This document shows, piece after piece, positions 1-55,728 of a DNA stretch of 55,728 nt. The stretch is from positions 1 through 55,728 of IMG/VR virus record IMGVR_UViG_3300036861_000270; one strand, written 5' to 3'. This stretch comes from a virus. Made by a program: the position numbers and the translations under genes. The notes below the pieces were generated by a model. That model was not told the DNA's origin, did not search any database, and worked only from the letters and a program-made list of their open reading frames with translations. How positions within the stretch are numbered: position 1 is the stretch's first letter; each line of letters opens with the position of its first letter.

Positions 1-42
1 GCCATTCGTCCCCCCCTGTGCCCGAACTAGGACCGGTCGCGC

Positions 43-303
43 ATGAGCAACGTCGAGAAGGCCACGCGGACGGAGCTGCGTAGGCTTGGTGTGTCGGTGC
101 AGACCTCGGCGACGGCGGCATTGGCGGTGGCGCTGGCGGCGCAGATCGACCGGGCTCGTGGTGCGGTTGCTGCGGCTGCTGCCGCGGCGCAGCATCGGCT
201 GCTGATGCAGGATCTGCGGGCGAAGGCGGAGGCGGTGAAGCCGACCAGGGACGGGATTGATGACCTCGCTACTCGACGTGCCGAACGGCGTGGCAGCGCC
301 TGA
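43..303 (+). CDS. putative small terminase subunit
   Basis: 86 residues, Ala/Arg-rich and probably helical, with no clear catalytic motif. The call rests on position: it directly precedes and overlaps the large terminase, and the HNH gene at the far end of the window would lie upstream if the molecule is circular or cos-joined, which is the usual HNH-TerS-TerL order. It would recognise the packaging site and load the large subunit. The ATG at 43 follows a weak AGGA-containing site. It could instead be an unrelated small protein. Confidence 0.5.
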   Translation: MSNVEKATRTELRRLGVSVQTSATAALAVALAAQIDRARGAVAAAAAAAQHRLLMQDLRAKAEAVKPTRDGIDDLATRRAERRGSA

Positions 304-1813
304 GCTTGGTGACCAGGCTCCGCGGATCCGTTGCGTCCCGTCGTACGTGTCGTCGGCTGGCCCGGAGGTCCGGGAGCTTGCGGCTCGTGCTGGGTTGGTG
401 CTGGATCCGTGGGAAGCGCTGGTCATCGACGACGCGCTGGGGGAGCGGAAGGATGGCAACTGGGCTGCGTTCGAGGTCGGCCTGGTCGTCGCCCGGCAGA
501 ACGGGAAGGGTTCGATCGTCGAGGTGCGGGAGCTGGGCGGTCTGTTTCTGCTGAATGAGCCACTGATCCTGCATACCGCGCATGAGGTGAAGACCGCCGG
601 TGAGGCGTTCCTGCGGATCAACGGGCTGATCGCTGACAACGACGAGTTCTCCCGCCGAGTGAAGCGGGTGAACCGATCGCACGGCGAGGAGGGCATCGAA
701 CTACGCGCGACCCCGACGATCATCCTGGGTGCTGGAGGTCGAAAGATCCGGCGGAGTGTCGCGCCGCGGCTGCGGTTCCTCGCCCGTTCCCGGGTGGCGG
801 GCCGGGGGTTCACCGGCCGGGTCGTTATCCTCGATGAGGCGTTCGAACTGGCGGACACGTCCATGTCGGCGCTGCTCCCGACCATGTCGGCGCAACCGAA
901 CCCGCAGCTGTGGTATACGTCGACACCTCCGAACCAGTTGAAGGACAAGAACGCTCGGGTCCTGGCACGGCTGCGGAAGCGGGGGCTGGCTGGTGGTCGC
1001 CGACTGGTGTACCTGGAGTGGTCGGCGGCTGAGCGGTCGGCGTTGAGCGTGGCTGATCGGGTGGCGTTGCGGTCGGACCGGCGTGCGTGGACGATGGCGA
1101 ACCCGGCGCTTGGCATCCGGATCACCCAGGAGTTCATCGAGTCTGAGCTTGGCGCCCTGGACCCGACGGATTTCGAGGTCGAGCGGCTTGGGATCGGTGA
1201 CTGGCCAACGGATCTGGACGATGCGTGGGCGGTGATCCCCAAGCGTGTGTGGGATGGTCTGGCCGACAACGACTCGGAGCTCGAGGATCCGGTGTCGTTC
1301 GCGGTGGATGTGAGCCCGGAGGCTCGCAGCAGTTCAGTTGCGGTTGCGGGTCGCCGTAGCGACGGGACACTGTTCGTGGAGCTGCTCGACCATCGGCCTG
1401 GGACCGCGTGGGTCAAAGATCGACTGCACGAACTCGACACGCAGTGGGATCCGTGCGCGATCGTCATCGACGTGGGCGGGCCGGCCGGGTCGATGACACA
1501 GGAGCTGAAGGACTCCGGACTGCGGATCGTCAACCCAAAGGTCGGCGAGATCGCGCATGCATGCGGGCAGTTCTACGACGCGGTGACCGACTCGAAGACC
1601 CTGCGGCACCTTGGGGATGTGGCGAGTCAGCGGCCGTTGCGTGCGGCGCTTGCGGGGGCTCAGAAGCGGCCGCTTCGGGATGCGTGGGCGTGGGACCGCA
1701 AGCATCCGTCGGTGGATATCTCGCCGCTGGTCGCAGTGACGCTGGCGGCGTGGGGGTTCATGACGTTCGGGATGGAGCTCGGCCCGTCCGATGTGACGGT
1801 CGGGGCGATCTAG
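260..1813 (+). CDS. terL: terminase large subunit
   Basis: DNA-packaging motor, 517 residues from ATG 260 (a TTG at 257 is a less likely start). A deviant Walker A, RQNGKG, lies near residue 80 and Walker B, VVILDEAF, near residue 190. The C-terminal half has acidic positions expected of the RNase H-like nuclease domain, around VDVSPEA (about 348) and AIVIDVGG (about 401). Length and motif order fit HK97-type large terminases. It powers translocation of DNA into the prohead through the portal and cuts the concatemer. Its start overlaps the preceding small gene by 44 bases, suggesting translational coupling. Confidence 0.93.
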   Translation: MTSLLDVPNGVAAPELGDQAPRIRCVPSYVSSAGPEVRELAARAGLVLDPWEALVIDDALGERKDGNWAAFEVGLVVARQNGKGSIVEVRELGGLFLLNEPLILHTAHEVKTAGEAFLRINGLIADNDEFSRRVKRVNRSHGEEGIELRATPTIILGAGGRKIRRSVAPRLRFLARSRVAGRGFTGRVVILDEAFELADTSMSALLPTMSAQPNPQLWYTSTPPNQLKDKNARVLARLRKRGLAGGRRLVYLEWSAAERSALSVADRVALRSDRRAWTMANPALGIRITQEFIESELGALDPTDFEVERLGIGDWPTDLDDAWAVIPKRVWDGLADNDSELEDPVSFAVDVSPEARSSSVAVAGRRSDGTLFVELLDHRPGTAWVKDRLHELDTQWDPCAIVIDVGGPAGSMTQELKDSGLRIVNPKVGEIAHACGQFYDAVTDSKTLRHLGDVASQRPLRAALAGAQKRPLRDAWAWDRKHPSVDISPLVAVTLAAWGFMTFGMELGPSDVTVGAI

Positions 1814-1826
1814 CAGGAGGTGGCAG

Positions 1827-2102
1827 ATGGCGGACGCTGTCAAGCAGGCCCGCAATGGCAATGTCGGTGTGGCTGGGGAGCAGAACAGTGCGCAGCCGGG
1901 CCCGGACGCGACGAGTCAGATCACCTCGACGAAGCGGCAGGCGGAGGCGGCCGCGAACCGGCGGAAGAACGAGGCGGCGGGACTGATTCAGTCCCCGCAG
2001 GGTTCCGGCGTGGCCGGCCACCAGATCGGCGGCGGTGGGGACATGTTCGGGTGGGATGCGGGCTTGGCGATCAACGACGTGGAGGGGGGCGGGTCCGGGT
2101 GA
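1827..2102 (+). CDS. small Gly/Ala/Gln-rich protein between terminase and portal
   Basis: 91 residues, preceded by AGGAGG at the right distance. Low-complexity composition with a Lys/Arg-rich middle and a Gly-rich tail; no recognised domain. Its stop overlaps the next GTG start (GTGA). Position suggests a head-associated or non-essential late protein. Confidence 0.65.
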   Translation: MADAVKQARNGNVGVAGEQNSAQPGPDATSQITSTKRQAEAAANRRKNEAAGLIQSPQGSGVAGHQIGGGGDMFGWDAGLAINDVEGGGSG

Positions 2103-2308
2103 GCCAGGACACCGGCCAGCTCGCCCCGGGACTCCAGCAGACCGCCAGTGAGGTGCGTTCGGGGTTGGCGTCGTCGAAGTCGAAGGCGGATGCGCAGCAG
2201 GCCGACGCGCACCGGTTCATCGTCTCAAACGGCCACCAGGTCGTCGGCGGCCACGCTGACGTCGGGGACGGATCGGCGGACCGTGGCCGGCAGGCAGGAG
2301 GGTACTGA
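2099..2308 (+). CDS. small hydrophilic protein of unknown function
   Basis: 69 residues starting at GTG 2099, which overlaps the TGA of the previous gene. Rich in Ser, Gln, Ala and Asp with no hydrophobic segment or known motif. The tight overlap on the left and the ATG two bases beyond its stop support it as part of the late operon. Confidence 0.6.
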   Translation: MSQDTGQLAPGLQQTASEVRSGLASSKSKADAQQADAHRFIVSNGHQVVGGHADVGDGSADRGRQAGGY

Positions 2309-2309
2309 C

Positions 2310-2534
2310 ATGGCGACCCGGAAGAGTCGGAAGGGTGGCACGGCGGCTGGTGCGCCGCTCGGGTCGGGGGCGAACTTCAAGGCGGTGGAGGCCAGTGCTG
2401 CAAAGTCCGGCGCGAGAAATCCCGCCGCTGTGGCCGCGGCAGTGGGCCGGCGGAAGTACGGGAAGGCGACGATGGCGAAGCTGGCGGCAGCTGGCCGGCG
2501 CAAGTCTGGCGGCCGCGGCGGCAAGGGCAAGTAG
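2310..2534 (+). CDS. small strongly basic protein
   Basis: 74 residues with Arg/Lys-Lys/Gly clusters at both ends and an Ala-rich middle; AGGAGGG lies upstream of ATG 2310. Such charge suggests DNA or RNA binding, for instance a packaged or head-internal basic protein, but no family is recognised. Confidence 0.62.
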   Translation: MATRKSRKGGTAAGAPLGSGANFKAVEASAAKSGARNPAAVAAAVGRRKYGKATMAKLAAAGRRKSGGRGGKGK

Positions 2535-2580
2535 CCGAGCCCGGACCCCCGCGGTCCAGATCCTCATCGCGGTCGGTGGG

Positions 2581-2745
2581 ATGCTCGGCGGCGCGGCGCT
2601 GATCAGCCGGGTCGCGCTGGGGATCATGCTGATCGTCGGGTGCGCCATGGTCGGGGTGGATGGGCTGCTGCGGGAGTCGCCGGATGCTCGGCCGGTCCCG
2701 ACGAGCCATGAGGACGTGCTGGAGCGGTACCGGAGGGCGAGATGA
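2581..2745 (+). CDS. small membrane protein
   Basis: 54 residues from ATG 2581 (GGTGGG just upstream). Residues 2-27 form a hydrophobic helix (GGAALISRVALGIMLIVG and onward), followed by a charged tail. ATGA overlap with the next gene. The role is unknown; the frame is open upstream but has no good earlier start. Confidence 0.5.
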   Translation: MLGGAALISRVALGIMLIVGCAMVGVDGLLRESPDARPVPTSHEDVLERYRRAR

Positions 2746-2972
2746 TCAAACTCGATGAGTTGCTCGAGGACGTTGAAGAAGTCCGCCGACTGACGATCCA
2801 GCCGGGCGACATCCTCGTCTTCCGGTTCAAGCACCGCCTGCGCGTAGACACCGCTAATGAGATTGGCGAACACCTCAAGGCCAAGCTCGGCGAGGACGTG
2901 AAGATCCTGATCCTCGACCAGGGCACTGCGATCGACATCCTGGAGAAGACCGACGGTGCCTCGCCTCCTTGA
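2742..2972 (+). CDS. small acidic protein upstream of portal
   Basis: 76 residues starting in an ATGA overlap. The pattern LTIQPGDILVFRF, an HLKAKLG helix and a VKILILD strand suggest a compact alpha/beta domain. Unknown function. Its 3' end overlaps the GTG start of the portal gene by 17 bases, which implies coupled expression. Confidence 0.62.
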   Translation: MIKLDELLEDVEEVRRLTIQPGDILVFRFKHRLRVDTANEIGEHLKAKLGEDVKILILDQGTAIDILEKTDGASPP

Positions 2973-4410
2973 CCGGCTCGCGGATCGTTACAGCCTGCGC
3001 CAAGGCTTCTGGGAGGGGATGGCCTCCGGTGCCGCCGTCTACATGGGCAACTACGGCGACCCCGGCAAAGAGAAGGCCGTCACCAACCTGGTCGGGATGG
3101 CCAGGGACGCCTACCAGTCCAACGGGGCCGTGTTCGCGGTCATCCTGATCCGCTTGGCGTTGTTCTCTGAGGCCCGGTTCGTGTTCCAGAGCCTGGTCGA
3201 CAAGCACACCTACGGCAGCCAGGACCTCAAGATCCTGGAGGAGCCGTGGCCGAACTGCACCACCGGCGAGCTGCTGGCGCGGATGGAGCAGGACCTGTCG
3301 CTTGCGGGGAACGCCTACATCTGGAAGGCCGACGACAACCGCCTCGTCAGGTTGCCGCCGGATGAGGTCACGATCATCTCCCGGGAGATCCAGGGGCCGA
3401 CGGGGCACTACCGCGAGATCGTCGGCTACGACTGGGACCCCACCCCCGTCCAGAACGTCGCACCGGGCGAGTCGAACCGTTCCCCCCAGGCGCAGACGTT
3501 CACCGTGGAGGAGATCGCGCACTGGTCGCCGTATCCGGACCCGAGGGCGAACTTCCGTGGCATGTCGTGGTTGACGCCGGTGTTGCGGGACACGCAGGCC
3601 GACACGGCGATGACCAGCTACAAGATCGCGTACCTGGAGAACATGGCGGCACCCAACCTTCTGCTGAAGTATCAGCAGAAGCTCCGCCCGGACACGGTGG
3701 ACTCGATCGGCCAGCGGATGCACGCCAAGTTCGGCGGGTCGAACGCCTTCAAGACGTTCGTGCTCGACCAGGGCGCCGACGCCACGGTGCTGAACAACTC
3801 GCTGGATTCGATGGCGTTCGCGGAGACGCAGGAGGCCGGCGCGAACCGGATCTGTTCTGCGGGTGGGGTCGACCCGATCCTGATCGGCCTGCTGACGCTG
3901 GGTCGGGCTGCGGTGACCTACGAGCAGGCGATGCGTAGGCTCGGGGATGTCACCCTGCGGCACATGTGGCGGACCGGGTGCGCGGCGCTGCAAAAGCTCG
4001 TCCCCGGCGTCCCCCCAGCGGGGGTGCGGTTGTGGTACGACACCTCGGACATTGCGGCGCTCCGCGCTTCGGAGACTGAGCGGGGGCAGACCAGCCAGGT
4101 GCAGGCCGCCGCGCTGCTCACCGTCGTGCAGGCCGGGTACACGCGCGAGTCGGCGGTCGCGTTCCTGTCGTCGGGGGACGTGAGTCAGCTGGTCCCGGAG
4201 CCGCAGGCCCCACCGCCGGGAGTGTCGGGTCGGGAGACCACGTCGGAGAAGATCACCCCGCCGGCGGCCGCCAAGCCGATCACCGATGGGAACCCGGGCG
4301 GTGAGCCTCCACGGCCTAGCCAGAAGGTCGGACCGCCGACGGGGAACGGGAAGGGTCCGACCCCCAAGCAGATGCGGCCGATGCCACCCGCGTTACTCCG
4401 TCGGCCCTAA
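2956..4410 (+). CDS. portal protein (HK97-type)
   Basis: 484 residues from GTG 2956. It forms the dodecameric ring at the capsid vertex through which DNA passes. Typical features are YQSNGAVFAVI near residue 53, an LSLAGNAYIW stretch, MSWLTPVLRD, and a KTFVLDQGADATVL stretch before the GGVDPILIGL segment. The C-terminal 80 residues are Pro/Gly-rich and probably disordered. The length is normal for the family. The stop (TAA) overlaps by 4 bases the stop of a reverse-strand gene. Confidence 0.92.
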   Translation: MPRLLDRLADRYSLRQGFWEGMASGAAVYMGNYGDPGKEKAVTNLVGMARDAYQSNGAVFAVILIRLALFSEARFVFQSLVDKHTYGSQDLKILEEPWPNCTTGELLARMEQDLSLAGNAYIWKADDNRLVRLPPDEVTIISREIQGPTGHYREIVGYDWDPTPVQNVAPGESNRSPQAQTFTVEEIAHWSPYPDPRANFRGMSWLTPVLRDTQADTAMTSYKIAYLENMAAPNLLLKYQQKLRPDTVDSIGQRMHAKFGGSNAFKTFVLDQGADATVLNNSLDSMAFAETQEAGANRICSAGGVDPILIGLLTLGRAAVTYEQAMRRLGDVTLRHMWRTGCAALQKLVPGVPPAGVRLWYDTSDIAALRASETERGQTSQVQAAALLTVVQAGYTRESAVAFLSSGDVSQLVPEPQAPPPGVSGRETTSEKITPPAAAKPITDGNPGGEPPRPSQKVGPPTGNGKGPTPKQMRPMPPALLRRP

Positions 4411-4610
4411 CCGATCACGATGTCGCCGCGAGCTTCAGCCTGCTCTCTGGCCCAGAGGTTCCACTTCGCTTGAAGGTCGGCCATCTTGGCCTTCCACTCG
4501 GCTGTGTGGACCAGGCCGTGCGCGACCTCGTTGTTGTAGCGGGACAACTCATGGAAGTCCTGTTCGGTCCAGCCGGGCGGCAACCAGCGCTCCTTGTGGC
4601 GGCGCATCAT
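4407..4610 (-). CDS. small reverse-strand protein in an inserted cassette
   Basis: 67 residues, hydrophilic and Trp/Arg-rich, no known family. Its start lies in an ATGA overlap with the upstream 122-residue gene, and its TAG overlaps the portal stop. With the next two leftward genes it forms a three-gene cassette that interrupts the usual portal-protease order. It is probably expressed from the promoter at 5480-5508. Confidence 0.65.
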   Translation of the reverse strand: MMRRHKERWLPPGWTEQDFHELSRYNNEVAHGLVHTAEWKAKMADLQAKWNLWAREQAEARGDIVIG

Positions 4611-4975
4611 CCGCTCCGAGTGTTGGCGAGTGCATTGAACCGGGCGGCGAACTGGCGGGCGCTGGACTGATGCTTCGGGTCGCCCTTCAGTTCGATGAGG
4701 ATCGTGTACGCGTCGTCCGCGCCGATGATGGTGAGGAAGATCTGCCGCTCGTCACGCTTCTTCTTGAAGGCGAGCGCGAACGGGCCGGTGAGCAGCATCC
4801 GGGTGGCGGTGTACCGCTTCTGGAGTTCGCCGACGGATTCCACGGTGGCGTGGGCGCCGGCGACGGGGCCGCTCTCACCGCGTCCTGACACAGTGCCGTT
4901 CTTGACCTTGATGCCGAACAGGCGGGCTTGCGCTTCGAACTGCTGCCGTTCGACCCAGCCTAGCGTCTTGCTCAT
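4607..4975 (-). CDS. reverse-strand protein of unknown function in endonuclease cassette
   Basis: 122 residues with a regular alpha/beta-like pattern (RLFGIKVKNG, ATVESVGELQKRYTATR, a KKKRDERQIFLTIIGADDAYTILIEL stretch of strands). It may be a compact regulatory or ligand-binding fold; no family is recognised. It sits directly downstream of the endonuclease VII-like gene and is coupled to the following gene by ATGA. Confidence 0.65.
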   Translation of the reverse strand: MSKTLGWVERQQFEAQARLFGIKVKNGTVSGRGESGPVAGAHATVESVGELQKRYTATRMLLTGPFALAFKKKRDERQIFLTIIGADDAYTILIELKGDPKHQSSARQFAARFNALANTRSG

Positions 4976-4994
4976 ATCGTTCCCTTCTGGGGAT

Positions 4995-5474
4995 CTACTG
5001 GTGGCGTTCTAGATACTCGGCAAGCAGCCGAAGACGCTGCGGGTTGTCGTTGACCCAGCCGAGGATGAGGTTGCAGTCCTTGCAGAGAACTCCTCGAACG
5101 GCGTTGGTCTTGTGGTCATGGTCGATTGCCATACGAGGGGTGCGTCGTCCACACACGTCACAGCCGGCACCGTTGCGTAGCTGATCGTGGGCCTGTACGC
5201 CCTCCTTTCCATACAGCCGGCGGACTATTTGCTGCTTCCGGGCAGCCTTGGCGTGTGACAGCTGATTCCAGGTGGACACATATGCAGCCCAGCATCGCTT
5301 GCAGCGGCCTCCCCGACCACGAAAGCCCTTCTGCAGTTTTGGGAACTCATCCCACGACTTGAACTCGCCGCAGGTCGTGCAGTGCCGCCCGACATCGGTT
5401 GCCGCATCTCGCATCTCGGCCAGCGTCATCCCGTTGGCGCCGCGACGGGCGTCCGGCTTCCTCCTAGTAGTCAT
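4995..5474 (-). CDS. endonuclease VII-like (His-Me finger) homing endonuclease
   Basis: 159 residues. An N-terminal zinc-ribbon-like half has CTTCGEFKSWDEF and CKRCW. The C-terminal half has the recombination endonuclease VII signature: CDVCG, then AIDHDHKTNAVRGVLCKDCN and LGWVNDNP. It would cut DNA using the His-metal finger. As a lone gene on the opposite strand inside the head operon it is best read as a mobile (homing) nuclease. The start at 5474 is only 5 bases from a -10 element, so the mRNA is probably leaderless; an internal ATG at codon 16 is the alternative. Confidence 0.85.
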   Translation of the reverse strand: MTTRRKPDARRGANGMTLAEMRDAATDVGRHCTTCGEFKSWDEFPKLQKGFRGRGGRCKRCWAAYVSTWNQLSHAKAARKQQIVRRLYGKEGVQAHDQLRNGAGCDVCGRRTPRMAIDHDHKTNAVRGVLCKDCNLILGWVNDNPQRLRLLAEYLERHQ

Positions 5475-5479
5475 GCGGC

Positions 5480-5508
5480 ATTGTATCAGCTTTTGCTGCT
5501 GGATGTAA
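5480..5508 (-). promoter_or_regulatory. promoter for reverse endonuclease cassette
   Basis: On the minus strand TTACAT (5508-5503) is separated by exactly 17 bases from TACAAT (5485-5480), a near-consensus sigma-70/sigma-A promoter. The predicted start point coincides with the A of the ATG at 5474, which would give a leaderless transcript. Confidence 0.6.
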
Positions 5509-5527
5509 GGCGGGTGGAGGTGACCCC

Positions 5528-6643
5528 GTGGCGTTGGCTCACGAAAAGGTCGGGCACACAGAGCAAGGGCTCTGGCATCACAAAGGGATGCAGCTGCCAG
5601 CCTTCATACAAAGAATCGCCAACGACCTGATCCACGAACGGGGCATGCCGGAGTCGGAGGCGATCGCCACCGCGATCTCCCAGTGCAAGCGGTGGGCCGC
5701 CGGCGGCGAGAACGTCAAGCCAGAGACCCGCGCGAAGGCTGCCGCGGCGATCGCCGAATGGGAAGCGCTGAAAGCCAAGAGCAAAGCAGGATCAGGATCG
5801 CACGGGAGGGCGGACACGCCGATGCCGTACACCAGAAGCTTTCCGTTGGAGGACATCTCCATCGCCAGGGACGGGAGCGGCAGAGTCGTGGACGCCTACG
5901 CCGCCGTGTTCAACACCCCCGCCAAGGTCAGAGACCAGGACGGCACCTACGAGGAAACCATCGACCCGACCGCGTTCAACCGCACCCTGGAACACCGCCG
6001 CCGCGCCAAGGGTGGCGCGTTCCCGGTGCTGTTCAACCACGGCATGACCCTGTTCGGCACCCCCTCTGAGCGGTACGCCGTCCCGATCGGCGTGTCGGAA
6101 GAGGTTCGCGTGGACGGCAACGGCCTGTTCACCCGTTCCCGGTTCCACCGCACCCAGGCCGCCGACGAGATCCTCGAGGCGATCCGAGACGGCTCCATCA
6201 CCGGCTACAGCTTCCGCGGCGACTTCCTCCGCTCCGACCCGGTCGCCCCTCGCGGCGGATTCCGTCCCGACCACGCCGGCCGGCTCCAGACCGTCCGCCG
6301 GACGGAACTGTCGCTCGACGAGTACGGCCCGGGGACGTTCCCGGTCTACAAAGGCGCAGAGATCGTCGGGGTCCGGGCCGAGCAGGCCGCACTCATGCTC
6401 AGCGCGCTGGCCCCCGGCGAGTTCGACAGGCTCGCCACCATGTTCCGGTCCGGCACTCCACTGGACTCGCCACCTGGCACTCCAGCAGATCCGCCGGCCG
6501 ACGACACCCCCGAACAAGGATCGGGGCCCGTCACCGAGGACCCGTCGCCACTGCGGCACTCCGTTCGGCCACCACATCTGGAACTCCAGGCCCAGCGGGC
6601 CAAGTTCCTGATCAAGCACGGAGGAGGTCACATCGGTGCCTGA
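5528..6643 (+). CDS. prohead (capsid maturation) protease, with N-terminal extension
   Basis: 371 residues from GTG 5528 with GGAGGTGA upstream. Residues 1-90 form a helical extension (HKGMQLPAFIQRIANDLI, then an Ala-rich helix). Residues 95-270 match the HK97 prohead protease/S78 pattern: FEETID-like segment, FNHGM with the likely catalytic His near 167, and IRDGSITGYSF with the likely Ser near 222. The C-terminal 100 residues are Pro-rich. It would cleave the capsid delta domain during maturation. It overlaps the capsid gene start by 8 bases. Confidence 0.88.
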   Translation: MALAHEKVGHTEQGLWHHKGMQLPAFIQRIANDLIHERGMPESEAIATAISQCKRWAAGGENVKPETRAKAAAAIAEWEALKAKSKAGSGSHGRADTPMPYTRSFPLEDISIARDGSGRVVDAYAAVFNTPAKVRDQDGTYEETIDPTAFNRTLEHRRRAKGGAFPVLFNHGMTLFGTPSERYAVPIGVSEEVRVDGNGLFTRSRFHRTQAADEILEAIRDGSITGYSFRGDFLRSDPVAPRGGFRPDHAGRLQTVRRTELSLDEYGPGTFPVYKGAEIVGVRAEQAALMLSALAPGEFDRLATMFRSGTPLDSPPGTPADPPADDTPEQGSGPVTEDPSPLRHSVRPPHLELQAQRAKFLIKHGGGHIGA

Positions 6644-8225
6644 CATGCGCACCCCCCCGGTCATCGGCGTCCGCGCCGACGGGCGCCCCATCTTCCTGAT
6701 CGCCGGCGGCGACGGAACCGGCGAGCCCACCCAGACCCAGGACCAGCAGCCGCAGACCACGCAGGGCCAGAACATGTACCGCACCCTGCAGGAGATCGAC
6801 GGGCGGCAGGCCGCGATCCGCACGGAGCTGCAGACCATCGACGTGCTCCCCGAACCGACCGACGAGGACGTCAACTGGCAGGGCACCCTCATCCAGGAGT
6901 ACGACCAGCTTGAGGACCGCGCCCGGCCGCTCCGCCGCCGCATGGCCGACATCGACCGGGTCCTCCGCGCCCGCCAGGACCCCGACAACCGCGAGGACGG
7001 CGCCCCCCGCTCAGGCGGCAACGGTGGCGGTCGGCAGGCTCCCGACGTGTACGTCCGTTCGGGCCGCGACCCGTTCGAGGAGCTCGACAAAGTCCGCCGT
7101 GGCCTCGTCGGCTCCAGTGATCTCCGGGTCCGCGCACAGCTGGCGATCGAGACCGACGCCAAGCGGTACGCGCTCGCCGACGCCTCCTACGCCGAGACCG
7201 CGACCCGCCGGGCCGAGTCAAGCCCCCGGATCGCCAAGCACATCCTGCTCACCGGTTCCCCGGAGTACCGGGACGCGTTCGCCGAGTATCTCCGCGACCC
7301 GGAGAACCTGAGCCGCGAACGTTCCATGACCCTGACCGCCGCCTCCGGCGGCTACCTCCTGCCATATGTCCTAGATCCGACGATTGTCCTGACTAACAAC
7401 GCTTCGGCCAATCCGTTCCGACGGATCAGCCGGAACGAGCAGACCACCTCCAACGCATGGCAGGGCGTCTCCTCGGCCGGCGTGACCGCCGCGTGGATCA
7501 CAGAGACCACCACCGCCGCCGACATGTCCCCCACCATCGGCCAGATCCAGATCACCCCCACCAAGGCCGCCGCCTGGGTGTTCGGCTCCTACGAGGCCCT
7601 TGACGACACCAACTTCGGGGAGCAGCTCCCCGGCCTGCTCGCCGACGCCCGCGACCGGCTCGAGTCCGCCGCGTTCGCAACCGGGTCGGGCACCAACCAG
7701 CCACTCGGCGTGGTCGCCGCGCTCGGCACCGGCTCCCGTGTCGCGCCCACCGCCACCGGCACCGCCTTCAACGGCACCGCCTCCATCCCCGACGTCTACA
7801 ACCTCCAGGCCGCCCTTCCACCCCGGTTCCGCAACAGCCGCAACGTCGGCTGGATCGCCAACATCATCGCCATCAACAAGGTCCGCGCACTCGACCAGTA
7901 CGGCGGCAGCGCGTTCTGGGCGAACTTCGGGTCGGACACCCCCGAGCAGCTGCTCGGCAAGTCGATCTACGAGGCGTCCGACATGAACGCCACCATGACC
8001 GGCGCCTCCGGCGCGACCGGGACCGGGTCGGTCACCCTGCTGTTCGGCGACTGGCAGCAGTTCATCGTGGTCGACCGAGTTGGGGTTAGTATGCTGTACG
8101 AGCCTTTGATCAAGGGTGCGAGCAATGCCCAACTTCCTACTGGTCAGGCCGGTTGGTACATGTTTTGGCGAACTGGGAGTTCTGTCAGTACTACGGCAGC
8201 TTTCCGGTATCTGACGATCTCGTAG
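6636..8225 (+). CDS. major capsid protein (HK97 fold)
   Basis: 529 residues from GTG 6636, with AGGAGG 7 bases upstream. Residues 40-120 look like a helical delta/scaffold segment that the upstream protease would remove. The HK97 fold starts near 230 (SMTLTAASGGYLLPYVLDP) and includes WITETTTAADMSPTIGQI and GSGTNQPLGVV. The last 145 bases, from about 8080, use many T/A-ending codons (GTT, AGT, CCT, ACT), unlike the C/G-ending codons before them, suggesting replacement of the gene end together with the endonuclease gene that follows. Confidence 0.93.
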   Translation: MPDMRTPPVIGVRADGRPIFLIAGGDGTGEPTQTQDQQPQTTQGQNMYRTLQEIDGRQAAIRTELQTIDVLPEPTDEDVNWQGTLIQEYDQLEDRARPLRRRMADIDRVLRARQDPDNREDGAPRSGGNGGGRQAPDVYVRSGRDPFEELDKVRRGLVGSSDLRVRAQLAIETDAKRYALADASYAETATRRAESSPRIAKHILLTGSPEYRDAFAEYLRDPENLSRERSMTLTAASGGYLLPYVLDPTIVLTNNASANPFRRISRNEQTTSNAWQGVSSAGVTAAWITETTTAADMSPTIGQIQITPTKAAAWVFGSYEALDDTNFGEQLPGLLADARDRLESAAFATGSGTNQPLGVVAALGTGSRVAPTATGTAFNGTASIPDVYNLQAALPPRFRNSRNVGWIANIIAINKVRALDQYGGSAFWANFGSDTPEQLLGKSIYEASDMNATMTGASGATGTGSVTLLFGDWQQFIVVDRVGVSMLYEPLIKGASNAQLPTGQAGWYMFWRTGSSVSTTAAFRYLTIS

Positions 8226-8240
8226 TTCGTCCGGTTCAAT

Positions 8241-8328
8241 CCCTGTCGGACCTCTATGTGATAATGGTGAGGCCGGGAGAGTCACCTCCCGGCCTCGGGC
8301 CACCACCCTGACAAGGAGGGCAACGGCC
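8241..8328 (+). promoter_or_regulatory. leader L1: extended -10, hairpin, RBS before endonuclease
   Basis: Contains GGACCT, then TGT-GATAAT (8257-8265, an extended -10), then a perfect 10-bp hairpin AGGCCGGGAG (8270-8279) / CTCCCGGCCT (8286-8295), then AAGGAGG and the ATG. The same order recurs at six other loci in the window. Confidence 0.6.
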
Positions 8329-9051
8329 ATGAAGGAGCGTACCTGTTCGGTCTCCTGGTGCGACCGGAAGCACCACGCGAACGGTCTCTGCCGTACCCAC
8401 AACGAACGGCGGAGGAAAGGACTCGACCTCGACACTCCGTTCCGCCAGTACGAACACGGCGAGCGACTCTGCAAGGTCGAGGGATGCGGGCGTCCTCGGA
8501 CGCCCGCACGAGACCCCGACGCGAAGACATGGACATCCGGATCAGCTGGCTACTGCCCGATGCATCTGACGCGTGTCGCGCGAAACGGCTCTGCAGGGGA
8601 CGCCGCTCCCCTGAGAAAGCCAAAGGCGCGGACTGCCGGCCTCCCTCGGCTGGAGCGGGCACCAAATGGTTCTCCGCAGTGGAACAAACCCGAATACAAA
8701 CGCGAGTATCGGCTGCAACTCGACTACGGCATGTCCCATGACGACCTTTTGGCGATGCTTACAGCGCAGGAGAACCTGTGTGCGATCTGCGGACGCGCCC
8801 TAGCTCGGGAAGCGGACCCCCGGAAGAAGCGTGAGTTCGCCATCGACCACGACGCGGTGACGGGCAAGGTCAGAGGGCTTCTCTGCCATGGGTGCAACAA
8901 GGGGATCGGGTTCTTCAAAGACGATCCTTGTCTGCTCGCCAGGGCGATCGTCTACCTAGCAACCACCTCGGGTGATCCCTGCCTTCGCGGCTATATGGGG
9001 CAACCGAGGCCTGTCGCATGGGAAACGTTAGTCCAGGCGATGCGTCGCTAA
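8329..9051 (+). CDS. endonuclease VII-like homing endonuclease
   Basis: 240 residues. The N-terminal third has Cys/His pairs (CSVSWCDRKHHANGLCRTH) typical of a phage zinc-binding module. The C-terminal third has the endonuclease VII core: CAICGR, FAIDHDAVTGKVRGLLCHGC, NKGIGFFKDDP. A free-standing nuclease gene between capsid and downstream head genes, A+T-richer than its neighbours, with its own leader. It is related to the reverse-strand gene at 4995-5474 in the catalytic region but has a different N-terminus. Confidence 0.87.
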   Translation: MKERTCSVSWCDRKHHANGLCRTHNERRRKGLDLDTPFRQYEHGERLCKVEGCGRPRTPARDPDAKTWTSGSAGYCPMHLTRVARNGSAGDAAPLRKPKARTAGLPRLERAPNGSPQWNKPEYKREYRLQLDYGMSHDDLLAMLTAQENLCAICGRALAREADPRKKREFAIDHDAVTGKVRGLLCHGCNKGIGFFKDDPCLLARAIVYLATTSGDPCLRGYMGQPRPVAWETLVQAMRR

Positions 9052-9143
9052 CGCCTTAGCTTCAACCCCACCTATCCCAACAACGGCCGTCGGGCCGGCC
9101 CGGTCTCCCATGTCCGGGTCGGCCCGACTACATGGGAGGCCCT

Positions 9144-9719
9144 ATGCATCCACTGACCGTCGCTCGTGCCGCCATCCAGGAGCATGCCGCGCTCCAGAAG
9201 GAGGCGGAGCTCGCCAGCCTGCTCGCCGTCCTCGCCGAACTTGAGCCGAAAGTGATCGTGGAGATCGGCTGCGATGCCGGCGGGACGTTGTGGGCGTGGC
9301 GGCAGCTTGGGCCGCGTCGGTTGCTTGGGGTGGAGCTGCCGCGGGCGGGGTTCCATTCCGGGAAGCCGTTGGAGCGTCACGGCGCCGAGGTGATCATCGG
9401 CGACAGCCACCAGCAGGACACCCACGACCAGCTTGTGAAGCTGCTGGACGGGGAGCAGGTGGACTTCCTGTTCATCGACGCGGACCACACCTACGACGGT
9501 GTGAAACGCGATTTCGAGCTGTACTCGCCGCTGGTCCGTCCGGGTGGGGTGATCGCCCTGCACGACATCTGCAACCACCCGAGGATGCCGGAGGTGCAGG
9601 TGGGTCGGTTCTGGCTGCGGCTCCGTGAGGGGCAGGAGACGGAGGAGTTCATCACCGACCCGCCGACGTGGGGTGGCATCGGCGCGCTGTGCTACCAGCC
9701 CGCGGAGGTGCCGGCCTGA
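9144..9719 (+). CDS. class I SAM-dependent methyltransferase
   Basis: 191 residues from ATG 9144 (GGGAGG upstream; an in-frame ATG at 9132 overlaps that site and is less likely). Motif I VIVEIGCDAGG near 35-45, then LLGVELP, DSHQQDTHDQ, and VDFLFIDADHTYDGVKRDF with LVRPGGVIALHD, the pattern of small-molecule/sugar methyltransferases of the cephalosporin hydroxylase-like group. Its TGA overlaps the ATG of a glycosyltransferase, so the two probably act together, possibly adding and methylating a sugar on virion proteins or host glycans. Confidence 0.82.
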   Translation: MHPLTVARAAIQEHAALQKEAELASLLAVLAELEPKVIVEIGCDAGGTLWAWRQLGPRRLLGVELPRAGFHSGKPLERHGAEVIIGDSHQQDTHDQLVKLLDGEQVDFLFIDADHTYDGVKRDFELYSPLVRPGGVIALHDICNHPRMPEVQVGRFWLRLREGQETEEFITDPPTWGGIGALCYQPAEVPA

Positions 9720-10762
9720 TGCGGACCCTGGTCATCGGCGGGATCGCGCACGCCCCAGACGGCAGCGGCTACTACCGGTTTTTCCTGCCGTTCAAGCATC
9801 TGGGTGCCAACTCCCACCACATCGCCGGGATGGCCCCTCCCGGCCCGCAGCCGCCGATCACCCCTGAGGATGTCGGCCAGCTCGACGTGTTGGCGCTGCA
9901 GCGTCCCGCCGGGCGGCAGGGGACGCGGCAGCTGGAGCGGATCGTCGGGAAGGTGAAGCTGGTGTACGAGATCGACGACGACATGCTCCAGGCCGAGCCG
10001 TCGGGGTTGCCGCACCTGTACGACGAGCAGACCCGCGCGTCGATCCGGCGGTGTCTGCGGCTGGTCGACCTGGTCACCGCGTCCACGCCGTACTTGGCGG
10101 AGCAGGTCCGTCCCTACAATCCGAACGTGGTCGTGCTCCCCAACTGCATCAAGGCTGGGCTGCTGGACATGCAGCGGCCCCGGCGGGACCGGCTGACGGT
10201 CGGGTGGGCCGGCGGGACGAGCCATCTGGTGGACATGGTGACGGTCGCCGACCCGCTCCGCACGGTGCTCGAGCGGCACCCGCAGGTGGAGATGCACTGG
10301 ATGGGGTTCGACTTCTCCCCGCTGGTGCAGCGGACCTGCCGGTGGACCCCGTGGCAGGCCGACGTTGGCGATTACTACAAGCAAATCGACTTCGACATCG
10401 CGATCGCCCCCTCAGCGGACGTGCCGTTCAACCGCAGCAAAAGCGCGATCCGTGCGCTGGAGATGGGCGCGCTCGGCATCCCGATCGTCGCGGCCAACCA
10501 CCTGCCCTACTCGGACTATGTGATCGACGGGAAGACCGGCTATCTCGTCGACGGGCCCGACGAGTTCCAGGCACGGCTGACCGAGCTCATCAACGACCCT
10601 GATGCGCGGGCAGAGTTGGGCGCGGCGGCGAAGGAGCAGGCGGCGACCTGGACGATCCAGGAGCACTGGCGACTGTGGGAACGCGCATACGAAAGCGTCA
10701 TGGGTGAGGAGGCCACTGGTGGCACGCAGGGTGAAGATGGAGCTGACCCAGCCGGTCAGTGA
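9719..10762 (+). CDS. GT-B glycosyltransferase (group 1/GT4-like)
   Basis: 347 residues. The N-terminal half has YYRFFLPFKHL and VYEIDDDM; the C-terminal domain has VGWAGGTSHLVDM, then the donor-site region IAIAPS, RALEMGALGIPIVA and GKTGYLVDGPDEF, classical for group 1 transferases. It overlaps the methyltransferase (TGATG) and the next gene. Known family role: transfer of an activated sugar. Inference: decoration of capsid or tail proteins, because it sits inside the structural operon. Confidence 0.85.
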   Translation: MRTLVIGGIAHAPDGSGYYRFFLPFKHLGANSHHIAGMAPPGPQPPITPEDVGQLDVLALQRPAGRQGTRQLERIVGKVKLVYEIDDDMLQAEPSGLPHLYDEQTRASIRRCLRLVDLVTASTPYLAEQVRPYNPNVVVLPNCIKAGLLDMQRPRRDRLTVGWAGGTSHLVDMVTVADPLRTVLERHPQVEMHWMGFDFSPLVQRTCRWTPWQADVGDYYKQIDFDIAIAPSADVPFNRSKSAIRALEMGALGIPIVAANHLPYSDYVIDGKTGYLVDGPDEFQARLTELINDPDARAELGAAAKEQAATWTIQEHWRLWERAYESVMGEEATGGTQGEDGADPAGQ

Positions 10763-11045
10763 GCCGGACGGGACCGTGGTCTGGCAGCCCGGCGCCCAGT
10801 TCGACCAGGACGACCCGGCCCTGGACGATCTGCCGCCCGGGCATGTCCGTCCCGTCGTCGTGGAGATCGACGAGCCGCCGGCAGCGGCAGCGGCAGCGGC
10901 TGCGTCAGGCCCGACCGAGGTGCCGGCCTCGGAGCTCGAGCGTCTCCGGGGCCAGGCTGAGCGGCTCGGCGTCAAGGTGGATGGTCGCTGGTCAGCAAGC
11001 AGGCTTCAGCAGGAGATTGCCCAACACGAAGGGAGCAGTACATGA
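10719..11045 (+). CDS. Ala-rich protein with HeH/SAP-like C-terminus
   Basis: 108 residues from GTG 10719 (GAGGAGG 6 bases upstream), overlapping the glycosyltransferase. The middle is an acidic segment followed by a run of nine or so Ala residues. The end (LERLRGQAERLGVKVDG, then SRLQQEI) resembles the short helix-extended-helix motif found at the ends of phage head-associated proteins. Function unknown. Confidence 0.65.
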   Translation: MARRVKMELTQPVSEPDGTVVWQPGAQFDQDDPALDDLPPGHVRPVVVEIDEPPAAAAAAAASGPTEVPASELERLRGQAERLGVKVDGRWSASRLQQEIAQHEGSST

Positions 11046-11470
11046 GCAAGGGAAAGCGGATCATCGTCGCGCTGGCCACGGCCGCCGCGCTCACCGTCGG
11101 TGCCGCTGGCACCGCGCTGGCCGGCTCGCCCCACTTCGTCGACGACCAGCTCACCGCCACCCGCACCGGTGACACCCTCACCGTCAGCGGGAAGGAAGCC
11201 GGGCTGGGTTCTGAGGAGAGCGTGCATGTCGTGGTGGAGGCGAAGGCCGCCTGCCTCAACCCCGGTGAGAACTTCCCGCAGGCCGCCAACAAGGAATCCT
11301 TCTCCGCTGCGGGTGACTTCCCCGTGACCAACGGCAAGGCGTACTTCGAGGTGACGGTGGTGTTCACGTTCCAGCCGAAGTGCGTCCCGCCGATGCGGTT
11401 GGTGATCGGCGACGTGACGGTCACCGATACCAGCAACGGGATCTCCACCACGATCCCCGGCGAGTTCTGA
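11042..11470 (+). CDS. secreted protein with Sec signal peptide
   Basis: 142 residues. Residues 1-28 are a clear signal peptide: KGKR, a hydrophobic Ala/Val/Leu core, and a TALA-G cleavage site. The mature part is beta-rich (DDQLTATRTGDTLTVSG, VHVVVEAKAAC, AYFEVTVVFTF) with two Cys residues that could form a disulfide. It resembles host-type exported actinobacterial proteins. It may alter the envelope of the infected cell or lysogen, but that is an inference. ATGA overlap with the previous gene. Confidence 0.75.
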   Translation: MSKGKRIIVALATAAALTVGAAGTALAGSPHFVDDQLTATRTGDTLTVSGKEAGLGSEESVHVVVEAKAACLNPGENFPQAANKESFSAAGDFPVTNGKAYFEVTVVFTFQPKCVPPMRLVIGDVTVTDTSNGISTTIPGEF

Positions 11471-11477
11471 AAAGGCC

Positions 11478-11564
11478 CGCTGACCTGCTAAAATAGCAAG
11501 AGAAGCGGCCCGGCGGCGCTTGCGACGCCCCGGGCCATGGCCAACACCTTCAGAGAGGTGCGGC
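11478..11564 (+). promoter_or_regulatory. leader L2: TGACCTG, extended -10, hairpin, RBS
   Basis: TGACCTG at 11481-11487 runs into TGC-TAAAAT (-10 at 11489-11494). A hairpin follows with arms GGCCCGG (11507-11513) and CCGGGCC (11530-11536), then GAGAGG before ATG 11565. Same architecture as the other leaders. Confidence 0.65.
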
Positions 11565-12359
11565 ATGCTCGATGTTAACCGCGCTGGCTACGCAGCCGCG
11601 CACCGGCTCATCGCTGCTGGGCTGTGGATCGTTGACGCTGAGGCAGGCACGGTCACGGGCAGCAGATATGGCAAGCAGCTAGGCCGCACCAAGCCGGTGG
11701 GTTACTACGTCAGAATCTACGTCAGAGAGAACGGGGCCAGGGTCGGCAACATCTCTGCCCACCGGCTGATCTGGGAGCACGTCAATGGCCCGATCCCTGA
11801 TGGCTTAGAGATCAACCATCGCAACGCCATCAAGAATGACAATCGGCTAGCGAACCTGGAACTTGTGACCCCAGGCGATAACAACAGGCATGCGTTCGCC
11901 CTTGGATTAATGACTCTCCAAGGCGAGCACAACAACAATGCCAAGCTCACCAAACAGGATATCCACGATATCCGCCAGGCCCTGGCTGATGGCGAGATGG
12001 GCGTGACTCTTGCTCATCGATATGGCGTGACCAAGGGGGCCATCAGCCTGATTCGTTCCGGGAGGCTCTGGTCGCATCTCGACGACCCTGCCAGGCACAT
12101 TCTAGACAAAGGAGCACATATGCCCAAGGGTTCTGCGTGGCAGTGGATCGTCGACGTCACCGACCAGTCCGGTACGCATCCGGAGAAGATCATCGGCTCC
12201 TGCAACGGCACGTTCGCCAGCGCCACCTACTACAAGGACGACGGGTACGGGAACCTGATCGTCCCGGACGGCAGCTTCATGGCCGACCCGTCCAGGGTGG
12301 CGTGTGAGGAGCAGGCGGTCGAGGCGTGGGCGATCGCCAACTACCCCAACCGCACCTAG
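11565..12359 (+). CDS. HNH homing endonuclease, read in frame into the next gene
   Basis: 264 residues if translated to the first stop. Residues 1-185 are the nuclease: a beta-rich N-terminal AP2/NUMOD-like part, then ISAHRLIWEHVNGPIPDGLEINHRN and NLELVTPGDNN (HNH motif), and a C-terminal DNA-binding helix part (ITLAHRYGVTKGAISLIRSG-like). Unusually there is no stop codon before the downstream gene at 12120, so the last 79 residues are that gene's product. It may be a fusion, or the nuclease part may be translated alone after an unseen event. Confidence 0.8.
   Translation: MLDVNRAGYAAAHRLIAAGLWIVDAEAGTVTGSRYGKQLGRTKPVGYYVRIYVRENGARVGNISAHRLIWEHVNGPIPDGLEINHRNAIKNDNRLANLELVTPGDNNRHAFALGLMTLQGEHNNNAKLTKQDIHDIRQALADGEMGVTLAHRYGVTKGAISLIRSGRLWSHLDDPARHILDKGAHMPKGSAWQWIVDVTDQSGTHPEKIIGSCNGTFASATYYKDDGYGNLIVPDGSFMADPSRVACEEQAVEAWAIANYPNRT
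12120..12359 (+). CDS. small virion-operon protein; alternative product by internal start
   Basis: 79 residues from ATG 12120, preceded by AAAGGAG at good spacing. Contents such as WQWIVDVTDQSGTHPEK and VACEEQAVEAWAIANYP look like an independent small domain. It lies in frame with the HNH gene and would be its C-terminal extension if translation begins at 11565. It was probably the original operon gene before the nuclease inserted. Confidence 0.65.
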   Translation: MPKGSAWQWIVDVTDQSGTHPEKIIGSCNGTFASATYYKDDGYGNLIVPDGSFMADPSRVACEEQAVEAWAIANYPNRT

Positions 12360-12368
12360 GAGTTGCGG

Positions 12369-13046
12369 GTGGCGCTGTCTGAGGCCAGCATCCTCCAGAA
12401 GAACCAGGGATCGTTCGAGGCGGCCAGTGGTATAGCGACGCTGCCTTCGGGCACGACCGATGGCAGCACGGTCCTGATCATCGCCTGGGCGAACGGACTT
12501 GCTGGTCAGTTGCAGATTCCAGCCGGGTTCGAGCAGGATATCGTCCCGATTGGTCTGGGCAGCTCGGATCTTTATGCCTGGCGTCGCAAGGGCGTGCCGG
12601 CTAATGAGTCGTCATGGACGGTGCAAACTATTGGCGAGACGGGCCTCATTCTATGGTTTGCCTACGAGATCAATGGCGTTGATTTCACGGAGCCGCTGGA
12701 CCAGTGGCAGACCCACGGCGCAACCGGGGTCACGTCCATCTCGACCGGCACGACCCCACAGACGAGCGTCAGCGACATTGCGTGTTTCGCGGTACATGGG
12801 GCGTTTAGTCTGACCACAATCTCTGGGCAGACCAACGGCTTTGTGGAGGGCGAGGAGCTGTCGCAGTCGAGCGTCACGTATGGCGATGCGACGGTGGCGA
12901 TCTCCCGGCTGTATCCCGGGGCGGCCGGACAGTACGAGTGCACCGCGACGCTGGGTGCGGCAGCCACGGCGCTGGGCACGATGCTGGTCTACCGCGCCGT
13001 CGGGGAGCTGCCGGTGGACCCTGGCGGTGAGGTCCTGACGGGATGA
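12369..13046 (+). CDS. virion surface-like protein
   Basis: 225 residues from GTG 12369 (AGGAG upstream; an in-frame TTG at 12363 is the alternative). Beta-rich with Gly/Ser/Thr turns, e.g. TDGSTVLIIAWANG, WTVQTIGETGLILWFAYEING. This jelly-roll-like pattern is common in capsid decoration or tail-appendage proteins. No enzymatic motif. It belongs to a run of similar beta-rich genes up to 16862. Confidence 0.65.
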   Translation: MALSEASILQKNQGSFEAASGIATLPSGTTDGSTVLIIAWANGLAGQLQIPAGFEQDIVPIGLGSSDLYAWRRKGVPANESSWTVQTIGETGLILWFAYEINGVDFTEPLDQWQTHGATGVTSISTGTTPQTSVSDIACFAVHGAFSLTTISGQTNGFVEGEELSQSSVTYGDATVAISRLYPGAAGQYECTATLGAAATALGTMLVYRAVGELPVDPGGEVLTG

Positions 13047-13050
13047 GCCG

Positions 13051-13749
13051 ATGAGTAACCTCTACCTCACCAACACTGACATGTCCGGGGTGACCCCCTC
13101 GGGGACGGAGACAACCCGCCACAAGCTGAATGGGTCAGCAGGGGCCGCCTCAACGGCGCGGAACAAGAACTGCGCGGCGGCACCGCCGCTGAAGATCACC
13201 GATAGTGCCGCCGCCGGGACCGACGGGTCAAGCATCGCCTGGTACTCCGAGCAGCTTCAGGCCGTGACGATCGCCGGGCAGATCGTCGCGTCGCTGTGGG
13301 GCCGGGAGTCGGCCACTACCGCAAACGCCGCGCCGAGTATCGGCGTGTACCGCTGCGACCAGTTCGGCGCCGAGCTCGCCACGATCGCCGACCCGGCCGG
13401 CGCCCAGGGCGGCCTGGAGTTCGCGACCACCGCCGGTGGCGCGACCAAAACCTGCACGATCACCGCGGCAAACGTGGTCGACACCGCTATCGCGGCCGGT
13501 GAACGGCTGAAGGTCGCGCTCTTCATCGACAACGCGGTCGACCAGGGCGGCTCGGGAACGATGGGCACCACGCAGAACTGCCAGTTCTGGGTGAACGGCC
13601 CCAACGGCGCGGCGGGACAGTCCCAGATCGCGTTCACCGAGACGATCCTGTCGCTGGTGCCGGTCATCTCCGGGGCGATCAAACCAGCCATTGCGGGGCG
13701 GCCGACGAACCCAGGCCGCGAGGCCCCGTCGATCCTTTCAGGAGGCTAA
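13051..13749 (+). CDS. beta-rich structural protein
   Basis: 232 residues from ATG 13051, 4 bases after the previous stop. Start MSNLYLTNTDMSGVTP, then TSGSSIAWYSEQL-like strands and an IGVYRCDQFG segment; Gly/Ala/Thr-rich throughout. Probable head decoration or appendage subunit by context; no recognised family. Confidence 0.65.
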   Translation: MSNLYLTNTDMSGVTPSGTETTRHKLNGSAGAASTARNKNCAAAPPLKITDSAAAGTDGSSIAWYSEQLQAVTIAGQIVASLWGRESATTANAAPSIGVYRCDQFGAELATIADPAGAQGGLEFATTAGGATKTCTITAANVVDTAIAAGERLKVALFIDNAVDQGGSGTMGTTQNCQFWVNGPNGAAGQSQIAFTETILSLVPVISGAIKPAIAGRPTNPGREAPSILSGG

Positions 13750-13753
13750 TGCC

Positions 13754-14197
13754 GTGGCCCGTGCAGCATCCGCCTATCGCGCTACCGGCCCCGGAACGGC
13801 AACGTTGCCCCTTGCCAGCCTGTACTCGCTGGGAACTGGCGGGATATGGCTGGTCGAGGTCGGCATCACCAATGTCAGCGCCCTTGCGTTCGAGGTCACC
13901 CTACAACGGGTCAGCACGACTGGCACCCAAGGCGCAGCCAAGACAGTCGTGTACGAGGAGCACGACACCAACTTCACCGCCAAAGCCGACGCTCGCGATA
14001 CCCACACCGTCTTGCCGACCCTGGTGGCCGGCGAGATCCGCCGCGCGTCCATCGGCGCGTCGATCGGGTCGGGCATCATCTGGACGTTCGGTGGCCGTGG
14101 CCTGTTCCTCCCCTCCGGGACCGGCAACGGGTTCGCGTTGCTGCCGATCAATGGCACCGGCCAGAGCGCCGACGTGTATTGGTCGTTTGATCAGTGA
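13754..14197 (+). CDS. beta-rich structural protein
   Basis: 147 residues from GTG 13754 with AGGAGG 8 bases upstream. The body alternates strands (GGIWLVEVGITNVSALAFEV, IIWTFGGRGLFLPSG). Size and composition fit a small decoration or adaptor protein of the virion surface. No catalytic motifs. Confidence 0.65.
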   Translation: MARAASAYRATGPGTATLPLASLYSLGTGGIWLVEVGITNVSALAFEVTLQRVSTTGTQGAAKTVVYEEHDTNFTAKADARDTHTVLPTLVAGEIRRASIGASIGSGIIWTFGGRGLFLPSGTGNGFALLPINGTGQSADVYWSFDQ

Positions 14198-14214
14198 CCC
14201 TCGGGGGGTAGCTC

Positions 14215-15891
14215 ATGCCACCTCGCCGGGGATATCTCAAGCCCCCAGCCCGGATCATCCGCCGCGGGTCGCGGATCCTCCGCCCGCTCGTCACCGGCGC
14301 AGTCTCCCCGATCACCAAGGTCGGCACCGACGGCACCACCGCCGCGACCGTGCAGGACACCACCCCAACCACCGCATGGCCCTCGGGGATCACCGACGGG
14401 GACCTGGTCGTCCTCGAGGTCACCTACGGGTCCGGCGCCACCCCGACCACCATCTCGCAGGCCAGCGGCGCGACGATGACGCTGGCAAGCGACCTGTCCG
14501 ACACGTCCATCCGGACCGCCACCTACACCCGCTTCTTCGTCACCGGCGACACCGCCCCCACGTTCACCCTGTCCACCGCCCGCTCATGGGCGACCAAGAC
14601 AACAGCGTTCCGTGGGGTCGACACTGTTCACCGGTTCGGCCCGAACGACAACGACTTTCAGCAGACCGCCCAGGCGTCGTCCACCAGCTACGCGTCCGGG
14701 TCGCTCACCCCCGACGAGGACCTGGCGATGGCGGTCCTGGTCTGGGGCGGGAAGATCGCCGCAGGCGGGACGCAGACGATCACGGTCGCGTCCGGGTGGA
14801 CCGACACCGGCGCGATCAACCAGTGCAACATCGCGGCGACCACCAACGTCTGGTGCGACATCCAGTACCAGGCGCTCGGCACGGCGGCCGCGACCAGCGA
14901 GTCAGTGACGATCGGGACCGCCGCGGTCGGACAGGGCACGATCCTCGCGCTGAACCCGGCCCCGGCCGGTGGCGCTCTATCTCGCACCGCCGCTGATACC
15001 GCCTCGGCCACGGACACTGCCACCAGATCAGTTGCCGAGGCTCGTACTGCAGCCGATACCGCCAGCGCCTCGGACAGCGCGCCACGTATCGCCAGCTTCG
15101 CCCGTTCCGCCTCGGATACCGCCAGCGCGACCGACACGGCGGTCGGGGTCGGCGGTGGGAATAGCCGGACCGCCTCGGATGCTGCCTCAGCAACTGACAC
15201 AGCATCGCGGACGCTAGGGCTGGCCACCCGCACGACTGCGGACACGGCCAGCGCTTTGGACACGGTCACCCGGACCGCACCGAAGACCCGCACGACCGCT
15301 GACACGGCGTCGGCCAGCGACACGGCAACGCGGACGTGGGCGGCAGCCAGGACCGCCACGGAGACGGCAAGCGCCACCGACGCGGGCGCCCGGCTCGTCG
15401 CGTTCGCACGGTCGGCCTCCGATACCGCAACGGCAGCGGACGCCGCCACCCGGACGGCACCGCGCATCCGCACCGCATCCGACACGGCCAGCGCGACGGA
15501 CACGGCGGCTGGGTCGACGTCGGGGAACCTGCAACGCACCGCCACCGACACCACCCAAGCGACCGACACGGCGACACGCTCGGCGATCACCTGGGCACGG
15601 TCGACCGCCGACACCGCCCAGGCGGTTGACGCGGCCACCCGGACCGCACCACGCACCCGAATCGTCAGCGACACCGCCGCAGCCGCCGATGTAGCGGTCG
15701 GAGTCGTCAACCACTCGTTCACCCGCACCGCCGCCGACACCGCCAACGCAGCAGACACGGCATCGGGGACGGTCGTGGCGTTCACCGTCGGCCAGCTCAC
15801 CGCCACCTTGGCCGCCCTGACCACGCTTACCGCTGCCGACGCGCCGACCGCGACCCTGACCGCGACGGCCACACGGGGCGGCCCCACCTAA
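14215..15891 (+). CDS. repeat-rich fibre-like protein
   Basis: 558 residues. Residues 1-245 form a beta-rich domain like those of the neighbouring surface proteins. Residues 250-520 contain about 13 degenerate repeats of 16-22 residues with core RTAADTASATDTATR, in which Asp recurs in the pattern D-T-A-x-A-x-D. This is unlike collagen repeats and probably forms an extended stalk. The end is hydrophobic and Ala/Thr/Leu-rich. It is probably a capsid fibre or side appendage, since it lies before the head-tail adaptor gene. Confidence 0.72.
   Translation: MPPRRGYLKPPARIIRRGSRILRPLVTGAVSPITKVGTDGTTAATVQDTTPTTAWPSGITDGDLVVLEVTYGSGATPTTISQASGATMTLASDLSDTSIRTATYTRFFVTGDTAPTFTLSTARSWATKTTAFRGVDTVHRFGPNDNDFQQTAQASSTSYASGSLTPDEDLAMAVLVWGGKIAAGGTQTITVASGWTDTGAINQCNIAATTNVWCDIQYQALGTAAATSESVTIGTAAVGQGTILALNPAPAGGALSRTAADTASATDTATRSVAEARTAADTASASDSAPRIASFARSASDTASATDTAVGVGGGNSRTASDAASATDTASRTLGLATRTTADTASALDTVTRTAPKTRTTADTASASDTATRTWAAARTATETASATDAGARLVAFARSASDTATAADAATRTAPRIRTASDTASATDTAAGSTSGNLQRTATDTTQATDTATRSAITWARSTADTAQAVDAATRTAPRTRIVSDTAAAADVAVGVVNHSFTRTAADTANAADTASGTVVAFTVGQLTATLAALTTLTAADAPTATLTATATRGGPT
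14985..15770 (+). repeat. degenerate coding repeats (about 13 copies)
   Basis: In-frame repeats encoding the RTxxDTAxAxDTATR core. Unit length varies because the linkers between cores vary (for example SVAEA, IASFA, TWAAA). The third codon positions differ among copies, so the array is old or selected at protein level. Confidence 0.75.
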
Positions 15892-15918
15892 CCACTGGAT
15901 CTAGGATCTGGAGGCTCG

Positions 15919-16227
15919 ATGCTCGTCCAACTCGGCAACTCCGCGCCGAAGGAGGCGTACCGGGACGAGGACGGGAACCTGCGGCACCGGCCCGTCGAGG
16001 GCGCCCGGGTGACCACCATCCACATCCCGGACAGCTACACCCCGATCGAGGCGTTCTCCGCGGTCACCGCGCAGGACGGGGCGTGGAACCACCACACCCA
16101 GGGCGATGACCCCGCCGATGTCAACCCCGACTGGCTGGAGTGCGATGACGACACTCTCCGGCTGCTGTTGGAATCGTACTTCGGCTGCAAGGTCGGCCGG
16201 CCGAGCAACTGGAAGGGGCAGGGCTGA
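15919..16227 (+). CDS. small structural-operon protein
   Basis: 102 residues, GGAGG upstream of ATG 15919. Starts MLVQLGNSAPKEAYRD; contains ARVTTIHIPDSYTPIEAFSAVT and an acidic Trp-containing end. Unknown family. TGATG overlap with the next gene argues for coordinated translation. Confidence 0.65.
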   Translation: MLVQLGNSAPKEAYRDEDGNLRHRPVEGARVTTIHIPDSYTPIEAFSAVTAQDGAWNHHTQGDDPADVNPDWLECDDDTLRLLLESYFGCKVGRPSNWKGQG

Positions 16228-16862
16228 TGCTCGTCAACACTGGGCGCGACCACCAGGCCGGCTCGATCGGCGGCGATATCGTCGGCTTCGCCGGTACCGC
16301 GACCGCCTCCTCCGCGACCTCGCTGACCACCTCCGGGCTCACGTCCGGGATCTACGTCGGGCACATCGTGGTCGCCGGCTCCACAGCGGCGAACTTCGTC
16401 TACGGGATCATCATCTCCAACACCACCACCAACATCACCGTCGACGCCTGGTCGGTCCCGGCCACCCCTGGCGGTGCCGCTGGAGCGACCCCAGCGGCGA
16501 CCGCGCCATTCATCATCCTTCCCGGCCAAGCGCCCGCCTGGTTCACTGGGCTGACCGCCAACACTGGCGCCGCAGCCGGCACCGACACGGTGCTGACGGG
16601 TGAGATCACCACCGCTGGGGGTGGGCTGATCCGCAAGATCAGCGCCTACGCACACACGGCGGGCGTGGCGAGCTACACCCTCACCACCGCCTACACCGCC
16701 AACGGGTCCGACACGTTGCCGGTCACCATCCACAAGATCGGCGTGTTCCAGTCGCTGACCGGCGCGACGCGGATGGCGTTCGAGACGGTACTGAACGCCG
16801 ACGCGACACTGAACATCTCCGGCGACCAGCTGACCGTGACGCAGACCGTCACGCTCTCGTAG
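16227..16862 (+). CDS. beta-rich structural protein
   Basis: 211 residues starting in a TGATG overlap. Strand-rich with Gly/Thr/Ala (SGIYVGHIVVAGSTAANF, GGLIRKISAYAH, TRMAFETVLNADATL). Resembles phage head fibre or decoration proteins in composition; no specific family seen. Confidence 0.63.
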   Translation: MLVNTGRDHQAGSIGGDIVGFAGTATASSATSLTTSGLTSGIYVGHIVVAGSTAANFVYGIIISNTTTNITVDAWSVPATPGGAAGATPAATAPFIILPGQAPAWFTGLTANTGAAAGTDTVLTGEITTAGGGLIRKISAYAHTAGVASYTLTTAYTANGSDTLPVTIHKIGVFQSLTGATRMAFETVLNADATLNISGDQLTVTQTVTLS

Positions 16863-16870
16863 GGGCAGCG

Positions 16871-17713
16871 ATGCCGCGCTACCCGCAGGGCCAGCCGATT
16901 ACCCTGTCGACCACGGTCAAGAACGCCGCTGGCCAGCTTGGCAACGCGACCGCGATCGCCCTCACGGTGCAGAAGCCTGACGCCTCCACCCAGACCTACT
17001 CCTCGCCGACCAACGACGGGACCGGCCTGTACCACCAGGACATCCCCACCACCGATCTGACCCTGGTCGGCCACTACGCGTACAAGTGGGTCGCGACCGG
17101 TACGAACGCAGGCGTTGCCTACGACGTATTCGATGTGTTCGACCCGTTCGATGTCAGTGTCCTGTCGCTTCGGGATGGCAAGGATCATCTGAACATCCCG
17201 CAGACGAACACCACCTACGACTCGGAGATCCAGTCGAAGATCGCCACCATCCAGGCCAACCTCGAGAAGTTGACCGGCGGCCCGATTATCACCCGCAGCA
17301 TCACCGAGCGGGCCCCGTGCCCGTACGGGCACAACACCATCGCTGTCCGGCAACGGCCGCTCGTCGGTGTCACCTCGATCACCGATGTCGCCAGCGGGGT
17401 CGCGCAGTCGACCAGCGACCTCGAGATCGACTCGAACGCGGGGATCATCCGCCGGAAGCTCGGCTGGCCGTTCCTCGGCTGGGGTGGCGCCTACACCGTC
17501 GTCTACACAGCCGGATGGGGCACCGCCGTGCCCCCGTCATTCAACGAGTTCGCCAGGATCGTCCTCGAACACCTGTGGCAGACCCAGCATGGCCCGTCGC
17601 TCCGCCCGAGCATCGGTGGGGAGGAGGAGGTCACGTTGCCCGGGTTCGGCTATGCGATCCCCAACCGGGCGGTCGAACTCATCGCCTGGGCCATGCTCGA
17701 GGCGTACGTATGA
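16871..17713 (+). CDS. head-tail adaptor (connector) protein with N-terminal Ig-like domain
   Basis: 280 residues. Residues 1-90 form an Ig-like beta domain (GQPITLSTTVKNAAGQ, YAYKWVATG). From about 95 it has the connector pattern: LSLRDGKDHLNIPQTNTTYD, QSKIATIQANLEKLTG, then RPLVGVTSITDV and a helical end near LEHLWQTQHGPS. HK97 gp6-type adaptors bind the portal ring from below. Position just before the tail terminator supports this. Confidence 0.78.
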   Translation: MPRYPQGQPITLSTTVKNAAGQLGNATAIALTVQKPDASTQTYSSPTNDGTGLYHQDIPTTDLTLVGHYAYKWVATGTNAGVAYDVFDVFDPFDVSVLSLRDGKDHLNIPQTNTTYDSEIQSKIATIQANLEKLTGGPIITRSITERAPCPYGHNTIAVRQRPLVGVTSITDVASGVAQSTSDLEIDSNAGIIRRKLGWPFLGWGGAYTVVYTAGWGTAVPPSFNEFARIVLEHLWQTQHGPSLRPSIGGEEEVTLPGFGYAIPNRAVELIAWAMLEAYV

Positions 17714-17772
17714 GTGCCATGCCTGCCGAGCCGTGCCATGCCGAGCCTAACCCTGCCGTGCCACGCCCATGA
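17710..17772 (+). CDS. 20-residue coupling ORF
   Basis: A 20-codon frame (start MSAMPAEPCH) that begins in the ATGA of the adaptor stop and ends in the ATGA that starts the tail terminator gene. The DNA is made of near-repeats of GCCATGCC/GCCGTGCC. It may be translated only to carry ribosomes across the gap; no independent function is proposed. Confidence 0.3.
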   Translation: MSAMPAEPCHAEPNPAVPRP

Positions 17773-18251
17773 GCACATCCAGAGTACCGGACGTTCTTGA
17801 CTACTTGGTGAGCCTGTTCTCGGGTGATGTGACGCTCGGCACAGCGCCAGCCCCCAACACCGTTGCGGTGTACGACGGACCCCGGATCACCCAGGAGCCC
17901 TCCCAGCGGAACCTGTACGTCGGTCTGACCGACCCTGACTCGGACGAGCCGGTCTCCGCGAACTCGGAGCAGACGTGGGCGGCGCTCGGCAAGCAGGCCG
18001 TCGACGAAACCCTCACCATCCACTGCTGCGCCGAAGCATGGTCCGGTGAGACAGACGTGCGGACGCTGCGGCTGGAAGCCTACGGGATCGTCCACGCGGT
18101 CGAGACGCTGATCCGCGCCGACCCGATGCTCGGTGGCCTGGTGCTGTTCTGCGAACCCGTCAGCGGCGGGGCGGAGCTGCGGCAGGACCAGACCGCCCAG
18201 GGGGTGCTCGTGAAGGTCCTGTTCCGCATCGACGCCAAAGCACGCCTCTAG
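17769..18251 (+). CDS. tail terminator (tail completion) protein
   Basis: 160 residues. N-terminal helix RVPDVLDYLVSLFS, then strand VAVYDGPRI, NLYVGLTD, TIHCCAEAW and LVKVLFRIDAKARL, matching the alpha/beta fold of gpU/gp17-like terminators in size and order. It caps the tail tube and joins it to the head. Context between adaptor and tail tube supports the call. Confidence 0.75.
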   Translation: MSTSRVPDVLDYLVSLFSGDVTLGTAPAPNTVAVYDGPRITQEPSQRNLYVGLTDPDSDEPVSANSEQTWAALGKQAVDETLTIHCCAEAWSGETDVRTLRLEAYGIVHAVETLIRADPMLGGLVLFCEPVSGGAELRQDQTAQGVLVKVLFRIDAKARL

Positions 18252-18259
18252 GAGGACAG

Positions 18260-18424
18260 GTGAAGGTACGCAACGTGAGCGGTGGTCCCGTCAGCTTCCC
18301 GCTGGTCGGCCGGGACGTCCAGGCCGATGAGGTCGTCGAGGTCCCCGACGGCACCAACCTGCCAGCCGACTACTTCCAGCCCGTCACCGAGACCAAGTCC
18401 GCCAAGGCGCAGACCAAGGAGTAG
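18260..18424 (+). CDS. small protein before the tail tube gene
   Basis: 54 residues from GTG 18260 with AGGAGG at good spacing. Sequence begins KVRNVSGGPVSFPLVG and contains ADEVVEVPDG; strand-rich small domain. A gene of this type often lies between terminator and tube; role unknown. Confidence 0.62.
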   Translation: MKVRNVSGGPVSFPLVGRDVQADEVVEVPDGTNLPADYFQPVTETKSAKAQTKE

Positions 18425-18427
18425 CAG

Positions 18428-19579
18428 ATGCCGTACGCGTCAGGATTGGGCGCCAGTCTCGGGTTCGGCGTCGAGGGCACTCCAGGCACCGAGGCCGTGC
18501 CGACCGCCTGGTACGAGTTCCTGTCAGAGTCGCTGGCGCTCACCCCGACCTACCTCGACTCGGCCGGGCTGAAGCAGGGGCAGGCATTCAAGCGGGGCGC
18601 CCGCACCGCGATCAGCCGCTACGACGTCAACGGCGACCTCGTCTTCGAGTTCGCCGACCGTGGCGTGTCAGCGACCGGCGGGAAGGGCATGGGGTTTCTG
18701 CTCCACTACGCCCTCGGGTCACCGGCGACCGGGGCGCAGCAGCTCGGCGCCACCTCCGCATGGCAGCAGGTCCACCAGCCCGGCACGACCGCCGGCCTGT
18801 CACTCACCGCAGAGGTCGGCCGCCCGCAGATCGCAAGCCCCTACACGTCCATCCGGTTCGGGTACTCGGGGATCAAGTTCTCCGGGTGGGAGTTCACCTG
18901 CTCCGACGGCGCGCTCGCGCAGCTGAAGCTCACCGCCGACGGGATGAACTGCACCACCTCCGGCTCCGTCACCCAGCCGGTGTACGCGGCGGCCGCGTAC
19001 CAGGCGAGCATCTTCTCGTTCGTGGACGCCTACGCGGGTGGGTTCCTGATCGGCACGGGCGCCCAGGCCGGCACCGGGTCGCTGCCGGGTACTGGTGGGA
19101 CCGGGACAGGGACCGGGAACTACACCACCCTGACCGGCACCGCCTCGGTCAGCCACGTGGTGAAGGGGTTCACCCTCACCGCCGCCCGGCCGGTCGCCTC
19201 CGAGCGGTACGGGTTCGGCAACGCCGGCATAAAGCGCGAACAGCTTGAGAACGGCATTCCCACCCTAACGGGTACACTAGACGCGGAGTTCACCAACCGC
19301 ACCGAGTTCTACGACCTGTTCTCCACCAACGCGACCCGGTCGTTGCAGCTCGACTTCGCCCACGGCATCAACGGGTCCGGCGCCGACGGCGCCGCCGGCA
19401 GCACCGGCACTGGCGCGTACCGCCTGTCCTTTGTACTGCCGTTCGTGAAGTTCAAGACCGACCCGCTGGCGGTCGGCGGTCCGGACCTGATCCCCGAGTC
19501 CATCGGATTCGAATGTTACGACGACGGTTCGGGCGTTCCGCTCCAAGTGCGGCTTGTGTCCCAGGACCAAGCTTTTTAG
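18428..19579 (+). CDS. major tail (tail tube) protein
   Basis: 383 residues. N-terminal GASLGFGVEGTPGTEAVP, then TAISRYDVNGDLVFEF, GFLLHYALGS, IKFSGWEFTCSDG, TLTGTASVSHVVKGFTLT and a strand-rich end. This is the actinophage type of tube protein (larger than the lambda gpV type). A Gly/Thr loop lies near 225-240. The segments near 19225-19270 and the last 80 bases are less G+C-biased than the rest, next to the inserted HNH gene. Confidence 0.83.
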   Translation: MPYASGLGASLGFGVEGTPGTEAVPTAWYEFLSESLALTPTYLDSAGLKQGQAFKRGARTAISRYDVNGDLVFEFADRGVSATGGKGMGFLLHYALGSPATGAQQLGATSAWQQVHQPGTTAGLSLTAEVGRPQIASPYTSIRFGYSGIKFSGWEFTCSDGALAQLKLTADGMNCTTSGSVTQPVYAAAAYQASIFSFVDAYAGGFLIGTGAQAGTGSLPGTGGTGTGTGNYTTLTGTASVSHVVKGFTLTAARPVASERYGFGNAGIKREQLENGIPTLTGTLDAEFTNRTEFYDLFSTNATRSLQLDFAHGINGSGADGAAGSTGTGAYRLSFVLPFVKFKTDPLAVGGPDLIPESIGFECYDDGSGVPLQVRLVSQDQAF

Positions 19580-19582
19580 TCC

Positions 19583-19669
19583 TTCTGACCTGGTAAAATA
19601 GCCGCAGTAAGTGGCCCCGCGCGGGTGGTGCCGCCGGGGCCGTGGCCGACACGAACGGAGCGTGCCGAC
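19583..19669 (+). promoter_or_regulatory. leader L3: TGACCTG, extended -10, hairpin, RBS
   Basis: TGACCTG (19586-19592) merges with TGG-TAAAAT (-10 at 19594-19599). Then AAGTGGCCCCG begins a hairpin with arms GGCCCCG (19613-19619) and CGGGGCC (19635-19641), followed by GTGGCCGAC and a GGAG site before ATG 19670. Confidence 0.65.
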
Positions 19670-20344
19670 ATGGCAGAGCGTACATGCTCTCTCTGCGGGC
19701 AAGTTTTGCCGCTCTCCTGCTTCTATGAGCGGTCGCCTGGTGTCCCTCGCCAGGAATGCAAGGCGTGTCACAGCGAGCGTGCGGCCCGTTGGCGGGAGCG
19801 GAGCCAAGCGAAGATCAAGCTTGCGAGGCAGCGCTACCAGGAAACGCATCGCGATGAGATCCGCGCGCGGAGCAAACGGTACCGTGAGGAATACCCAGAG
19901 CAGATCCGCGCGAAGAAGCACGCTGGCCACATCCGGGACCGCGAGCGGAACCTCGCCCGCAGCAAGCGCTGGCAAGAGGAGAACCCAGAGCGGGCAGCCG
20001 CGATCAAGCGCCGTTACTACGAGGCGAATACGGTTGCCGCCAAGGCTCGCACCAAAGCATGGATCAAGGCGCACCCGGCCGAGAAGGCTGAGCGGCAGCG
20101 GCGGGATCGCGCCCGGAAGCTGGCTACGTCCGTTGTTCGCATCACTCCCGACCTGCTGGCCGCGAAGCTGGCGTACTGGGGCTGGCGGTGCTGGTTGTGT
20201 GGTGGCGAGCCGACAACCTGGGACCATGTGAAGCCCTCGACCAAGGGCGGCCCCCACATCCTGGCCAACCTGCGGCCTGCCTGCCAGCCGTGCAACACGC
20301 GCAAGCTAAACCGCTGGCCGTTCCCGACCCACCGGAGATGCTGA
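19670..20344 (+). CDS. HNH homing endonuclease
   Basis: 224 residues. N-terminal zinc ribbon CSLCGQ...CKACH (residues 5-36), a long Arg/Lys/Glu-rich helical middle (about 40-145, repeats of YREEYPEQIRAK type), and a C-terminal HNH core: CWLCGGEPTTWDHVKPSTKGG and NLRPACQPCNTRK. Inserted between the tail tube and the chaperones, with its own promoter-like leader. Its stop overlaps the next start (TGATG). Confidence 0.87.
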   Translation: MAERTCSLCGQVLPLSCFYERSPGVPRQECKACHSERAARWRERSQAKIKLARQRYQETHRDEIRARSKRYREEYPEQIRAKKHAGHIRDRERNLARSKRWQEENPERAAAIKRRYYEANTVAAKARTKAWIKAHPAEKAERQRRDRARKLATSVVRITPDLLAAKLAYWGWRCWLCGGEPTTWDHVKPSTKGGPHILANLRPACQPCNTRKLNRWPFPTHRRC

Positions 20345-20541
20345 TGGCAGAACTTGAGGTGTGGAAGTCCACGGCGATTGTCCCGGTGAGCATTCTCGGG
20401 CAGGACGATGAAGGTCGCACGCTGGTGCGTTGCCCTGAATGCGGCGACACCGCCACGGTCATGGAAGACGGAGAGATCCGCTGCCCGTTCGGGGAGACGA
20501 TCCAGGCAGCACTCTCTACCGCGCTGGAGGGACTGTTCTGA
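20344..20541 (+). CDS. small CxxC protein
   Basis: 65 residues from ATG 20344 (an in-frame ATG at 20338 is possible). Contains RCPECGDTATVMEDGEIRC, a half zinc ribbon, and a helical end. Overlaps both neighbours by one codon junction. Function unknown; may have belonged to the tail operon before the HNH insertion. Confidence 0.6.
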   Translation: MAELEVWKSTAIVPVSILGQDDEGRTLVRCPECGDTATVMEDGEIRCPFGETIQAALSTALEGLF

Positions 20542-20930
20542 TGTCGACCATTGAACTCCCCGACGGCCATTCGGCCGACCTCCGCGATGTCGGCGACCTG
20601 CGCCGCGGCGACGTCCGGTTCGCGCTGAAGGCTGCCGACGATGAAGGCATCAACCTGTTCGGTGCCGGGATGGGGCTGTCCGGGATCGGCACCCTGCAGG
20701 ATGCGCTGATCGTGCGGTTCGTGCGCCGCTGGTCGCTGACAGGCGACGACGGCCAGCCGCTCGAGGTGTCACTCGCGTCGGTGCAGGACCTCCCCGTCAG
20801 GTACCACAAGCCGCTGGCGGCGGTGGTCACCCCGGCGCTGGCGGAGATCCTCGGCGGCGGCGAGCAGAACGGACAGACGGCAACCCCTTTACCCGCGGGA
20901 CCCTCGTCAACATCGGCCAGTACGGGCTGA
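20541..20930 (+). CDS. tail assembly chaperone, short form (gpG-like)
   Basis: 129 residues. Starts MSTIELPDGHSADLRDV; contains FALKAADDEGIN and the helical ALIVRFVRRWSLTGDDG region. Position before the tape measure and the slippery CCCTTTA near its end identify it as the unshifted chaperone that coats tape measure during tail assembly. Confidence 0.8.
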   Translation: MSTIELPDGHSADLRDVGDLRRGDVRFALKAADDEGINLFGAGMGLSGIGTLQDALIVRFVRRWSLTGDDGQPLEVSLASVQDLPVRYHKPLAAVVTPALAEILGGGEQNGQTATPLPAGPSSTSASTG

Positions 20931-21130
20931 AGCCGCAGCTCGCGCAGCGCCTGGATCCGGTCTGGCATGCCGCCCTGGATGACCTGTGGTGGGCTGACCG
21001 GTTCCGGTGGACTCCCACCATGGTTGACGAGCTCGGCTGGAGGCAGGCGGAACGGCTCCGGTTCGTGACCAAGGCGGTCGACGAGGGCCGGCAGAAACGC
21101 GCCGACGAGGAGGCGAAGCGTGACCGCTGA
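20541..21130 (+). CDS. tail assembly chaperone, frameshifted form (gpGT-like)
   Basis: At 20885-20891 the heptamer C-CCT-TTA allows a -1 shift: both tRNAs can re-pair as CCC and TTT. The new frame stays open for 80 codons to TGA 21128-21130, reading TRGTLVNIGQYGLKPQ and later DLWWADRFRW, a well-formed acidic/aromatic domain. The product is about 196 residues. The conserved G/GT arrangement of siphoviruses supports this strongly. Confidence 0.82.
20885..20891 (+). promoter_or_regulatory. -1 frameshift slippery heptamer CCCTTTA
   Basis: X-XXY-YYZ arrangement in the zero frame (C CCT TTA), located 13 codons before the stop of the short chaperone. It joins the two overlapping frames of the tail chaperone genes. 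Confidence 0.75.
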
Positions 21131-21368
21131 GCTGACGTACAAACCCATGCAGCTGGAGGTTGAAACGACCGATGGGACCCCCGCGACCGCCAGCGTCCAG
21201 ATCGACGGTAAGCAGGTCCTCGACGTGGCGGCGGTCGACTTCCACATCGACGGGGACGCTGCGCAAACGGTCCTGACCCTCGACATGCCGGCGATCAAGG
21301 TGGCGGGCCTGATCCCGACTGCGCTGGTCTGCACGCACTGCGGCCAGCAGATACCAGAGCTGGCCTGA
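21120..21368 (+). CDS. small tail-region protein with CxxC
   Basis: 82 residues from GTG 21120, overlapping the end of the shifted chaperone. Strand-rich (YKPMQLEVETTDGTPATASV, VDFHIDGDAAQTVLTLD) and ends with CTHCGQQ. Possibly a small accessory tail protein; no family recognised. Confidence 0.62.
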   Translation: MTAELTYKPMQLEVETTDGTPATASVQIDGKQVLDVAAVDFHIDGDAAQTVLTLDMPAIKVAGLIPTALVCTHCGQQIPELA

Positions 21369-21389
21369 TGGCCAAGAGAGAGCTGAACG

Positions 21390-21536
21390 ATGAAGTGGCT
21401 GCATGTGACCAACAACACAGGTAACGCTCTGGTGATCCAGTACAACGCGGGGGCCTATCCGATCACCGTCCAGCCCGGCCGTTGGTGCTTCGGATGGACC
21501 AAGGAACCGCATTGCCGGCCAAAGGTGAGGCGATGA
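21390..21536 (+). CDS. 48-residue protein
   Basis: Starts MKWLHVTNNTGNALVIQY and contains ITVQPGRWCFGW; a small beta-type domain. A purine-rich GAGAGAG precedes ATG 21390, and its stop is in an ATGA overlap with the following membrane peptide. Confidence 0.5.
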   Translation: MKWLHVTNNTGNALVIQYNAGAYPITVQPGRWCFGWTKEPHCRPKVRR

Positions 21537-21628
21537 ACGATCTGAAGTTCGGCGCGTACTTCCTGTTCGCCTGCTGTGCCTTCATGGTCGCGCTGATCGG
21601 TTGGAGCTTCTGGCGCGTGTATCACTGA
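21533..21628 (+). CDS. 31-residue membrane peptide
   Basis: MNDLKFGAYFLFACC followed by FMVALIGWSFW: one membrane helix covering most of the peptide. Both ends are in start-stop overlaps (ATGA and TGATG), supporting real translation. Role unknown. Confidence 0.5.
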   Translation: MNDLKFGAYFLFACCAFMVALIGWSFWRVYH

Positions 21629-22134
21629 TGCCGAAGATCGAGGCTGCCGACTACATCCAGCTGTACCGCGCGACCCGGGGGATGAAGCCGGAGATCCGCA
21701 GCGCGTTCCGGAAGCGGCTGCGGAAGGCCGCCAAGATCGGCGCGGACGCCGCCCGGGTGAAGATCCGCACGATGCCCGCCACCGCCAAGTACACCGCCAC
21801 CGGCGCCGGGCGGCATGCCCGCGGCAAGAAGGTGGTCGGCTTGCGGTCCACGCTGGTACTGGACATCAAGGTCAGCGTGACCGCCCGGGAGATTGCGGTC
21901 AAACAGTTTTCAGCCGGGCTCCGCGGCCGCAACGCCCGCGATCTGCCACGCGACATCGACAAGGGCGGGTGGCGCCACCCCGTGTACGGGCGCAAGCCGG
22001 ATGTGTTCCAGCGGGGCTACCCGTACTTCCAGTCGACGATGCGGGAGAAACGGCCAGCGATGGAACGCGAGGTCCAAGGCGTGCTGGACGACATCAAGGC
22101 GAAGGTCATCGCGCGGCAGCTTCATCTCGGTTAG
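21628..22134 (+). CDS. HK97 gp10-like neck/tail protein
   Basis: 168 residues from ATG 21628. Basic helical N-terminus (RSAFRKRLRKAAKIGADAARV), then YTATGAGRHARG, strand LVLDIKVSVTAREIAVKQF and GWRHPVYGRK...GYPYFQSTMREKRPAMEREV, a pattern typical of the gp10-like family involved in head-tail joining. Its usual place is before the tail terminator; here it follows the chaperones. Its stop overlaps the stop of a reverse gene. Confidence 0.7.
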   Translation: MPKIEAADYIQLYRATRGMKPEIRSAFRKRLRKAAKIGADAARVKIRTMPATAKYTATGAGRHARGKKVVGLRSTLVLDIKVSVTAREIAVKQFSAGLRGRNARDLPRDIDKGGWRHPVYGRKPDVFQRGYPYFQSTMREKRPAMEREVQGVLDDIKAKVIARQLHLG

Positions 22135-22421
22135 TCGGGCGCGTCCTCGGCAACAGTGAGGCGGCTGATGACCCGCCAGTCACCGGGCTTACCCGCAGCC
22201 ACCGGCTCTTGGATGCCTGCCTCCCGTTGCATCCCAAGTTCGATGGCGACATCCATCTCAGTGATCTTCGACCACTCGAGCCGTGGCGCTCCGATGGGAT
22301 GGAGCCCGTTCCGCTCGGCTAGGTCGATGGCCTGCTCGGCAAGCATGCGCTCAAGGCCTTCCGCATCGGCGGCCTCGCGGAATTCCGCTGTGACGACCTG
22401 GATGCTGCCCCATTTGCCCAT
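22131..22421 (-). CDS. reverse-strand protein between gp10-like gene and tape measure
   Basis: 96 residues, acidic, with QVVTAEFREAADAEGLERMLAEQ and WRVISRLTVAED; likely a small alpha/beta protein, no family recognised. Its TAA overlaps the stop of the forward gene by 4 bases. A TAGACT element on the minus strand (22434-22429) lies 7 bases before ATG, so a leaderless mRNA is possible. It has no nuclease motif, unlike the other reverse insertions. Confidence 0.65.
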   Translation of the reverse strand: MGKWGSIQVVTAEFREAADAEGLERMLAEQAIDLAERNGLHPIGAPRLEWSKITEMDVAIELGMQREAGIQEPVAAGKPGDWRVISRLTVAEDAPD

Positions 22422-22460
22422 GCCTACAAGTCTAGCTCAAGGAAAGGGGGTGGTCTTCAG

Positions 22461-25086
22461 ATGGCCGGGAACACCGCAAGTCTGACATTTCAAGCTGTTC
22501 GGAATTGACGTCAACGCCTCGAGGACCATCTCCGGTGTGGGCGTCGCCGCTGCTGGCACGGCCAAGGATCTCCAGGTACTGAGTACGGGCACCTTGAAGT
22601 TCGTCGCCGCTGCCGGCGCCGCCGGGATTGCCTCCGTCGGCCTGGCCGGCACGCTCGGTGTCGGCCTGGGTGCGGCGTTCGCCGGGGTCGGTGTCGCCGC
22701 AGCGCTGATGAACAAGAACGTCCGTAAGGAGTTCAAGGATCTCGGGCAGGGGTTGAAGAACCAGCTCGCCGCGGACGCCAAGCCGGTGCAGGACACGATG
22801 CTTGGGCTGGTGAAGTACATCCGCGAGAGCCTGAAGACGATGCAGCCGGTCTTGCAGGGGTTCTTCAAGTCTGTCGCGCCGCTGGTGGACGTGTTCGGGA
22901 AGGGCCTGGTCAGTGCGGTGTTCAATGTGATCACCGAGTTCCAGCCGCTGATCAAGCAGGTCCTGCCGATCGTGCGGGAGTTCTTCAACCAGATCCCTGA
23001 CCTGGTCGGCAATCTCGCTGCGGCGTTGCACCTGATCCTGGCGCCGCTGTCGGGGAACACCAAGGCGTTCGGGACCCTCTTGCAGACCATCGGGTCGCTG
23101 CTCCCGATCGTGGGGTCGATCATCGGGTCGCTGGTCCGGCTTGGCCAGCAGATCATGCCGGCGTTCCAGCAGGCGATCCTCGGGGTTGGCACCGCGTTGG
23201 ACTCCGGGCTGATGAAGGTGTTGCCACTGGTCGGTAAGGCGATCAACCAGATGCTCCCCGCGATCGGCCACCTTGCTGGGGCGCTGTTCCCCGCCTTGGC
23301 GGCGATCCTGCGGGCCCTGTTGCCGGTCCTGTCCAGCGTCGTCGCGGCGCTGGCCGGCGCGTTGGCGAAGGTGCTGCCGCAGCTTGTGCCTGCGTTCGTC
23401 GGGCTCATCCAGGTGGTCGGGCAGCTCCTGAAGGGACTCCAGCCGCTGCTGCCGTCGCTGGTCTACCTGGCGGTGTGGATCAGCAAGGTCGCCAACAACC
23501 TGCTGAGCGCGATCATCCCCGTCGTGACGGCGCTGCTCGGCGGGCTCGTGCCCGCGTTGAAGGTGATCCTGCCGATCATCATCCAGGTCGCCAACCAGGT
23601 TGGGAACGCGCTGGCGGTGGCGTTCAAGCAGGCCGCCCCGTCGCTGGTGCAGGTCGCCAAGGCGGTCGGGCAGCTCCTCATCGCCCTGGCTCCCCTTATC
23701 CCGGTGGTGGTGACTGCGGCACTGGCGTTCCTGCCGATCATTCCCGCGGTCGCCAAGATCGCCAGCGTGCTCGCGCAGGGCCTGGTCCCGATCGTGCTGG
23801 CGCTCACCCCGCTGCTGGTGTTCCTGGCACCAACGCTGGTGAAGCTGGCGGTCGCGGCCAAGCTGTACGCGGTCGCGCAGGGGATCCTGAACGTGGTCCT
23901 GGCCGCCAACCCGATCGGGATCGTGATCGTCGCGCTGATCGCCTTGGCGGCTTGGCTGGTGCATTTGTGGAAGACCTCGGAGACATTCCGCAACATCGTC
24001 ACCGGCTCGTTCAATGCGGTGAAACGGGTCGTCATGGACGTGTGGAACTGGGTGAAGCGGAACTGGCCGCTGCTGCTGGCGATCCTCACCGGCCCGATCG
24101 GCGCCGCGACGATCCTGATCATCCGCAATTGGAACAACATCAAGAACGCCGCCGTGACCGCGTTCACCGCCGTGGTCGGCTGGTTCAGGGCACTGCCGGG
24201 ACGGATCACCGGCGCGATCGGTGATCTTGGCCGGCTGCTCACCCAGGCCGGCCGGAACCTGATCAGCGGACTGTGGTCGGGGATCAAGGCGATGTGGGAC
24301 ACCGTGGTCGGCTGGTTCAAGGGTCTGCCCTCCAAGATCCTCGGGGCGCTTGGGATCCACTCCCCCCCCGACTGGGCGATCTCTGCGGGCAAGCATGTGA
24401 TGGGCGGCATCCTCAAGGGTCTGGCCCACGGTGCCGCCGACGTGGCCGGGTTCTTCAAGGGCCTGGCGTCGAGCATCACCGGGCCACTGGCGAGCATCTG
24501 GGCGGGGATCACCGCCCCCGGCGGGCCCGCCGGATACGCCACCATCGTCGAGCTGGCACAGGCGATGGTGGCGGCCCGCTGGGGCATGGGACAGTGGCCA
24601 GCGTTCAACGCGTTGGAGATGCGGGAGGCCGGCTACAACCCGTTCGCGACCAACCCATCCTCGGGGGCGTTCGGGATCCCGCAGGCACTGCCACCGTCGA
24701 AGTTGCCCCCAGCGGCCCGGTCGTTGTCGGTGGCGGGGTCGCTGATGAACATGGCGGCCGCGCAGTTGCAGTGGATGCTCGGCTACATCTCCGACCGGTA
24801 CGGCAATCCCGCCGGCGCGTGGGCGCATGAGCAGGCGTTCAACTGGTACGCCGGCGGCATGCCGCCGACCCTGTTCTCCCGTCCGACCCTGATCGGTGTT
24901 GGTGAGGCGGGCCCGGAGACCGTGTCGGTGCTGCCCGGCCGCCGCAGCGCCGCAGTCGTCAACCATTACCACGTGCACATCAACGGAGTGGTTGGCGGCA
25001 AGTCCGAGGTGATCGGCTGGCTCCGGCAGGGACTGCGTGAGTCGCTGCGGCGGGATGGCAAGACCACCATCGCCAACCAGTTCTAG
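22461..25086 (+). CDS. tape measure protein, needs a +1 frameshift near codon 10
   Basis: About 874 residues if joined. The frame from ATG 22461 (GGAAAGGGGG upstream) reads MAGNTASLTF and stops at 22506-22508. Skipping one base after TTT (22488-22490) gives KLFGIDVNASRTISG and continues open to 25086; this joined N-terminus is what tape measures normally look like. The middle has many hydrophobic helices; residues about 700-800 form a lytic transglycosylase-like domain (MREAGYNPFATNPSSGAFGIPQA, WMLGYISDRYGNP). It sets tail length and may aid cell-wall passage. The first usual start in the long frame is GTG 22537. Confidence 0.83.
22488..22494 (+). promoter_or_regulatory. candidate +1 shift site TTT-CAA-G
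   Basis: The Phe tRNA on TTT could slip forward to TTC while the rare CAA codon is awaiting decoding, giving ...TF-KLFG. A one-base insertion (T in TTT) or a sequencing error would give the same picture. Confidence 0.4.
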
Positions 25087-25095
25087 GAGCCGTCC

Positions 25096-25779
25096 GTGGC
25101 AACCAAGTACCCCGCCGCGCTCGACGACGACACCACCATCCCCGACGACCTTGTCGTGGATGGGGTGACCACCGGGCACGACACGCACCACCCGAACGCG
25201 CACGGCGCGATCCGCGCGCTTGAGGCCAAACTCGGCATCGGTAGTTCGACCGCCGCTGCCGCGACGACCGGGTGGGTGCCGGTCAAGCAGGGCGACGGGA
25301 CCACCGCGTGGGCGGCGGTACCGGCCGGGACGCCCGCCTCCACGGTCACGGCGATGGACTACACCACTGGCTCGGTGGTGGGGACCGGCACCAACTACGC
25401 GCGGGAGGACCACAAACACAAGTCGGATCGGCCGATCCTGCCGTTCCTGTGGACCGTCGACACGGTCACCAGCCCGCTGGACCTGCAATACAACCTGGTG
25501 GTGCCGTTCAACGCCGACCTGTACAGCTACACGTGCTGGCTGAAGAACGTCGCCACCAGCGGCGCCAACACCAAGGTCGACCTGAAGGTCGGCGGCACCA
25601 CCCGCCTGACGACCCAGCCGGAGATCGTGGTCGGCCAGACCGTCAACACGATCGCGGCGGTGTTCTCCTCCACCACGCTGACGGGTGGGGTGAGCGTCAT
25701 CACCACCCACGTCACGCAGGGGTCGTCTGGTGGGCCGTTGCAGATCCTGCTGCTCGTGCAGTTGACGGTGCCGGCGTGA
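25096..25779 (+). CDS. tail tip/minor tail protein
   Basis: 227 residues from GTG 25096. Begins ATKYPAALDDDTTIPDD; contains HHPNAHGAIRALEAKLG and NYAREDHKHKS, two patterns common in phage tail-fibre and appendage proteins. The last 100 residues are a beta domain (YTCWLKNVATSGANTKVDLK). TGAG overlap with the glycosidase-like protein that follows, probably part of the same tail tip. Confidence 0.7.
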   Translation: MATKYPAALDDDTTIPDDLVVDGVTTGHDTHHPNAHGAIRALEAKLGIGSSTAAAATTGWVPVKQGDGTTAWAAVPAGTPASTVTAMDYTTGSVVGTGTNYAREDHKHKSDRPILPFLWTVDTVTSPLDLQYNLVVPFNADLYSYTCWLKNVATSGANTKVDLKVGGTTRLTTQPEIVVGQTVNTIAAVFSSTTLTGGVSVITTHVTQGSSGGPLQILLLVQLTVPA

Positions 25780-28118
25780 GCCTCAACTCTCTGTTGGTCC
25801 CCAATGTCGGCTGCCTGTTCGGGGTGTGGCCGTCCACCTCGTGTAATGCGGCGACCAGTCTCGCGACCCGGGTCCGCGACCATGAGTCGCTGATCAACCG
25901 GACCTCGGCCACCAACGGTGTCCTCAACATCGTTCACGCCTACCACGATTGGAATGACTACGCGACCACGTTCCCGACCGCCGACGAGCAGACACTGGCT
26001 AGCGAGGGCCGGCTGCTGCTGATCCACTGGACCCCGCGGATCTACGGGACCTCGACGCAGTACAGCTGGGCCAATATCGCTGCGGGGGCCTACGACAACT
26101 CGATCGTGATCCCCCAGGCACGGCTGATGCGTGACTGGGGCACCAGTTTCTTCCTGGCGTTCCACAGCGAGATGAACTCCGGCTCGACGGCGCAGGGTGG
26201 CACCTACGGCACCGACGCTGACTACGCCGCCGCAGCGCAGCACCTCCACGACGTGTTCGTCGCCCAGGGCGCCACCAACGTGGTCTGGGTGTTCAACCCG
26301 TCCGGGTACACCACCACGGTCCCGACCCGGATAAACGCGCTGTACCCGGGGGACGCCTACGTCGACTGGATCAGTTTCGACCCGTACGGGAGCGCCTCGA
26401 CCAGCGAGGACCTCGACTACGTCCTGGGCACCAAGTACCCGATGATCAACTGGGCCACCGTCACCAAGAGCGGCAGCCACACCAAGCCGATCATGCTGGC
26501 CGAGTGGGGGAAGACCGAGACCGGCGGAGCCTATCCGAACACCAAGCAAGGCTTCTTCGACCAGGTCCGCACGACCCTTCAGGCCAGCTACCCGCAGATC
26601 AAGGCGATCGTCTACTTCGACGGCGTCTCCGGGGTCAGCCAGTGCCTGAACACCTCCACCAATGCCCTGAAGGGGTACCAGGATCTGGCTAAGGCGGACT
26701 ACTTCAACCCGGACCTGAGCCCGACCGGCCCACCGATCAGCACGGGCTCGTTCCGGTCCAGCGTCGCCGCCACGTTCTCCAACACCAAGTCCAAAGCGAT
26801 CACGATCCCTGTCGATGTGCAGGCCGGCGACGGGATGCTGCTGTGGCACACCTGCACCCGCGCGGAGCTCCGGCAGGCCGCTGAGGGCACCAACGCCACC
26901 AACGTCACCGTTGCCAACTCCGGCGCCAAGGGTTCCAACCCGCTGGATGGGGTGTCGGCGACCCCACCGACCTATGACACGACCCAGAAGCACTCGGGCG
27001 CCTCCTCGTGGCTTGCGGGTCTGGCCGCGCAGACAACCCGTGCTGGCTGGTGGGAGGCCAGCTTCGGGACGCAGGTCTCCGGGGTGCCGTACTGGGGGGA
27101 GAAGTACTTCCGGATCCCGTCGGTGCCACCAGCCGCGATCCGGCTGTTCCAGCAGGCCGGCGTCGCCGGCTCCCCAGCGTTCCAGTGGGGCCTGGCAATC
27201 GACGTGACCACCGGGAAGCTGGTCATCCGCGACGGTGGGGGCACCAACCGGGCAACGTCGACTGCCGCGCCCGCGGTGAACACCCAGCATCGTGTCGAAT
27301 GGCAGTGCGACTGGAACGGGTCGACCACCACCGTCATCGCGCGGCTGTTCCTCGGCACCAACGTGGACGGCACCACCCCGGATGAGACGCTGACCTCCAC
27401 GCCGTTCACGCAGGCCGCCGCGGGGGGCCGCTACTACTTCGGTGCGCTGTCCTCCACCGCGCAGACATGGGCGCCATGGGTGGACGACTTCCGGCTTTCA
27501 AAGAACGGCTGGATCGGCCCGCAAGGGACCTCCCCGGCCCTCACCGCCCCGACCGGATGGACGTTCGTTGACTCCCGGCAGATCACCGACGGGCCCGTCG
27601 AGCTCATCAGCCGGCTGTACCGCCGGACCGCGCAGGCCGGTGACCCTGGCTCCGCGATCACGCTGACCACCGACGTGCTCGCGCATGGGTCGATCGACCT
27701 GGTCGCCTACTCCGGCGTTGACCAGCTTGCCGTGGTTGATGTGTCGGCGACCCCATCCACGAAGACGACTGACTCAACCACGGTCGTCACTCCTACGACG
27801 CCGACCACCACCGGCACTGCCGACATCATCGTCTCGGCGGCGTTCACCCGCGACAACCCGGGCGGCCTCACCAGCTCCTGGACGCTACCCGGCGGGGAAG
27901 TGCAACGTGCGGTGGCGTTCCCCTCCGGCACCGCTGACGGCAGGGTCGCCGGAATCGTCACCGACGATGCCGTCACCCATGGCGTCGGAACGTACGGGGC
28001 GAAAACGTTCACCTCCAACGCCACCAGTTACTTGGGCATTGGATGGACGATCGCACTCCTGTCGACGGCGGCGGTATCCAGCGGCCAGTCGTTCGGAATG
28101 ATGCAGACGCACAACTAG
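25776..28118 (+). CDS. tail protein with GH26-like glycosidase domain
   Basis: 780 residues from GTG 25776. Residues 10-310 resemble GH26 (beta-mannanase-type) TIM barrels: IVHAYHDWNDY, LLLIHWTPRIYG, FLAFHSEMNSG (likely acid/base Glu), DAYVDWISFDPYG and IMLAEWGKTE (likely nucleophile Glu). Residues about 335-600 include a concanavalin/LamG-like beta domain (YWGEKYFRIPS, YYFGALSSTAQTW), and the remainder is another beta domain. It would degrade a host glycan during adsorption. Its stop overlaps a reverse HNH gene. Confidence 0.8.
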   Translation: MSLNSLLVPNVGCLFGVWPSTSCNAATSLATRVRDHESLINRTSATNGVLNIVHAYHDWNDYATTFPTADEQTLASEGRLLLIHWTPRIYGTSTQYSWANIAAGAYDNSIVIPQARLMRDWGTSFFLAFHSEMNSGSTAQGGTYGTDADYAAAAQHLHDVFVAQGATNVVWVFNPSGYTTTVPTRINALYPGDAYVDWISFDPYGSASTSEDLDYVLGTKYPMINWATVTKSGSHTKPIMLAEWGKTETGGAYPNTKQGFFDQVRTTLQASYPQIKAIVYFDGVSGVSQCLNTSTNALKGYQDLAKADYFNPDLSPTGPPISTGSFRSSVAATFSNTKSKAITIPVDVQAGDGMLLWHTCTRAELRQAAEGTNATNVTVANSGAKGSNPLDGVSATPPTYDTTQKHSGASSWLAGLAAQTTRAGWWEASFGTQVSGVPYWGEKYFRIPSVPPAAIRLFQQAGVAGSPAFQWGLAIDVTTGKLVIRDGGGTNRATSTAAPAVNTQHRVEWQCDWNGSTTTVIARLFLGTNVDGTTPDETLTSTPFTQAAAGGRYYFGALSSTAQTWAPWVDDFRLSKNGWIGPQGTSPALTAPTGWTFVDSRQITDGPVELISRLYRRTAQAGDPGSAITLTTDVLAHGSIDLVAYSGVDQLAVVDVSATPSTKTTDSTTVVTPTTPTTTGTADIIVSAAFTRDNPGGLTSSWTLPGGEVQRAVAFPSGTADGRVAGIVTDDAVTHGVGTYGAKTFTSNATSYLGIGWTIALLSTAAVSSGQSFGMMQTHN

Positions 28119-28654
28119 GAGAGGAGACGTTTACGGGCGCGCCTCTCACGAGCGAGTTGTCGATCGCAGGCACGGCAGCAACGTTCGCCACGGCGAGTGA
28201 TTCGCGTATTGCGCTCGTCGAATGGATGGCCGCGTAGGCAGTGCGTCATCCGCGCCCGTTGCGCACTCAATGAGCCACTACGCAGGACGTTCTCTTGCTG
28301 CGTGACCGGCTCTAGGTGAGCGGGGTTCACGCAGGATGTGACCCCGCAGAGATGGTCGATCACAAGTCCGATAGGAATCGGACCGACCATCCGCTCATAG
28401 GCGTAGCGGTGGACGAGCATGCGATGTCCTCGCTCTGGATAGCACATGCCATAGCCAGCACGGTTACGGTTGCCAGTCCAAAGCCAGCATGTCTCGGTCT
28501 TCTCAACCTTGGCCCAGAAGCGCTGTTCAGGGGTGGGCAGCTTCGTTGTCCCGAGTCGCTTCCATCGGCCGTAGTGCATCACGCACAGGCCGTGCCCGCA
28601 GTGACGGGTGACTGGCTGGTTGCAGTCATCGACTGAACAGATACGCTCTGGCAC
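28115..28654 (-). CDS. HNH homing endonuclease (reverse strand)
   Basis: 179 residues from GTG 28654, chosen because GGGAGG lies just upstream and the related gene at 31676 begins the same way; an ATG at 28717 lies inside the leader hairpin region. N-terminal Cys module (CSVDDCNQPVTRHCGHGLC), then RFWAKVEKTETCWLW, VHRYAYERMVGPIPIGLVIDH, CVNPAHLEPVTQQEN (HNH core) and a C-terminal CLRGHPFDERNT. Homologous over most of its length to the HNH at 31676. Confidence 0.87.
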   Translation of the reverse strand: MPERICSVDDCNQPVTRHCGHGLCVMHYGRWKRLGTTKLPTPEQRFWAKVEKTETCWLWTGNRNRAGYGMCYPERGHRMLVHRYAYERMVGPIPIGLVIDHLCGVTSCVNPAHLEPVTQQENVLRSGSLSAQRARMTHCLRGHPFDERNTRITRRGERCCRACDRQLARERRARKRLLS

Positions 28655-28741
28655 GTCGGTCCCTCCCGGGGGATCGGCCAGCCCCGGGCGGTCCACATCC
28701 GCGCCGGGGCACTTCATTGCCTGATTCTACTGTGCAGGTGA
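28655..28741 (-). promoter_or_regulatory. leader L4 (minus strand): ACCTG, -10, hairpin, RBS
   Basis: On the minus strand TCACCTG (28741-28735), then TAGAAT (28729-28724), then hairpin arms GCCCCGG (28710-28704) and CCGGGGC (28687-28681), then GGGAGG before GTG 28654. Same order as the forward leaders. Confidence 0.62.
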
Positions 28742-28748
28742 GACGGAC

Positions 28749-30053
28749 TTGCCGGACGTATATAGCGATGTATATCGAGACCTCTACGGCACCCTCGGCC
28801 CCCAGATCGGCGCGATCTACTCCCTCGACGGGATCAACGCGCCCCAGGTGATCGTCGAGGTCGCGTTCGGCGGGACCACCACCGTCGACCCCGCTGGCGG
28901 CTACTTCGTCCTCGACTCCTCGGCGCTTGGGACGGGGCAGCTCGGCGCGGTCGGGTTCGTCGATGTCACCGCCGACGTGCAGCGGGTCAGCTTCCAGCGT
29001 GGCCAGGCCGGCGAGTTGGAAGCCGCCTCCCCGGGTACCTGCCAGGTGTTCCTCGACAACACTGCTGGGACCTACGACCCGCTCAACCCCTCCAGCCCTT
29101 GGTACGGGCAGCTCGATGTCGGGGTGGCAGTGTGGGTCAAAGCGGTCTGGCAACAGGTCACCTATCCGCTGTTCCGCGGGTTCACCGACTCCATCAGCGT
29201 CGACGCCGGGTTCGATCCCACCGTCACCCTGGCATGCACCGACGGGCTGGAGGTGCTCGCACGGGCGGTGCTGCGGTCCGGGTTCCCCTACCCGGACGGG
29301 GAGACCACCGGCGCCCGGATCAACCGGATCCTCGACGGTGCCGCGTGGCCAACCACCCTCCGCAAGATCGACACGGGCCTGTCCACCTGCCAGCAGACCG
29401 TCCTGGCGGACGCCGGCTCGGCGTTGCAGATGGTCAACGACGCGGTTGCCACCGAGCTCGGCTTCCTCGCCGTCGACGGGAACGGCGCGGTGGTGTTCTA
29501 CGACCGCCTCCACCCCTACCTCGCGCACCGGTCCCAGACCGTCCGCGCGACCATCTCCGACGTCGGCACCGACGTGGACATGCTCGAGGTGACCGTCTCC
29601 AAGCAACGCGACACGATCGCCAACCGGGCGCTCATCACCCGCAACGGCGGCATCGAACAGCAAGCCGACGACACCACCTCCCAGGCCGCCTACGGGATCC
29701 GGACGTTCTCAGGGACTGCGGGCCCGCTGCTGCGGGTCGACTCCGACGCGCTGTCGCTCGGGAACTGGATCGTTGGCCGGTCCAAAACCCCGAACGTGCG
29801 GGTCAGCCACGTCACCATCCACTCGGAAACCCAGGGGATGTGGACGACCCTGCTTGGCCTCACCTACCTTGACCGGATTCGGGTGGTCCGCGACTACGGC
29901 CCCAACACGCTGGATGTGCAGGTCATCATCCAGTCGCTCAACCACGACATTACCCAGGACTACTGGGAGATTGGTTTCGACACCCGCAACGTCGACAACT
30001 TCAAGCCGTTTGTTTTGAACAGCTCGAAGCTCAACACCGGGACGCTGGCCTAG
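28749..30053 (+). CDS. minor tail (tail tip) protein
   Basis: 434 residues from TTG 28749, chosen because the N-terminus MPDVYSDVYRDLYG parallels MSDLYTDTYHDTYG of the gene at 32137. Contains VQRVSFQRGQAGELEAA, FLDNTAGTYDPLNPSSPW, LFRGFTDSISVD and TDGLEVLARAVL, the pattern of actinophage tail-tip proteins resembling gp27/Dit-distal components. The first 50 bases are notably A+T-rich for this genome, next to the HNH insertion. Confidence 0.78.
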   Translation: MPDVYSDVYRDLYGTLGPQIGAIYSLDGINAPQVIVEVAFGGTTTVDPAGGYFVLDSSALGTGQLGAVGFVDVTADVQRVSFQRGQAGELEAASPGTCQVFLDNTAGTYDPLNPSSPWYGQLDVGVAVWVKAVWQQVTYPLFRGFTDSISVDAGFDPTVTLACTDGLEVLARAVLRSGFPYPDGETTGARINRILDGAAWPTTLRKIDTGLSTCQQTVLADAGSALQMVNDAVATELGFLAVDGNGAVVFYDRLHPYLAHRSQTVRATISDVGTDVDMLEVTVSKQRDTIANRALITRNGGIEQQADDTTSQAAYGIRTFSGTAGPLLRVDSDALSLGNWIVGRSKTPNVRVSHVTIHSETQGMWTTLLGLTYLDRIRVVRDYGPNTLDVQVIIQSLNHDITQDYWEIGFDTRNVDNFKPFVLNSSKLNTGTLA

Positions 30054-30066
30054 GAGGACGATCACC

Positions 30067-30390
30067 ATCGCACGGAAGACTTGGTCCTCAGGCGACATCC
30101 TCACCGCCAGCGACCTGAACACGCTCGTGGTGCAGGCCGCGCCCGGCTCGAGCCGCACCCTCCACATCGGGTCGGCGGCGATCACCACCGACGCCACCGG
30201 CTACGTGACCGTGACGCATGGGGCCGGGTTCACCCCGAGCGTGGTCATCGCAATCCCGAACTCGACCGGTGGGATTGCCTACAGCGCGGTCTATGGGGTG
30301 GACACGTTCACGTCGACGACGTTCCGGCTCCGGATGGCCGGAGTGACCGGCGCCGTATCGTTCACGGTGCTGTTTCTCTGCCTGTCATGA
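30067..30390 (+). CDS. small tail protein, possible ATC start
   Basis: 107 residues if translation starts at ATC 30067, 9 bases after AGGAGG. The frame then reads ARKTWSSGDILTASDLNTLV, a very common N-terminus for phage tail-appendage proteins (xKTWxxGDxLTAxDLN), so the true start must lie here although no ATG/GTG/TTG is present. The first usual start is GTG 30127, which would remove this motif. The rest is beta-rich (VTVTHGAGFTPSVVIAIP). Confidence 0.65.
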   Translation: MARKTWSSGDILTASDLNTLVVQAAPGSSRTLHIGSAAITTDATGYVTVTHGAGFTPSVVIAIPNSTGGIAYSAVYGVDTFTSTTFRLRMAGVTGAVSFTVLFLCLS

Positions 30391-30851
30391 TCCGCGACCG
30401 GCTGCTGGGCGCCGACCATCGGCTCGCCATGGTGGTGCAGCGGCTGGTCCGCCGGCTCGGACTCCGCGGCGCGTTCCTCGGCGCGGTCGGCACCCTCGAC
30501 CTCATCTGGGCCTGGTCGCTGCTTGACCGCGACACCGCGCAACCCCTCTTCGGCGCCGCGTCCTTCCAGGTCATCATCGCCTACGGTGGCAAGCTCCACC
30601 ACGCCCGCCCGCTGCTGCCCTGGGCGCTGCTGCTCGCCACGGTCGGGCTGCTATGCCTGTGGCAGGCGTTCGTAGACGACGACCGGGCCGCGTTCGCCGC
30701 CGCGATCGGGATCAAGGTCCTGTGGGCGCTGCTCACCGTCGCGGCCTGGCCGACCGCCCACTTCCAGGTCCTCCGCGGCACCACGCAATGGGCGACACTG
30801 GCCGTGGCGGTACTGATCTGCGCCGCGGGTCTTCCGTATCGGCAGGACTAA
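30387..30851 (+). CDS. four-helix membrane protein (holin-like)
   Basis: 154 residues, ATGA overlap at the start. Hydrophobic segments near 28-48, 78-98, 105-125 and 135-152. It lies at the start of the lysis-like region, so it may be a holin or a membrane accessory protein; no specific family is recognised. Confidence 0.62.
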   Translation: MIRDRLLGADHRLAMVVQRLVRRLGLRGAFLGAVGTLDLIWAWSLLDRDTAQPLFGAASFQVIIAYGGKLHHARPLLPWALLLATVGLLCLWQAFVDDDRAAFAAAIGIKVLWALLTVAAWPTAHFQVLRGTTQWATLAVAVLICAAGLPYRQD

Positions 30852-31193
30852 ATGGCGACCTGGCTGGTGGTGCTCCTGCCGACTCTCCCCTCGGGTCTTG
30901 CCGCGGTGCTGGTTTGGCAGGTCAGCACCGCCAACCGCCGGCAGACCGCCGAACAGGCCGCCCGGACGATCGCCCTTGATGAGCGGAAGGCCGACCGGGA
31001 GGAGCTCCAAACGGCGCTTGCGTTCTGGAGGACCAGTTTCGAGGCGGTCTCCCTCGACAACAAGGAGCTCCGCAAGGAACTCGACGTGGAACGGCGGGAT
31101 CACTGGCGGACCAAGCGGCGGGTCGACAAGCTCGAGGACACGCTGCGCCGTCAAGGTCTCGAAATCCCGAACGGTTCCGAGGGCTCGACATGA
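30852..31193 (+). CDS. membrane-anchored coiled-coil protein
   Basis: 113 residues: one N-terminal membrane helix (LVVLLPTLPSGLAAVLVW) followed by a long charged helical segment (DERKADREELQTALAFW, DNKELRKELDVERRDHW). Such a layout fits a spanin-like or lysis accessory protein, or a membrane-bound structural factor. Starts directly after the previous stop. Confidence 0.6.
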   Translation: MATWLVVLLPTLPSGLAAVLVWQVSTANRRQTAEQAARTIALDERKADREELQTALAFWRTSFEAVSLDNKELRKELDVERRDHWRTKRRVDKLEDTLRRQGLEIPNGSEGST

Positions 31194-31597
31194 GCGTACG
31201 AGGATGGATCCTCAGCGGCGTCGGGATGGTGGCGTTCGTCGCGGCGGCCGTGGTCAGCTCCAGCTTGGCGCCCAAACCTGGGGAGTTCGGCCCGACCACG
31301 ATGCCGCCGTCGACCGTCACGGTGCCGTCATCGGTGCCGGGCAGCCCACCGACCACCTCGGTTCCACCGACGACCGCGCCTCCGTCGGTGTCCGGGCTGC
31401 CCGGCCCACCAGGACCCCCAGGACCCCCCGGGCCGCCGGGAAGTGTCGCGTTCGTGCCACCACCGACGACCGGGCCGCCGCCGGCCACGGCCGCACCCAC
31501 CACGGTCGGGGTGACCAGCACGACGAGATGCCGGACGCCCAAGAGCACGGTGCACCCTTCGAGTACCCTGCACCCCGCATGCCTGCCGTCGCACTGA
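31190..31597 (+). CDS. membrane protein with Pro/Thr-rich and collagen-like stalk
   Basis: 135 residues. A membrane helix or signal anchor (residues 5-27), then a Pro/Ser/Thr-rich segment and five consecutive Gly-Pro-Pro-type triplets (GLPGPPGPPGPPGPPG), then more Pro/Thr. Probably exposed outside the cell or virion. The last 25 residues (after TTRC) look arbitrary and may have been altered by the HNH insertion that follows. Confidence 0.6.
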   Translation: MSVRGWILSGVGMVAFVAAAVVSSSLAPKPGEFGPTTMPPSTVTVPSSVPGSPPTTSVPPTTAPPSVSGLPGPPGPPGPPGPPGSVAFVPPPTTGPPPATAAPTTVGVTSTTRCRTPKSTVHPSSTLHPACLPSH

Positions 31598-31675
31598 CCT
31601 GCGATAATGCATCAAGTGGCCCCGCGCGATAGTGGTCGCCGTGGCCGTGGCCGACACCTACAAGGAGGTGCCGAC
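31592..31675 (+). promoter_or_regulatory. leader L5: TGACCTG, extended -10, degenerate hairpin, RBS
   Basis: TGACCTG (31595-31601) joins TGC-GATAAT (-10 at 31603-31608). AAGTGGCCCCGCGCG matches L3, but the right arm is degenerate (GTGGCC), so the hairpin is weaker. CAAGGAGGTG then precedes GTG 31676. Confidence 0.6.
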
Positions 31676-32137
31676 GTGGCGAAGTCTGGACCAAAGCCGC
31701 GGCCAGTGGAAGAACGCTTCTGGGAGAAGGTCGAGAAGACCGACGGCTGCTGGCTGTGGATCGGGTCTAACAACGATAACGGCTATGGCCAGATTTTTGT
31801 TAATGGCCGCATGGTCTACGCTCATCGCGTTGCCTACGAGTTGTATGTAGGTCCGATTGCGGCTGGCCTTACCATCGATCATCTCTGCCGTGTCCGCGCC
31901 TGCGTGAACCCAGCACATCTGGAGGCCGTGACACAGTCGGAGAACATCCGGCGAGGTCTTGGTCCAAGGATCGTCGCCGAACTCAATCGTCGGCGAGTCA
32001 TGCAGAGGCCCAATTGCCCCGCGGGTCATCCGTTCGACGATGAGAACACCTATTGGTGGAGGGGCATGCGCCACTGTCGAACATGTCGCTCTGAGCATAG
32101 CCGCCGACGCCATCAGAAATGCTCAGGTGACAGCTGA
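31676..32137 (+). CDS. HNH homing endonuclease
   Basis: 153 residues from GTG 31676. ERFWEKVEKTDGCWLWIGS, then AHRVAYELYVGPIAAGLTIDHLC, CVNPAHLEAVTQSEN (HNH core) and NCPAGHPFDDENTYW. Clearly homologous to the reverse HNH at 28115-28654, but without its N-terminal Cys module. Inserted between the collagen-like gene and the lysin-like gene; TGATG overlap with the latter. Confidence 0.87.
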   Translation: MAKSGPKPRPVEERFWEKVEKTDGCWLWIGSNNDNGYGQIFVNGRMVYAHRVAYELYVGPIAAGLTIDHLCRVRACVNPAHLEAVTQSENIRRGLGPRIVAELNRRRVMQRPNCPAGHPFDDENTYWWRGMRHCRTCRSEHSRRRHQKCSGDS

Positions 32138-33003
32138 TGAGCGACCTCTACACCGACACCTACCACGACACGTACGGAGGTGGCATGGCGCTACGCAGGA
32201 TGTGGGATGCCGCGTTCCCGCCGACTTCTCCACCAAAGTGGGAAGTTGTCGCGTTCTACATAGGCGGTAATACTCCTCACGTTTGGACCGAAACGGAGAT
32301 CGCCCGCCAGGCGGCCCGCTACAGGCTGCCTATCTTCGTCCGCTCCCATGATGGTGATCCACTTGCCGACGCCCACAGCTCGATCGTGTGGTTGGTCAGC
32401 CATGAGGTTCCCCGCGGCGTCACCCTGGCGTTGGACTACGAAACCCGCGTCGACGCCATCTACCTGGCCGCCTTCGACCGGGCGGTCCTGGATGCCGGCT
32501 GGCGGGTGATGGTGTACGGCTCCCGCGATTTCGTGCTCCGCAATCCCAAGCCGTCCGGTGGCTACTGGGTTGCGGACTACACCGGCTCCCCGCACCTGTA
32601 CCCGGGCAGCGCCGCAACACAATGGTCGGGGAGCGAGCCGTTCGGCGGCGCCTACGACCCCAACCTTGTGGCGGACTCCACGCCACTGTGGGACACAGGG
32701 AAGGATGACATGACCACAGAAGAGCACGACGCGCTCATGTGGCTCCGCGCCAACGTCACCTCGCTCCGCGACCAGGGCGTCCGCATGACCGACCATGGCG
32801 ACCCGAACGTGATGGGCCGCTCCAACCATCTCGCGCAGGTCCGCGCCGACATCGCCGCGTTGCAGGCTGACGTGGACGCGCTCAAGCAGGCCCTCGCCGC
32901 CGGGCTGCAGCTCGACCCGGCGCAGCTCGACCAGATCAAGGCGGCCGCGTCGCTGGAGGGCACCGCGCTCGTCCAGCTCGCTGTCAGCCCGGCAGTGCCA
33001 TGA
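32137..33003 (+). CDS. endolysin-like protein with DUF1906/GH25-like domain
   Basis: 288 residues. Short N-terminal tag MSDLYTDTYHDTYG, then residues 35-195 with VVAFYIGGNTPHVW, IFVRSH, GVTLALDYETR (acidic residue at the expected active site), WRVMVYGSRD and YWVADYTGSPHL, as in Rv2525c-like glycosidase-like folds related to GH25 lysozymes. The C-terminal 90 residues are helical. Likely cell-wall hydrolase for lysis or entry; it could be a virion enzyme because it shares its N-terminal tag with the tail-tip gene at 28749. Confidence 0.72.
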   Translation: MSDLYTDTYHDTYGGGMALRRMWDAAFPPTSPPKWEVVAFYIGGNTPHVWTETEIARQAARYRLPIFVRSHDGDPLADAHSSIVWLVSHEVPRGVTLALDYETRVDAIYLAAFDRAVLDAGWRVMVYGSRDFVLRNPKPSGGYWVADYTGSPHLYPGSAATQWSGSEPFGGAYDPNLVADSTPLWDTGKDDMTTEEHDALMWLRANVTSLRDQGVRMTDHGDPNVMGRSNHLAQVRADIAALQADVDALKQALAAGLQLDPAQLDQIKAAASLEGTALVQLAVSPAVP

Positions 33004-33143
33004 ACGACCGCTCGTCCGACCCGGACAAGGTCGCCCTGCACGGCGTGGAGGAGTGGCCGGTCGGTCTGCCACTGTCGTGGGGGACCGGGACCACCTCATG
33101 GGTCTGCTGGAACCAATCGGTCACCTGGAGCAGGTCCCGATGA
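33000..33143 (+). CDS. 47-residue protein
   Basis: Starts in an ATGA overlap (ATG 33000) and ends in another (ATG 33140). Trp-rich second half (SWGTGTTSWVCWNQSVTW). Overlaps on both sides support translation; function unknown. Confidence 0.45.
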   Translation: MNDRSSDPDKVALHGVEEWPVGLPLSWGTGTTSWVCWNQSVTWSRSR

Positions 33144-33331
33144 GCACCGCGAAGTTCGTTGAGCCGAAGTGGAAGGCGGTCGGCTGCGGCATCGTCACCT
33201 GCGACGTGTGTGGCAAAGATGACCGTGTCATCTTCCTCCGGCGTGGCAGTGGCAAGACTGGCCATATCTACCGCTGCACGGAGCATGCGCACATCACCGA
33301 CTGGCACGACCCGAAGCAAGTGGACTGGTGA
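33140..33331 (+). CDS. small zinc-ribbon-like protein
   Basis: 63 residues with CDVCGKDDRVIFLRRG and YRCTEHAH, a C2-CH zinc-binding pattern. Coupled to neighbours by ATGA and GTGA overlaps. May bind nucleic acid or protein; lies directly before an HNH-like gene. Confidence 0.6.
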   Translation: MSTAKFVEPKWKAVGCGIVTCDVCGKDDRVIFLRRGSGKTGHIYRCTEHAHITDWHDPKQVDW

Positions 33332-33681
33332 CCGCCGCGCATCCACCCGGGGTCGACGTCACCGCACGGCCGACCAACGGGATGACCGCATGCCGATGCA
33401 TCCGGTGGCATCGGCCAATCCCCGTCGAGGAAGAGATCCACCACGTCATACCTCAAGGTGCGCCGTTCCACGGTCCTGACGTGGACGGCAACCGGGTGGC
33501 GCTGTGCCCAACCGCGCACGTGAACGTGCATTCGTGTATCCGTGTGTGGCTCCGCGCCCGCAAGCTGGACCGGGTACCCACCCCGCTCGAGCTGAGGCCC
33601 TACACCCGGTTTGTCCGCAAGCTCGCGGAGCAGGCTATGGCGGCGCTCGGCCCACAGGCTGACGTTCCGCTCGACCCGTAG
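33328..33681 (+). CDS. HNH-like endonuclease, operon type
   Basis: 117 residues from GTG 33328. Contains EEEIHHVIPQG, then NRVALCPTAHVNVHSCI, an HH...N...H pattern of HNH folds of the kind found in ordinary phage operons. It lacks the hairpin leader of the inserted nucleases and overlaps its upstream neighbour, so it looks resident rather than mobile. Confidence 0.65.
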   Translation: MTAAHPPGVDVTARPTNGMTACRCIRWHRPIPVEEEIHHVIPQGAPFHGPDVDGNRVALCPTAHVNVHSCIRVWLRARKLDRVPTPLELRPYTRFVRKLAEQAMAALGPQADVPLDP

Positions 33682-33691
33682 GGAGGCAACC

Positions 33692-33844
33692 ATGCTCGCG
33701 TTGATAGCCGCGGCCCTGTTGCTGCTTGACGCGTTCGGGATCGACCACCTCGGCCAGGTCGACATCTTCCTCCTCGCCCTTGCCTGTTGGGCCGCGTCGT
33801 TCACCGTTCCCCTCGCGATCCCCTGGCCACGGAGGCAACCATGA
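33692..33844 (+). CDS. two-helix small membrane protein
   Basis: 50 residues, AGGGAGG upstream. Two hydrophobic helices (LALIAAALLLLDAFG and IFLLALACWAASFTVPLAI) separated by a short loop. Overlaps the holin gene by ATGA. Probably part of the lysis module. Confidence 0.65.
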   Translation: MLALIAAALLLLDAFGIDHLGQVDIFLLALACWAASFTVPLAIPWPRRQP

Positions 33845-34161
33845 TCGCCAAGACTCAGCCGCTGCTCGTCGCGTGGCTATCCACCATCCTCGTCACCGCA
33901 GCGGCCCGCTACTTCCCGGGCCTACACCTGGACGACCAGCAGGCCCTCTATCTGGCCGGTGGGCTGTTCACGGTGGCCACCGCGGTCGCGCACCGGTTCG
34001 TGACGCCGACCGCGGAGCCCCGTGCGGCGGATGGTATGCCGCTCATCCGGGCGGCCGACGGGGCCAAGCAGTCCGACGCGGCCAAGCAGTCAGCCCCGCC
34101 GCCGCCGAGCCGGATCGCCGACGAGCGGCCACAGTCCCAGCCGCGCCGGCCGACGGGATAG
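33841..34161 (+). CDS. holin
   Basis: 106 residues: two membrane helices (LLVAWLSTILVTAAARY and ALYLAGGLFTVATAVAHRF) with a short DDQ loop and a long charged, Pro-rich C-terminal tail, the class II holin layout. It is the last late gene before the terminator region. It would permeabilise the membrane to release or activate the endolysin. Confidence 0.72.
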   Translation: MIAKTQPLLVAWLSTILVTAAARYFPGLHLDDQQALYLAGGLFTVATAVAHRFVTPTAEPRAADGMPLIRAADGAKQSDAAKQSAPPPPSRIADERPQSQPRRPTG

Positions 34162-34165
34162 ACTC

Positions 34166-34264
34166 CCGGTACGGTACCGGCACGCCGTAGAAGTGTCGGA
34201 CCACGATTCGGCCCCCGCAGACCGTCCGGCCGGCGGTAGGGGGCCGAATGGTCTGCGGGGGCCG
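34166..34264 (+). repeat. palindrome and two mutually exclusive hairpins
   Basis: CCGGTAC-G-GTACCGG at 34166-34180. ATTCGGCCCCC (34206-34216) pairs with GGGGGCCGAAT (34239-34249), while the overlapping CGGCCCCCGCAGACC (34209-34223) pairs perfectly with GGTCTGCGGGGGCCG (34250-34264). Because 34209-34216 is in both stems, only one can form. Confidence 0.8.
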
Positions 34265-34266
34265 TC

Positions 34267-34482
34267 GTGGTAGACTCCCCGCAGGATCCCCACATAGAGA
34301 AACGGGGAGCTGGGAGGTCGAGCCGACCAGGGGTTGCCCCCACCAAAGGCTGACGCGCCGGGCCACGGTGGAGCATCAGAAGTGGCAGAGACGAAGAGCG
34401 CGGGCACCGGCCGGTCTGCAAGCCCAGTTTCCCACCAGCAACACAAGAGCCGCCTCAGCCTCTTCGGGTTGGGGCGGCTCTT
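34267..34482 (+). ncRNA. candidate small RNA between late genes and terminator
   Basis: TGG-TAGACT (34268-34276) is an extended -10; a transcript from about 34283 would run roughly 200 nt to the terminator. It contains half of hairpin CTCCCCG (34275-34281) / CGGGGAG (34303-34309) or all of it if started earlier. No convincing coding frame is seen. It is not a tRNA by shape. Evidence for expression is lacking. Confidence 0.35.
34445..34482. terminator. two-way intrinsic terminator
   Basis: Perfect arms AAGAGCCGCC (34445-34454) and GGCGGCTCTT (34473-34482), extended inward by TCAGCC/GGTTGG pairing around a TCTTC loop. CTCTTT follows on the plus strand, and CTCTTGTGTT on the minus strand. It separates the rightward late operon from the leftward small-gene operon that ends at 34494. 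Confidence 0.8.
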
Positions 34483-34493
34483 TGCGTCCGGGG

Positions 34494-34841
34494 TCAGTCA
34501 GTGTTGAAGAAGTGGTCGATCTGCGTGCGGATGTTAACCAGCAGCGTCCGGGCCTCGACCTCGGACCGCTGTGCGCTTTCGAAACCGCCGATCGCCGTTG
34601 CCAGATCGCTCCGCAACCGCTCGACCTCGCCGACGAGCCAATCCACATCCTCGGCGTACCAGCCGTCCAGCTTCCGCTCTCGGCGCCAGCGGACTACCGA
34701 TAGCCGGTCGGTACGCTTAGGTATTGGCCGCGAACAGTGCAATTGATGGGCCAGGATGAGCCGCTCTGGCGCGACAACACCGCATTCCTCGCACCACTGC
34801 CAAGTATCGGCGAGCCGGGTGAGTGGTTGCTGCTCGCTCAT
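34494..34841 (-). CDS. leftward early-type protein with CxxC
   Basis: 115 residues from ATG 34841 (GGAGGAACC upstream). CEECGVVAPERLILAHQLHC is a zinc-binding pattern; the C-terminus has DWLVGEVERLRSDL, a segment shared with the next gene (DLDWLVGECERLRR). Last gene of the leftward operon, ending at the terminator. Unknown function. Confidence 0.65.
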   Translation of the reverse strand: MSEQQPLTRLADTWQWCEECGVVAPERLILAHQLHCSRPIPKRTDRLSVVRWRRERKLDGWYAEDVDWLVGEVERLRSDLATAIGGFESAQRSEVEARTLLVNIRTQIDHFFNTD

Positions 34842-35176
34842 GGTTCCTCCGGTCGTGCCGGTGGGTTGCTGCGGACCTCCATCTCCTCGACCTCGAGCGG
34901 GTCGTCGCTCATTGCGGCGTGTGCTCTGGCGGCCTGTTCGTTGTCGTAGAGGGCGATGACCTCGCTGGGGTCGTAGTTGCCGTATCGCACGGCCCACACG
35001 GCGGGGAACCGACGCAACCGCTCACACTCGCCGACGAGCCAGTCGAGGTCCGCCAGCATGTATTGCAACTCGGCTGGGTGCGTGGCCGGGTCGGTCCAGT
35101 CCTTGGCCGGTCCACGAACGAACATCGACCTGCTGAGCCGCGCCTTGATCTCGACGAGTCGGTCGTGGTCGTTCAT
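34838..35176 (-). CDS. leftward protein paralogous to the 54553-54735 gene
   Basis: 112 residues. N-terminal helical part with DLDWLVGECERLRR; C-terminal half VWAVRYGNYDPSEVIALYDN and QAARAHAAMSDDPLEVEEMEV is nearly the same as the whole product of 54553-54735. Domain duplication across two early operons. ATGA overlap with the next gene. Confidence 0.65.
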   Translation of the reverse strand: MNDHDRLVEIKARLSRSMFVRGPAKDWTDPATHPAELQYMLADLDWLVGECERLRRFPAVWAVRYGNYDPSEVIALYDNEQAARAHAAMSDDPLEVEEMEVRSNPPARPEEP

Positions 35177-35328
35177 CGTTCCTCATCTTCCACATACCAG
35201 CGGTCATGCCCGGTCTCGCGCGTGTGCACGGCCGCCCACTTCCCGCGCGCCTCCGCATTGTCGAACGGCATGATGAGCGCGTCATCGCCCTCGCCGCACT
35301 CCAGACACACGAGCAGATAGAAGATCAT
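35173..35328 (-). CDS. 51-residue CxxC-type protein
   Basis: From ATG 35328 with GGAGGAGCC upstream. MIFYLLVCLECGEGDD then PFDNAEARGKWAAVHTRETGHD, resembling the DN-EA-R-W-HxxxTGH pattern of small phage proteins. ATGA overlaps at both ends. Confidence 0.6.
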   Translation of the reverse strand: MIFYLLVCLECGEGDDALIMPFDNAEARGKWAAVHTRETGHDRWYVEDEER

Positions 35329-35579
35329 TGTGGCTCCTCCGGTCCAGCGGGATCCTCGTCGGCGCGTTCCATGATCGGCTCGATCCATGTGCCGGCGCGG
35401 CGGGCGCCGACCTGGCGGATCTCGGATGGGAAGACCAGCAGGTCGGCCATGCCGCGGGCCAGCGACTGCGGGATCGGCACGTGGAGCCGGTCGGCGTCCT
35501 GGCTGGCCTGCTGGACGAGTGACGCTATATGCGCCCAACTCTCCGCCAGCTGGTCGTACGCTTCCTGTGTGGCTGCCAA
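35325..35579 (-). CDS. leftward small protein, paralogue of 37000-37209
   Basis: 84 residues from TTG 35579 (AAGGAG upstream), start chosen by alignment with the paralogue. YDQLAESWAHIASLVQQASQ and ADRLHVPIPQSLARGMADLL parallel the product of 37000-37209. Mostly helical, unknown function. Its mRNA leader carries the L6 hairpin. Confidence 0.65.
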   Translation of the reverse strand: MAATQEAYDQLAESWAHIASLVQQASQDADRLHVPIPQSLARGMADLLVFPSEIRQVGARRAGTWIEPIMERADEDPAGPEEPQ

Positions 35580-35640
35580 GGGGGTCTCCTTGGTGGTCGC
35601 AGGCCCCGGGTGAGTGTGAGGCTCGCTCGGGGCCACTTGC
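35580..35640 (-). promoter_or_regulatory. leader L6 (minus strand): hairpin and RBS
   Basis: On the minus strand AAGTGGCCCCG begins a hairpin with arms GGCCCCG (35634-35628) and CGGGGCC (35608-35602), then AAGGAG before TTG 35579. The first 11 bases equal those of L3 and L5. No clear -10 adjoins it; transcription probably starts at the promoter near 35855-35883. Confidence 0.55.
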
Positions 35641-35854
35641 GTTTGATGGCCCGGCCGGGCCGCCCGACCTTGAGCAGGTGGGCCGTGCGAACTCCCAATC
35701 CGGGTTGAACTAGGAGTTGGCTAGTAGTTGGGCAGGGACCTCGGGCCGCTCGTGGCGGCTGGCTGGCACCTGCTCCCGCGCGGTGAGCGGGTGCCGGGAC
35801 GGTGCCGCTGTGGAGGGTTGCGTCCCGCGGCAGGACTAGGTGGACAATGGAATC
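35641..35854. other. long untranslated leader of the leftward operon
   Basis: About 210 bases with no convincing gene on either strand, lying between the leftward promoter and the first leftward gene. It contains the near-repeats CTAGGAGTTGG and CTAGTAGTTGG (35709-35730) and a G+C-rich inverted segment around GCACCTGCTCCCGC / GCGGTGAGCGGGTGC. Confidence 0.5.
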
Positions 35855-35883
35855 AGTGTAAGGGTATCCTTACCTCCTGTCAA
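35855..35883 (-). promoter_or_regulatory. leftward promoter with palindromic operator in the spacer
   Basis: On the minus strand TTGACA (35883-35878), 17-base spacer, TACACT (35860-35855). Overlapping it is the inverted repeat GTAAGG-GTAT-CCTTAC (35858-35873), a likely repressor site. A weaker rightward promoter (TGGACA at 35841, TATCCT near 35865) would share this operator. Confidence 0.65.
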
Positions 35884-35906
35884 GAATCCCTAACGCCGGA
35901 GGTCTG

Positions 35907-36092
35907 ATGCCAGAGTTCGAACTCGACGACATCAGCGAGCTTCGCCGGGAACGCGACCGCTTCGAGGCGCTGCTCACCGAGGCCATCCGACGGGCGCGGG
36001 CCAAAGGCGACTCCTGGGAGAAGATCGCGCAGCGGCTCGGCGTCTCCCGTCCGGCCGCGTGGGAACGCTACCGCCGCCAGGTCGAGGAGTAG
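35907..36092 (+). CDS. small helix-turn-helix protein
   Basis: 61 residues, GGAGG upstream. A charged N-terminal helix (SELRRERDRFEALLTEAIRRA) then WEKIAQRLGVSRPAAWERY, a helix-turn-helix of the sigma-region-4/resolvase type. It lies next to the palindromic operator and may control the divergent promoters. Confidence 0.7.
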   Translation: MPEFELDDISELRRERDRFEALLTEAIRRARAKGDSWEKIAQRLGVSRPAAWERYRRQVEE

Positions 36093-36095
36093 GCC

Positions 36096-36314
36096 ATGAG
36101 TCGCATCGAAGGGTTCGCGGTCATCCTCACCGAGCGCATCTCGGAGGAGGACGCCGACGCGGTCATGCAGTCCATCCGCCAGTTCCGTTATGTGGCCGAT
36201 GTGAAACCGGTCATGACCACCACCGACAGCTACTTCGCGGAGATGCGGGTCCGGTCGGAGCTGGTCGACAAGCTGTTCGACTTCATCAGCAAGGAGATCC
36301 GAGGAAAGCAGTAG
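36096..36314 (+). CDS. 72-residue alpha/beta protein
   Basis: Starts 3 bases after the HTH gene stop. MSRIEGFAVILTERISEEDADAVMQ, FRYVADVKPV, AEMRVRSELVDKLFDFI: a ferredoxin-like beta-alpha-beta pattern. Unknown function; converges with the leftward gene at 36317. Confidence 0.65.
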   Translation: MSRIEGFAVILTERISEEDADAVMQSIRQFRYVADVKPVMTTTDSYFAEMRVRSELVDKLFDFISKEIRGKQ

Positions 36315-36316
36315 CC

Positions 36317-36562
36317 TCACCGGCCGACCTCCTGACGCTGCGGGTCGGGGAGTCCACGCAAGCGGATGACCTCGTTGTAGAGCGCGATCAGATGGGGCCG
36401 TTCATGCCACCAGCCGTCCGGGTCGGCCACGCGATCCCACTCCTCAACCCGCTCCCGTGTCGCAGCTAGGGCCAGCTCGACATCGGCGCAGCGGCGCCGG
36501 TAGTCCCAGTGCCCCTCCACGTAGCCGTCGACGTACTCGACGATATCCTCGGGTTCGATCAT
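36317..36562 (-). CDS. 81-residue acidic protein
   Basis: From ATG 36562 with GGAGGCGAC upstream. IEPEDIVEYVDGYVEGHWDYRRRC then GWWHERPHLIALYNEVIRLRG. Helical, no family. Last gene of the leftward group that starts at 37209. Confidence 0.62.
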   Translation of the reverse strand: MIEPEDIVEYVDGYVEGHWDYRRRCADVELALAATRERVEEWDRVADPDGWWHERPHLIALYNEVIRLRGLPDPQRQEVGR

Positions 36563-36610
36563 GTCGCCTCCTGGAGCGGATCGGGGAGCCGGCCGAGCGC
36601 GCTCTCCTTA
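36563..36610 (-). pseudogene. duplicated 3' end of the 36838-36990 gene
   Basis: After the stop of the 77-residue gene, an out-of-frame stretch reads SALGRLPDPLQEAT before overlapping ATG 36562. It closely matches the end of the neighbouring gene (AALGLLPDPLQEAR), which sits in the same way before ATG 36841. No start codon is seen, so it looks like a remnant of a tandem duplication. Confidence 0.5.
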
Positions 36611-36841
36611 GAGCCAAGGGTTGCTGTGGATCGCGTGCTCTTCGGGGAATTGACAGCAACCCACGCCCGACTCGGGCCGGTCCGGCACCTTGTAGTAGAT
36701 GCGATGGGGAACATAGACAGCAGGACGTTCGCGGAGCAGGCGCGCCCATTCAGGGTCGAATCGGTCGGCTGCGTCAGCTAGCTGCATGACGGCCTCCATG
36801 AACCTTGCCTCATCCATGAAGAAAGCCGCATCTTTGCTCAT
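36608..36841 (-). CDS. 77-residue protein
   Basis: From ATG 36841 (CAGGAGG upstream). MSKDAAFFMDEARFMEAVMQ, RFDPEWARLLRERPAVYVPHRIYY, then two adjacent Cys. No known family. ATGA overlap with the upstream 50-residue gene. Confidence 0.6.
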   Translation of the reverse strand: MSKDAAFFMDEARFMEAVMQLADAADRFDPEWARLLRERPAVYVPHRIYYKVPDRPESGVGCCQFPEEHAIHSNPWL

Positions 36842-36990
36842 CTCGCCTCCTGAAGTGGGTCTGGGAGCAGGCCGAGCGCGGCCGCCAACGTCTCCGGGTC
36901 CTGCGTGTAGAACTCCAACGACCCCAACCCCGCATGGCGGAGCGCATCCCGAACCAGGAACGGGTCGTGGGTCTGCCGACGGAGCCTCAT
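36838..36990 (-). CDS. 50-residue protein
   Basis: From ATG 36990 with GTGGAGG just upstream. MRLRRQTHDPFLVRDALRHA then FYTQDPETLAAALGLLPDP. Its 3' end is duplicated at 36563-36610. Function unknown. Confidence 0.6.
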   Translation of the reverse strand: MRLRRQTHDPFLVRDALRHAGLGSLEFYTQDPETLAAALGLLPDPLQEAR

Positions 36991-36999
36991 CCTCCACTG

Positions 37000-37209
37000 T
37001 CAGGTCGAGGGCTGCCAGCCTGCCGCGTTCCGCGCCTCCCCGATCCGCTCGACCTCCGCCGGGAACGTCAGTAGGTCGGCCATGCCGAGGGCGAGCCGCT
37101 GCGGGATCGGGATGTGGAGCATGTCGGTGGCGTGGGTGGCTTCCTGGACGATGGTGGCGGCATAGCGCCACTGTTCGGCGGCGGCGTGGTAGTCCTCGAG
37201 CGTTGGCAC
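37000..37209 (-). CDS. small helical protein, paralogue of 35325-35579
   Basis: 69 residues from GTG 37209 (GAGGGAAG upstream). YHAAAEQWRYAATIVQEATH and TDMLHIPIPQRLALGMADLL parallel the product of 35325-35579. First gene of the leftward group; a TGC-TAAACT extended -10 on the minus strand (37257-37249 region) may drive it. Confidence 0.62.
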   Translation of the reverse strand: MPTLEDYHAAAEQWRYAATIVQEATHATDMLHIPIPQRLALGMADLLTFPAEVERIGEARNAAGWQPST

Positions 37210-37241
37210 TGGGCTTCCCTCTGTCGTATCTCTGCCGTTGT

Positions 37242-37300
37242 GGGAAGAGTTTAGCAGGAAGGTACCGACAAGGGAAGATTTTCGTGCCATGATTCATGGC
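37242..37300. promoter_or_regulatory. divergent regulatory region with direct and inverted repeats
   Basis: Direct repeats GGGAAGAGTTT (37242-37252) and GGGAAGATTTT (37272-37282) are 30 bp apart, about three helical turns. The inverted repeat GCCATGA-T-TCATGGC (37286-37300) covers the start codon of the forward gene. This looks like an operator set for a divergent promoter pair. Confidence 0.5.
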
Positions 37301-37510
37301 ATGGCCGACGACCTCATCACTCTCGCCGACCTCGCCCGCCGAGTTGGCCTGAGCTCACGCAGGGTCCGCCAGATCGCGGACGCCGACCCCGCCTTCCCGC
37401 CACGGCGGCGTCTAGGCCGCTACTGGGTCGTCTCCTACTCCGAGGCCCGCGCCTACTTCGCCGCCCGCGGCGTCCCAGGCAAAAGCGGTCGGCCCCGCCG
37501 CCAGCGCTGA
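37289..37510 (+). CDS. HTH DNA-binding protein (MerR/excisionase-like)
   Basis: 73 residues from ATG 37289 (or 69 from ATG 37301). DLITLADLARRVGLSSRRVRQIAD is a winged-helix/MerR-type HTH, then RRRLGRYWVVSYSEARAYFAARG. No ribosome-binding site precedes either ATG, so a leaderless mRNA is likely. The palindrome at its start suggests autoregulation. It could be an excisionase, given the integrase nearby. Confidence 0.7.
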   Translation: MIHGMADDLITLADLARRVGLSSRRVRQIADADPAFPPRRRLGRYWVVSYSEARAYFAARGVPGKSGRPRRQR

Positions 37511-37526
37511 GCAGACCACTCCCCCA

Positions 37527-38294
37527 TCAGCGCTTCCGGCCGGCGCGGAGCTGCTCCAGGATGTCCCCCACATACCGTTCGGAGACGGTTACTTCACCCC
37601 CCCGGTTGATCGCTGCGGCGATCTCCCGCGGCTTCCGCGCGGCGAGCTCCGGATGCTCCACCAGATATCTCTCAACGTAAAGACGCTTGGCGCCGTAGAC
37701 CGCCAGATCCACCCCGCCCGCATTGTGCCCGTTGCCCAGTTCGGAACCTGGGCCGCTGGCAGTTTCTATCCCGGGCCGGATCAGCTCGCCCTCGAGCGTG
37801 TCCTGCCTCCGAACGATCCGGGCAGGCTCCGCCGATGGGGGAGCGAGGTGGATAACATCCGCGCCGCTGGCGGCCGCCAGCATCTTCAACAGGTACGCCA
37901 ACCCGAGTGTCACTAGGATCGACGCGACCGGCACCGCAAGCGCGATCGCGCGGACCTGCTCGGGAACACGGGTCGCGTTGAAGTACAGCGTGCCGGCCGC
38001 GGCGATCAGCACCAGCACGAACGGGATCGCGCGCGGGTAGGGAACGACCCTGCCGCGTTCCTCGACGCGGACCATGGACGCGGCGATCAGCAGCACCTCG
38101 AAGAACAGCAGTGCCATGTCTACCCCGATCGGGAACAGCCAGGCGTGTCCCTGGCCGAACTTGAGCGCGGGGTTCTCCGCGGCTTCGCGGAGCGCGAAGA
38201 AGCTCAGGGTGAACGCGGCGACGGCGACGCCGATGCCGAGCAGCAGCGCGACGCCGAGCACGGCACGCAGGTTAGATGGCAGCGAGGACCACAT
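37527..38294 (-). CDS. DUF2637-like membrane protein
   Basis: 255 residues, AAGGAGG upstream. Four membrane helices: 12-32, 50-73 (WLFPIGVDMALLFFEVLLIAA), about 88-105 and 118-140. The pattern SFFALREAAENPA, then WLFPIGVD, is typical of DUF2637 proteins of actinomycete integrative conjugative elements. The cytoplasmic C-terminus ends with a helix-turn-helix-like YLVEHPELAARKPREIAAA and VSERYVGDILEQL. Its presence in a phage suggests exchange with a conjugative element. Confidence 0.7.
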   Translation of the reverse strand: MWSSLPSNLRAVLGVALLLGIGVAVAAFTLSFFALREAAENPALKFGQGHAWLFPIGVDMALLFFEVLLIAASMVRVEERGRVVPYPRAIPFVLVLIAAAGTLYFNATRVPEQVRAIALAVPVASILVTLGLAYLLKMLAAASGADVIHLAPPSAEPARIVRRQDTLEGELIRPGIETASGPGSELGNGHNAGGVDLAVYGAKRLYVERYLVEHPELAARKPREIAAAINRGGEVTVSERYVGDILEQLRAGRKR

Positions 38295-38795
38295 TCAGGT
38301 CTTCCTCCTTGGGGTGGTGGTCGTGGTGGGGGAGAGGCCCTTGGCCTTGTCGCCCGCATGTGCCCACGCGCAGCGGACGAACCCCACCGGGTCCTTCCCG
38401 AATCCGGGGCAGCCCGCCGCCAGAACCGCCGCCTGTCGATGGGCCGGCCGGGCCGCAGGCTTGACGCCCGGGGGAGTGGGGGACTGCGACAGCAACGAGA
38501 CGAGCAGGGCCGCCGCAACCGCCTGCAAGATCAGCGCCACGGCCCACCGGTTGTCGAGCTCTTCCTTCCGGAACGCCACCACCACCGTCCCCAGCACGAA
38601 CGCGACCAGGCCGAGTACCACCCAGCCGACCTGCGACATGCCATAGAGCGGACCGGAGAACCGGGCCCGGACGTAGACGACCAGACCGATCAGTCCCGCC
38701 ACGACCGCCAGGACGAGGATGGTCTTGCCGCGGGGTCCGGAACGGATCGGCACGGTCGGGGTCGACGACGTCGGTGCAAGCGCTCGACTGGCCAT
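38295..38795 (-). CDS. three-helix membrane protein
   Basis: 166 residues from ATG 38795, overlapping the upstream stop. Hydrophobic helices near 26-44, 56-76 and 86-103, then a Pro/Thr-rich tail with two Cys (CPGFG, RCAWAH). The Cys tail may be outside the membrane. Part of the leftward membrane module; unknown function. Confidence 0.63.
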   Translation of the reverse strand: MASRALAPTSSTPTVPIRSGPRGKTILVLAVVAGLIGLVVYVRARFSGPLYGMSQVGWVVLGLVAFVLGTVVVAFRKEELDNRWAVALILQAVAAALLVSLLSQSPTPPGVKPAARPAHRQAAVLAAGCPGFGKDPVGFVRCAWAHAGDKAKGLSPTTTTTPRRKT

Positions 38796-38983
38796 CAACG
38801 TCCCCCCTCGATCGTGGCCACGGGATGCTGCAGGTCGAGGGCGTTCGTCGCGATGATCGTGCCGCCGAATGCGGCGACCGCCAGGAACAGCAGCCCCATC
38901 ACCACCAGCACCGACGTGAACCGGCCACTGCGGCGGCCCTTGCGGCGCCGACGCCGCTTGGTCTTGCGGGTCTTGCTTGGCAT
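38795..38983 (-). CDS. small basic single-helix membrane protein
   Basis: 62 residues from ATG 38983 (AAGGAG upstream). The first 20 residues are almost all Lys/Arg (TRKTKRRRRRKGRRSG), then one helix (FTSVLVVMGLLFLAVAAFGG). Positive-inside orientation. Member of the same module. Confidence 0.62.
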   Translation of the reverse strand: MPSKTRKTKRRRRRKGRRSGRFTSVLVVMGLLFLAVAAFGGTIIATNALDLQHPVATIEGGR

Positions 38984-39009
38984 CCGATCACTCCTTGTTT
39001 GAGCTTGGG

Positions 39010-39084
39010 TCAGTCCTTGGTGAAGGCCAGCCGGATACAGGCACCGACGAACACAACGACGAGTAGGACGGTGGCAACGCTCAC
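39010..39084 (-). CDS. 24-residue membrane peptide
   Basis: From GTG 39084 with GGGGAGGTG upstream: VSVATVLLVVVFVGACIRLA and four more residues. One membrane helix. It fits exactly between the transglycosylase stop and the next gene, so it is probably translated; function unknown. Confidence 0.45.
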   Translation of the reverse strand: MSVATVLLVVVFVGACIRLAFTKD

Positions 39085-39087
39085 GAG

Positions 39088-39690
39088 TCACCTCCCCCCA
39101 GCCTGGTAGGAACGGGCGAGGAACTGGCGGTAGGTACCGCGCGTGTAGGTGGTCCAGGGCGTCCAGTCGGCCCCGCCGCCGGAGATCCCATAGGCGGCAC
39201 GCATGCAGGTCGCCGGGTCATACAGATCCGCGTTCGAGCGCAGATGGAACCGAGCACGCCGCGCCGGGCCGAGCTGGCCGAGCATGTTGATCTGCATCAG
39301 GCAGTAGGAGTCATCCGGCGGCACCGGGTTGTGCGCCTGCGGCCGACCGCCCGACTCGGCCAGCGCCACCGCCGTAGCGGTCACCGACTCCGAACTCGAG
39401 AACCCCGCCGCGCGGGCGTAGGCATGGATCCTCTCCGGGCTGAGCCGTGCGGCCGACCCTGGCAGAACCAGCGTGAGAGCGGCGGGGGAGTGCCGCTTGG
39501 GCTTGTGGGGCTTAGTGTCCTGCCCGACCGTATGCCGCAGATCGGTGGCGACCGCCAGGACGAACTCGCGCGGGTCGTGAACGTGATGGTCGGAGCAGTA
39601 GCCGTAGACCACCACCGCCAGCACGAACCACGGGGCCAGCTTCACCCGGGTCCGTACCGAGCTCCGCTGCTCGGGGTAGCGCGGGATCAT
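39088..39690 (-). CDS. membrane-anchored lytic transglycosylase-like protein
   Basis: 200 residues. N-terminal anchor (APWFVLAVVVYGY), a basic linker, then residues 80-195: TATAVALAESGGRPQAHN (catalytic Glu in AES), SYCLMQINMLGQLG, DPATCMRAAYGISGGGADWTPW, TYTRGTYRQFL, as in SLT-type domains. In conjugative elements such enzymes open the wall for transfer machinery. With the DUF2637 gene it suggests a module borrowed from such an element. Confidence 0.72.
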   Translation of the reverse strand: MIPRYPEQRSSVRTRVKLAPWFVLAVVVYGYCSDHHVHDPREFVLAVATDLRHTVGQDTKPHKPKRHSPAALTLVLPGSAARLSPERIHAYARAAGFSSSESVTATAVALAESGGRPQAHNPVPPDDSYCLMQINMLGQLGPARRARFHLRSNADLYDPATCMRAAYGISGGGADWTPWTTYTRGTYRQFLARSYQAGGR

Positions 39691-39969
39691 GCGGCTCTAG
39701 CCCATCGGACGAGCGGCATGGGACGATCAACGAGCATCCGGAGACCACCTTCAGATGCAATGAGACCCGGCGGGGAGGTTGCGTCTTCCCGCCGGGCTCC
39801 CTGGCTTCACTTCTGCGGCTTCGCACGCTCCTGCTTGCCGCTATGCAGTTGTGGCGCCCACGCGAGGCGGATAGATCCCTGCCGCCCTCCCCTGCGGCAC
39901 TCAAGTTTCCCTTTAACACAAGGGGAGCATAACCGTTCTGACCAGCGGCGTCTAGTGAGGCTTTAACGA
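39691..39969. promoter_or_regulatory. intergenic region with a strong hairpin
   Basis: Between divergent genes. Perfect 9-bp arms CCCGGCGGG (39766-39774) and CCCGCCGGG (39788-39796), resembling the leader hairpins; on the minus strand it would lie in the 5' region of the transglycosylase operon. Two CTTTAAC copies (39911-39917, 39961-39967) mark the forward side. No convincing gene is seen. Confidence 0.45.
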
Positions 39970-39987
39970 ATGCGCTATGCTCTGAGC

Positions 39988-40284
39988 ATGGCAGAGCACC
40001 CAACCATCACCGACGCGCTGGAGCTGCTCGACCGCGCCCACCAGCTCGCCCGCCAAACCATCGCCCAGGCACCCAGCCCACAACAGGCACTCGAGTGGGC
40101 CGCTGCGTACGCCAAGGCCGCCGACATGATCCGCCGCAAGGCCTTCGGGCTCCGCGGTGATACCGCCGCCGAGATCTGGCGCAGCGAGGAGTTCGATATC
40201 GCCCTGGCCGACGTCGCCGAACCCTACGGCGTGACCGAGCAGCGAGCCTGGCAGATCATCCGGGAAGCGAAGGGGGAGTCATGA
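39988..40284 (+). CDS. putative HTH protein
   Basis: 98 residues from ATG 39988. Helical N-terminal part, then FDIALADVAEPYGVTEQRAWQII, which resembles a helix-turn-helix. TATGCT (39976-39981) lies 6 bases before the ATG, so a leaderless mRNA is likely; ATG 39970 is the alternative start. ATGA overlap with the next gene. Confidence 0.6.
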   Translation: MAEHPTITDALELLDRAHQLARQTIAQAPSPQQALEWAAAYAKAADMIRRKAFGLRGDTAAEIWRSEEFDIALADVAEPYGVTEQRAWQIIREAKGES

Positions 40285-40844
40285 CCGACCAATTGCTGTA
40301 CGGGACCGTCGACCTCTGGGCCGTCGCCGCTGACGAGCAGGGCATCTGGGCACTCAATCCCCAGGCCCCAAGGCCCTGGCCAACCCCACCCCTGCACTAC
40401 ATCGAAGGCGACCTCAACCCCGCCCACACCGCCGCCGAGCTTGAACTCATCCAGCACGGCATCGACCTCGCACGGGTGCCTTGCCTGCACTCCACCTCCT
40501 GGCGCATCCAGGACCACGCGATGATCCTGCACTACTTGGCGATCATCGACGTCGGAGACGCGGTCGTCCGCCAACTGTACCCGCAGGCCAAGCCGTTCTC
40601 CCCGCACCTGCATGAGGTCGTCGGGCAGCCCCGCCACCACGGTGCCGCCGCACCGCCCGAGGAGAACCGCTACATCGACATCCTCCGCCACGGCGTTCGC
40701 CACTACCGGTTCCTCGGCGACATGGCCTCCATAGGCTACGACGAGCCCATCGGCCGGGCCCTGCCGGAGATCTGGCACCAGCAGCTCGCCAACGTCACCC
40801 CCGCGGTCGCCAAGATGTTCGGGCCCGTCACCGACGCGGCATAG
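40281..40844 (+). CDS. 187-residue protein of unknown function
   Basis: Hydrophilic, His/Pro/Trp-rich, no recognised family. Contains HYLAIIDVGDAVVRQLYPQA and HGVRHYRFLGDMASIG. Coupled to the HTH gene and placed beside the integrase, so it may be a lysogeny-module protein. Confidence 0.62.
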   Translation: MTDQLLYGTVDLWAVAADEQGIWALNPQAPRPWPTPPLHYIEGDLNPAHTAAELELIQHGIDLARVPCLHSTSWRIQDHAMILHYLAIIDVGDAVVRQLYPQAKPFSPHLHEVVGQPRHHGAAAPPEENRYIDILRHGVRHYRFLGDMASIGYDEPIGRALPEIWHQQLANVTPAVAKMFGPVTDAA

Positions 40845-40918
40845 GCCATGAGGACGGGTCCGTAATGTCGCGGGTTTACATAACGAGGATTATGGGGGAG
40901 TCGCGAGAGGGGTCAAGT
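40845..40918. other. short spacer beside integrase, inverted repeat
   Basis: CATAA-CGAGGA-TTATG at 40879-40894 with flanking G-rich DNA, between convergent genes. It may be a terminator remnant or part of an attachment site; the sequence alone cannot decide. Confidence 0.3.
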
Positions 40919-42058
40919 TTACCTCGATCGGGGGTCCGGGAGGCGTCGGACCTCCGCCGCGATCTGCGGCTCGGCGCCCCGTGTGTACCGCTGGGTCGTC
41001 TCGATCTTGGAGTGGCCCAGCAGGATCTGGATGACCTCGAGGTCGGTGCCGTTGCGGCGCAGCGCGGTCGCGTACGAGTGGCGCAGCTGGTGCAGGGTCG
41101 CATGGAACCCGTTGGCGCGCAGCCACCGGCCACCCTCCACGCTGACAGTGGCCGGCTTCATCGGCCGCCCGTTGTACTCCCCGTCATGGTCCCGGCCCTC
41201 CACTAGCGGCCCCGACCGTGGCCGCCGTGCCAAGTAGGTGCGGATGAACTCGTAGGAGGCCTGGTGGAGTGGGATGTTGCGGCGCTTCTGCCCCTTGCCG
41301 TGGACCTCGATGAGGATGTCGTCGCCCTCCTCCCAGAACCGTTCGATCCGGGCGCCGGCGATCTCCATGCACCGCAGTCCCCCACCCCAGGCGAGCCAGC
41401 AGATCATCGCCATCCGCTCGTCGCTGCGTTCGGCGGTGGTGAGAATCGCGGCGACCATCGCATCCGGGAGGGCCCGCGCTGGGCCCTCCTCGACCTTGGG
41501 GCCACGTACCCCGAGCAGCAGGTGCCTGGGGAGCAGCTTGGGGTTGGTGGTGGCACACCACTCGTAGAAGCGGACCACCACCGCGGTGCGGTGCTTGCGG
41601 GTCGCTGCCGACAGCATCTCCCCCTTCCGCGGCCCCGACCGCGCCGGCAGGGCCAGCCATCGCAGCAGGTGCCGCTCAAGGTTGCGGCCATGCCACCGCG
41701 GCTGGTTGTCCGCGTCGCGTGGCAGGGTGGCCATGAAGTCGTACAGGGTCGCGCGGTAGTCGCCGACGGTCCGCTCCGAGTAGCCACGTTGCACCAGCAT
41801 CCAGCTCCTGTACCGGTCGAACGCGGTGCCAAAGGTGACGATCCCCAACGCGTCCACGTCAGGGTCAAGGCCGAGCTGTTGCCGGATCCGGTCGGCCACC
41901 AGCAGCACCACCGCGAGGACGAACAGGTACAGCAGCGTGCGAGGGTTCAGGTGGTCGTAGATGAGGTCGTGGAGTTGGGTGACAGGGTCACGGTCACCGA
42001 GCAAGTGGAGATGGCGGAGCACCGGCGCTCCTTCCATGTTGGGGATGCTGTCCGCCAT
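40919..42058 (-). CDS. int: tyrosine integrase with N-terminal membrane-like helix
   Basis: 379 residues. Catalytic set: Arg in GGGLRCMEIAG (about 228), Lys in HGKGQKRR, HQLRHSYAT (about 324-327), LLGHS (about 349) and Tyr in TQRYTR (about 358). A core-binding domain with YSERTVGDYRATLYDF precedes it. Unusually, residues 41-60 (TLLYLFVLAVVLLVADRI) are as hydrophobic as a membrane helix. It catalyses phage integration and excision. Confidence 0.9.
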   Translation of the reverse strand: MADSIPNMEGAPVLRHLHLLGDRDPVTQLHDLIYDHLNPRTLLYLFVLAVVLLVADRIRQQLGLDPDVDALGIVTFGTAFDRYRSWMLVQRGYSERTVGDYRATLYDFMATLPRDADNQPRWHGRNLERHLLRWLALPARSGPRKGEMLSAATRKHRTAVVVRFYEWCATTNPKLLPRHLLLGVRGPKVEEGPARALPDAMVAAILTTAERSDERMAMICWLAWGGGLRCMEIAGARIERFWEEGDDILIEVHGKGQKRRNIPLHQASYEFIRTYLARRPRSGPLVEGRDHDGEYNGRPMKPATVSVEGGRWLRANGFHATLHQLRHSYATALRRNGTDLEVIQILLGHSKIETTQRYTRGAEPQIAAEVRRLPDPRSR

Positions 42059-42089
42059 GGGGAGGCTGCGATGCTCACATCAAACGGCC

Positions 42090-42168
42090 GCTTTCACTAT
42101 ATGAAAGCGACGTACCCGTAACTACGGTCTTTAGGTCGTTACAGCCGGTTATAGAGCAAACGGGTACT
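42090..42168. promoter_or_regulatory. integrase control region / possible attP
   Basis: Inverted repeat GCTTTCA-CTATA-TGAAAGC at 42090-42108; on the minus strand it contains TATAGT, a likely -10 for int. Further inverted pairs are GTACCCGT (42112-42119) with ACGGGTAC (42160-42167), and GTAAC with GTTAC. Markedly A+T-richer than its surroundings. Arm-type integrase sites are plausible. Confidence 0.5.
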
Positions 42169-42384
42169 CTAGGCCGGAACCGTCCCGCTCGGGATCTCGC
42201 GTTGGAGTTCGCGAAGCCAGCCGATCGCCCACTTCACGATGCCCGGGTCGGTGGAGTTGACCACTTGGCCGAGCGCGGTGGAGACCTTGAATCGGTCCAC
42301 GGCCGGGTAATCCTCGAGGATCTTGACGGCCTCGGCGATCAGTTCACGCAGGTCGCGGACCTCGAGGTCCAGCGGTGTCGTCAT
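42169..42384 (-). CDS. 71-residue protein
   Basis: From ATG 42384 (AGGAAGAA upstream). Helical: DLRELIAEAVKILEDYPAVDRF, GIVKWAIGWLRELQ. Unknown family. Last gene of a three-gene leftward operon headed by the repressor-like gene; ATGA overlap. Confidence 0.6.
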   Translation of the reverse strand: MTTPLDLEVRDLRELIAEAVKILEDYPAVDRFKVSTALGQVVNSTDPGIVKWAIGWLRELQREIPSGTVPA

Positions 42385-42548
42385 TGGGGTTCTTCCTGCA
42401 TGAGCTTGACTTCCTCCGGCGTGGCAGCCCGCACCGGCACTCTGGCGTAGCAGACCATGCAGAAGGCTCGGGAAGGGTTCTGGCGGCTTCGCCATTCGTC
42501 GGGAATGCCGTTGCCGCACCGTACGCAGATGACAGGTGGTGTCGTCAT
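42381..42548 (-). CDS. 55-residue zinc-ribbon protein
   Basis: MTTPPVICVRCGNGIPDEW then FCMVCYARVPVRA: two CxxC pairs. Start at ATG 42548 and stop overlap neighbours by ATGA. Probably binds nucleic acid or a regulator. Confidence 0.62.
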   Translation of the reverse strand: MTTPPVICVRCGNGIPDEWRSRQNPSRAFCMVCYARVPVRAATPEEVKLMQEEPQ

Positions 42549-42952
42549 GCGGCTACCCTCTCAAGTTGCTGACCAGTGTGATCCCACAACCCGACCTTAG
42601 TGTGATCACGCAGGTCGGTTGAGGCACCGACCGCCGCGAACTCGCCGGTGTCTAACGCCGCGCGAAACCGCCGATAGCCGTCCTCGTCAAGGTCGGGCGG
42701 CCACAACCCCACGGTCTTCCACGCCCCCTCCCACTCCAGCCCCAGGAAGCGGATCAGGCGGGTGATCAGTTCGATGGTGGTCTCGTCGCCGGGCTTCAGT
42801 TCGCGGCTGCCCTGCGCGATGCGGCGGATCTGCGTAGGGTCCAGGCCTCGTCCGTCCGGCAGGATGCCGATTGCCGCCGCGATGTCGGCGCGGGTCCACC
42901 CTTTGGCAAGCCGCGCCTCTTCGACCATGCGGCCGAACTCTCGCGCTCCCAT
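42545..42952 (-). CDS. XRE-like HTH regulator, candidate immunity repressor
   Basis: 135 residues from ATG 42952 (AAGGGAG upstream; ATG 42970 is possible). MGAREFGRMVEEARLAKGWT, then ADIAAAIG and DPTQIRRIAQGS form a Cro/CI-type HTH. The C-terminal 75 residues are acidic with LEWEGAWKTVGLWPPD. It is transcribed from TTGACA-17-CAGACT on the minus strand, divergent from another HTH gene, the usual layout of a lysogeny switch. Confidence 0.72.
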   Translation of the reverse strand: MGAREFGRMVEEARLAKGWTRADIAAAIGILPDGRGLDPTQIRRIAQGSRELKPGDETTIELITRLIRFLGLEWEGAWKTVGLWPPDLDEDGYRRFRAALDTGEFAAVGASTDLRDHTKVGLWDHTGQQLERVAA

Positions 42953-43010
42953 CTGCTGAGCTCCCTTCATCTGCCACGACCGGCTGCTGGCAGGCCACGT
43001 TGCCGTTTCT

Positions 43011-43039
43011 AGTCTGCCGTGACGCCACACAAGTGTCAA
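43011..43039 (-). promoter_or_regulatory. leftward promoter of the repressor-like operon
   Basis: Minus strand TTGACA (43039-43034), 17 bases, CAGACT (43016-43011). The -35 overlaps AGTGTCA (43032-43038), whose inverse TGACACT lies at 43088-43094. Confidence 0.6.
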
Positions 43040-43087
43040 TCACTACGTCGTCGTCCTACACCTGCACGAGACATGAATGTCTTCGTC

Positions 43088-43124
43088 TGACACTCTTGAC
43101 ACCCACGACACAGGTGTCTAGTCT
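43088..43124 (+). promoter_or_regulatory. rightward early promoter with operator half-sites
   Basis: TTGACA (43096-43101), 17-base spacer, TAGTCT (43119-43124). GACACC (43098-43103) and GGTGTC (43113-43118) form an inverted repeat covering -35 and spacer; TGACACT at 43088-43094 adds a further half-site. It would drive the long rightward operon. Confidence 0.68.
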
Positions 43125-43155
43125 CTGGTTCTCGACTCCAGGGGAGGCCACCACG

Positions 43156-43395
43156 TTGACCGGATCAACGATCGCCCGGCTCCGCCATGAGCGGAACCTC
43201 AGCCAGCACCAACTTGCCGTGAAGGCTGGTCTGACGGCCCGGACGATCTCCCGGCTGGAGAACGACAAGCACCCCCCGCGGCTGGAAACCCTCCAGGCAC
43301 TCGCCGAGGCGTTCGGGATGACCCCGGACCGGCTGCTCGCCGAGGCCCGCAAGGACGCCGAGAAAGCCGCAGCCGCCGCAGGGGCACCCTCATGA
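43156..43395 (+). CDS. XRE-family HTH protein (Cro-like)
   Basis: 79 residues from TTG 43156 (GGGGAGG 8 bases upstream). IARLRHERNLSQHQLAVKAG, LTARTISRLENDKHPPRLETL is a canonical XRE HTH. First gene of the rightward operon and divergent from the other HTH gene, so either could be the repressor and the other Cro. The Ala-rich tail is short. Confidence 0.78.
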   Translation: MTGSTIARLRHERNLSQHQLAVKAGLTARTISRLENDKHPPRLETLQALAEAFGMTPDRLLAEARKDAEKAAAAAGAPS

Positions 43396-43763
43396 CCGGC
43401 ACCTGCCTCCTCTGCGGCGCCCCCGCCACCAACGTCCTCGTCATTGACGGGGAGCAGTTCGAGTACTGCTCCGCCCATGTCACCCCGTCCGTCCCCGGGC
43501 GGGTCTCGGGTGGTGCCATGGCCGATGGTGCCGACCCCACCGACGGTTGCAGCCCTAGGGAGAGGGCTCCCGACGGTGAGCGGTCCGAGACCCGCCCGGT
43601 TTCCACGTCCGAGGCGGAGGTGGCGGGACCGGCGACGGCCGCGCCCTTGGGTAGGTGGATCGCCTCCGCCTCGGACCATCAGCCCATCGCCATTGACGAG
43701 TGGACCGAGTTCCGCCTCTCCGGCCCCATCACCAACATCAACATCCCAGGGGGGATCTTGTAA
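43392..43763 (+). CDS. 123-residue protein with CxxC N-terminus
   Basis: ATGA overlap with the HTH gene. CLLCGAPATNVLVIDGEQFEYC then AHV is a small zinc-binding module; the middle is disordered (Arg/Glu/Thr) and the end is WTEFRLSGPITNINI. Unknown role in early infection. Confidence 0.6.
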   Translation: MTGTCLLCGAPATNVLVIDGEQFEYCSAHVTPSVPGRVSGGAMADGADPTDGCSPRERAPDGERSETRPVSTSEAEVAGPATAAPLGRWIASASDHQPIAIDEWTEFRLSGPITNINIPGGIL

Positions 43764-43915
43764 TGACCGTCCTACTCATCGTCGTTGGCTATCTGGCCGG
43801 GTCGCTGCTGCTGGCGGTCGGGGTCGGCCGGTTCATCCGCGCCGGCCACCGACCAACCCCGCCCACACCGCCGTACCGGGTCGGCGACCCCACCACCTAC
43901 CGGAAGAGACCGTGA
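43763..43915 (+). CDS. 50-residue membrane protein
   Basis: MTVLLIVVGYLAGSLLLAVG is one membrane helix; the rest is Pro/Arg-rich and cytoplasmic. Starts overlapping the previous TAA. Confidence 0.58.
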   Translation: MTVLLIVVGYLAGSLLLAVGVGRFIRAGHRPTPPTPPYRVGDPTTYRKRP

Positions 43916-43992
43916 ACGCCAGCGGCGCCAGCCCTCGAGAGACCGGCGCCGCCAACACCCGAACAGAGCACACCACAGGGAAGGAAAGGTAG
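43912..43992 (+). CDS. possible 26-residue peptide
   Basis: Short frame from GTG 43912 in a GTGA overlap; hydrophilic. It may serve only to bridge translation to the next gene at 43996. Confidence 0.3.
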   Translation: MNASGASPRETGAANTRTEHTTGKER

Positions 43993-43995
43993 CAC

Positions 43996-44277
43996 ATGAG
44001 GTCCACATCGCCATTCGCCGGCAAGACCGTGAAAGTGAAGCCCGCCGCCACATGGGATGGGCTCATCGACGACGCTGAATACCGCGTCGAGGACTGGTGG
44101 CAGAACGTCTACGGACAGTCCTGGATGACCGCAGAAGGCAACCCTGCCGCGCTCATCTACGCAATGCGAGCCGCCACAGGGGGGCTACCAACCGACGATG
44201 AGGTGCTCTACGGCAAGGTCGGTCCCTTCGGCTACCTCGTCCACATGCAGGAAATCGGCGATGTGGTGACCTCGTGA
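43996..44277 (+). CDS. 93-residue protein
   Basis: AAGGAAAGG upstream. SPFAGKTVKVKPAATWDG, YRVEDWWQNVYGQSWMTAEG, GLPTDDEVLYGKVGPFGYLVH. This regular composition with a conserved-looking W-rich centre suggests a folded domain, but no family is recognised. GTGA overlap follows. Confidence 0.62.
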   Translation: MRSTSPFAGKTVKVKPAATWDGLIDDAEYRVEDWWQNVYGQSWMTAEGNPAALIYAMRAATGGLPTDDEVLYGKVGPFGYLVHMQEIGDVVTS

Positions 44278-44474
44278 CCGTCGCCGCGCCGCCGCTGCCG
44301 AGCACCGTCGAACTCGACATTGCCATGGCCCGCATCGACGACGCGCTGCTCCGGCTGTGCCTCCTCGGCGACACCGTGCCCAGCGGGGACCGTCACCAGA
44401 TCCGCAACGACCTGGCCGCCGCGGTCGCCGCGGTGGTCACCCATCGTCGCCTCCACGCCGCGGAGGTGCGCTGA
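44274..44474 (+). CDS. 66-residue helical protein
   Basis: From GTG 44274. ELDIAMARIDDALLRLCLLGD and NDLAAAVAAVVTHRRLH: two helices. Coupled on both sides by overlaps; unknown function. Confidence 0.58.
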   Translation: MTVAAPPLPSTVELDIAMARIDDALLRLCLLGDTVPSGDRHQIRNDLAAAVAAVVTHRRLHAAEVR

Positions 44475-44704
44475 TGGCGACACATGTCTGCCCGGCGGAT
44501 GGGTGCGAGGTCGAGGTCGCCATGGACAAGCTCGCCTGCCCGGTGCATTGGGCACGGGTAAGTCGGCCCACGCAACAGCGGGTCTATCAGACCTGGAGAG
44601 CACGCAAACGGCTAAAGACGCTGGAGACGATACGCGCTCATCACCGAGCGATGACCGCCGCCGAACTGGAGATGAACAGCGACCCCGGGGAGGAATCCTC
44701 ATGA
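44474..44704 (+). CDS. 76-residue Cys/His protein
   Basis: MATHVCPADGCEVEVAMDKLAC-PVHW is a zinc-binding C-C-C-H pattern resembling small phage zinc fingers; then RPTQQRVYQTWRARKR. Overlapping starts and stops on both sides. Confidence 0.6.
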   Translation: MATHVCPADGCEVEVAMDKLACPVHWARVSRPTQQRVYQTWRARKRLKTLETIRAHHRAMTAAELEMNSDPGEESS

Positions 44705-44892
44705 CCTCCGCGACCCGGGTCACCCATCGTGACCTGATCATCCCCGTCCACTGGCTCCGCAGGGTCGCCATGTGCGACGACCCCCAACTCCCGGGAGTGC
44801 TGCGGGAGAAGTACCGGCGACTGGCGGACGAACTCACCCGCGACCTCGACTCGTGCCGGCAGGATCTGCTCCACCAGGAGGCCGCCGAATGA
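44701..44892 (+). CDS. 63-residue protein
   Basis: ATGA start. THRDLIIPVHWLRRVAMCDD then LREKYRRLADELTRDLDSC. Helical, no family recognised. Confidence 0.56.
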   Translation: MTSATRVTHRDLIIPVHWLRRVAMCDDPQLPGVLREKYRRLADELTRDLDSCRQDLLHQEAAE

Positions 44893-45158
44893 TCGACCTC
44901 GCCAAGGCGCAGCAACTCTGCGACACGCTGACGACTGATAGGACCGTGCAGGCGGTCAAGCGGTACGCCCTGAACCTCGACGTGCGGCTCGTGGATGCCA
45001 CCGCTGCATTGGAACTGCTACCCGGCCTGATCGCTGAACTGCGCGCCACGCGGGAGGTCATCGAGGAAGTTCGGCGGTGGGAAATCGGCGACGAGTGGAC
45101 CGACATCATGGCCGCCATCGCCGCCTACGAAAAGGTCACAGGGGAGGCGAGCCGCTGA
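44889..45158 (+). CDS. 89-residue helical protein
   Basis: DLAKAQQLCDTLTTDRTVQAV, LVDATAALELLPGLIAELRA, RRWEIGDEWTDIMAAIAAYE. All-helical, acidic. Coupled by overlaps; unknown function. Confidence 0.58.
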   Translation: MIDLAKAQQLCDTLTTDRTVQAVKRYALNLDVRLVDATAALELLPGLIAELRATREVIEEVRRWEIGDEWTDIMAAIAAYEKVTGEASR

Positions 45159-45493
45159 TGCCGCATGTGCTCGGACCCGTCGACGGGCCACCGCCACCCA
45201 CCAGCAACGAAACCCTGCTCCGTGAGGCGGTCGACCGGCTCCGCCTTGAACTGGACGAGTGCCGTTCGGTCATCGCTCTACACCAGCAGAACGGCTGCGG
45301 CAAGCAGCTCTACGCCGAAGGGCTCCAAAACGAGCTGCGCGCAGCGCGGGAGGTATACGCCGAGCTTGGCCCCGTTCTCGAGCCGCTGCGGGCCATGCAC
45401 GGCCGTCATCCCGGCACCCGCATTCCGCCATGCGGTTGGTGCCGTCTCATCTTCGCCTACGACAAGGCCATCAAGGCTATGGGGGGCAAGTGA
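45158..45493 (+). CDS. 111-residue coiled-coil protein with CxxC
   Basis: Residues 18-80 are a charged helix (LLREAVDRLRLELDECRSVI, NELRAAREVYAELG); the end has PPCGWCRLIFAYDKAI. Possibly a small dimeric regulator; no family recognised. Confidence 0.58.
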   Translation: MPHVLGPVDGPPPPTSNETLLREAVDRLRLELDECRSVIALHQQNGCGKQLYAEGLQNELRAAREVYAELGPVLEPLRAMHGRHPGTRIPPCGWCRLIFAYDKAIKAMGGK

Positions 45494-45699
45494 TGGCTAA
45501 CAAGAGACACGACCCCCGAACGGGCCGGTTCGTCGGCCGGTTCGCCAGCCGCCAGACCCTCCGGCGGCTCGCCGACCTCCCCGACCAGGAATGGGCCACC
45601 GACGAGGCTGCGCTGGCCATCCTCGAGGGCGGCATCGCCCTGGCCATCTCCGGCGGCTGGCAGCCACCAGCCGAGGTCGAACTGGACGGTACGCCATGA
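45493..45699 (+). CDS. 68-residue protein
   Basis: MANKRHDPRTGRFVGRFASR starts with a basic stretch; then LADLPDQEWATDEAALAILEGG. TGATG start and ATGA end overlaps. Unknown. Confidence 0.56.
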   Translation: MANKRHDPRTGRFVGRFASRQTLRRLADLPDQEWATDEAALAILEGGIALAISGGWQPPAEVELDGTP

Positions 45700-45965
45700 G
45701 CGTCCGCTACTTCCTGGTCACCGCGCCCGACGAGACGCGCATGCGCATGTGGCTCAACACCACCTACGCCAATTGGCTGGAAGGTCGCCCCAACCGGAAT
45801 GGCGGCGAGACTTGGTCGGTGACCGTGTTCGGCGAGCATGCCAGCCACTTCATTGAGGTGGCTCTGGCCATGCCCGTCACCCTCGAGGAGATCGAAGGCG
45901 CTGGAGACGCCGAGCAGTACCGACTGCTGGTTGGCGACCCCGGAACGGGCTGGGGCGAGCCATGA
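45696..45965 (+). CDS. 89-residue protein
   Basis: SVRYFLVTAPDETRMRMWLN, ETWSVTVFGEHASHFIEVA: alpha/beta pattern. Coupled to the WhiB-like gene by ATGA. Confidence 0.58.
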   Translation: MSVRYFLVTAPDETRMRMWLNTTYANWLEGRPNRNGGETWSVTVFGEHASHFIEVALAMPVTLEEIEGAGDAEQYRLLVGDPGTGWGEP

Positions 45966-46306
45966 CCCGCGCGACCAGTCTCGGCAGTCTCGCCAAGCCG
46001 GTCGGGAATCTCCACCGTCCTCCCGGTGTCAACCTGCCACTTGGCAGGCCCGCCCCGAACTTCGGCGCTGGGCTGGCATGCCAAGATCCACACTGGGACC
46101 CGAATTGGTGGTTCGCGCCAGACCGGGATCTTGGCCTGTCCTATGACGATGCGGAGCATGCCAAGAAGCTGTGCAAGTCCCGCTGTCCGGCACTGCGCGA
46201 GTGTTTGGCGTGGGCGCTGGCCACAGGGGAGCCGAACGGGATTTGGGGCGGCATGTTGCCCCAGGAGCGGCACAAGGTCCGCCGGAACCTTCGGAGGCCC
46301 CCGTGA
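45962..46306 (+). CDS. WhiB-family iron-sulfur regulator
   Basis: 114 residues. The four cluster ligands are C40 (LACQDPHWDP), C71, C75 and C81 (LCKSRCPALREC), followed by the GIWGG turn at 93-97 and a basic tail HKVRRNLRR, exactly the WhiB plan. Host WhiB proteins bind the primary sigma factor and control transcription; a phage copy could redirect host or phage promoters, as known for actinophage WhiB proteins. Confidence 0.9.
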   Translation: MTRATSLGSLAKPVGNLHRPPGVNLPLGRPAPNFGAGLACQDPHWDPNWWFAPDRDLGLSYDDAEHAKKLCKSRCPALRECLAWALATGEPNGIWGGMLPQERHKVRRNLRRPP

Positions 46307-46539
46307 CCTGGAACCTGGCGGCGCAGCTGGCCGGCGCGTTCCTCCTCGGCGCGCTGTGGATGTACCGGCGGCAGCGGCACCAGATCCGCCTGTTCGCCGA
46401 ATTCCTCGCGCGCGCGACCGCGGACCTCCAGGACGACCTGTTCGATCACCTTGCTCACGACGACCCCGACGACGACCCCGCCACCATGGACGCTGCGCTG
46501 GCGCACCCGCCGGCCGGCTACTGGCCCGACATGAACTAG
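46303..46539 (+). CDS. 78-residue membrane-anchored acidic protein
   Basis: From GTG 46303, overlapping the WhiB stop. Helix WNLAAQLAGAFLLGALWMY, then a basic patch RRQRHQIR and an acidic tail with many Asp. Unknown. Confidence 0.58.
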   Translation: MTWNLAAQLAGAFLLGALWMYRRQRHQIRLFAEFLARATADLQDDLFDHLAHDDPDDDPATMDAALAHPPAGYWPDMN

Positions 46540-46548
46540 GAGTCCCTG

Positions 46549-46743
46549 ATGGTCCACCCGCTCAACAAGCGAGAGCGCAGCACCCACCGCGACGAACATC
46601 CAGGCGAGCAGGGCATGCGGGTCAGCGTCGCGCTCGACCGCGAGAACCAGCCGTCCCAAGTCGCGCGCGAACGGGTCATCCGCTACCTCGCTCAGTCGGC
46701 GCTGATCCAGGCATGTGCCGAGAGCTACGGAGAGGGCGGCTAA
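46549..46743 (+). CDS. 64-residue protein
   Basis: AGGAG upstream. Hydrophilic start KRERSTHRDEHPGEQG, then a helix VIRYLAQSALIQACAESYG. Stop overlaps the start of the next gene. Confidence 0.56.
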   Translation: MVHPLNKRERSTHRDEHPGEQGMRVSVALDRENQPSQVARERVIRYLAQSALIQACAESYGEGG

Positions 46744-47672
46744 TGAGCGAACTTGAGCTTGGCGCCGACCGGCAGGCGTTGACCCTATTCGGCGACGCGA
46801 CCCCACACGTCATCGTTGCCCGTGCCACCGCCATCGCCGACGTGATCGCACCCCTCATCCGCGACCGTCAGCTCGTCAAGCGGATCCACCAGTCCGAACA
46901 CGTCTACCTCGAAGGATGGACGCTGGCCGGCACCATGCTCGGGGTGTTCGCGACCACCGCACGAACCTGGGAGATCGGCGACGACGACGGGTACGGCGCC
47001 ACCGCCGAGGCCCGCACCCTGGCCGGCGCGCTCGTCGGCCGCGCCGACGCGGTCGTCATGCGCAACGAGGAGGTCGGCACCGACCCCAAGACCGGCAAGC
47101 CGATCCGCAAGTGGGAACGCGCCCCCGCATTCCAACTCTTGAGCATGGCGCAGACAAGGGCGAGCTCGAAGGCGCTGCGGATGCCGCTCGGGTTCGTGAT
47201 GAAGCTGGCTGGCTACGACACCACTCCCGCCGAGGAGATGGACGCGGCCGCCGCCCGCGGGGAAACCGTGTCCGGCGGTAAGGGTGTTGCTCCAGGCTGG
47301 AAGGACCTCGCCGAGCAGCAGCGCGCCCACGCCGACCTCGGCGAGCTCATCCAGCAGCGCGGCCTGCGGGAGTGGGTCGCCACCTGGCTCGAGTCGAAGG
47401 GCTACACCCGTCCACTCGCGAAGGGGCAGCTGAACCAGCTCCGCCGCGCGATCGAGCGGGAGCAGGGTTCCAGCCGGCCGGCCAGTGACGACGACGACCC
47501 TGGCCGGCCGGCTGGTGCCAACACGTCGGCACCGGGGCACCCCCCCCGCCCCGGTGCCGACCAGACGTCCAGCCCGGGACGAGCAGACCGACGGGACGAG
47601 AACGGGGAAGGGTCCCAAGAGTCCGCGACGACTCCCGGGCTGGACGACCACGACAGCGGCGGTGAGGACTGA
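46743..47672 (+). CDS. possible phage ssDNA-annealing/recombination protein
   Basis: 309 residues. QSEHVYLEGWTLAGTMLGVF, then ATAEARTLAGALVGRADAVV and FQLLSMAQTRASSKALRMPL with a GYDTTPAEEM linker. This pattern recurs in phage proteins placed next to exonucleases and helicases and suggests a Rad52/Sak-type annealing protein, but that is tentative. The last 80 residues are disordered and acidic. It lies in the replication operon. Confidence 0.6.
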   Translation: MSELELGADRQALTLFGDATPHVIVARATAIADVIAPLIRDRQLVKRIHQSEHVYLEGWTLAGTMLGVFATTARTWEIGDDDGYGATAEARTLAGALVGRADAVVMRNEEVGTDPKTGKPIRKWERAPAFQLLSMAQTRASSKALRMPLGFVMKLAGYDTTPAEEMDAAAARGETVSGGKGVAPGWKDLAEQQRAHADLGELIQQRGLREWVATWLESKGYTRPLAKGQLNQLRRAIEREQGSSRPASDDDDPGRPAGANTSAPGHPPRPGADQTSSPGRADRRDENGEGSQESATTPGLDDHDSGGED

Positions 47673-47866
47673 TGCCCGCCATCAGATACGACCGTTGCAG
47701 GGAATTCGACTACGTCATTGACGGCGAGATCGTGCATTTCTCCTGGCACGGCTCCCGATGCACTGCCCTCTGGCGCAAAGGTATTGACGGCTGGATCCGC
47801 TATCTCTTCACCGCCGTTCGCTGCTACTGCCCATGCGGGCACAAAGAAGGTGGGGCCGATGCCTGA
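47672..47866 (+). CDS. 64-residue Cys-rich protein
   Basis: RYDRCREFDYVIDGEIVHFSW and VRCYCPCGHKEG. A small beta-type domain with four Cys, plausibly zinc-binding. TGATG start. Confidence 0.58.
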   Translation: MPAIRYDRCREFDYVIDGEIVHFSWHGSRCTALWRKGIDGWIRYLFTAVRCYCPCGHKEGGADA

Positions 47867-48077
47867 ACGATCCGCCGCCATCACCTGGACAGACACCGGC
47901 CGGCTGGTGTGGACCCACGACCCCTCCACCGCGGAGCTTCACCGCATACGCGCCGAGGTCGACCGGGTCGCCGACACCATCATTCCCCTACTGGTGTGGG
48001 TCATCCATGACATGGCCGGGCTGGATCTCACCCTGCTCCGGACGTATCTGGCCTCCGAGCGTGGTCGCAGTGGCTGA
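47859..48077 (+). CDS. 72-residue protein
   Basis: Starts at ATG 47859 in overlap. ITWTDTGRLVWTHDPSTAEL, then a hydrophobic helix VADTIIPLLVWVIHDMAG. Possibly membrane-associated; unknown. Confidence 0.55.
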   Translation: MPERSAAITWTDTGRLVWTHDPSTAELHRIRAEVDRVADTIIPLLVWVIHDMAGLDLTLLRTYLASERGRSG

Positions 48078-48810
48078 CGCCTGCCTCACCTGCGGCCATG
48101 AACGGGCTACGCATGTCCCCGGTGCCTCCACCTGCGCCATTCCCGGTTGTACCTGCGCCGCCTACGTGCAAACCGAACTGGTCGATGCCTGCATTACCTG
48201 TGGCCACGGAGAGCGAAGCCACATGATCTTGTGGGACACGCCGACGACCGGTCCATGCCGCGTTACCGACTGCACCTGCACCAAGTTCGAGCAGGCCAAT
48301 CCCACGGTCGAGCGGGGTGACGTCGACCTCCACCAGGCCATCCAGGCGGCAACCACGGCGCTCTGCGATCAGCACCCAGCCATCGGCCTGTCCGACCCAT
48401 GGGCCCAGGTCGCCCGCATCGCAGTAGAGGCCGCAGCCTCGGTCCTGCTCCAGGCCATCCGGGACCGGCTCGCCGACCTCGAGGTGCAGGTCGCCGAACT
48501 CCGCGACCTCCTGGAGCAGGCGAACCCACGGATCGGAACCCTGCTGGCCGGTGACGACCACTACGCACTCAAGGCGCGCATCGAAACCGTGCTCCAGGTC
48601 GACGGGCCCGCCAGAGGCCACGCAATCCTCGCCGAGGTCCAGCGGTTGCACGCGCTGACCGCCGTGGAGGATGTGCCGGCCCATCCGTTCGTCGCCGAGC
48701 AGCGCAGCAACCTCTGCCTGCTCTTCGTCCAGGGTGGCCGGACATGCGGCAAGGAACGCGACGACCCCATCCACGCCCTCGACCAGGCGGCACAGCGGGA
48801 GGGACAGTGA
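48070..48810 (+). CDS. protein with two tandem zinc-finger-like modules
   Basis: 246 residues from GTG 48070 (GTG 48061 is also in frame). Two repeats: ACLTCGHERATHVPG with CAIPGCTCAAY, and ACITCGHGERSHMIL with CRVTDCTCTKFE. A helical middle follows (LADLEVQVAELRDLLEQANP), then a third Cys pair near the end. Its last 9 residues (LDQAAQREG) and their DNA recur at the end of the next gene. Confidence 0.62.
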   Translation: MADACLTCGHERATHVPGASTCAIPGCTCAAYVQTELVDACITCGHGERSHMILWDTPTTGPCRVTDCTCTKFEQANPTVERGDVDLHQAIQAATTALCDQHPAIGLSDPWAQVARIAVEAAASVLLQAIRDRLADLEVQVAELRDLLEQANPRIGTLLAGDDHYALKARIETVLQVDGPARGHAILAEVQRLHALTAVEDVPAHPFVAEQRSNLCLLFVQGGRTCGKERDDPIHALDQAAQREGQ

Positions 48811-49034
48811 TGGCCACCGTCATCGACCATGTCCAGTGCGGCTCCGACGGGCGCCATCTCCAAGGCCGGATACCCAACGCGGTCGCGGTCGTGTTCGACC
48901 TGTCACGGCTGCTGTGGTGGAACGACGCCTACCCCATGTGCGCCGAATGCCTCACTCAGCCATGGGTCGCCGACGACCCACTCACCCGCGTCCTCTATCT
49001 CGACCAAGCGGCACAGCGGGAGGGCGACCGGTGA
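48810..49034 (+). CDS. 74-residue protein
   Basis: ATVIDHVQCGSDGRHLQGRI, then YPMCAECLTQPWV (CxxC) and LDQAAQREGD. A 3' segment of about 26 bases (48999-49024) matches the end of the previous gene, suggesting duplication or exchange. Confidence 0.58.
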   Translation: MATVIDHVQCGSDGRHLQGRIPNAVAVVFDLSRLLWWNDAYPMCAECLTQPWVADDPLTRVLYLDQAAQREGDR

Positions 49035-49234
49035 AGCTCGACCGGATGACCTGCCCCACCTGCGGGCGGCAAGTCGCGTTCCGGCTCATCCGTCCGCCCA
49101 GAGTCAACCGTGGCCGGCCCATCCCAGGGATCAGAAAGCCCGTCCGCCACAAGCAGCAGACACTCGTCGAGCCGTTCCAGACCGTCATCAGCGACCGATG
49201 GTGCCCCGCTGGCGAACCGCTCAGGGGAGGGTGA
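49031..49234 (+). CDS. 67-residue zinc-ribbon-type protein
   Basis: From GTG 49031. MTCPTCGRQVAFRLIRPPRV, then WCPAGEPL. Basic middle RKPVRHKQQ. Probably nucleic-acid binding. Confidence 0.57.
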   Translation: MKLDRMTCPTCGRQVAFRLIRPPRVNRGRPIPGIRKPVRHKQQTLVEPFQTVISDRWCPAGEPLRGG

Positions 49235-49237
49235 GCC

Positions 49238-49450
49238 ATGACCGATCAGGGTTGGATGATGGTCGACGACGGCACCTGCCTCTCCTGCCTCCAAGGACAG
49301 GACTGGCTCTGCACCAAACCCATCGAATCCTACGGCGACCAGTGGGACCGCAGGATCCGGCTGCTGTGCTGCTGCGACAACGGCTACCACGTCGGCTACT
49401 TCGACCCGGACCTTGGGGACTCATGGCGCTGGCAAGGAGACCAGCCATGA
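49238..49450 (+). CDS. 70-residue Cys-rich protein
   Basis: GTCLSCLQGQDWLC and LLCCCDNGYHVGYFDPDLG. Many Cys and Trp; zinc binding is plausible. GAGGGTGAG upstream of ATG 49238. Confidence 0.57.
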   Translation: MTDQGWMMVDDGTCLSCLQGQDWLCTKPIESYGDQWDRRIRLLCCCDNGYHVGYFDPDLGDSWRWQGDQP

Positions 49451-49620
49451 CCGCCATGGTGAACCCCCGGGTCGGGCGGGCCATCATCCGCGGGTCGCAC
49501 GCCAGTTCGCTTAGGCACTCTGACCTGCGGGTTCATGCTATGATCCGGGGTAGTGAACGGCCGGGCGGCGCGCGAACGCCCCCGGCCACGGCCCACACCT
49601 ACGTAGGAGGTAGGGCGTGA
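49447..49620 (+). CDS. possible short protein truncated by leader L7
   Basis: ATGA-overlap start at 49447. The first 25 residues (NPRVGRAIIRGSHASSLRHS) look like a gene start, but the rest is the reading of the promoter-hairpin leader (49521-49616). It may be the remnant of a gene whose 3' end was replaced. Confidence 0.3.
   Translation: MTAMVNPRVGRAIIRGSHASSLRHSDLRVHAMIRGSERPGGARTPPATAHTYVGGRA
49521..49616 (+). promoter_or_regulatory. leader L7: TGACCTG, extended -10, hairpin, RBS
   Basis: TGACCTGCGG (49521-49530), TGC-TATGAT (-10 at 49539-49544), hairpin arms GGCCGGG (49559-49565) and CCCGGCC (49581-49587), then TAGGAGG before GTG 49617. Same plan as the endonuclease leaders, but here it precedes the replication genes. 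Confidence 0.65.
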
Positions 49621-49820
49621 TCAAGACTACCCGTGCGCTCCCCCAACGCGCACCCACCGCCACGGTCACCCTCCCCGGCGGCCAGCAGCTCGTCGTCTGC
49701 CTCGACTGCTCCGACGAGCTCCGCACCAGCTACCCACCGCTGGCATGCCACTTTCGCGACTGGCACCTCGTCCAACACCTCCACAAAGACAGGAGGGGCG
49801 AGGTTGATCTGGAAGCGTAA
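49617..49820 (+). CDS. 67-residue protein with CxxC
   Basis: GTG 49617, AGGAGGTAGGGC upstream. TATVTLPGGQQLVVCLDC then YPPLACHFRDWHLVQHLH, a Cys/His pattern of zinc fingers. Overlaps the nuclease-like gene start. Confidence 0.6.
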   Translation: MIKTTRALPQRAPTATVTLPGGQQLVVCLDCSDELRTSYPPLACHFRDWHLVQHLHKDRRGEVDLEA

Positions 49821-50562
49821 CGAGGCGCAGCCGACCCGCTACAACGGCGCCCTCTTCCGGTCCTACCTCGAGGCCAAGGTCGCTGAGGAACTCGACCGCC
49901 TAGGTGTCGCATGGGAGTACGAGTGCGACGCCCACCACGCGCTCATCTGGCCCGAGGAGCTTCCATACCTCCCCGACTTCACGATCGTGGCGCCACTCCC
50001 CGATGACCTTGACCTGCCAACCTGGGTCGAGGTCAAGCCTGCGGATCTGCTGTTCGCGCTCCGCGACCACATCGGCATCCCAGAGCGGTTCGACGGCATC
50101 CACCGGGAAGAGATCACCGCGCAGGAGATCCACGACGCCGGCATCGAGGAAATCTGGAAACCGAAGCGGCTCGCGGAGCTATCCGGCCGGGATGCGCTGG
50201 TGGTCTACCAGATCAACCGGACCCGATCGCTCAGCATCCTCATGACGCCAACCTTCATCGAGCTGTCCAAGTCCCATCCGCTCGTCAACCACAAGAAGGT
50301 CGTGGCAGATCAGGAGCGAGCGGAACGCGAGGCGCAGTGCCGAGCCGACGCGGCACAACGACAGGCCGAGTGGGAGCAGCAGCGGCAGTTGGAGCTTGCC
50401 AAAGCAATCGAGTACGCCCGCGACTACGGACGCCCCGCACGCTATGACGGATCGTGCCTCTGCGGCCGGCAACAGCCAGCGGAAGCCATCGTCGTCTTCC
50501 AGGCAGATGGCCGATGGGTCGCCATTTGCAGAGCGCATTTCGAGGGAGCGGGAGGGCGATGA
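49804..50562 (+). CDS. PD-(D/E)xK-like nuclease with C-terminal Cys module
   Basis: 252 residues from TTG 49804 (AGGAGG upstream). FRSYLEAKVAEELDRLGVAW gives the first acidic residue, YLPDF the Asp and WVEVKP the ExK, spaced as in TnsA/VRR-type nuclease folds. The C-terminus has SCLCGRQQPAEAIVV. It lies directly before the primase-helicase, so a role in replication, recombination or host DNA breakdown is likely. Confidence 0.7.
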   Translation: MIWKRNEAQPTRYNGALFRSYLEAKVAEELDRLGVAWEYECDAHHALIWPEELPYLPDFTIVAPLPDDLDLPTWVEVKPADLLFALRDHIGIPERFDGIHREEITAQEIHDAGIEEIWKPKRLAELSGRDALVVYQINRTRSLSILMTPTFIELSKSHPLVNHKKVVADQERAEREAQCRADAAQRQAEWEQQRQLELAKAIEYARDYGRPARYDGSCLCGRQQPAEAIVVFQADGRWVAICRAHFEGAGGR

Positions 50563-52278
50563 GTGACACCACTCGAGCGATTCCGGTCAGCGCTCGAACA
50601 AACCGGCAGCAGACAGACATCGCCGGGCGCCTGGACCTGCCCAGCCCACGACGACCAGCACGCCAGCCTCTCAGTCAAGGAGGGCCGCGACGGCCGGGTC
50701 ATCCTCAACTGCCACGCCGCGGCGGGCTGCACGTTCGAAGACATCGTCCGAGCGGTCAACCTAGAACCTCAAGACCTGTTCCCACCCAAAGAACAGAGCA
50801 ACGGGTCGCGGTCCATCATCACCGCGACCTATCCCTACACCGACGAGAACGGCCACCTGCTGTTCGAAGCGGTCCGCATGGCACCCAAGGCCTTCCGGCA
50901 ACGCCGGCGGCCCTGGTCGACCGACCCCCTCGAAGCCATCCGCGACGGGTGGGTCTGGAACCTGCACGACGTCCGACGCGTCCTCTACCACCTACCCCAG
51001 GTCATCGGCGCGATCGAACGTGGCAAGGAAGTCTGGATCGCCGAAGGCGAGAAGGACGTCGCGGCGCTCGAGCAGGCAGGCGCCTATGTCGCCACCTGCA
51101 ACCCGATGGGCGCCGGGAAGTGGCGCGATGAATACTCCAAGTTCCTGGAAGGCGGCCACGCCGTGGTCGTCGGCGACCTCGACCCTGCCGGCCGGGCCCA
51201 CGCCGAAACGGTCGCCCGCAGCCTCCAAGCTGCCGGCTGCACCGTCCGCGTGGTCTACCCCGCCAAAGGAAAGGACGCCTACGACCACCTCGACGCTGGG
51301 CTCGGCCTGGACGACTTCATCCCCGCAGAAGGTGCACAGCAACGCCTCGACGATGCCGAGCCGACCGCCCCCAAGGCGCCACTCGCCGTCGAGATCCACG
51401 ACTTCCTCGACGCACCCGAAGACGAATACGACTGGCTCATCACCGGACTCCTCGAACGGACGGACCGGATGATCCTCACCGGACCCGAAGGCGGCGGGAA
51501 ATCCACGCTCCTACGGCAGATCGTCGTGGAGGCCGGCGCCGGCCTCCACCCGTTCACCCTCGAGCCGATCGACAAGATCCACGTGCTCTACGTCGACCTC
51601 GAGAACGCCAAGAGCCACGTCCGCCGCCAACTCCGCCCGCTCACCCTCAAGGCCGGCCCGAAGCTGGACCGTGACCTCGTCTACGTCACCGTCCAGTCCG
51701 CCGGCATCGACCTGCTCCACCAGACCGACGTTGACTGGCTGGAAGCCCGCATCGCCGAAGCCACCCCCGAGCTGGTCGTCATCGGACCTCTCTACAAGAT
51801 GTCCGCTGGCGACCCGACCTCGGAAGAAGTGGCCCGCAAGGTCTCAGCCGTCCTCGACGACCTCCGCACCAGCCATGAGTTCGCGCTCATCATCGAAGCT
51901 CACTCGCCCCACGCCGCCGGCGGCGGACGCCGACCCCAACGCCCCTACGGTGCCTCCATGTGGCTGCGCTGGCCTGAGTTCGGGATCTACCTCGACGCCT
52001 CGGGCTCGCTGACGCACTGGCGCGGCGCGCGCGACGAACGGGACTGGCCGACGACGCTCCGCCGCGGCGGCGAGTGGCCCTGGACCACAACCGACAACCC
52101 TCGTGAGGAACTGTGGGAACTGCTCTGCGCCTGGGTCGACCGGTACGGCCGCGTTCCATCAATCCGGTCGTTGGAGGCCGAGACCGGCAAGCCCCGAAGC
52201 TCCATCCAACGCGCCATCAAGGCCCACCAGGACGTGTGGGACGAGTTCAAGGCCAAGTACGGGGAGACGGACGCGTGA
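50563..52278 (+). CDS. bifunctional primase-helicase (TOPRIM + RecA-like)
   Basis: 571 residues from GTG 50563. Residues 20-65: zinc ribbon (CPAHDDQHASLSV, NCHAAAGC). 155-245: TOPRIM (IAEGEKDVAAL, VVVGDLDPAGRAHA). 295-450: RecA-like ATPase, Walker A TGPEGGGKST (about 307) and Walker B LYVDLEN (about 345). The last 50 residues form a HTH-like end (GRVPSIRSLEAETGKPRSS). It would prime and unwind DNA at the phage origin. Confidence 0.87.
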   Translation: MTPLERFRSALEQTGSRQTSPGAWTCPAHDDQHASLSVKEGRDGRVILNCHAAAGCTFEDIVRAVNLEPQDLFPPKEQSNGSRSIITATYPYTDENGHLLFEAVRMAPKAFRQRRRPWSTDPLEAIRDGWVWNLHDVRRVLYHLPQVIGAIERGKEVWIAEGEKDVAALEQAGAYVATCNPMGAGKWRDEYSKFLEGGHAVVVGDLDPAGRAHAETVARSLQAAGCTVRVVYPAKGKDAYDHLDAGLGLDDFIPAEGAQQRLDDAEPTAPKAPLAVEIHDFLDAPEDEYDWLITGLLERTDRMILTGPEGGGKSTLLRQIVVEAGAGLHPFTLEPIDKIHVLYVDLENAKSHVRRQLRPLTLKAGPKLDRDLVYVTVQSAGIDLLHQTDVDWLEARIAEATPELVVIGPLYKMSAGDPTSEEVARKVSAVLDDLRTSHEFALIIEAHSPHAAGGGRRPQRPYGASMWLRWPEFGIYLDASGSLTHWRGARDERDWPTTLRRGGEWPWTTTDNPREELWELLCAWVDRYGRVPSIRSLEAETGKPRSSIQRAIKAHQDVWDEFKAKYGETDA

Positions 52279-52544
52279 AAGTGGCCTACCCGCTGTTTTA
52301 CCCCGCTGACCTGCTGGGACACTCTAGATCCGTTACGCCACAATGGTGTACCACTGCTGTCCCACTGTCCCAAATAACTGTCCCAACCCTAAAACCGCAG
52401 GTCAGAGCCCATATTTGGTGGGTGGGACAGTCTAGGTGTCCCAACCACCCTGAAACCGCAGGTCAGGGCACTGTCCCACTGTCCCACCCTTCGGGTAGGA
52501 CCTGTCTGGGACAGGGTCCAGTCCCACCCGAGGAGGACACGTGA
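52275..52544 (+). CDS. possible 89-residue protein overlapping the repeat cluster
   Basis: Open frame from GTG 52275 (GTGA overlap) to TGA 52544, which overlaps the next GTG. The start KVAYPLFYPADLLGHSRS looks protein-like, but the rest is the reading of the TGTCCCA repeats (VPLSQITVP, TVPLSHP). It may be translated or simply open. Confidence 0.35.
   Translation: MKVAYPLFYPADLLGHSRSVTPQWCTTAVPLSQITVPTLKPQVRAHIWWVGQSRCPNHPETAGQGTVPLSHPSGRTCLGQGPVPPEEDT
52315..52526 (+). repeat. iteron-like cluster, candidate origin of replication
   Basis: Nine exact copies of TGTCCCA or its inverse: direct at 52358, 52366, 52379, 52437, 52472, 52480; inverted (TGGGACA) at 52315, 52423, 52507. A partial copy lies at 52520-52526. 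Two CCGCAGGTCAG copies (52396, 52456) lie among them. The block is A+T-richer in its middle and directly follows the primase-helicase gene, as origins often do. Confidence 0.6.
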
Positions 52545-52717
52545 CCCGGGTGAAGGTCCGCTGCGCGAACCCGCAGCCGACCCTGGCCGGCCCGTGCACC
52601 TGGACCGGCGTCCGCGCCGGCCGGACCGTCACCACCAACGGCGGCCGCACGTTCCTCCAGCCCCCGACCCGTAAGCGCTGTCCCCGCTGTGGCGGCCCCG
52701 TCGAGGAAGCCCCGTGA
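52541..52717 (+). CDS. 58-residue zinc-ribbon protein
   Basis: GAGGAGGACAC upstream of GTG 52541. VKVRCANPQPTLAGPCTWTG and RKRCPRCGGPVEEAP: Cys pairs of a zinc ribbon with basic residues between. Short nucleic-acid-binding protein by appearance. Confidence 0.58.
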   Translation: MTRVKVRCANPQPTLAGPCTWTGVRAGRTVTTNGGRTFLQPPTRKRCPRCGGPVEEAP

Positions 52718-52758
52718 CCCCGCTCGACCTTCCCCCCGACCCTGAGGAGACGACGTGA
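52714..52758 (+). CDS. 14-codon linker frame
   Basis: GTG 52714 to TGA 52758, MTPLDLPPDPEETT, with overlaps at both ends. Probably only couples translation; it carries the start-associated motif CGACC...GAGGAGACG before the next gene. Confidence 0.25.
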   Translation: MTPLDLPPDPEETT

Positions 52759-53006
52759 AGCACGCCCGACCCGACTATGACCGCTTCCAGGACCCCGACA
52801 AGCTGATCCCCGACGACGAACCCGTCTTCCTGCTCCGCGGGCAGGACCTATTCGCCCCTGTGGTTGTCGAGGCGTGGGCTGCGCTCATGGCGGCGACCGG
52901 CGACCGGGTGCTCTGCAATCTTGCTGCCAGCCAAGCGGCCTTCATGCGTGCATGGCAGATCGAACATGCGGTAAAGACCCCGGACCTGCCGGAAGACGTC
53001 GACTGA
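52755..53006 (+). CDS. 83-residue protein
   Basis: From GTG 52755. DYDRFQDPDKLIPDDEPVFL, LRGQDLFAPVVVEAWAALM, ASQAAFMRAWQIEHAVK: a pattern seen in small phage proteins of the replication region. No named function. Confidence 0.6.
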   Translation: MKHARPDYDRFQDPDKLIPDDEPVFLLRGQDLFAPVVVEAWAALMAATGDRVLCNLAASQAAFMRAWQIEHAVKTPDLPEDVD

Positions 53007-53038
53007 CGCCTGACCTACCCGACTCCCGAGGAGCACCC

Positions 53039-53188
53039 GTGTACGCGACCAACGGCAACATCACCATCCACACCCGACCCGACCAGATCATCATCATCAC
53101 CGACCGGTTCGGCACCGCCGTCCACCTGAGCCCCGCCGACGCCGAGTTCGTCCGGGACGCCCTGGACCCGGTCGACGTCGCCCCGTGA
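53039..53188 (+). CDS. 49-residue protein
   Basis: GTG 53039 after CCGAGGAGCACCC. NITIHTRPDQIIIITDRFG and LSPADAEFVRDALD: a small beta-alpha domain. Confidence 0.56.
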   Translation: MYATNGNITIHTRPDQIIIITDRFGTAVHLSPADAEFVRDALDPVDVAP

Positions 53189-53202
53189 CCCAAGGAGCAC
53201 CG

Positions 53203-53460
53203 ATGCCCGACCTGAAACCGCTAGCCGACTGGCAAGTGCACATGGCCATCTGGGGCTACGACACGTGGGGCGACCACGACGGCATCGCGTTCATGGCCGA
53301 ATGCCCGGGAGCCAGAACGATCGGGCGACATGTCTGGTGGGACCGTGACGCGGCCGCGCTTGCCGACGAGTGGATCAGCGATGGTGATTCGTGGCATCGC
53401 GTGCCTGAGTACTGGGCGCTACCTGCGGTCGCCGAGTTGCGGATGCGGTCCGGTGTCTGA
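53203..53460 (+). CDS. 85-residue protein
   Basis: ATG 53203 after CCAAGGAGCACCG (GTG 53185 is an earlier in-frame option). WQVHMAIWGYDTWGDHDGIA, IGRHVWWDRDAAALADEWI. Trp-rich, unknown. Confidence 0.57.
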   Translation: MPDLKPLADWQVHMAIWGYDTWGDHDGIAFMAECPGARTIGRHVWWDRDAAALADEWISDGDSWHRVPEYWALPAVAELRMRSGV

Positions 53461-53485
53461 CCTTCCCCCGACCAAGGAGCACCCC

Positions 53486-53638
53486 ATGCCCGACCCTGAG
53501 ATGTGCGCCATCTGCGGCGACCGGACCGCGATCGTCTTCGGCTCCGACGACGACCTTGACGGGCAGCTCGACGAGGACGAAGGCGTCTGCTCCTGGTGCG
53601 CGCTCGTTCTGTTCGACTACGAGGCCACCGATGCCTGA
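53486..53638 (+). CDS. 50-residue CxxC protein
   Basis: ATG 53486 after ACCAAGGAGCACCCC. MCAICGDRTAIVFGSDDDLD and VCSWCALVLFD: zinc ribbon with a very acidic loop. Confidence 0.57.
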   Translation: MPDPEMCAICGDRTAIVFGSDDDLDGQLDEDEGVCSWCALVLFDYEATDA

Positions 53639-53738
53639 CGTTCCCGTCGGCGCCCACCCCTGCGCCACCTGCCCCCGCCACATCTGGGGCAAGGTCGAGC
53701 AGTGCGGGTCGTGCGTCGGCAACGCCAAGGAGCGGTGA
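53631..53738 (+). CDS. 35-residue Cys protein
   Basis: PVGAHPCATCPRHIWGKVEQ then CGSCVGNAKER: two CxxC pairs in 35 residues. Overlapping start and stop. Confidence 0.5.
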   Translation: MPDVPVGAHPCATCPRHIWGKVEQCGSCVGNAKER

Positions 53739-53863
53739 TGAGCGACCCACACGGTTACGTCTCGCTCGACGGTCCGCTGCCGGTCGGCTGTGACCTGACC
53801 CCGGAGCAGGCTGCGGGCATCGAGCCGCCACCGGCCGACCCCGACCCGCAGGAAACATCATGA
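53738..53863 (+). CDS. 41-residue acidic protein
   Basis: From ATG 53738 (TGATG overlap). HGYVSLDGPLPVGCDLTPEQ and a Pro/Asp-rich end; stop in an ATGA overlap. Unknown. Confidence 0.48.
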   Translation: MSDPHGYVSLDGPLPVGCDLTPEQAAGIEPPPADPDPQETS

Positions 53864-54039
53864 GCAAGGTACTTGTCATCGAACTCCCCGACGAAACGAA
53901 CCTCACCTCCACGATCAAGGCGATGAACGCGGTCCAGGTCGCCAACATCGAACGCTGCCGAGTCTTCGCCGCAGTCGGCGAGCACCGCTTCAGCGTCCTC
54001 GCAGTCTTCGACGCCAACAAGGTCGACCTCGACCCGTAG
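53860..54039 (+). CDS. 59-residue protein
   Basis: SKVLVIELPDETNLTSTIKA, ERCRVFAAVGEHRFSVLAVF: beta-alpha-beta pattern. Its end CGACCCGTAGGAGACC is also the start-associated motif of the next gene. Confidence 0.57.
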   Translation: MSKVLVIELPDETNLTSTIKAMNAVQVANIERCRVFAAVGEHRFSVLAVFDANKVDLDP

Positions 54040-54047
54040 GAGACCCC

Positions 54048-54311
54048 ATGAGTGACATCTCAATCGAGTTCATCCGCACCTGCGGCATGGCCGAAGGGAT
54101 CGCTCGCCAAGCCCAGGCTGGCACGTGCGCCATCGACGGGTGCGACCAGGACTGCGAACTCGAATTCCGCCATACGACCGACGACGCGATCACCTGGGTC
54201 CCGCTGTGCGTCAACCACGAGATCGACCGCTACCACGGTGAGCCGCTCGAGTACATCGTCCAACTCCACGGATTCCTGCCGCGTTGCCAACCCATCGTGA
54301 CCGTCCCATGA
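54048..54311 (+). CDS. 87-residue Cys/His protein
   Basis: ATG 54048 after CCCGTAGGAGACCCC. TCAIDGCDQDCELEFRHTTD and VPLCVNHEIDRYHG form a small His/Cys site reminiscent of a zinc-binding phage domain. Not clearly a nuclease. Confidence 0.58.
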   Translation: MSDISIEFIRTCGMAEGIARQAQAGTCAIDGCDQDCELEFRHTTDDAITWVPLCVNHEIDRYHGEPLEYIVQLHGFLPRCQPIVTVP

Positions 54312-54331
54312 CCGTCCCAGAGGTCCACCCC

Positions 54332-54544
54332 ATGAGCGATGACGGGGCACGCGTCGAACTCGACACCATCTGGCAGCGCATCAACGGCAAGGAACGCGTC
54401 CGGGTCAAGCGTGTCTGGTTTTGGCCCGACCAAGGCTGGACCGTCCGAGCGCACCCCATCCGAGGCGGCGCGATCCTCATCGCCGACCAGGACTGGTTCC
54501 TGGAGAACTACGCCAAGGTCGAGCTGACCATCCCCGACCCGTAG
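54332..54544 (+). CDS. 70-residue protein
   Basis: ATG 54332 after CCCAGAGGTCCACCCC; ATG 54308, overlapping the previous stop, would add 8 residues. IWQRINGKERVRVKRVWFWP, ILIADQDWFLENYAKVEL: small beta barrel-like. Confidence 0.56.
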   Translation: MSDDGARVELDTIWQRINGKERVRVKRVWFWPDQGWTVRAHPIRGGAILIADQDWFLENYAKVELTIPDP

Positions 54545-54552
54545 GAGACCCC

Positions 54553-54735
54553 ATGACCCACGTCTGGGCTGTGCGCTATGGCAACTATTACCCCCCAGAG
54601 GTGATCGCCCTCTACGACAACGAACAGGCCGCCCAAGAGCACGCTGCCACAGGTGACGACCCGCTGGAGGTCGTCGTGCTGGAGGTACGGAGCAAGGTCG
54701 AGCCGTCCCCGTCCGGTCCCGAGGAGACCAGTTGA
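54553..54735 (+). CDS. 60-residue protein, paralogue of the 34838-35176 C-terminus
   Basis: ATG 54553 after CCCGTAGGAGACCCC. THVWAVRYGNYYPPEVIALY, DNEQAAQEHAATGDDPLEV matches the C-terminal half of the leftward gene at 34838-35176 at protein level. Unknown function. Confidence 0.63.
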   Translation: MTHVWAVRYGNYYPPEVIALYDNEQAAQEHAATGDDPLEVVVLEVRSKVEPSPSGPEETS

Positions 54736-55130
54736 CCCAGCCGCCCGGCTACCGTGGCCCGCTCGACCCGGGTCGGGACCCGAACCTCGTCATGCGCGAT
54801 GGCGTGGCGCAGAACCTGATCGCCGAAATCTGCTGGCTCCACGAAGAGCTGCTCGCCAAGCTCGACCGTGACATCGAACGTGCCGCCCTGCCCAACACCG
54901 AACCGGCCTCCGGCAGGGTCACCGGATCCAGCGACCACGACCAGATGGAAGCATGCAGCCTCGCGGTCGCACAGGCACAGCGGGACCGCGACCGGCAACG
55001 CAAGAACGCCCTCGGTGAGCTACGCCGCATCATCGCCTACTACGAAGAACGCCTCGGCCGACGCCCACCCAAGCGGCCCCCGGTGCAGTCGATCGACTAC
55101 CAGGCCGACGGCAAACGGAGAGTCGGATGA
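54732..55130 (+). CDS. 132-residue protein
   Basis: TTG 54732 after CCCGAGGAGACCAG. VAQNLIAEICWLHEELLAKL, then a long basic helix (AQAQRDRDRQRKNALGELRR). Possibly coiled-coil; unknown. Confidence 0.6.
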   Translation: MTQPPGYRGPLDPGRDPNLVMRDGVAQNLIAEICWLHEELLAKLDRDIERAALPNTEPASGRVTGSSDHDQMEACSLAVAQAQRDRDRQRKNALGELRRIIAYYEERLGRRPPKRPPVQSIDYQADGKRRVG

Positions 55131-55234
55131 CGCATCTCATCCATGAGTACGGCATCACTGGATTCGTACCGGTCATGCTTTGTGCGCTCATCCTGCTCGT
55201 CATGCTGTTCACGCCAAGCGATGATGGGAAGTAG
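55127..55234 (+). CDS. 35-residue membrane peptide
   Basis: MTHLIHEYGITGFVPVMLCA followed by LILLVMLFT: one membrane helix. ATGA overlap start. Confidence 0.52.
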   Translation: MTHLIHEYGITGFVPVMLCALILLVMLFTPSDDGK

Positions 55235-55241
55235 GAGCCAG

Positions 55242-55340
55242 ATGAGGCCGAGCACGCAATCCGTCAAGCGGACGGCGCCGCAGGTCAGGGCTTGCATAAC
55301 CAGTCCGGCACATGATTTCATCGCGGTACCTGGAGTGTGA
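55242..55340 (+). CDS. possible 32-residue protein
   Basis: ATG 55242 with TAGGAG upstream and a GTGA overlap with the next gene. The DNA contains an inverse TGACCTGCGG (55281-55290 region). Weakly supported. Confidence 0.38.
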   Translation: MRPSTQSVKRTAPQVRACITSPAHDFIAVPGV

Positions 55341-55687
55341 CCATGCCACGTTGGGCGGGCACCACCACACAGCGAGGCCTCGGCGCAGAGCACCAGGCCC
55401 TCCGCAAGCGCAAGCTCGCCACCCTAGTTGACGGCACACCATGCCGACGGTGCGGCCACCCCATGTACCACCCCAAGCGCTGCCCCCATGGCCCATGCTG
55501 GATGTGCCGTCTCGACCTCGGCCACCCCGAGGACGCACCACGTTTCCTCGCACGCAACCTTGTCGACCATGCCCGACCCAGCCATGGTCAGCGTGAGCTT
55601 GAGCATCGGCACTGCAACCGCAAGGCTGGTGCCCAACTCCTGAACAAGCTCAAGCGCCGAAGGCGCCAACACTCGCGACAATGGTGA
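55337..55687 (+). CDS. packaging-associated HNH endonuclease
   Basis: 116 residues from GTG 55337 (or ATG 55343). LGAEHQALRKRKLATLVDGT, CRRCGHPMYHPKRC, CWMCRLDLGHPEDA, then LEHRHCNRKAGAQLLNK: the HNH type that lies beside the terminase genes of many cos phages. Joined to the left end of the window it would precede the small terminase, where it helps specific DNA cutting by the terminase. Confidence 0.8.
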   Translation: MTMPRWAGTTTQRGLGAEHQALRKRKLATLVDGTPCRRCGHPMYHPKRCPHGPCWMCRLDLGHPEDAPRFLARNLVDHARPSHGQRELEHRHCNRKAGAQLLNKLKRRRRQHSRQW

Positions 55688-55728
55688 AACGGACTCAACT
55701 CGCAATCCGAACGGCGACCCCTGCGGAC

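Follow-up and report, generated by a model that had tools for sequence, protein, structure and literature searches.

The window analysed here is the whole 55,728-bp stretch of the virus record, in which a primase-helicase of 571 aa is encoded on the plus strand at positions 50563–52278. Pfam searches identified an N-terminal Toprim part (Toprim_2/Toprim_3) and a RecA-like AAA_25 core (E = 3e-25), and the core is followed by a C-terminal HTH tail (codons 510–571; positions 52090–52275, plus strand), which we propose as the iteron-binding domain on the basis of helix prediction and of the co-occurrence of tail and array described below. Because the first whole-protein structure model was poor at residues 74–277, a shorter model of residues 275–571 (pLDDT 88.8) was used for the fold search; its best PDB match was RSF1010 RepA (1g8y, 1olo, 1nlf). 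Foldseek comparison with 1g8y gave an E value of 4.8e-10, which places the model among the RepA-type, presumably hexameric, helicases. The tail is predicted from the first structure model to form helices at residues 513–528, 534–541, 545–554 and 556–566, the third of which is the predicted recognition helix (positions 52195–52224, plus strand). By eye, a DnaB_N-like N-terminus seemingly replaces the Toprim part in four relatives (L627, L629, L630 and L636), with core, HTH tail and arrays alike.

The gene is followed by a 262-bp non-coding gap (52279–52540), bordered on its 3' side by a probable small CxxC gene that starts at 52541 and has GAGGAGG before the start. An earlier note had described nine TGTCCCA copies in this gap as a candidate iteron origin. 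An exact-match listing confirmed all nine within 199 bp, six on the plus strand (iterons 2–4 at 52358–52364, 52366–52372 and 52379–52385; iterons 6–8 at 52437–52443, 52472–52478 and 52480–52486) and three on the minus strand (iterons 1, 5 and 9 at 52315–52321, 52423–52429 and 52507–52513). The reported 8-bp spacings (52358/52366 and 52472/52480) are correct, as is the position 3' of the replicative enzyme, with the array beginning 36 bp past the primase-helicase stop codon. An approximate-copy search added a degenerate iteron, TGTACCA, with one mismatch (52347–52353, plus strand). The signal lies in the clustering, since the whole-window total is only mildly high (15 copies in 55,728 bp versus 8.4 ± 3.3 in shuffled sequence); the densest heptamer cluster per 200 bp holds 9 copies here, against a mean of 4.2 and a maximum of 5 in 60 simulated windows, and shuffled versions of the gap itself contained 0.14 copies on average and 2 at most. 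CCGTGTC (6) and CACCGCC (6) at 15241–15798, which rank next in the window by cluster density, are probably repetitive coding sequence.

Two further elements accompany the iterons. Both previously recorded copies of CCGCAGGTCAG are present, and a repeat search revealed a third, inverted copy, CTGACCTGC, which abuts iteron 1 (52306–52314, plus strand). The other two, hereafter box B like the third, lie on the minus strand at 52397–52405 and 52458–52466 (each GCAGGTCAG on the plus strand), the latter in a context shared with the nearest relative. A short hairpin, CCCTTCGGG, follows the tandem iterons at 52487–52495; many relatives carry CCCC-TTACG-GGGG-like hairpins at the matching place, and the fold alone is not significant here (fold z −1.16).

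The whole gap is taken as the candidate origin, as it holds iteron copies in all frames and no conserved frame. It had been pointed out that an open frame crosses the array, which could make the iterons coding repeats. One plus-strand frame does run open through the gap, and 17 of the 19 loci whose arrays follow the helicase gene directly have an open frame over 230 bp, which favours such a reading; open frames of this kind are common in GC-rich DNA. The open frame is not the same between relatives, however, the plus copies of the 19 arrays are spread evenly over the three frames (35/33/32), copies occur in both orientations, and peptide matches between loci across the gap are few and short. 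We therefore rejected coding repeats, to which we attach a negligible probability. Conservation of the frame without conservation of the DNA had been named as a refutation of the origin; we found the opposite, with DNA elements conserved in register and no reading frame conserved.

Other marks of an origin were also sought. The A+T-rich middle described before is weak: 40-bp windows there reach 47–50% A+T versus 33% overall, yet 1,014 windows in the record are equally rich. No strong A+T-rich unwinding region was found in the gap, no turn in GC skew was seen at 52 kb, a measure uninformative as an origin marker here, and no DnaA box (TTGTCCACA within 1 mismatch) occurs near 52 kb. We counted all three against the origin reading, and the last also against a DnaA-dependent origin.

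We then compared the locus with relatives picked by protein alone (29 viral contigs, giving 30 loci when the window is counted). TGNNNCA arrays were found within 370 bp after the stop codon in 18 of the 30 loci, window included, with 5–14 sites versus about 1.4 expected; a further locus (L625, on the same contig as L002) has an array of CGTACCA directly 3', and in three (L636, L643 and L650) the array is displaced about 1.2–1.8 kb downstream. The helicase tail past the core is either 58–80 aa long, with the HTH, or 2–29 aa long. Arrays 3' of the gene accompany 22 of 25 helicases with the ~60-aa HTH tail and none of 19 tail-less ones (Fisher p = 2e-9). This p value makes no correction for kinship and overstates independence, since isolated Gordonia and Arthrobacter phages, some of them close relatives of one another, are among the tail-less set. 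In 19 of the 25 tail-bearing family members the array follows the helicase gene directly, and in three (L628, L646 and L652) no such array occurs within the loci examined. L628 carries repeated AAGGAATTTGTTCCAAATTCTG units at 113–264, upstream of its tail-bearing helicase, and has no 3' array.

These comparisons extend the earlier note in two respects. The iteron is better written TGNNNCA: one sequence dominates in each phage, and the middle three bases differ between phages (TGTCCCA, TGATTCA, TGGCCCA and TGGACCA among others). TGTCCCA as a universal iteron was thus rejected, as close relatives use other sequences. Box B, by comparison, stays constant while the iteron varies; its CTGACCTGCGG element, in the consensus C[CT]CTGACCTGCGG, occurs in 21 of 22 arrays, with 48 occurrences in about 7.7 kb of arrays versus 114 when the relatives' loci (~129 kb) are taken whole. 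In L002, the nearest relative (60% identical in the helicase part), the same region follows the helicase: CGTACCA stands at the sites matching TGTCCCA, the tandem pair included (TGTCCCACTGTCCCAC against CGTACCACCGTACCCC), and the GCAGGTCAG element is kept. No nucleotide similarity of the window to isolated phages was found, and this helicase is absent from five bacterial genomes that carry TGTCCCA clusters.

Such an array might instead be an autoregulatory operator, where the helicase tail or a repressor on the repeats controls the downstream genes and replication starts elsewhere. HTH domains are often regulators, and the array lies just before the probable gene start at 52541 with its good ribosome site. 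Within 52200–52600, however, a scan for sigma-70-type promoters and for intrinsic terminators found no such site; some ten sites spread across ~200 bp on the 3' side of the gene, in either orientation, are many for an operator; the array sits 1.2–1.8 kb further downstream in three relatives; and characterised arrays of this design, those of SaPI and PICI elements, are origins. We judge the operator improbable.

We investigated which part of the helicase follows the iteron, using the 19 loci with arrays directly 3'. Among 300 alignment columns, only R545 (0.69) and S546 (0.59) exceeded 0.54, the family-wise 95% permutation threshold, and the predicted recognition helix begins with this pair. 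Arg or Lys followed by Ser goes with TGTCCCA (Arg in 5 of 6, L654 being the Lys exception), Gln with TGAATCA/TGATTCA and Lys with TGGACCA/TGGTCCA, several iteron classes having a single member. Classically, Arg side chains contact G and Gln side chains contact A, and the pairings seen here would fit those rules. Common ancestry does not account for the link between residue and iteron, because the iteron classes are scattered on the helicase-core tree (14 changes versus a shuffled mean of 14.5). Of nine phylogenetically independent pairs (4 + 2 + 3), nearly all agree in direction, the rest show no difference and none is reversed, each test being too small for significance.

A direct view of the switch comes from L627 and L639, whose helicases are 77% identical. 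Their arrays can be aligned in register, and at most iterons TGGCCCA stands in place of TGATTCA, whereas the hairpin is unchanged and box B almost unchanged; the recognition helix reads QPSVSR in L627 and RSTIQR in L639. For L636, which has Lys at 545, TGGACCA was expected before the scan and then found, although this was not a formal blind test; beside this match stands a miss, L652, which has Gln and in its record a single TGAWTCA with no array. The joint change of repeat sequence and two tail residues suggests how origin specificity may switch.

This covariation also bears on whether a protein other than the helicase, for instance DnaA as a host initiator, or a partition or packaging protein, occupies the sites. 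Because TGTCCCA arrays also lie upstream of genes for GpA-type large terminases, at a distance of ~500 bp, the heptamer alone is no proof of replication; yet an iteron that covaries with helicase-tail residues is unexpected if a third protein bound it, the array is absent from tail-less relatives, and the site has no TTGTCCACA-like DnaA boxes. We regard such a third protein as very improbable. The terminase-linked arrays belong to another phage group (L015, L022, L032, L041, L057, L082, L106 and others) and carry 5–10 copies in mixed orientation with very regular spacing; they are possibly a packaging or regulatory site rather than one for replication.

The earlier proposal of an iteron origin 3' of the replicative enzyme is supported by the tie between tail and array, by the residue covariation, by DNA elements conserved in register and, as set out below, by the like layout around DUF927 and Prim-Pol/AAA_25 proteins and by the SaPI, PICI and SCCmec precedents. 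From these comparisons of sequence, 52279–52540 is very probably the phage replication origin, bound by the HTH tail of the helicase itself, which would thereby load the helicase. In the mechanism we propose, the C-terminal tail of the primase-helicase encoded upstream would bind the TGTCCCA iterons directly and so concentrate several helicase molecules on the DNA; the hexameric RepA-like helicase would thereby be loaded, without a separate initiator protein, with strand opening and the start of replication at this site. The fixed CTGACCTGCGG box may offer a second site, to be bound by a host factor or by some conserved component of the complex.

A wider survey found mixed-orientation TGTCCCA clusters immediately 3' of genes for primase-helicases that carry AAA_25, VapE-like, DUF927 or DUF5906 domains. 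Among the matches listed, mixed-orientation clusters of TGTCCCA, wherever placed, were far commoner in viral contigs (48 of 119) than those of the permuted heptamer ACCCTGT (6 of 120). Arrays lay near the stop codon in 40 of 78 VapE loci (68 of 940 background windows), 73 of 79 DUF927 loci (4 of 989) and 68 of 73 Prim-Pol/AAA_25 loci (17 of 635), in sets chosen by protein whose seeds came via TGTCCCA clusters and many of whose members are near-copies. In both the DUF927 and the Prim-Pol set, the iteron type follows the C-terminal ~110 residues more closely than overall similarity accounts for (0.269 and 0.068, p = 2e-4 each); almost no other block shows this. A 320-bp non-coding gap after the primase-helicase of Microbacterium phage Marcie (L385, 4193–4515), with repeated GTGACGCACT/GTGACAC-like motifs, is another candidate origin.

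The survey suggests that the 3' array is common in phages across several helicase folds. We see an about even chance that unrelated families of phage primase-helicases share an origin formed by a 3' array, with specificity in the last 60–110 residues, and that in the AAA_25/HTH family this specificity is a readable code whose arrays switch in concert. If so, the first residues of the recognition helix would name the middle bases of TGNNNCA, and the origin type, which could serve as an incompatibility type when phages coinfect, would be predictable from the protein's sequence. From sequence, few phage origins can be recognised; here the position of the array, the helicase tail and two residues point to both the origin and its specificity, which can be tested with one small domain and short oligonucleotides. 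The replacement of iterons in concert with the recognition helix would give a clear example from nature of protein–DNA specificity evolving on both sides.

Among known systems, Arthrobacter phages such as SilentRX and the Streptomyces plasmid pSCL1 have a related helicase core, at about 34–47% identity. Unlike the helicase of the window, the Arthrobacter-type phage helicases end 2–29 aa after the core and the pSCL1-type plasmid helicases likewise lack an HTH tail; no TGNNNCA array lies directly 3' of the helicase gene in either, and a separate DNA-binding or RepA-like gene precedes it, in which the initiator function may sit. Arrays of other kinds were seen in both groups. pSCL1 (L663) has two symmetric nine-site arrays downstream of its helicase gene (6118–6231 and 6441–6553; ACCGTCA and CCCGACA, pattern +++++----), and Arthrobacter phage BruhMoment (L382, 2232–2340) has a GGGAACA array upstream of its tail-less primase-helicase, between that gene and a small gene that follows an HTH DNA-binding gene.

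Phage and prophage primase-helicases of the VapE-like, DUF927, DUF5906 and Prim-Pol/AAA_25 types resemble the window in their mixed-orientation arrays directly 3', some of TGTCCCA, but differ in helicase family, C-terminal sequence and array geometry; TGTCCCA, common to several helicase families, is probably convergent. A literature search, with most subscription papers outside it, found none linking TGTCCCA with phage iterons. RSF1010 (IncQ) RepA shares the fold of the helicase core. IncQ plasmids have a separate iteron-binding protein, RepC, and a separate primase. Judged from these features alone, the window differs from IncQ, with its RepC and ~20-bp iterons, in having 7-bp sites and in joining primase, helicase and HTH in one protein.

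A close parallel in design lies in the SaPI and PICI satellites and in SCCmec. SaPI Rep uses its C-terminal domain to recognise iterons that lie immediately downstream of the rep gene, and the C-terminal domain of SCCmec Cch2, taken by itself, binds the putative Cch2 origin (PMC7581432). In PICIs of Gram-negative bacteria the organisation is the same, the iterons are element-specific, and a rep-ori segment maintains a plasmid (PMC6092414). SaPIbov1 Rep, SaPI5 Rep, E. coli EcCICFT073 pri-rep and Cch2 share with the proposed origin of the window a helicase initiator with short iterons directly 3', and SaPI and PICI iterons likewise vary between elements. Their C-terminal recognition of iterons is where our covariation and the co-occurrence of tail and array, read from sequence, would also point. 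The helicases of these elements are of DUF927 or D5/Primase_Cterm type, whereas that of the window is a RecA-like AAA_25 protein nearest RSF1010 RepA, in a 55.7-kb virus record instead of a small satellite; in the satellites two iteron sets flank an A+T-rich block, whereas here the copies are spread over sequence of 47–50% A+T, common elsewhere in the record, and an invariant box B is added. The best reading is that a SaPI/PICI-like design on an RSF1010-RepA-like helicase forms a new combination.
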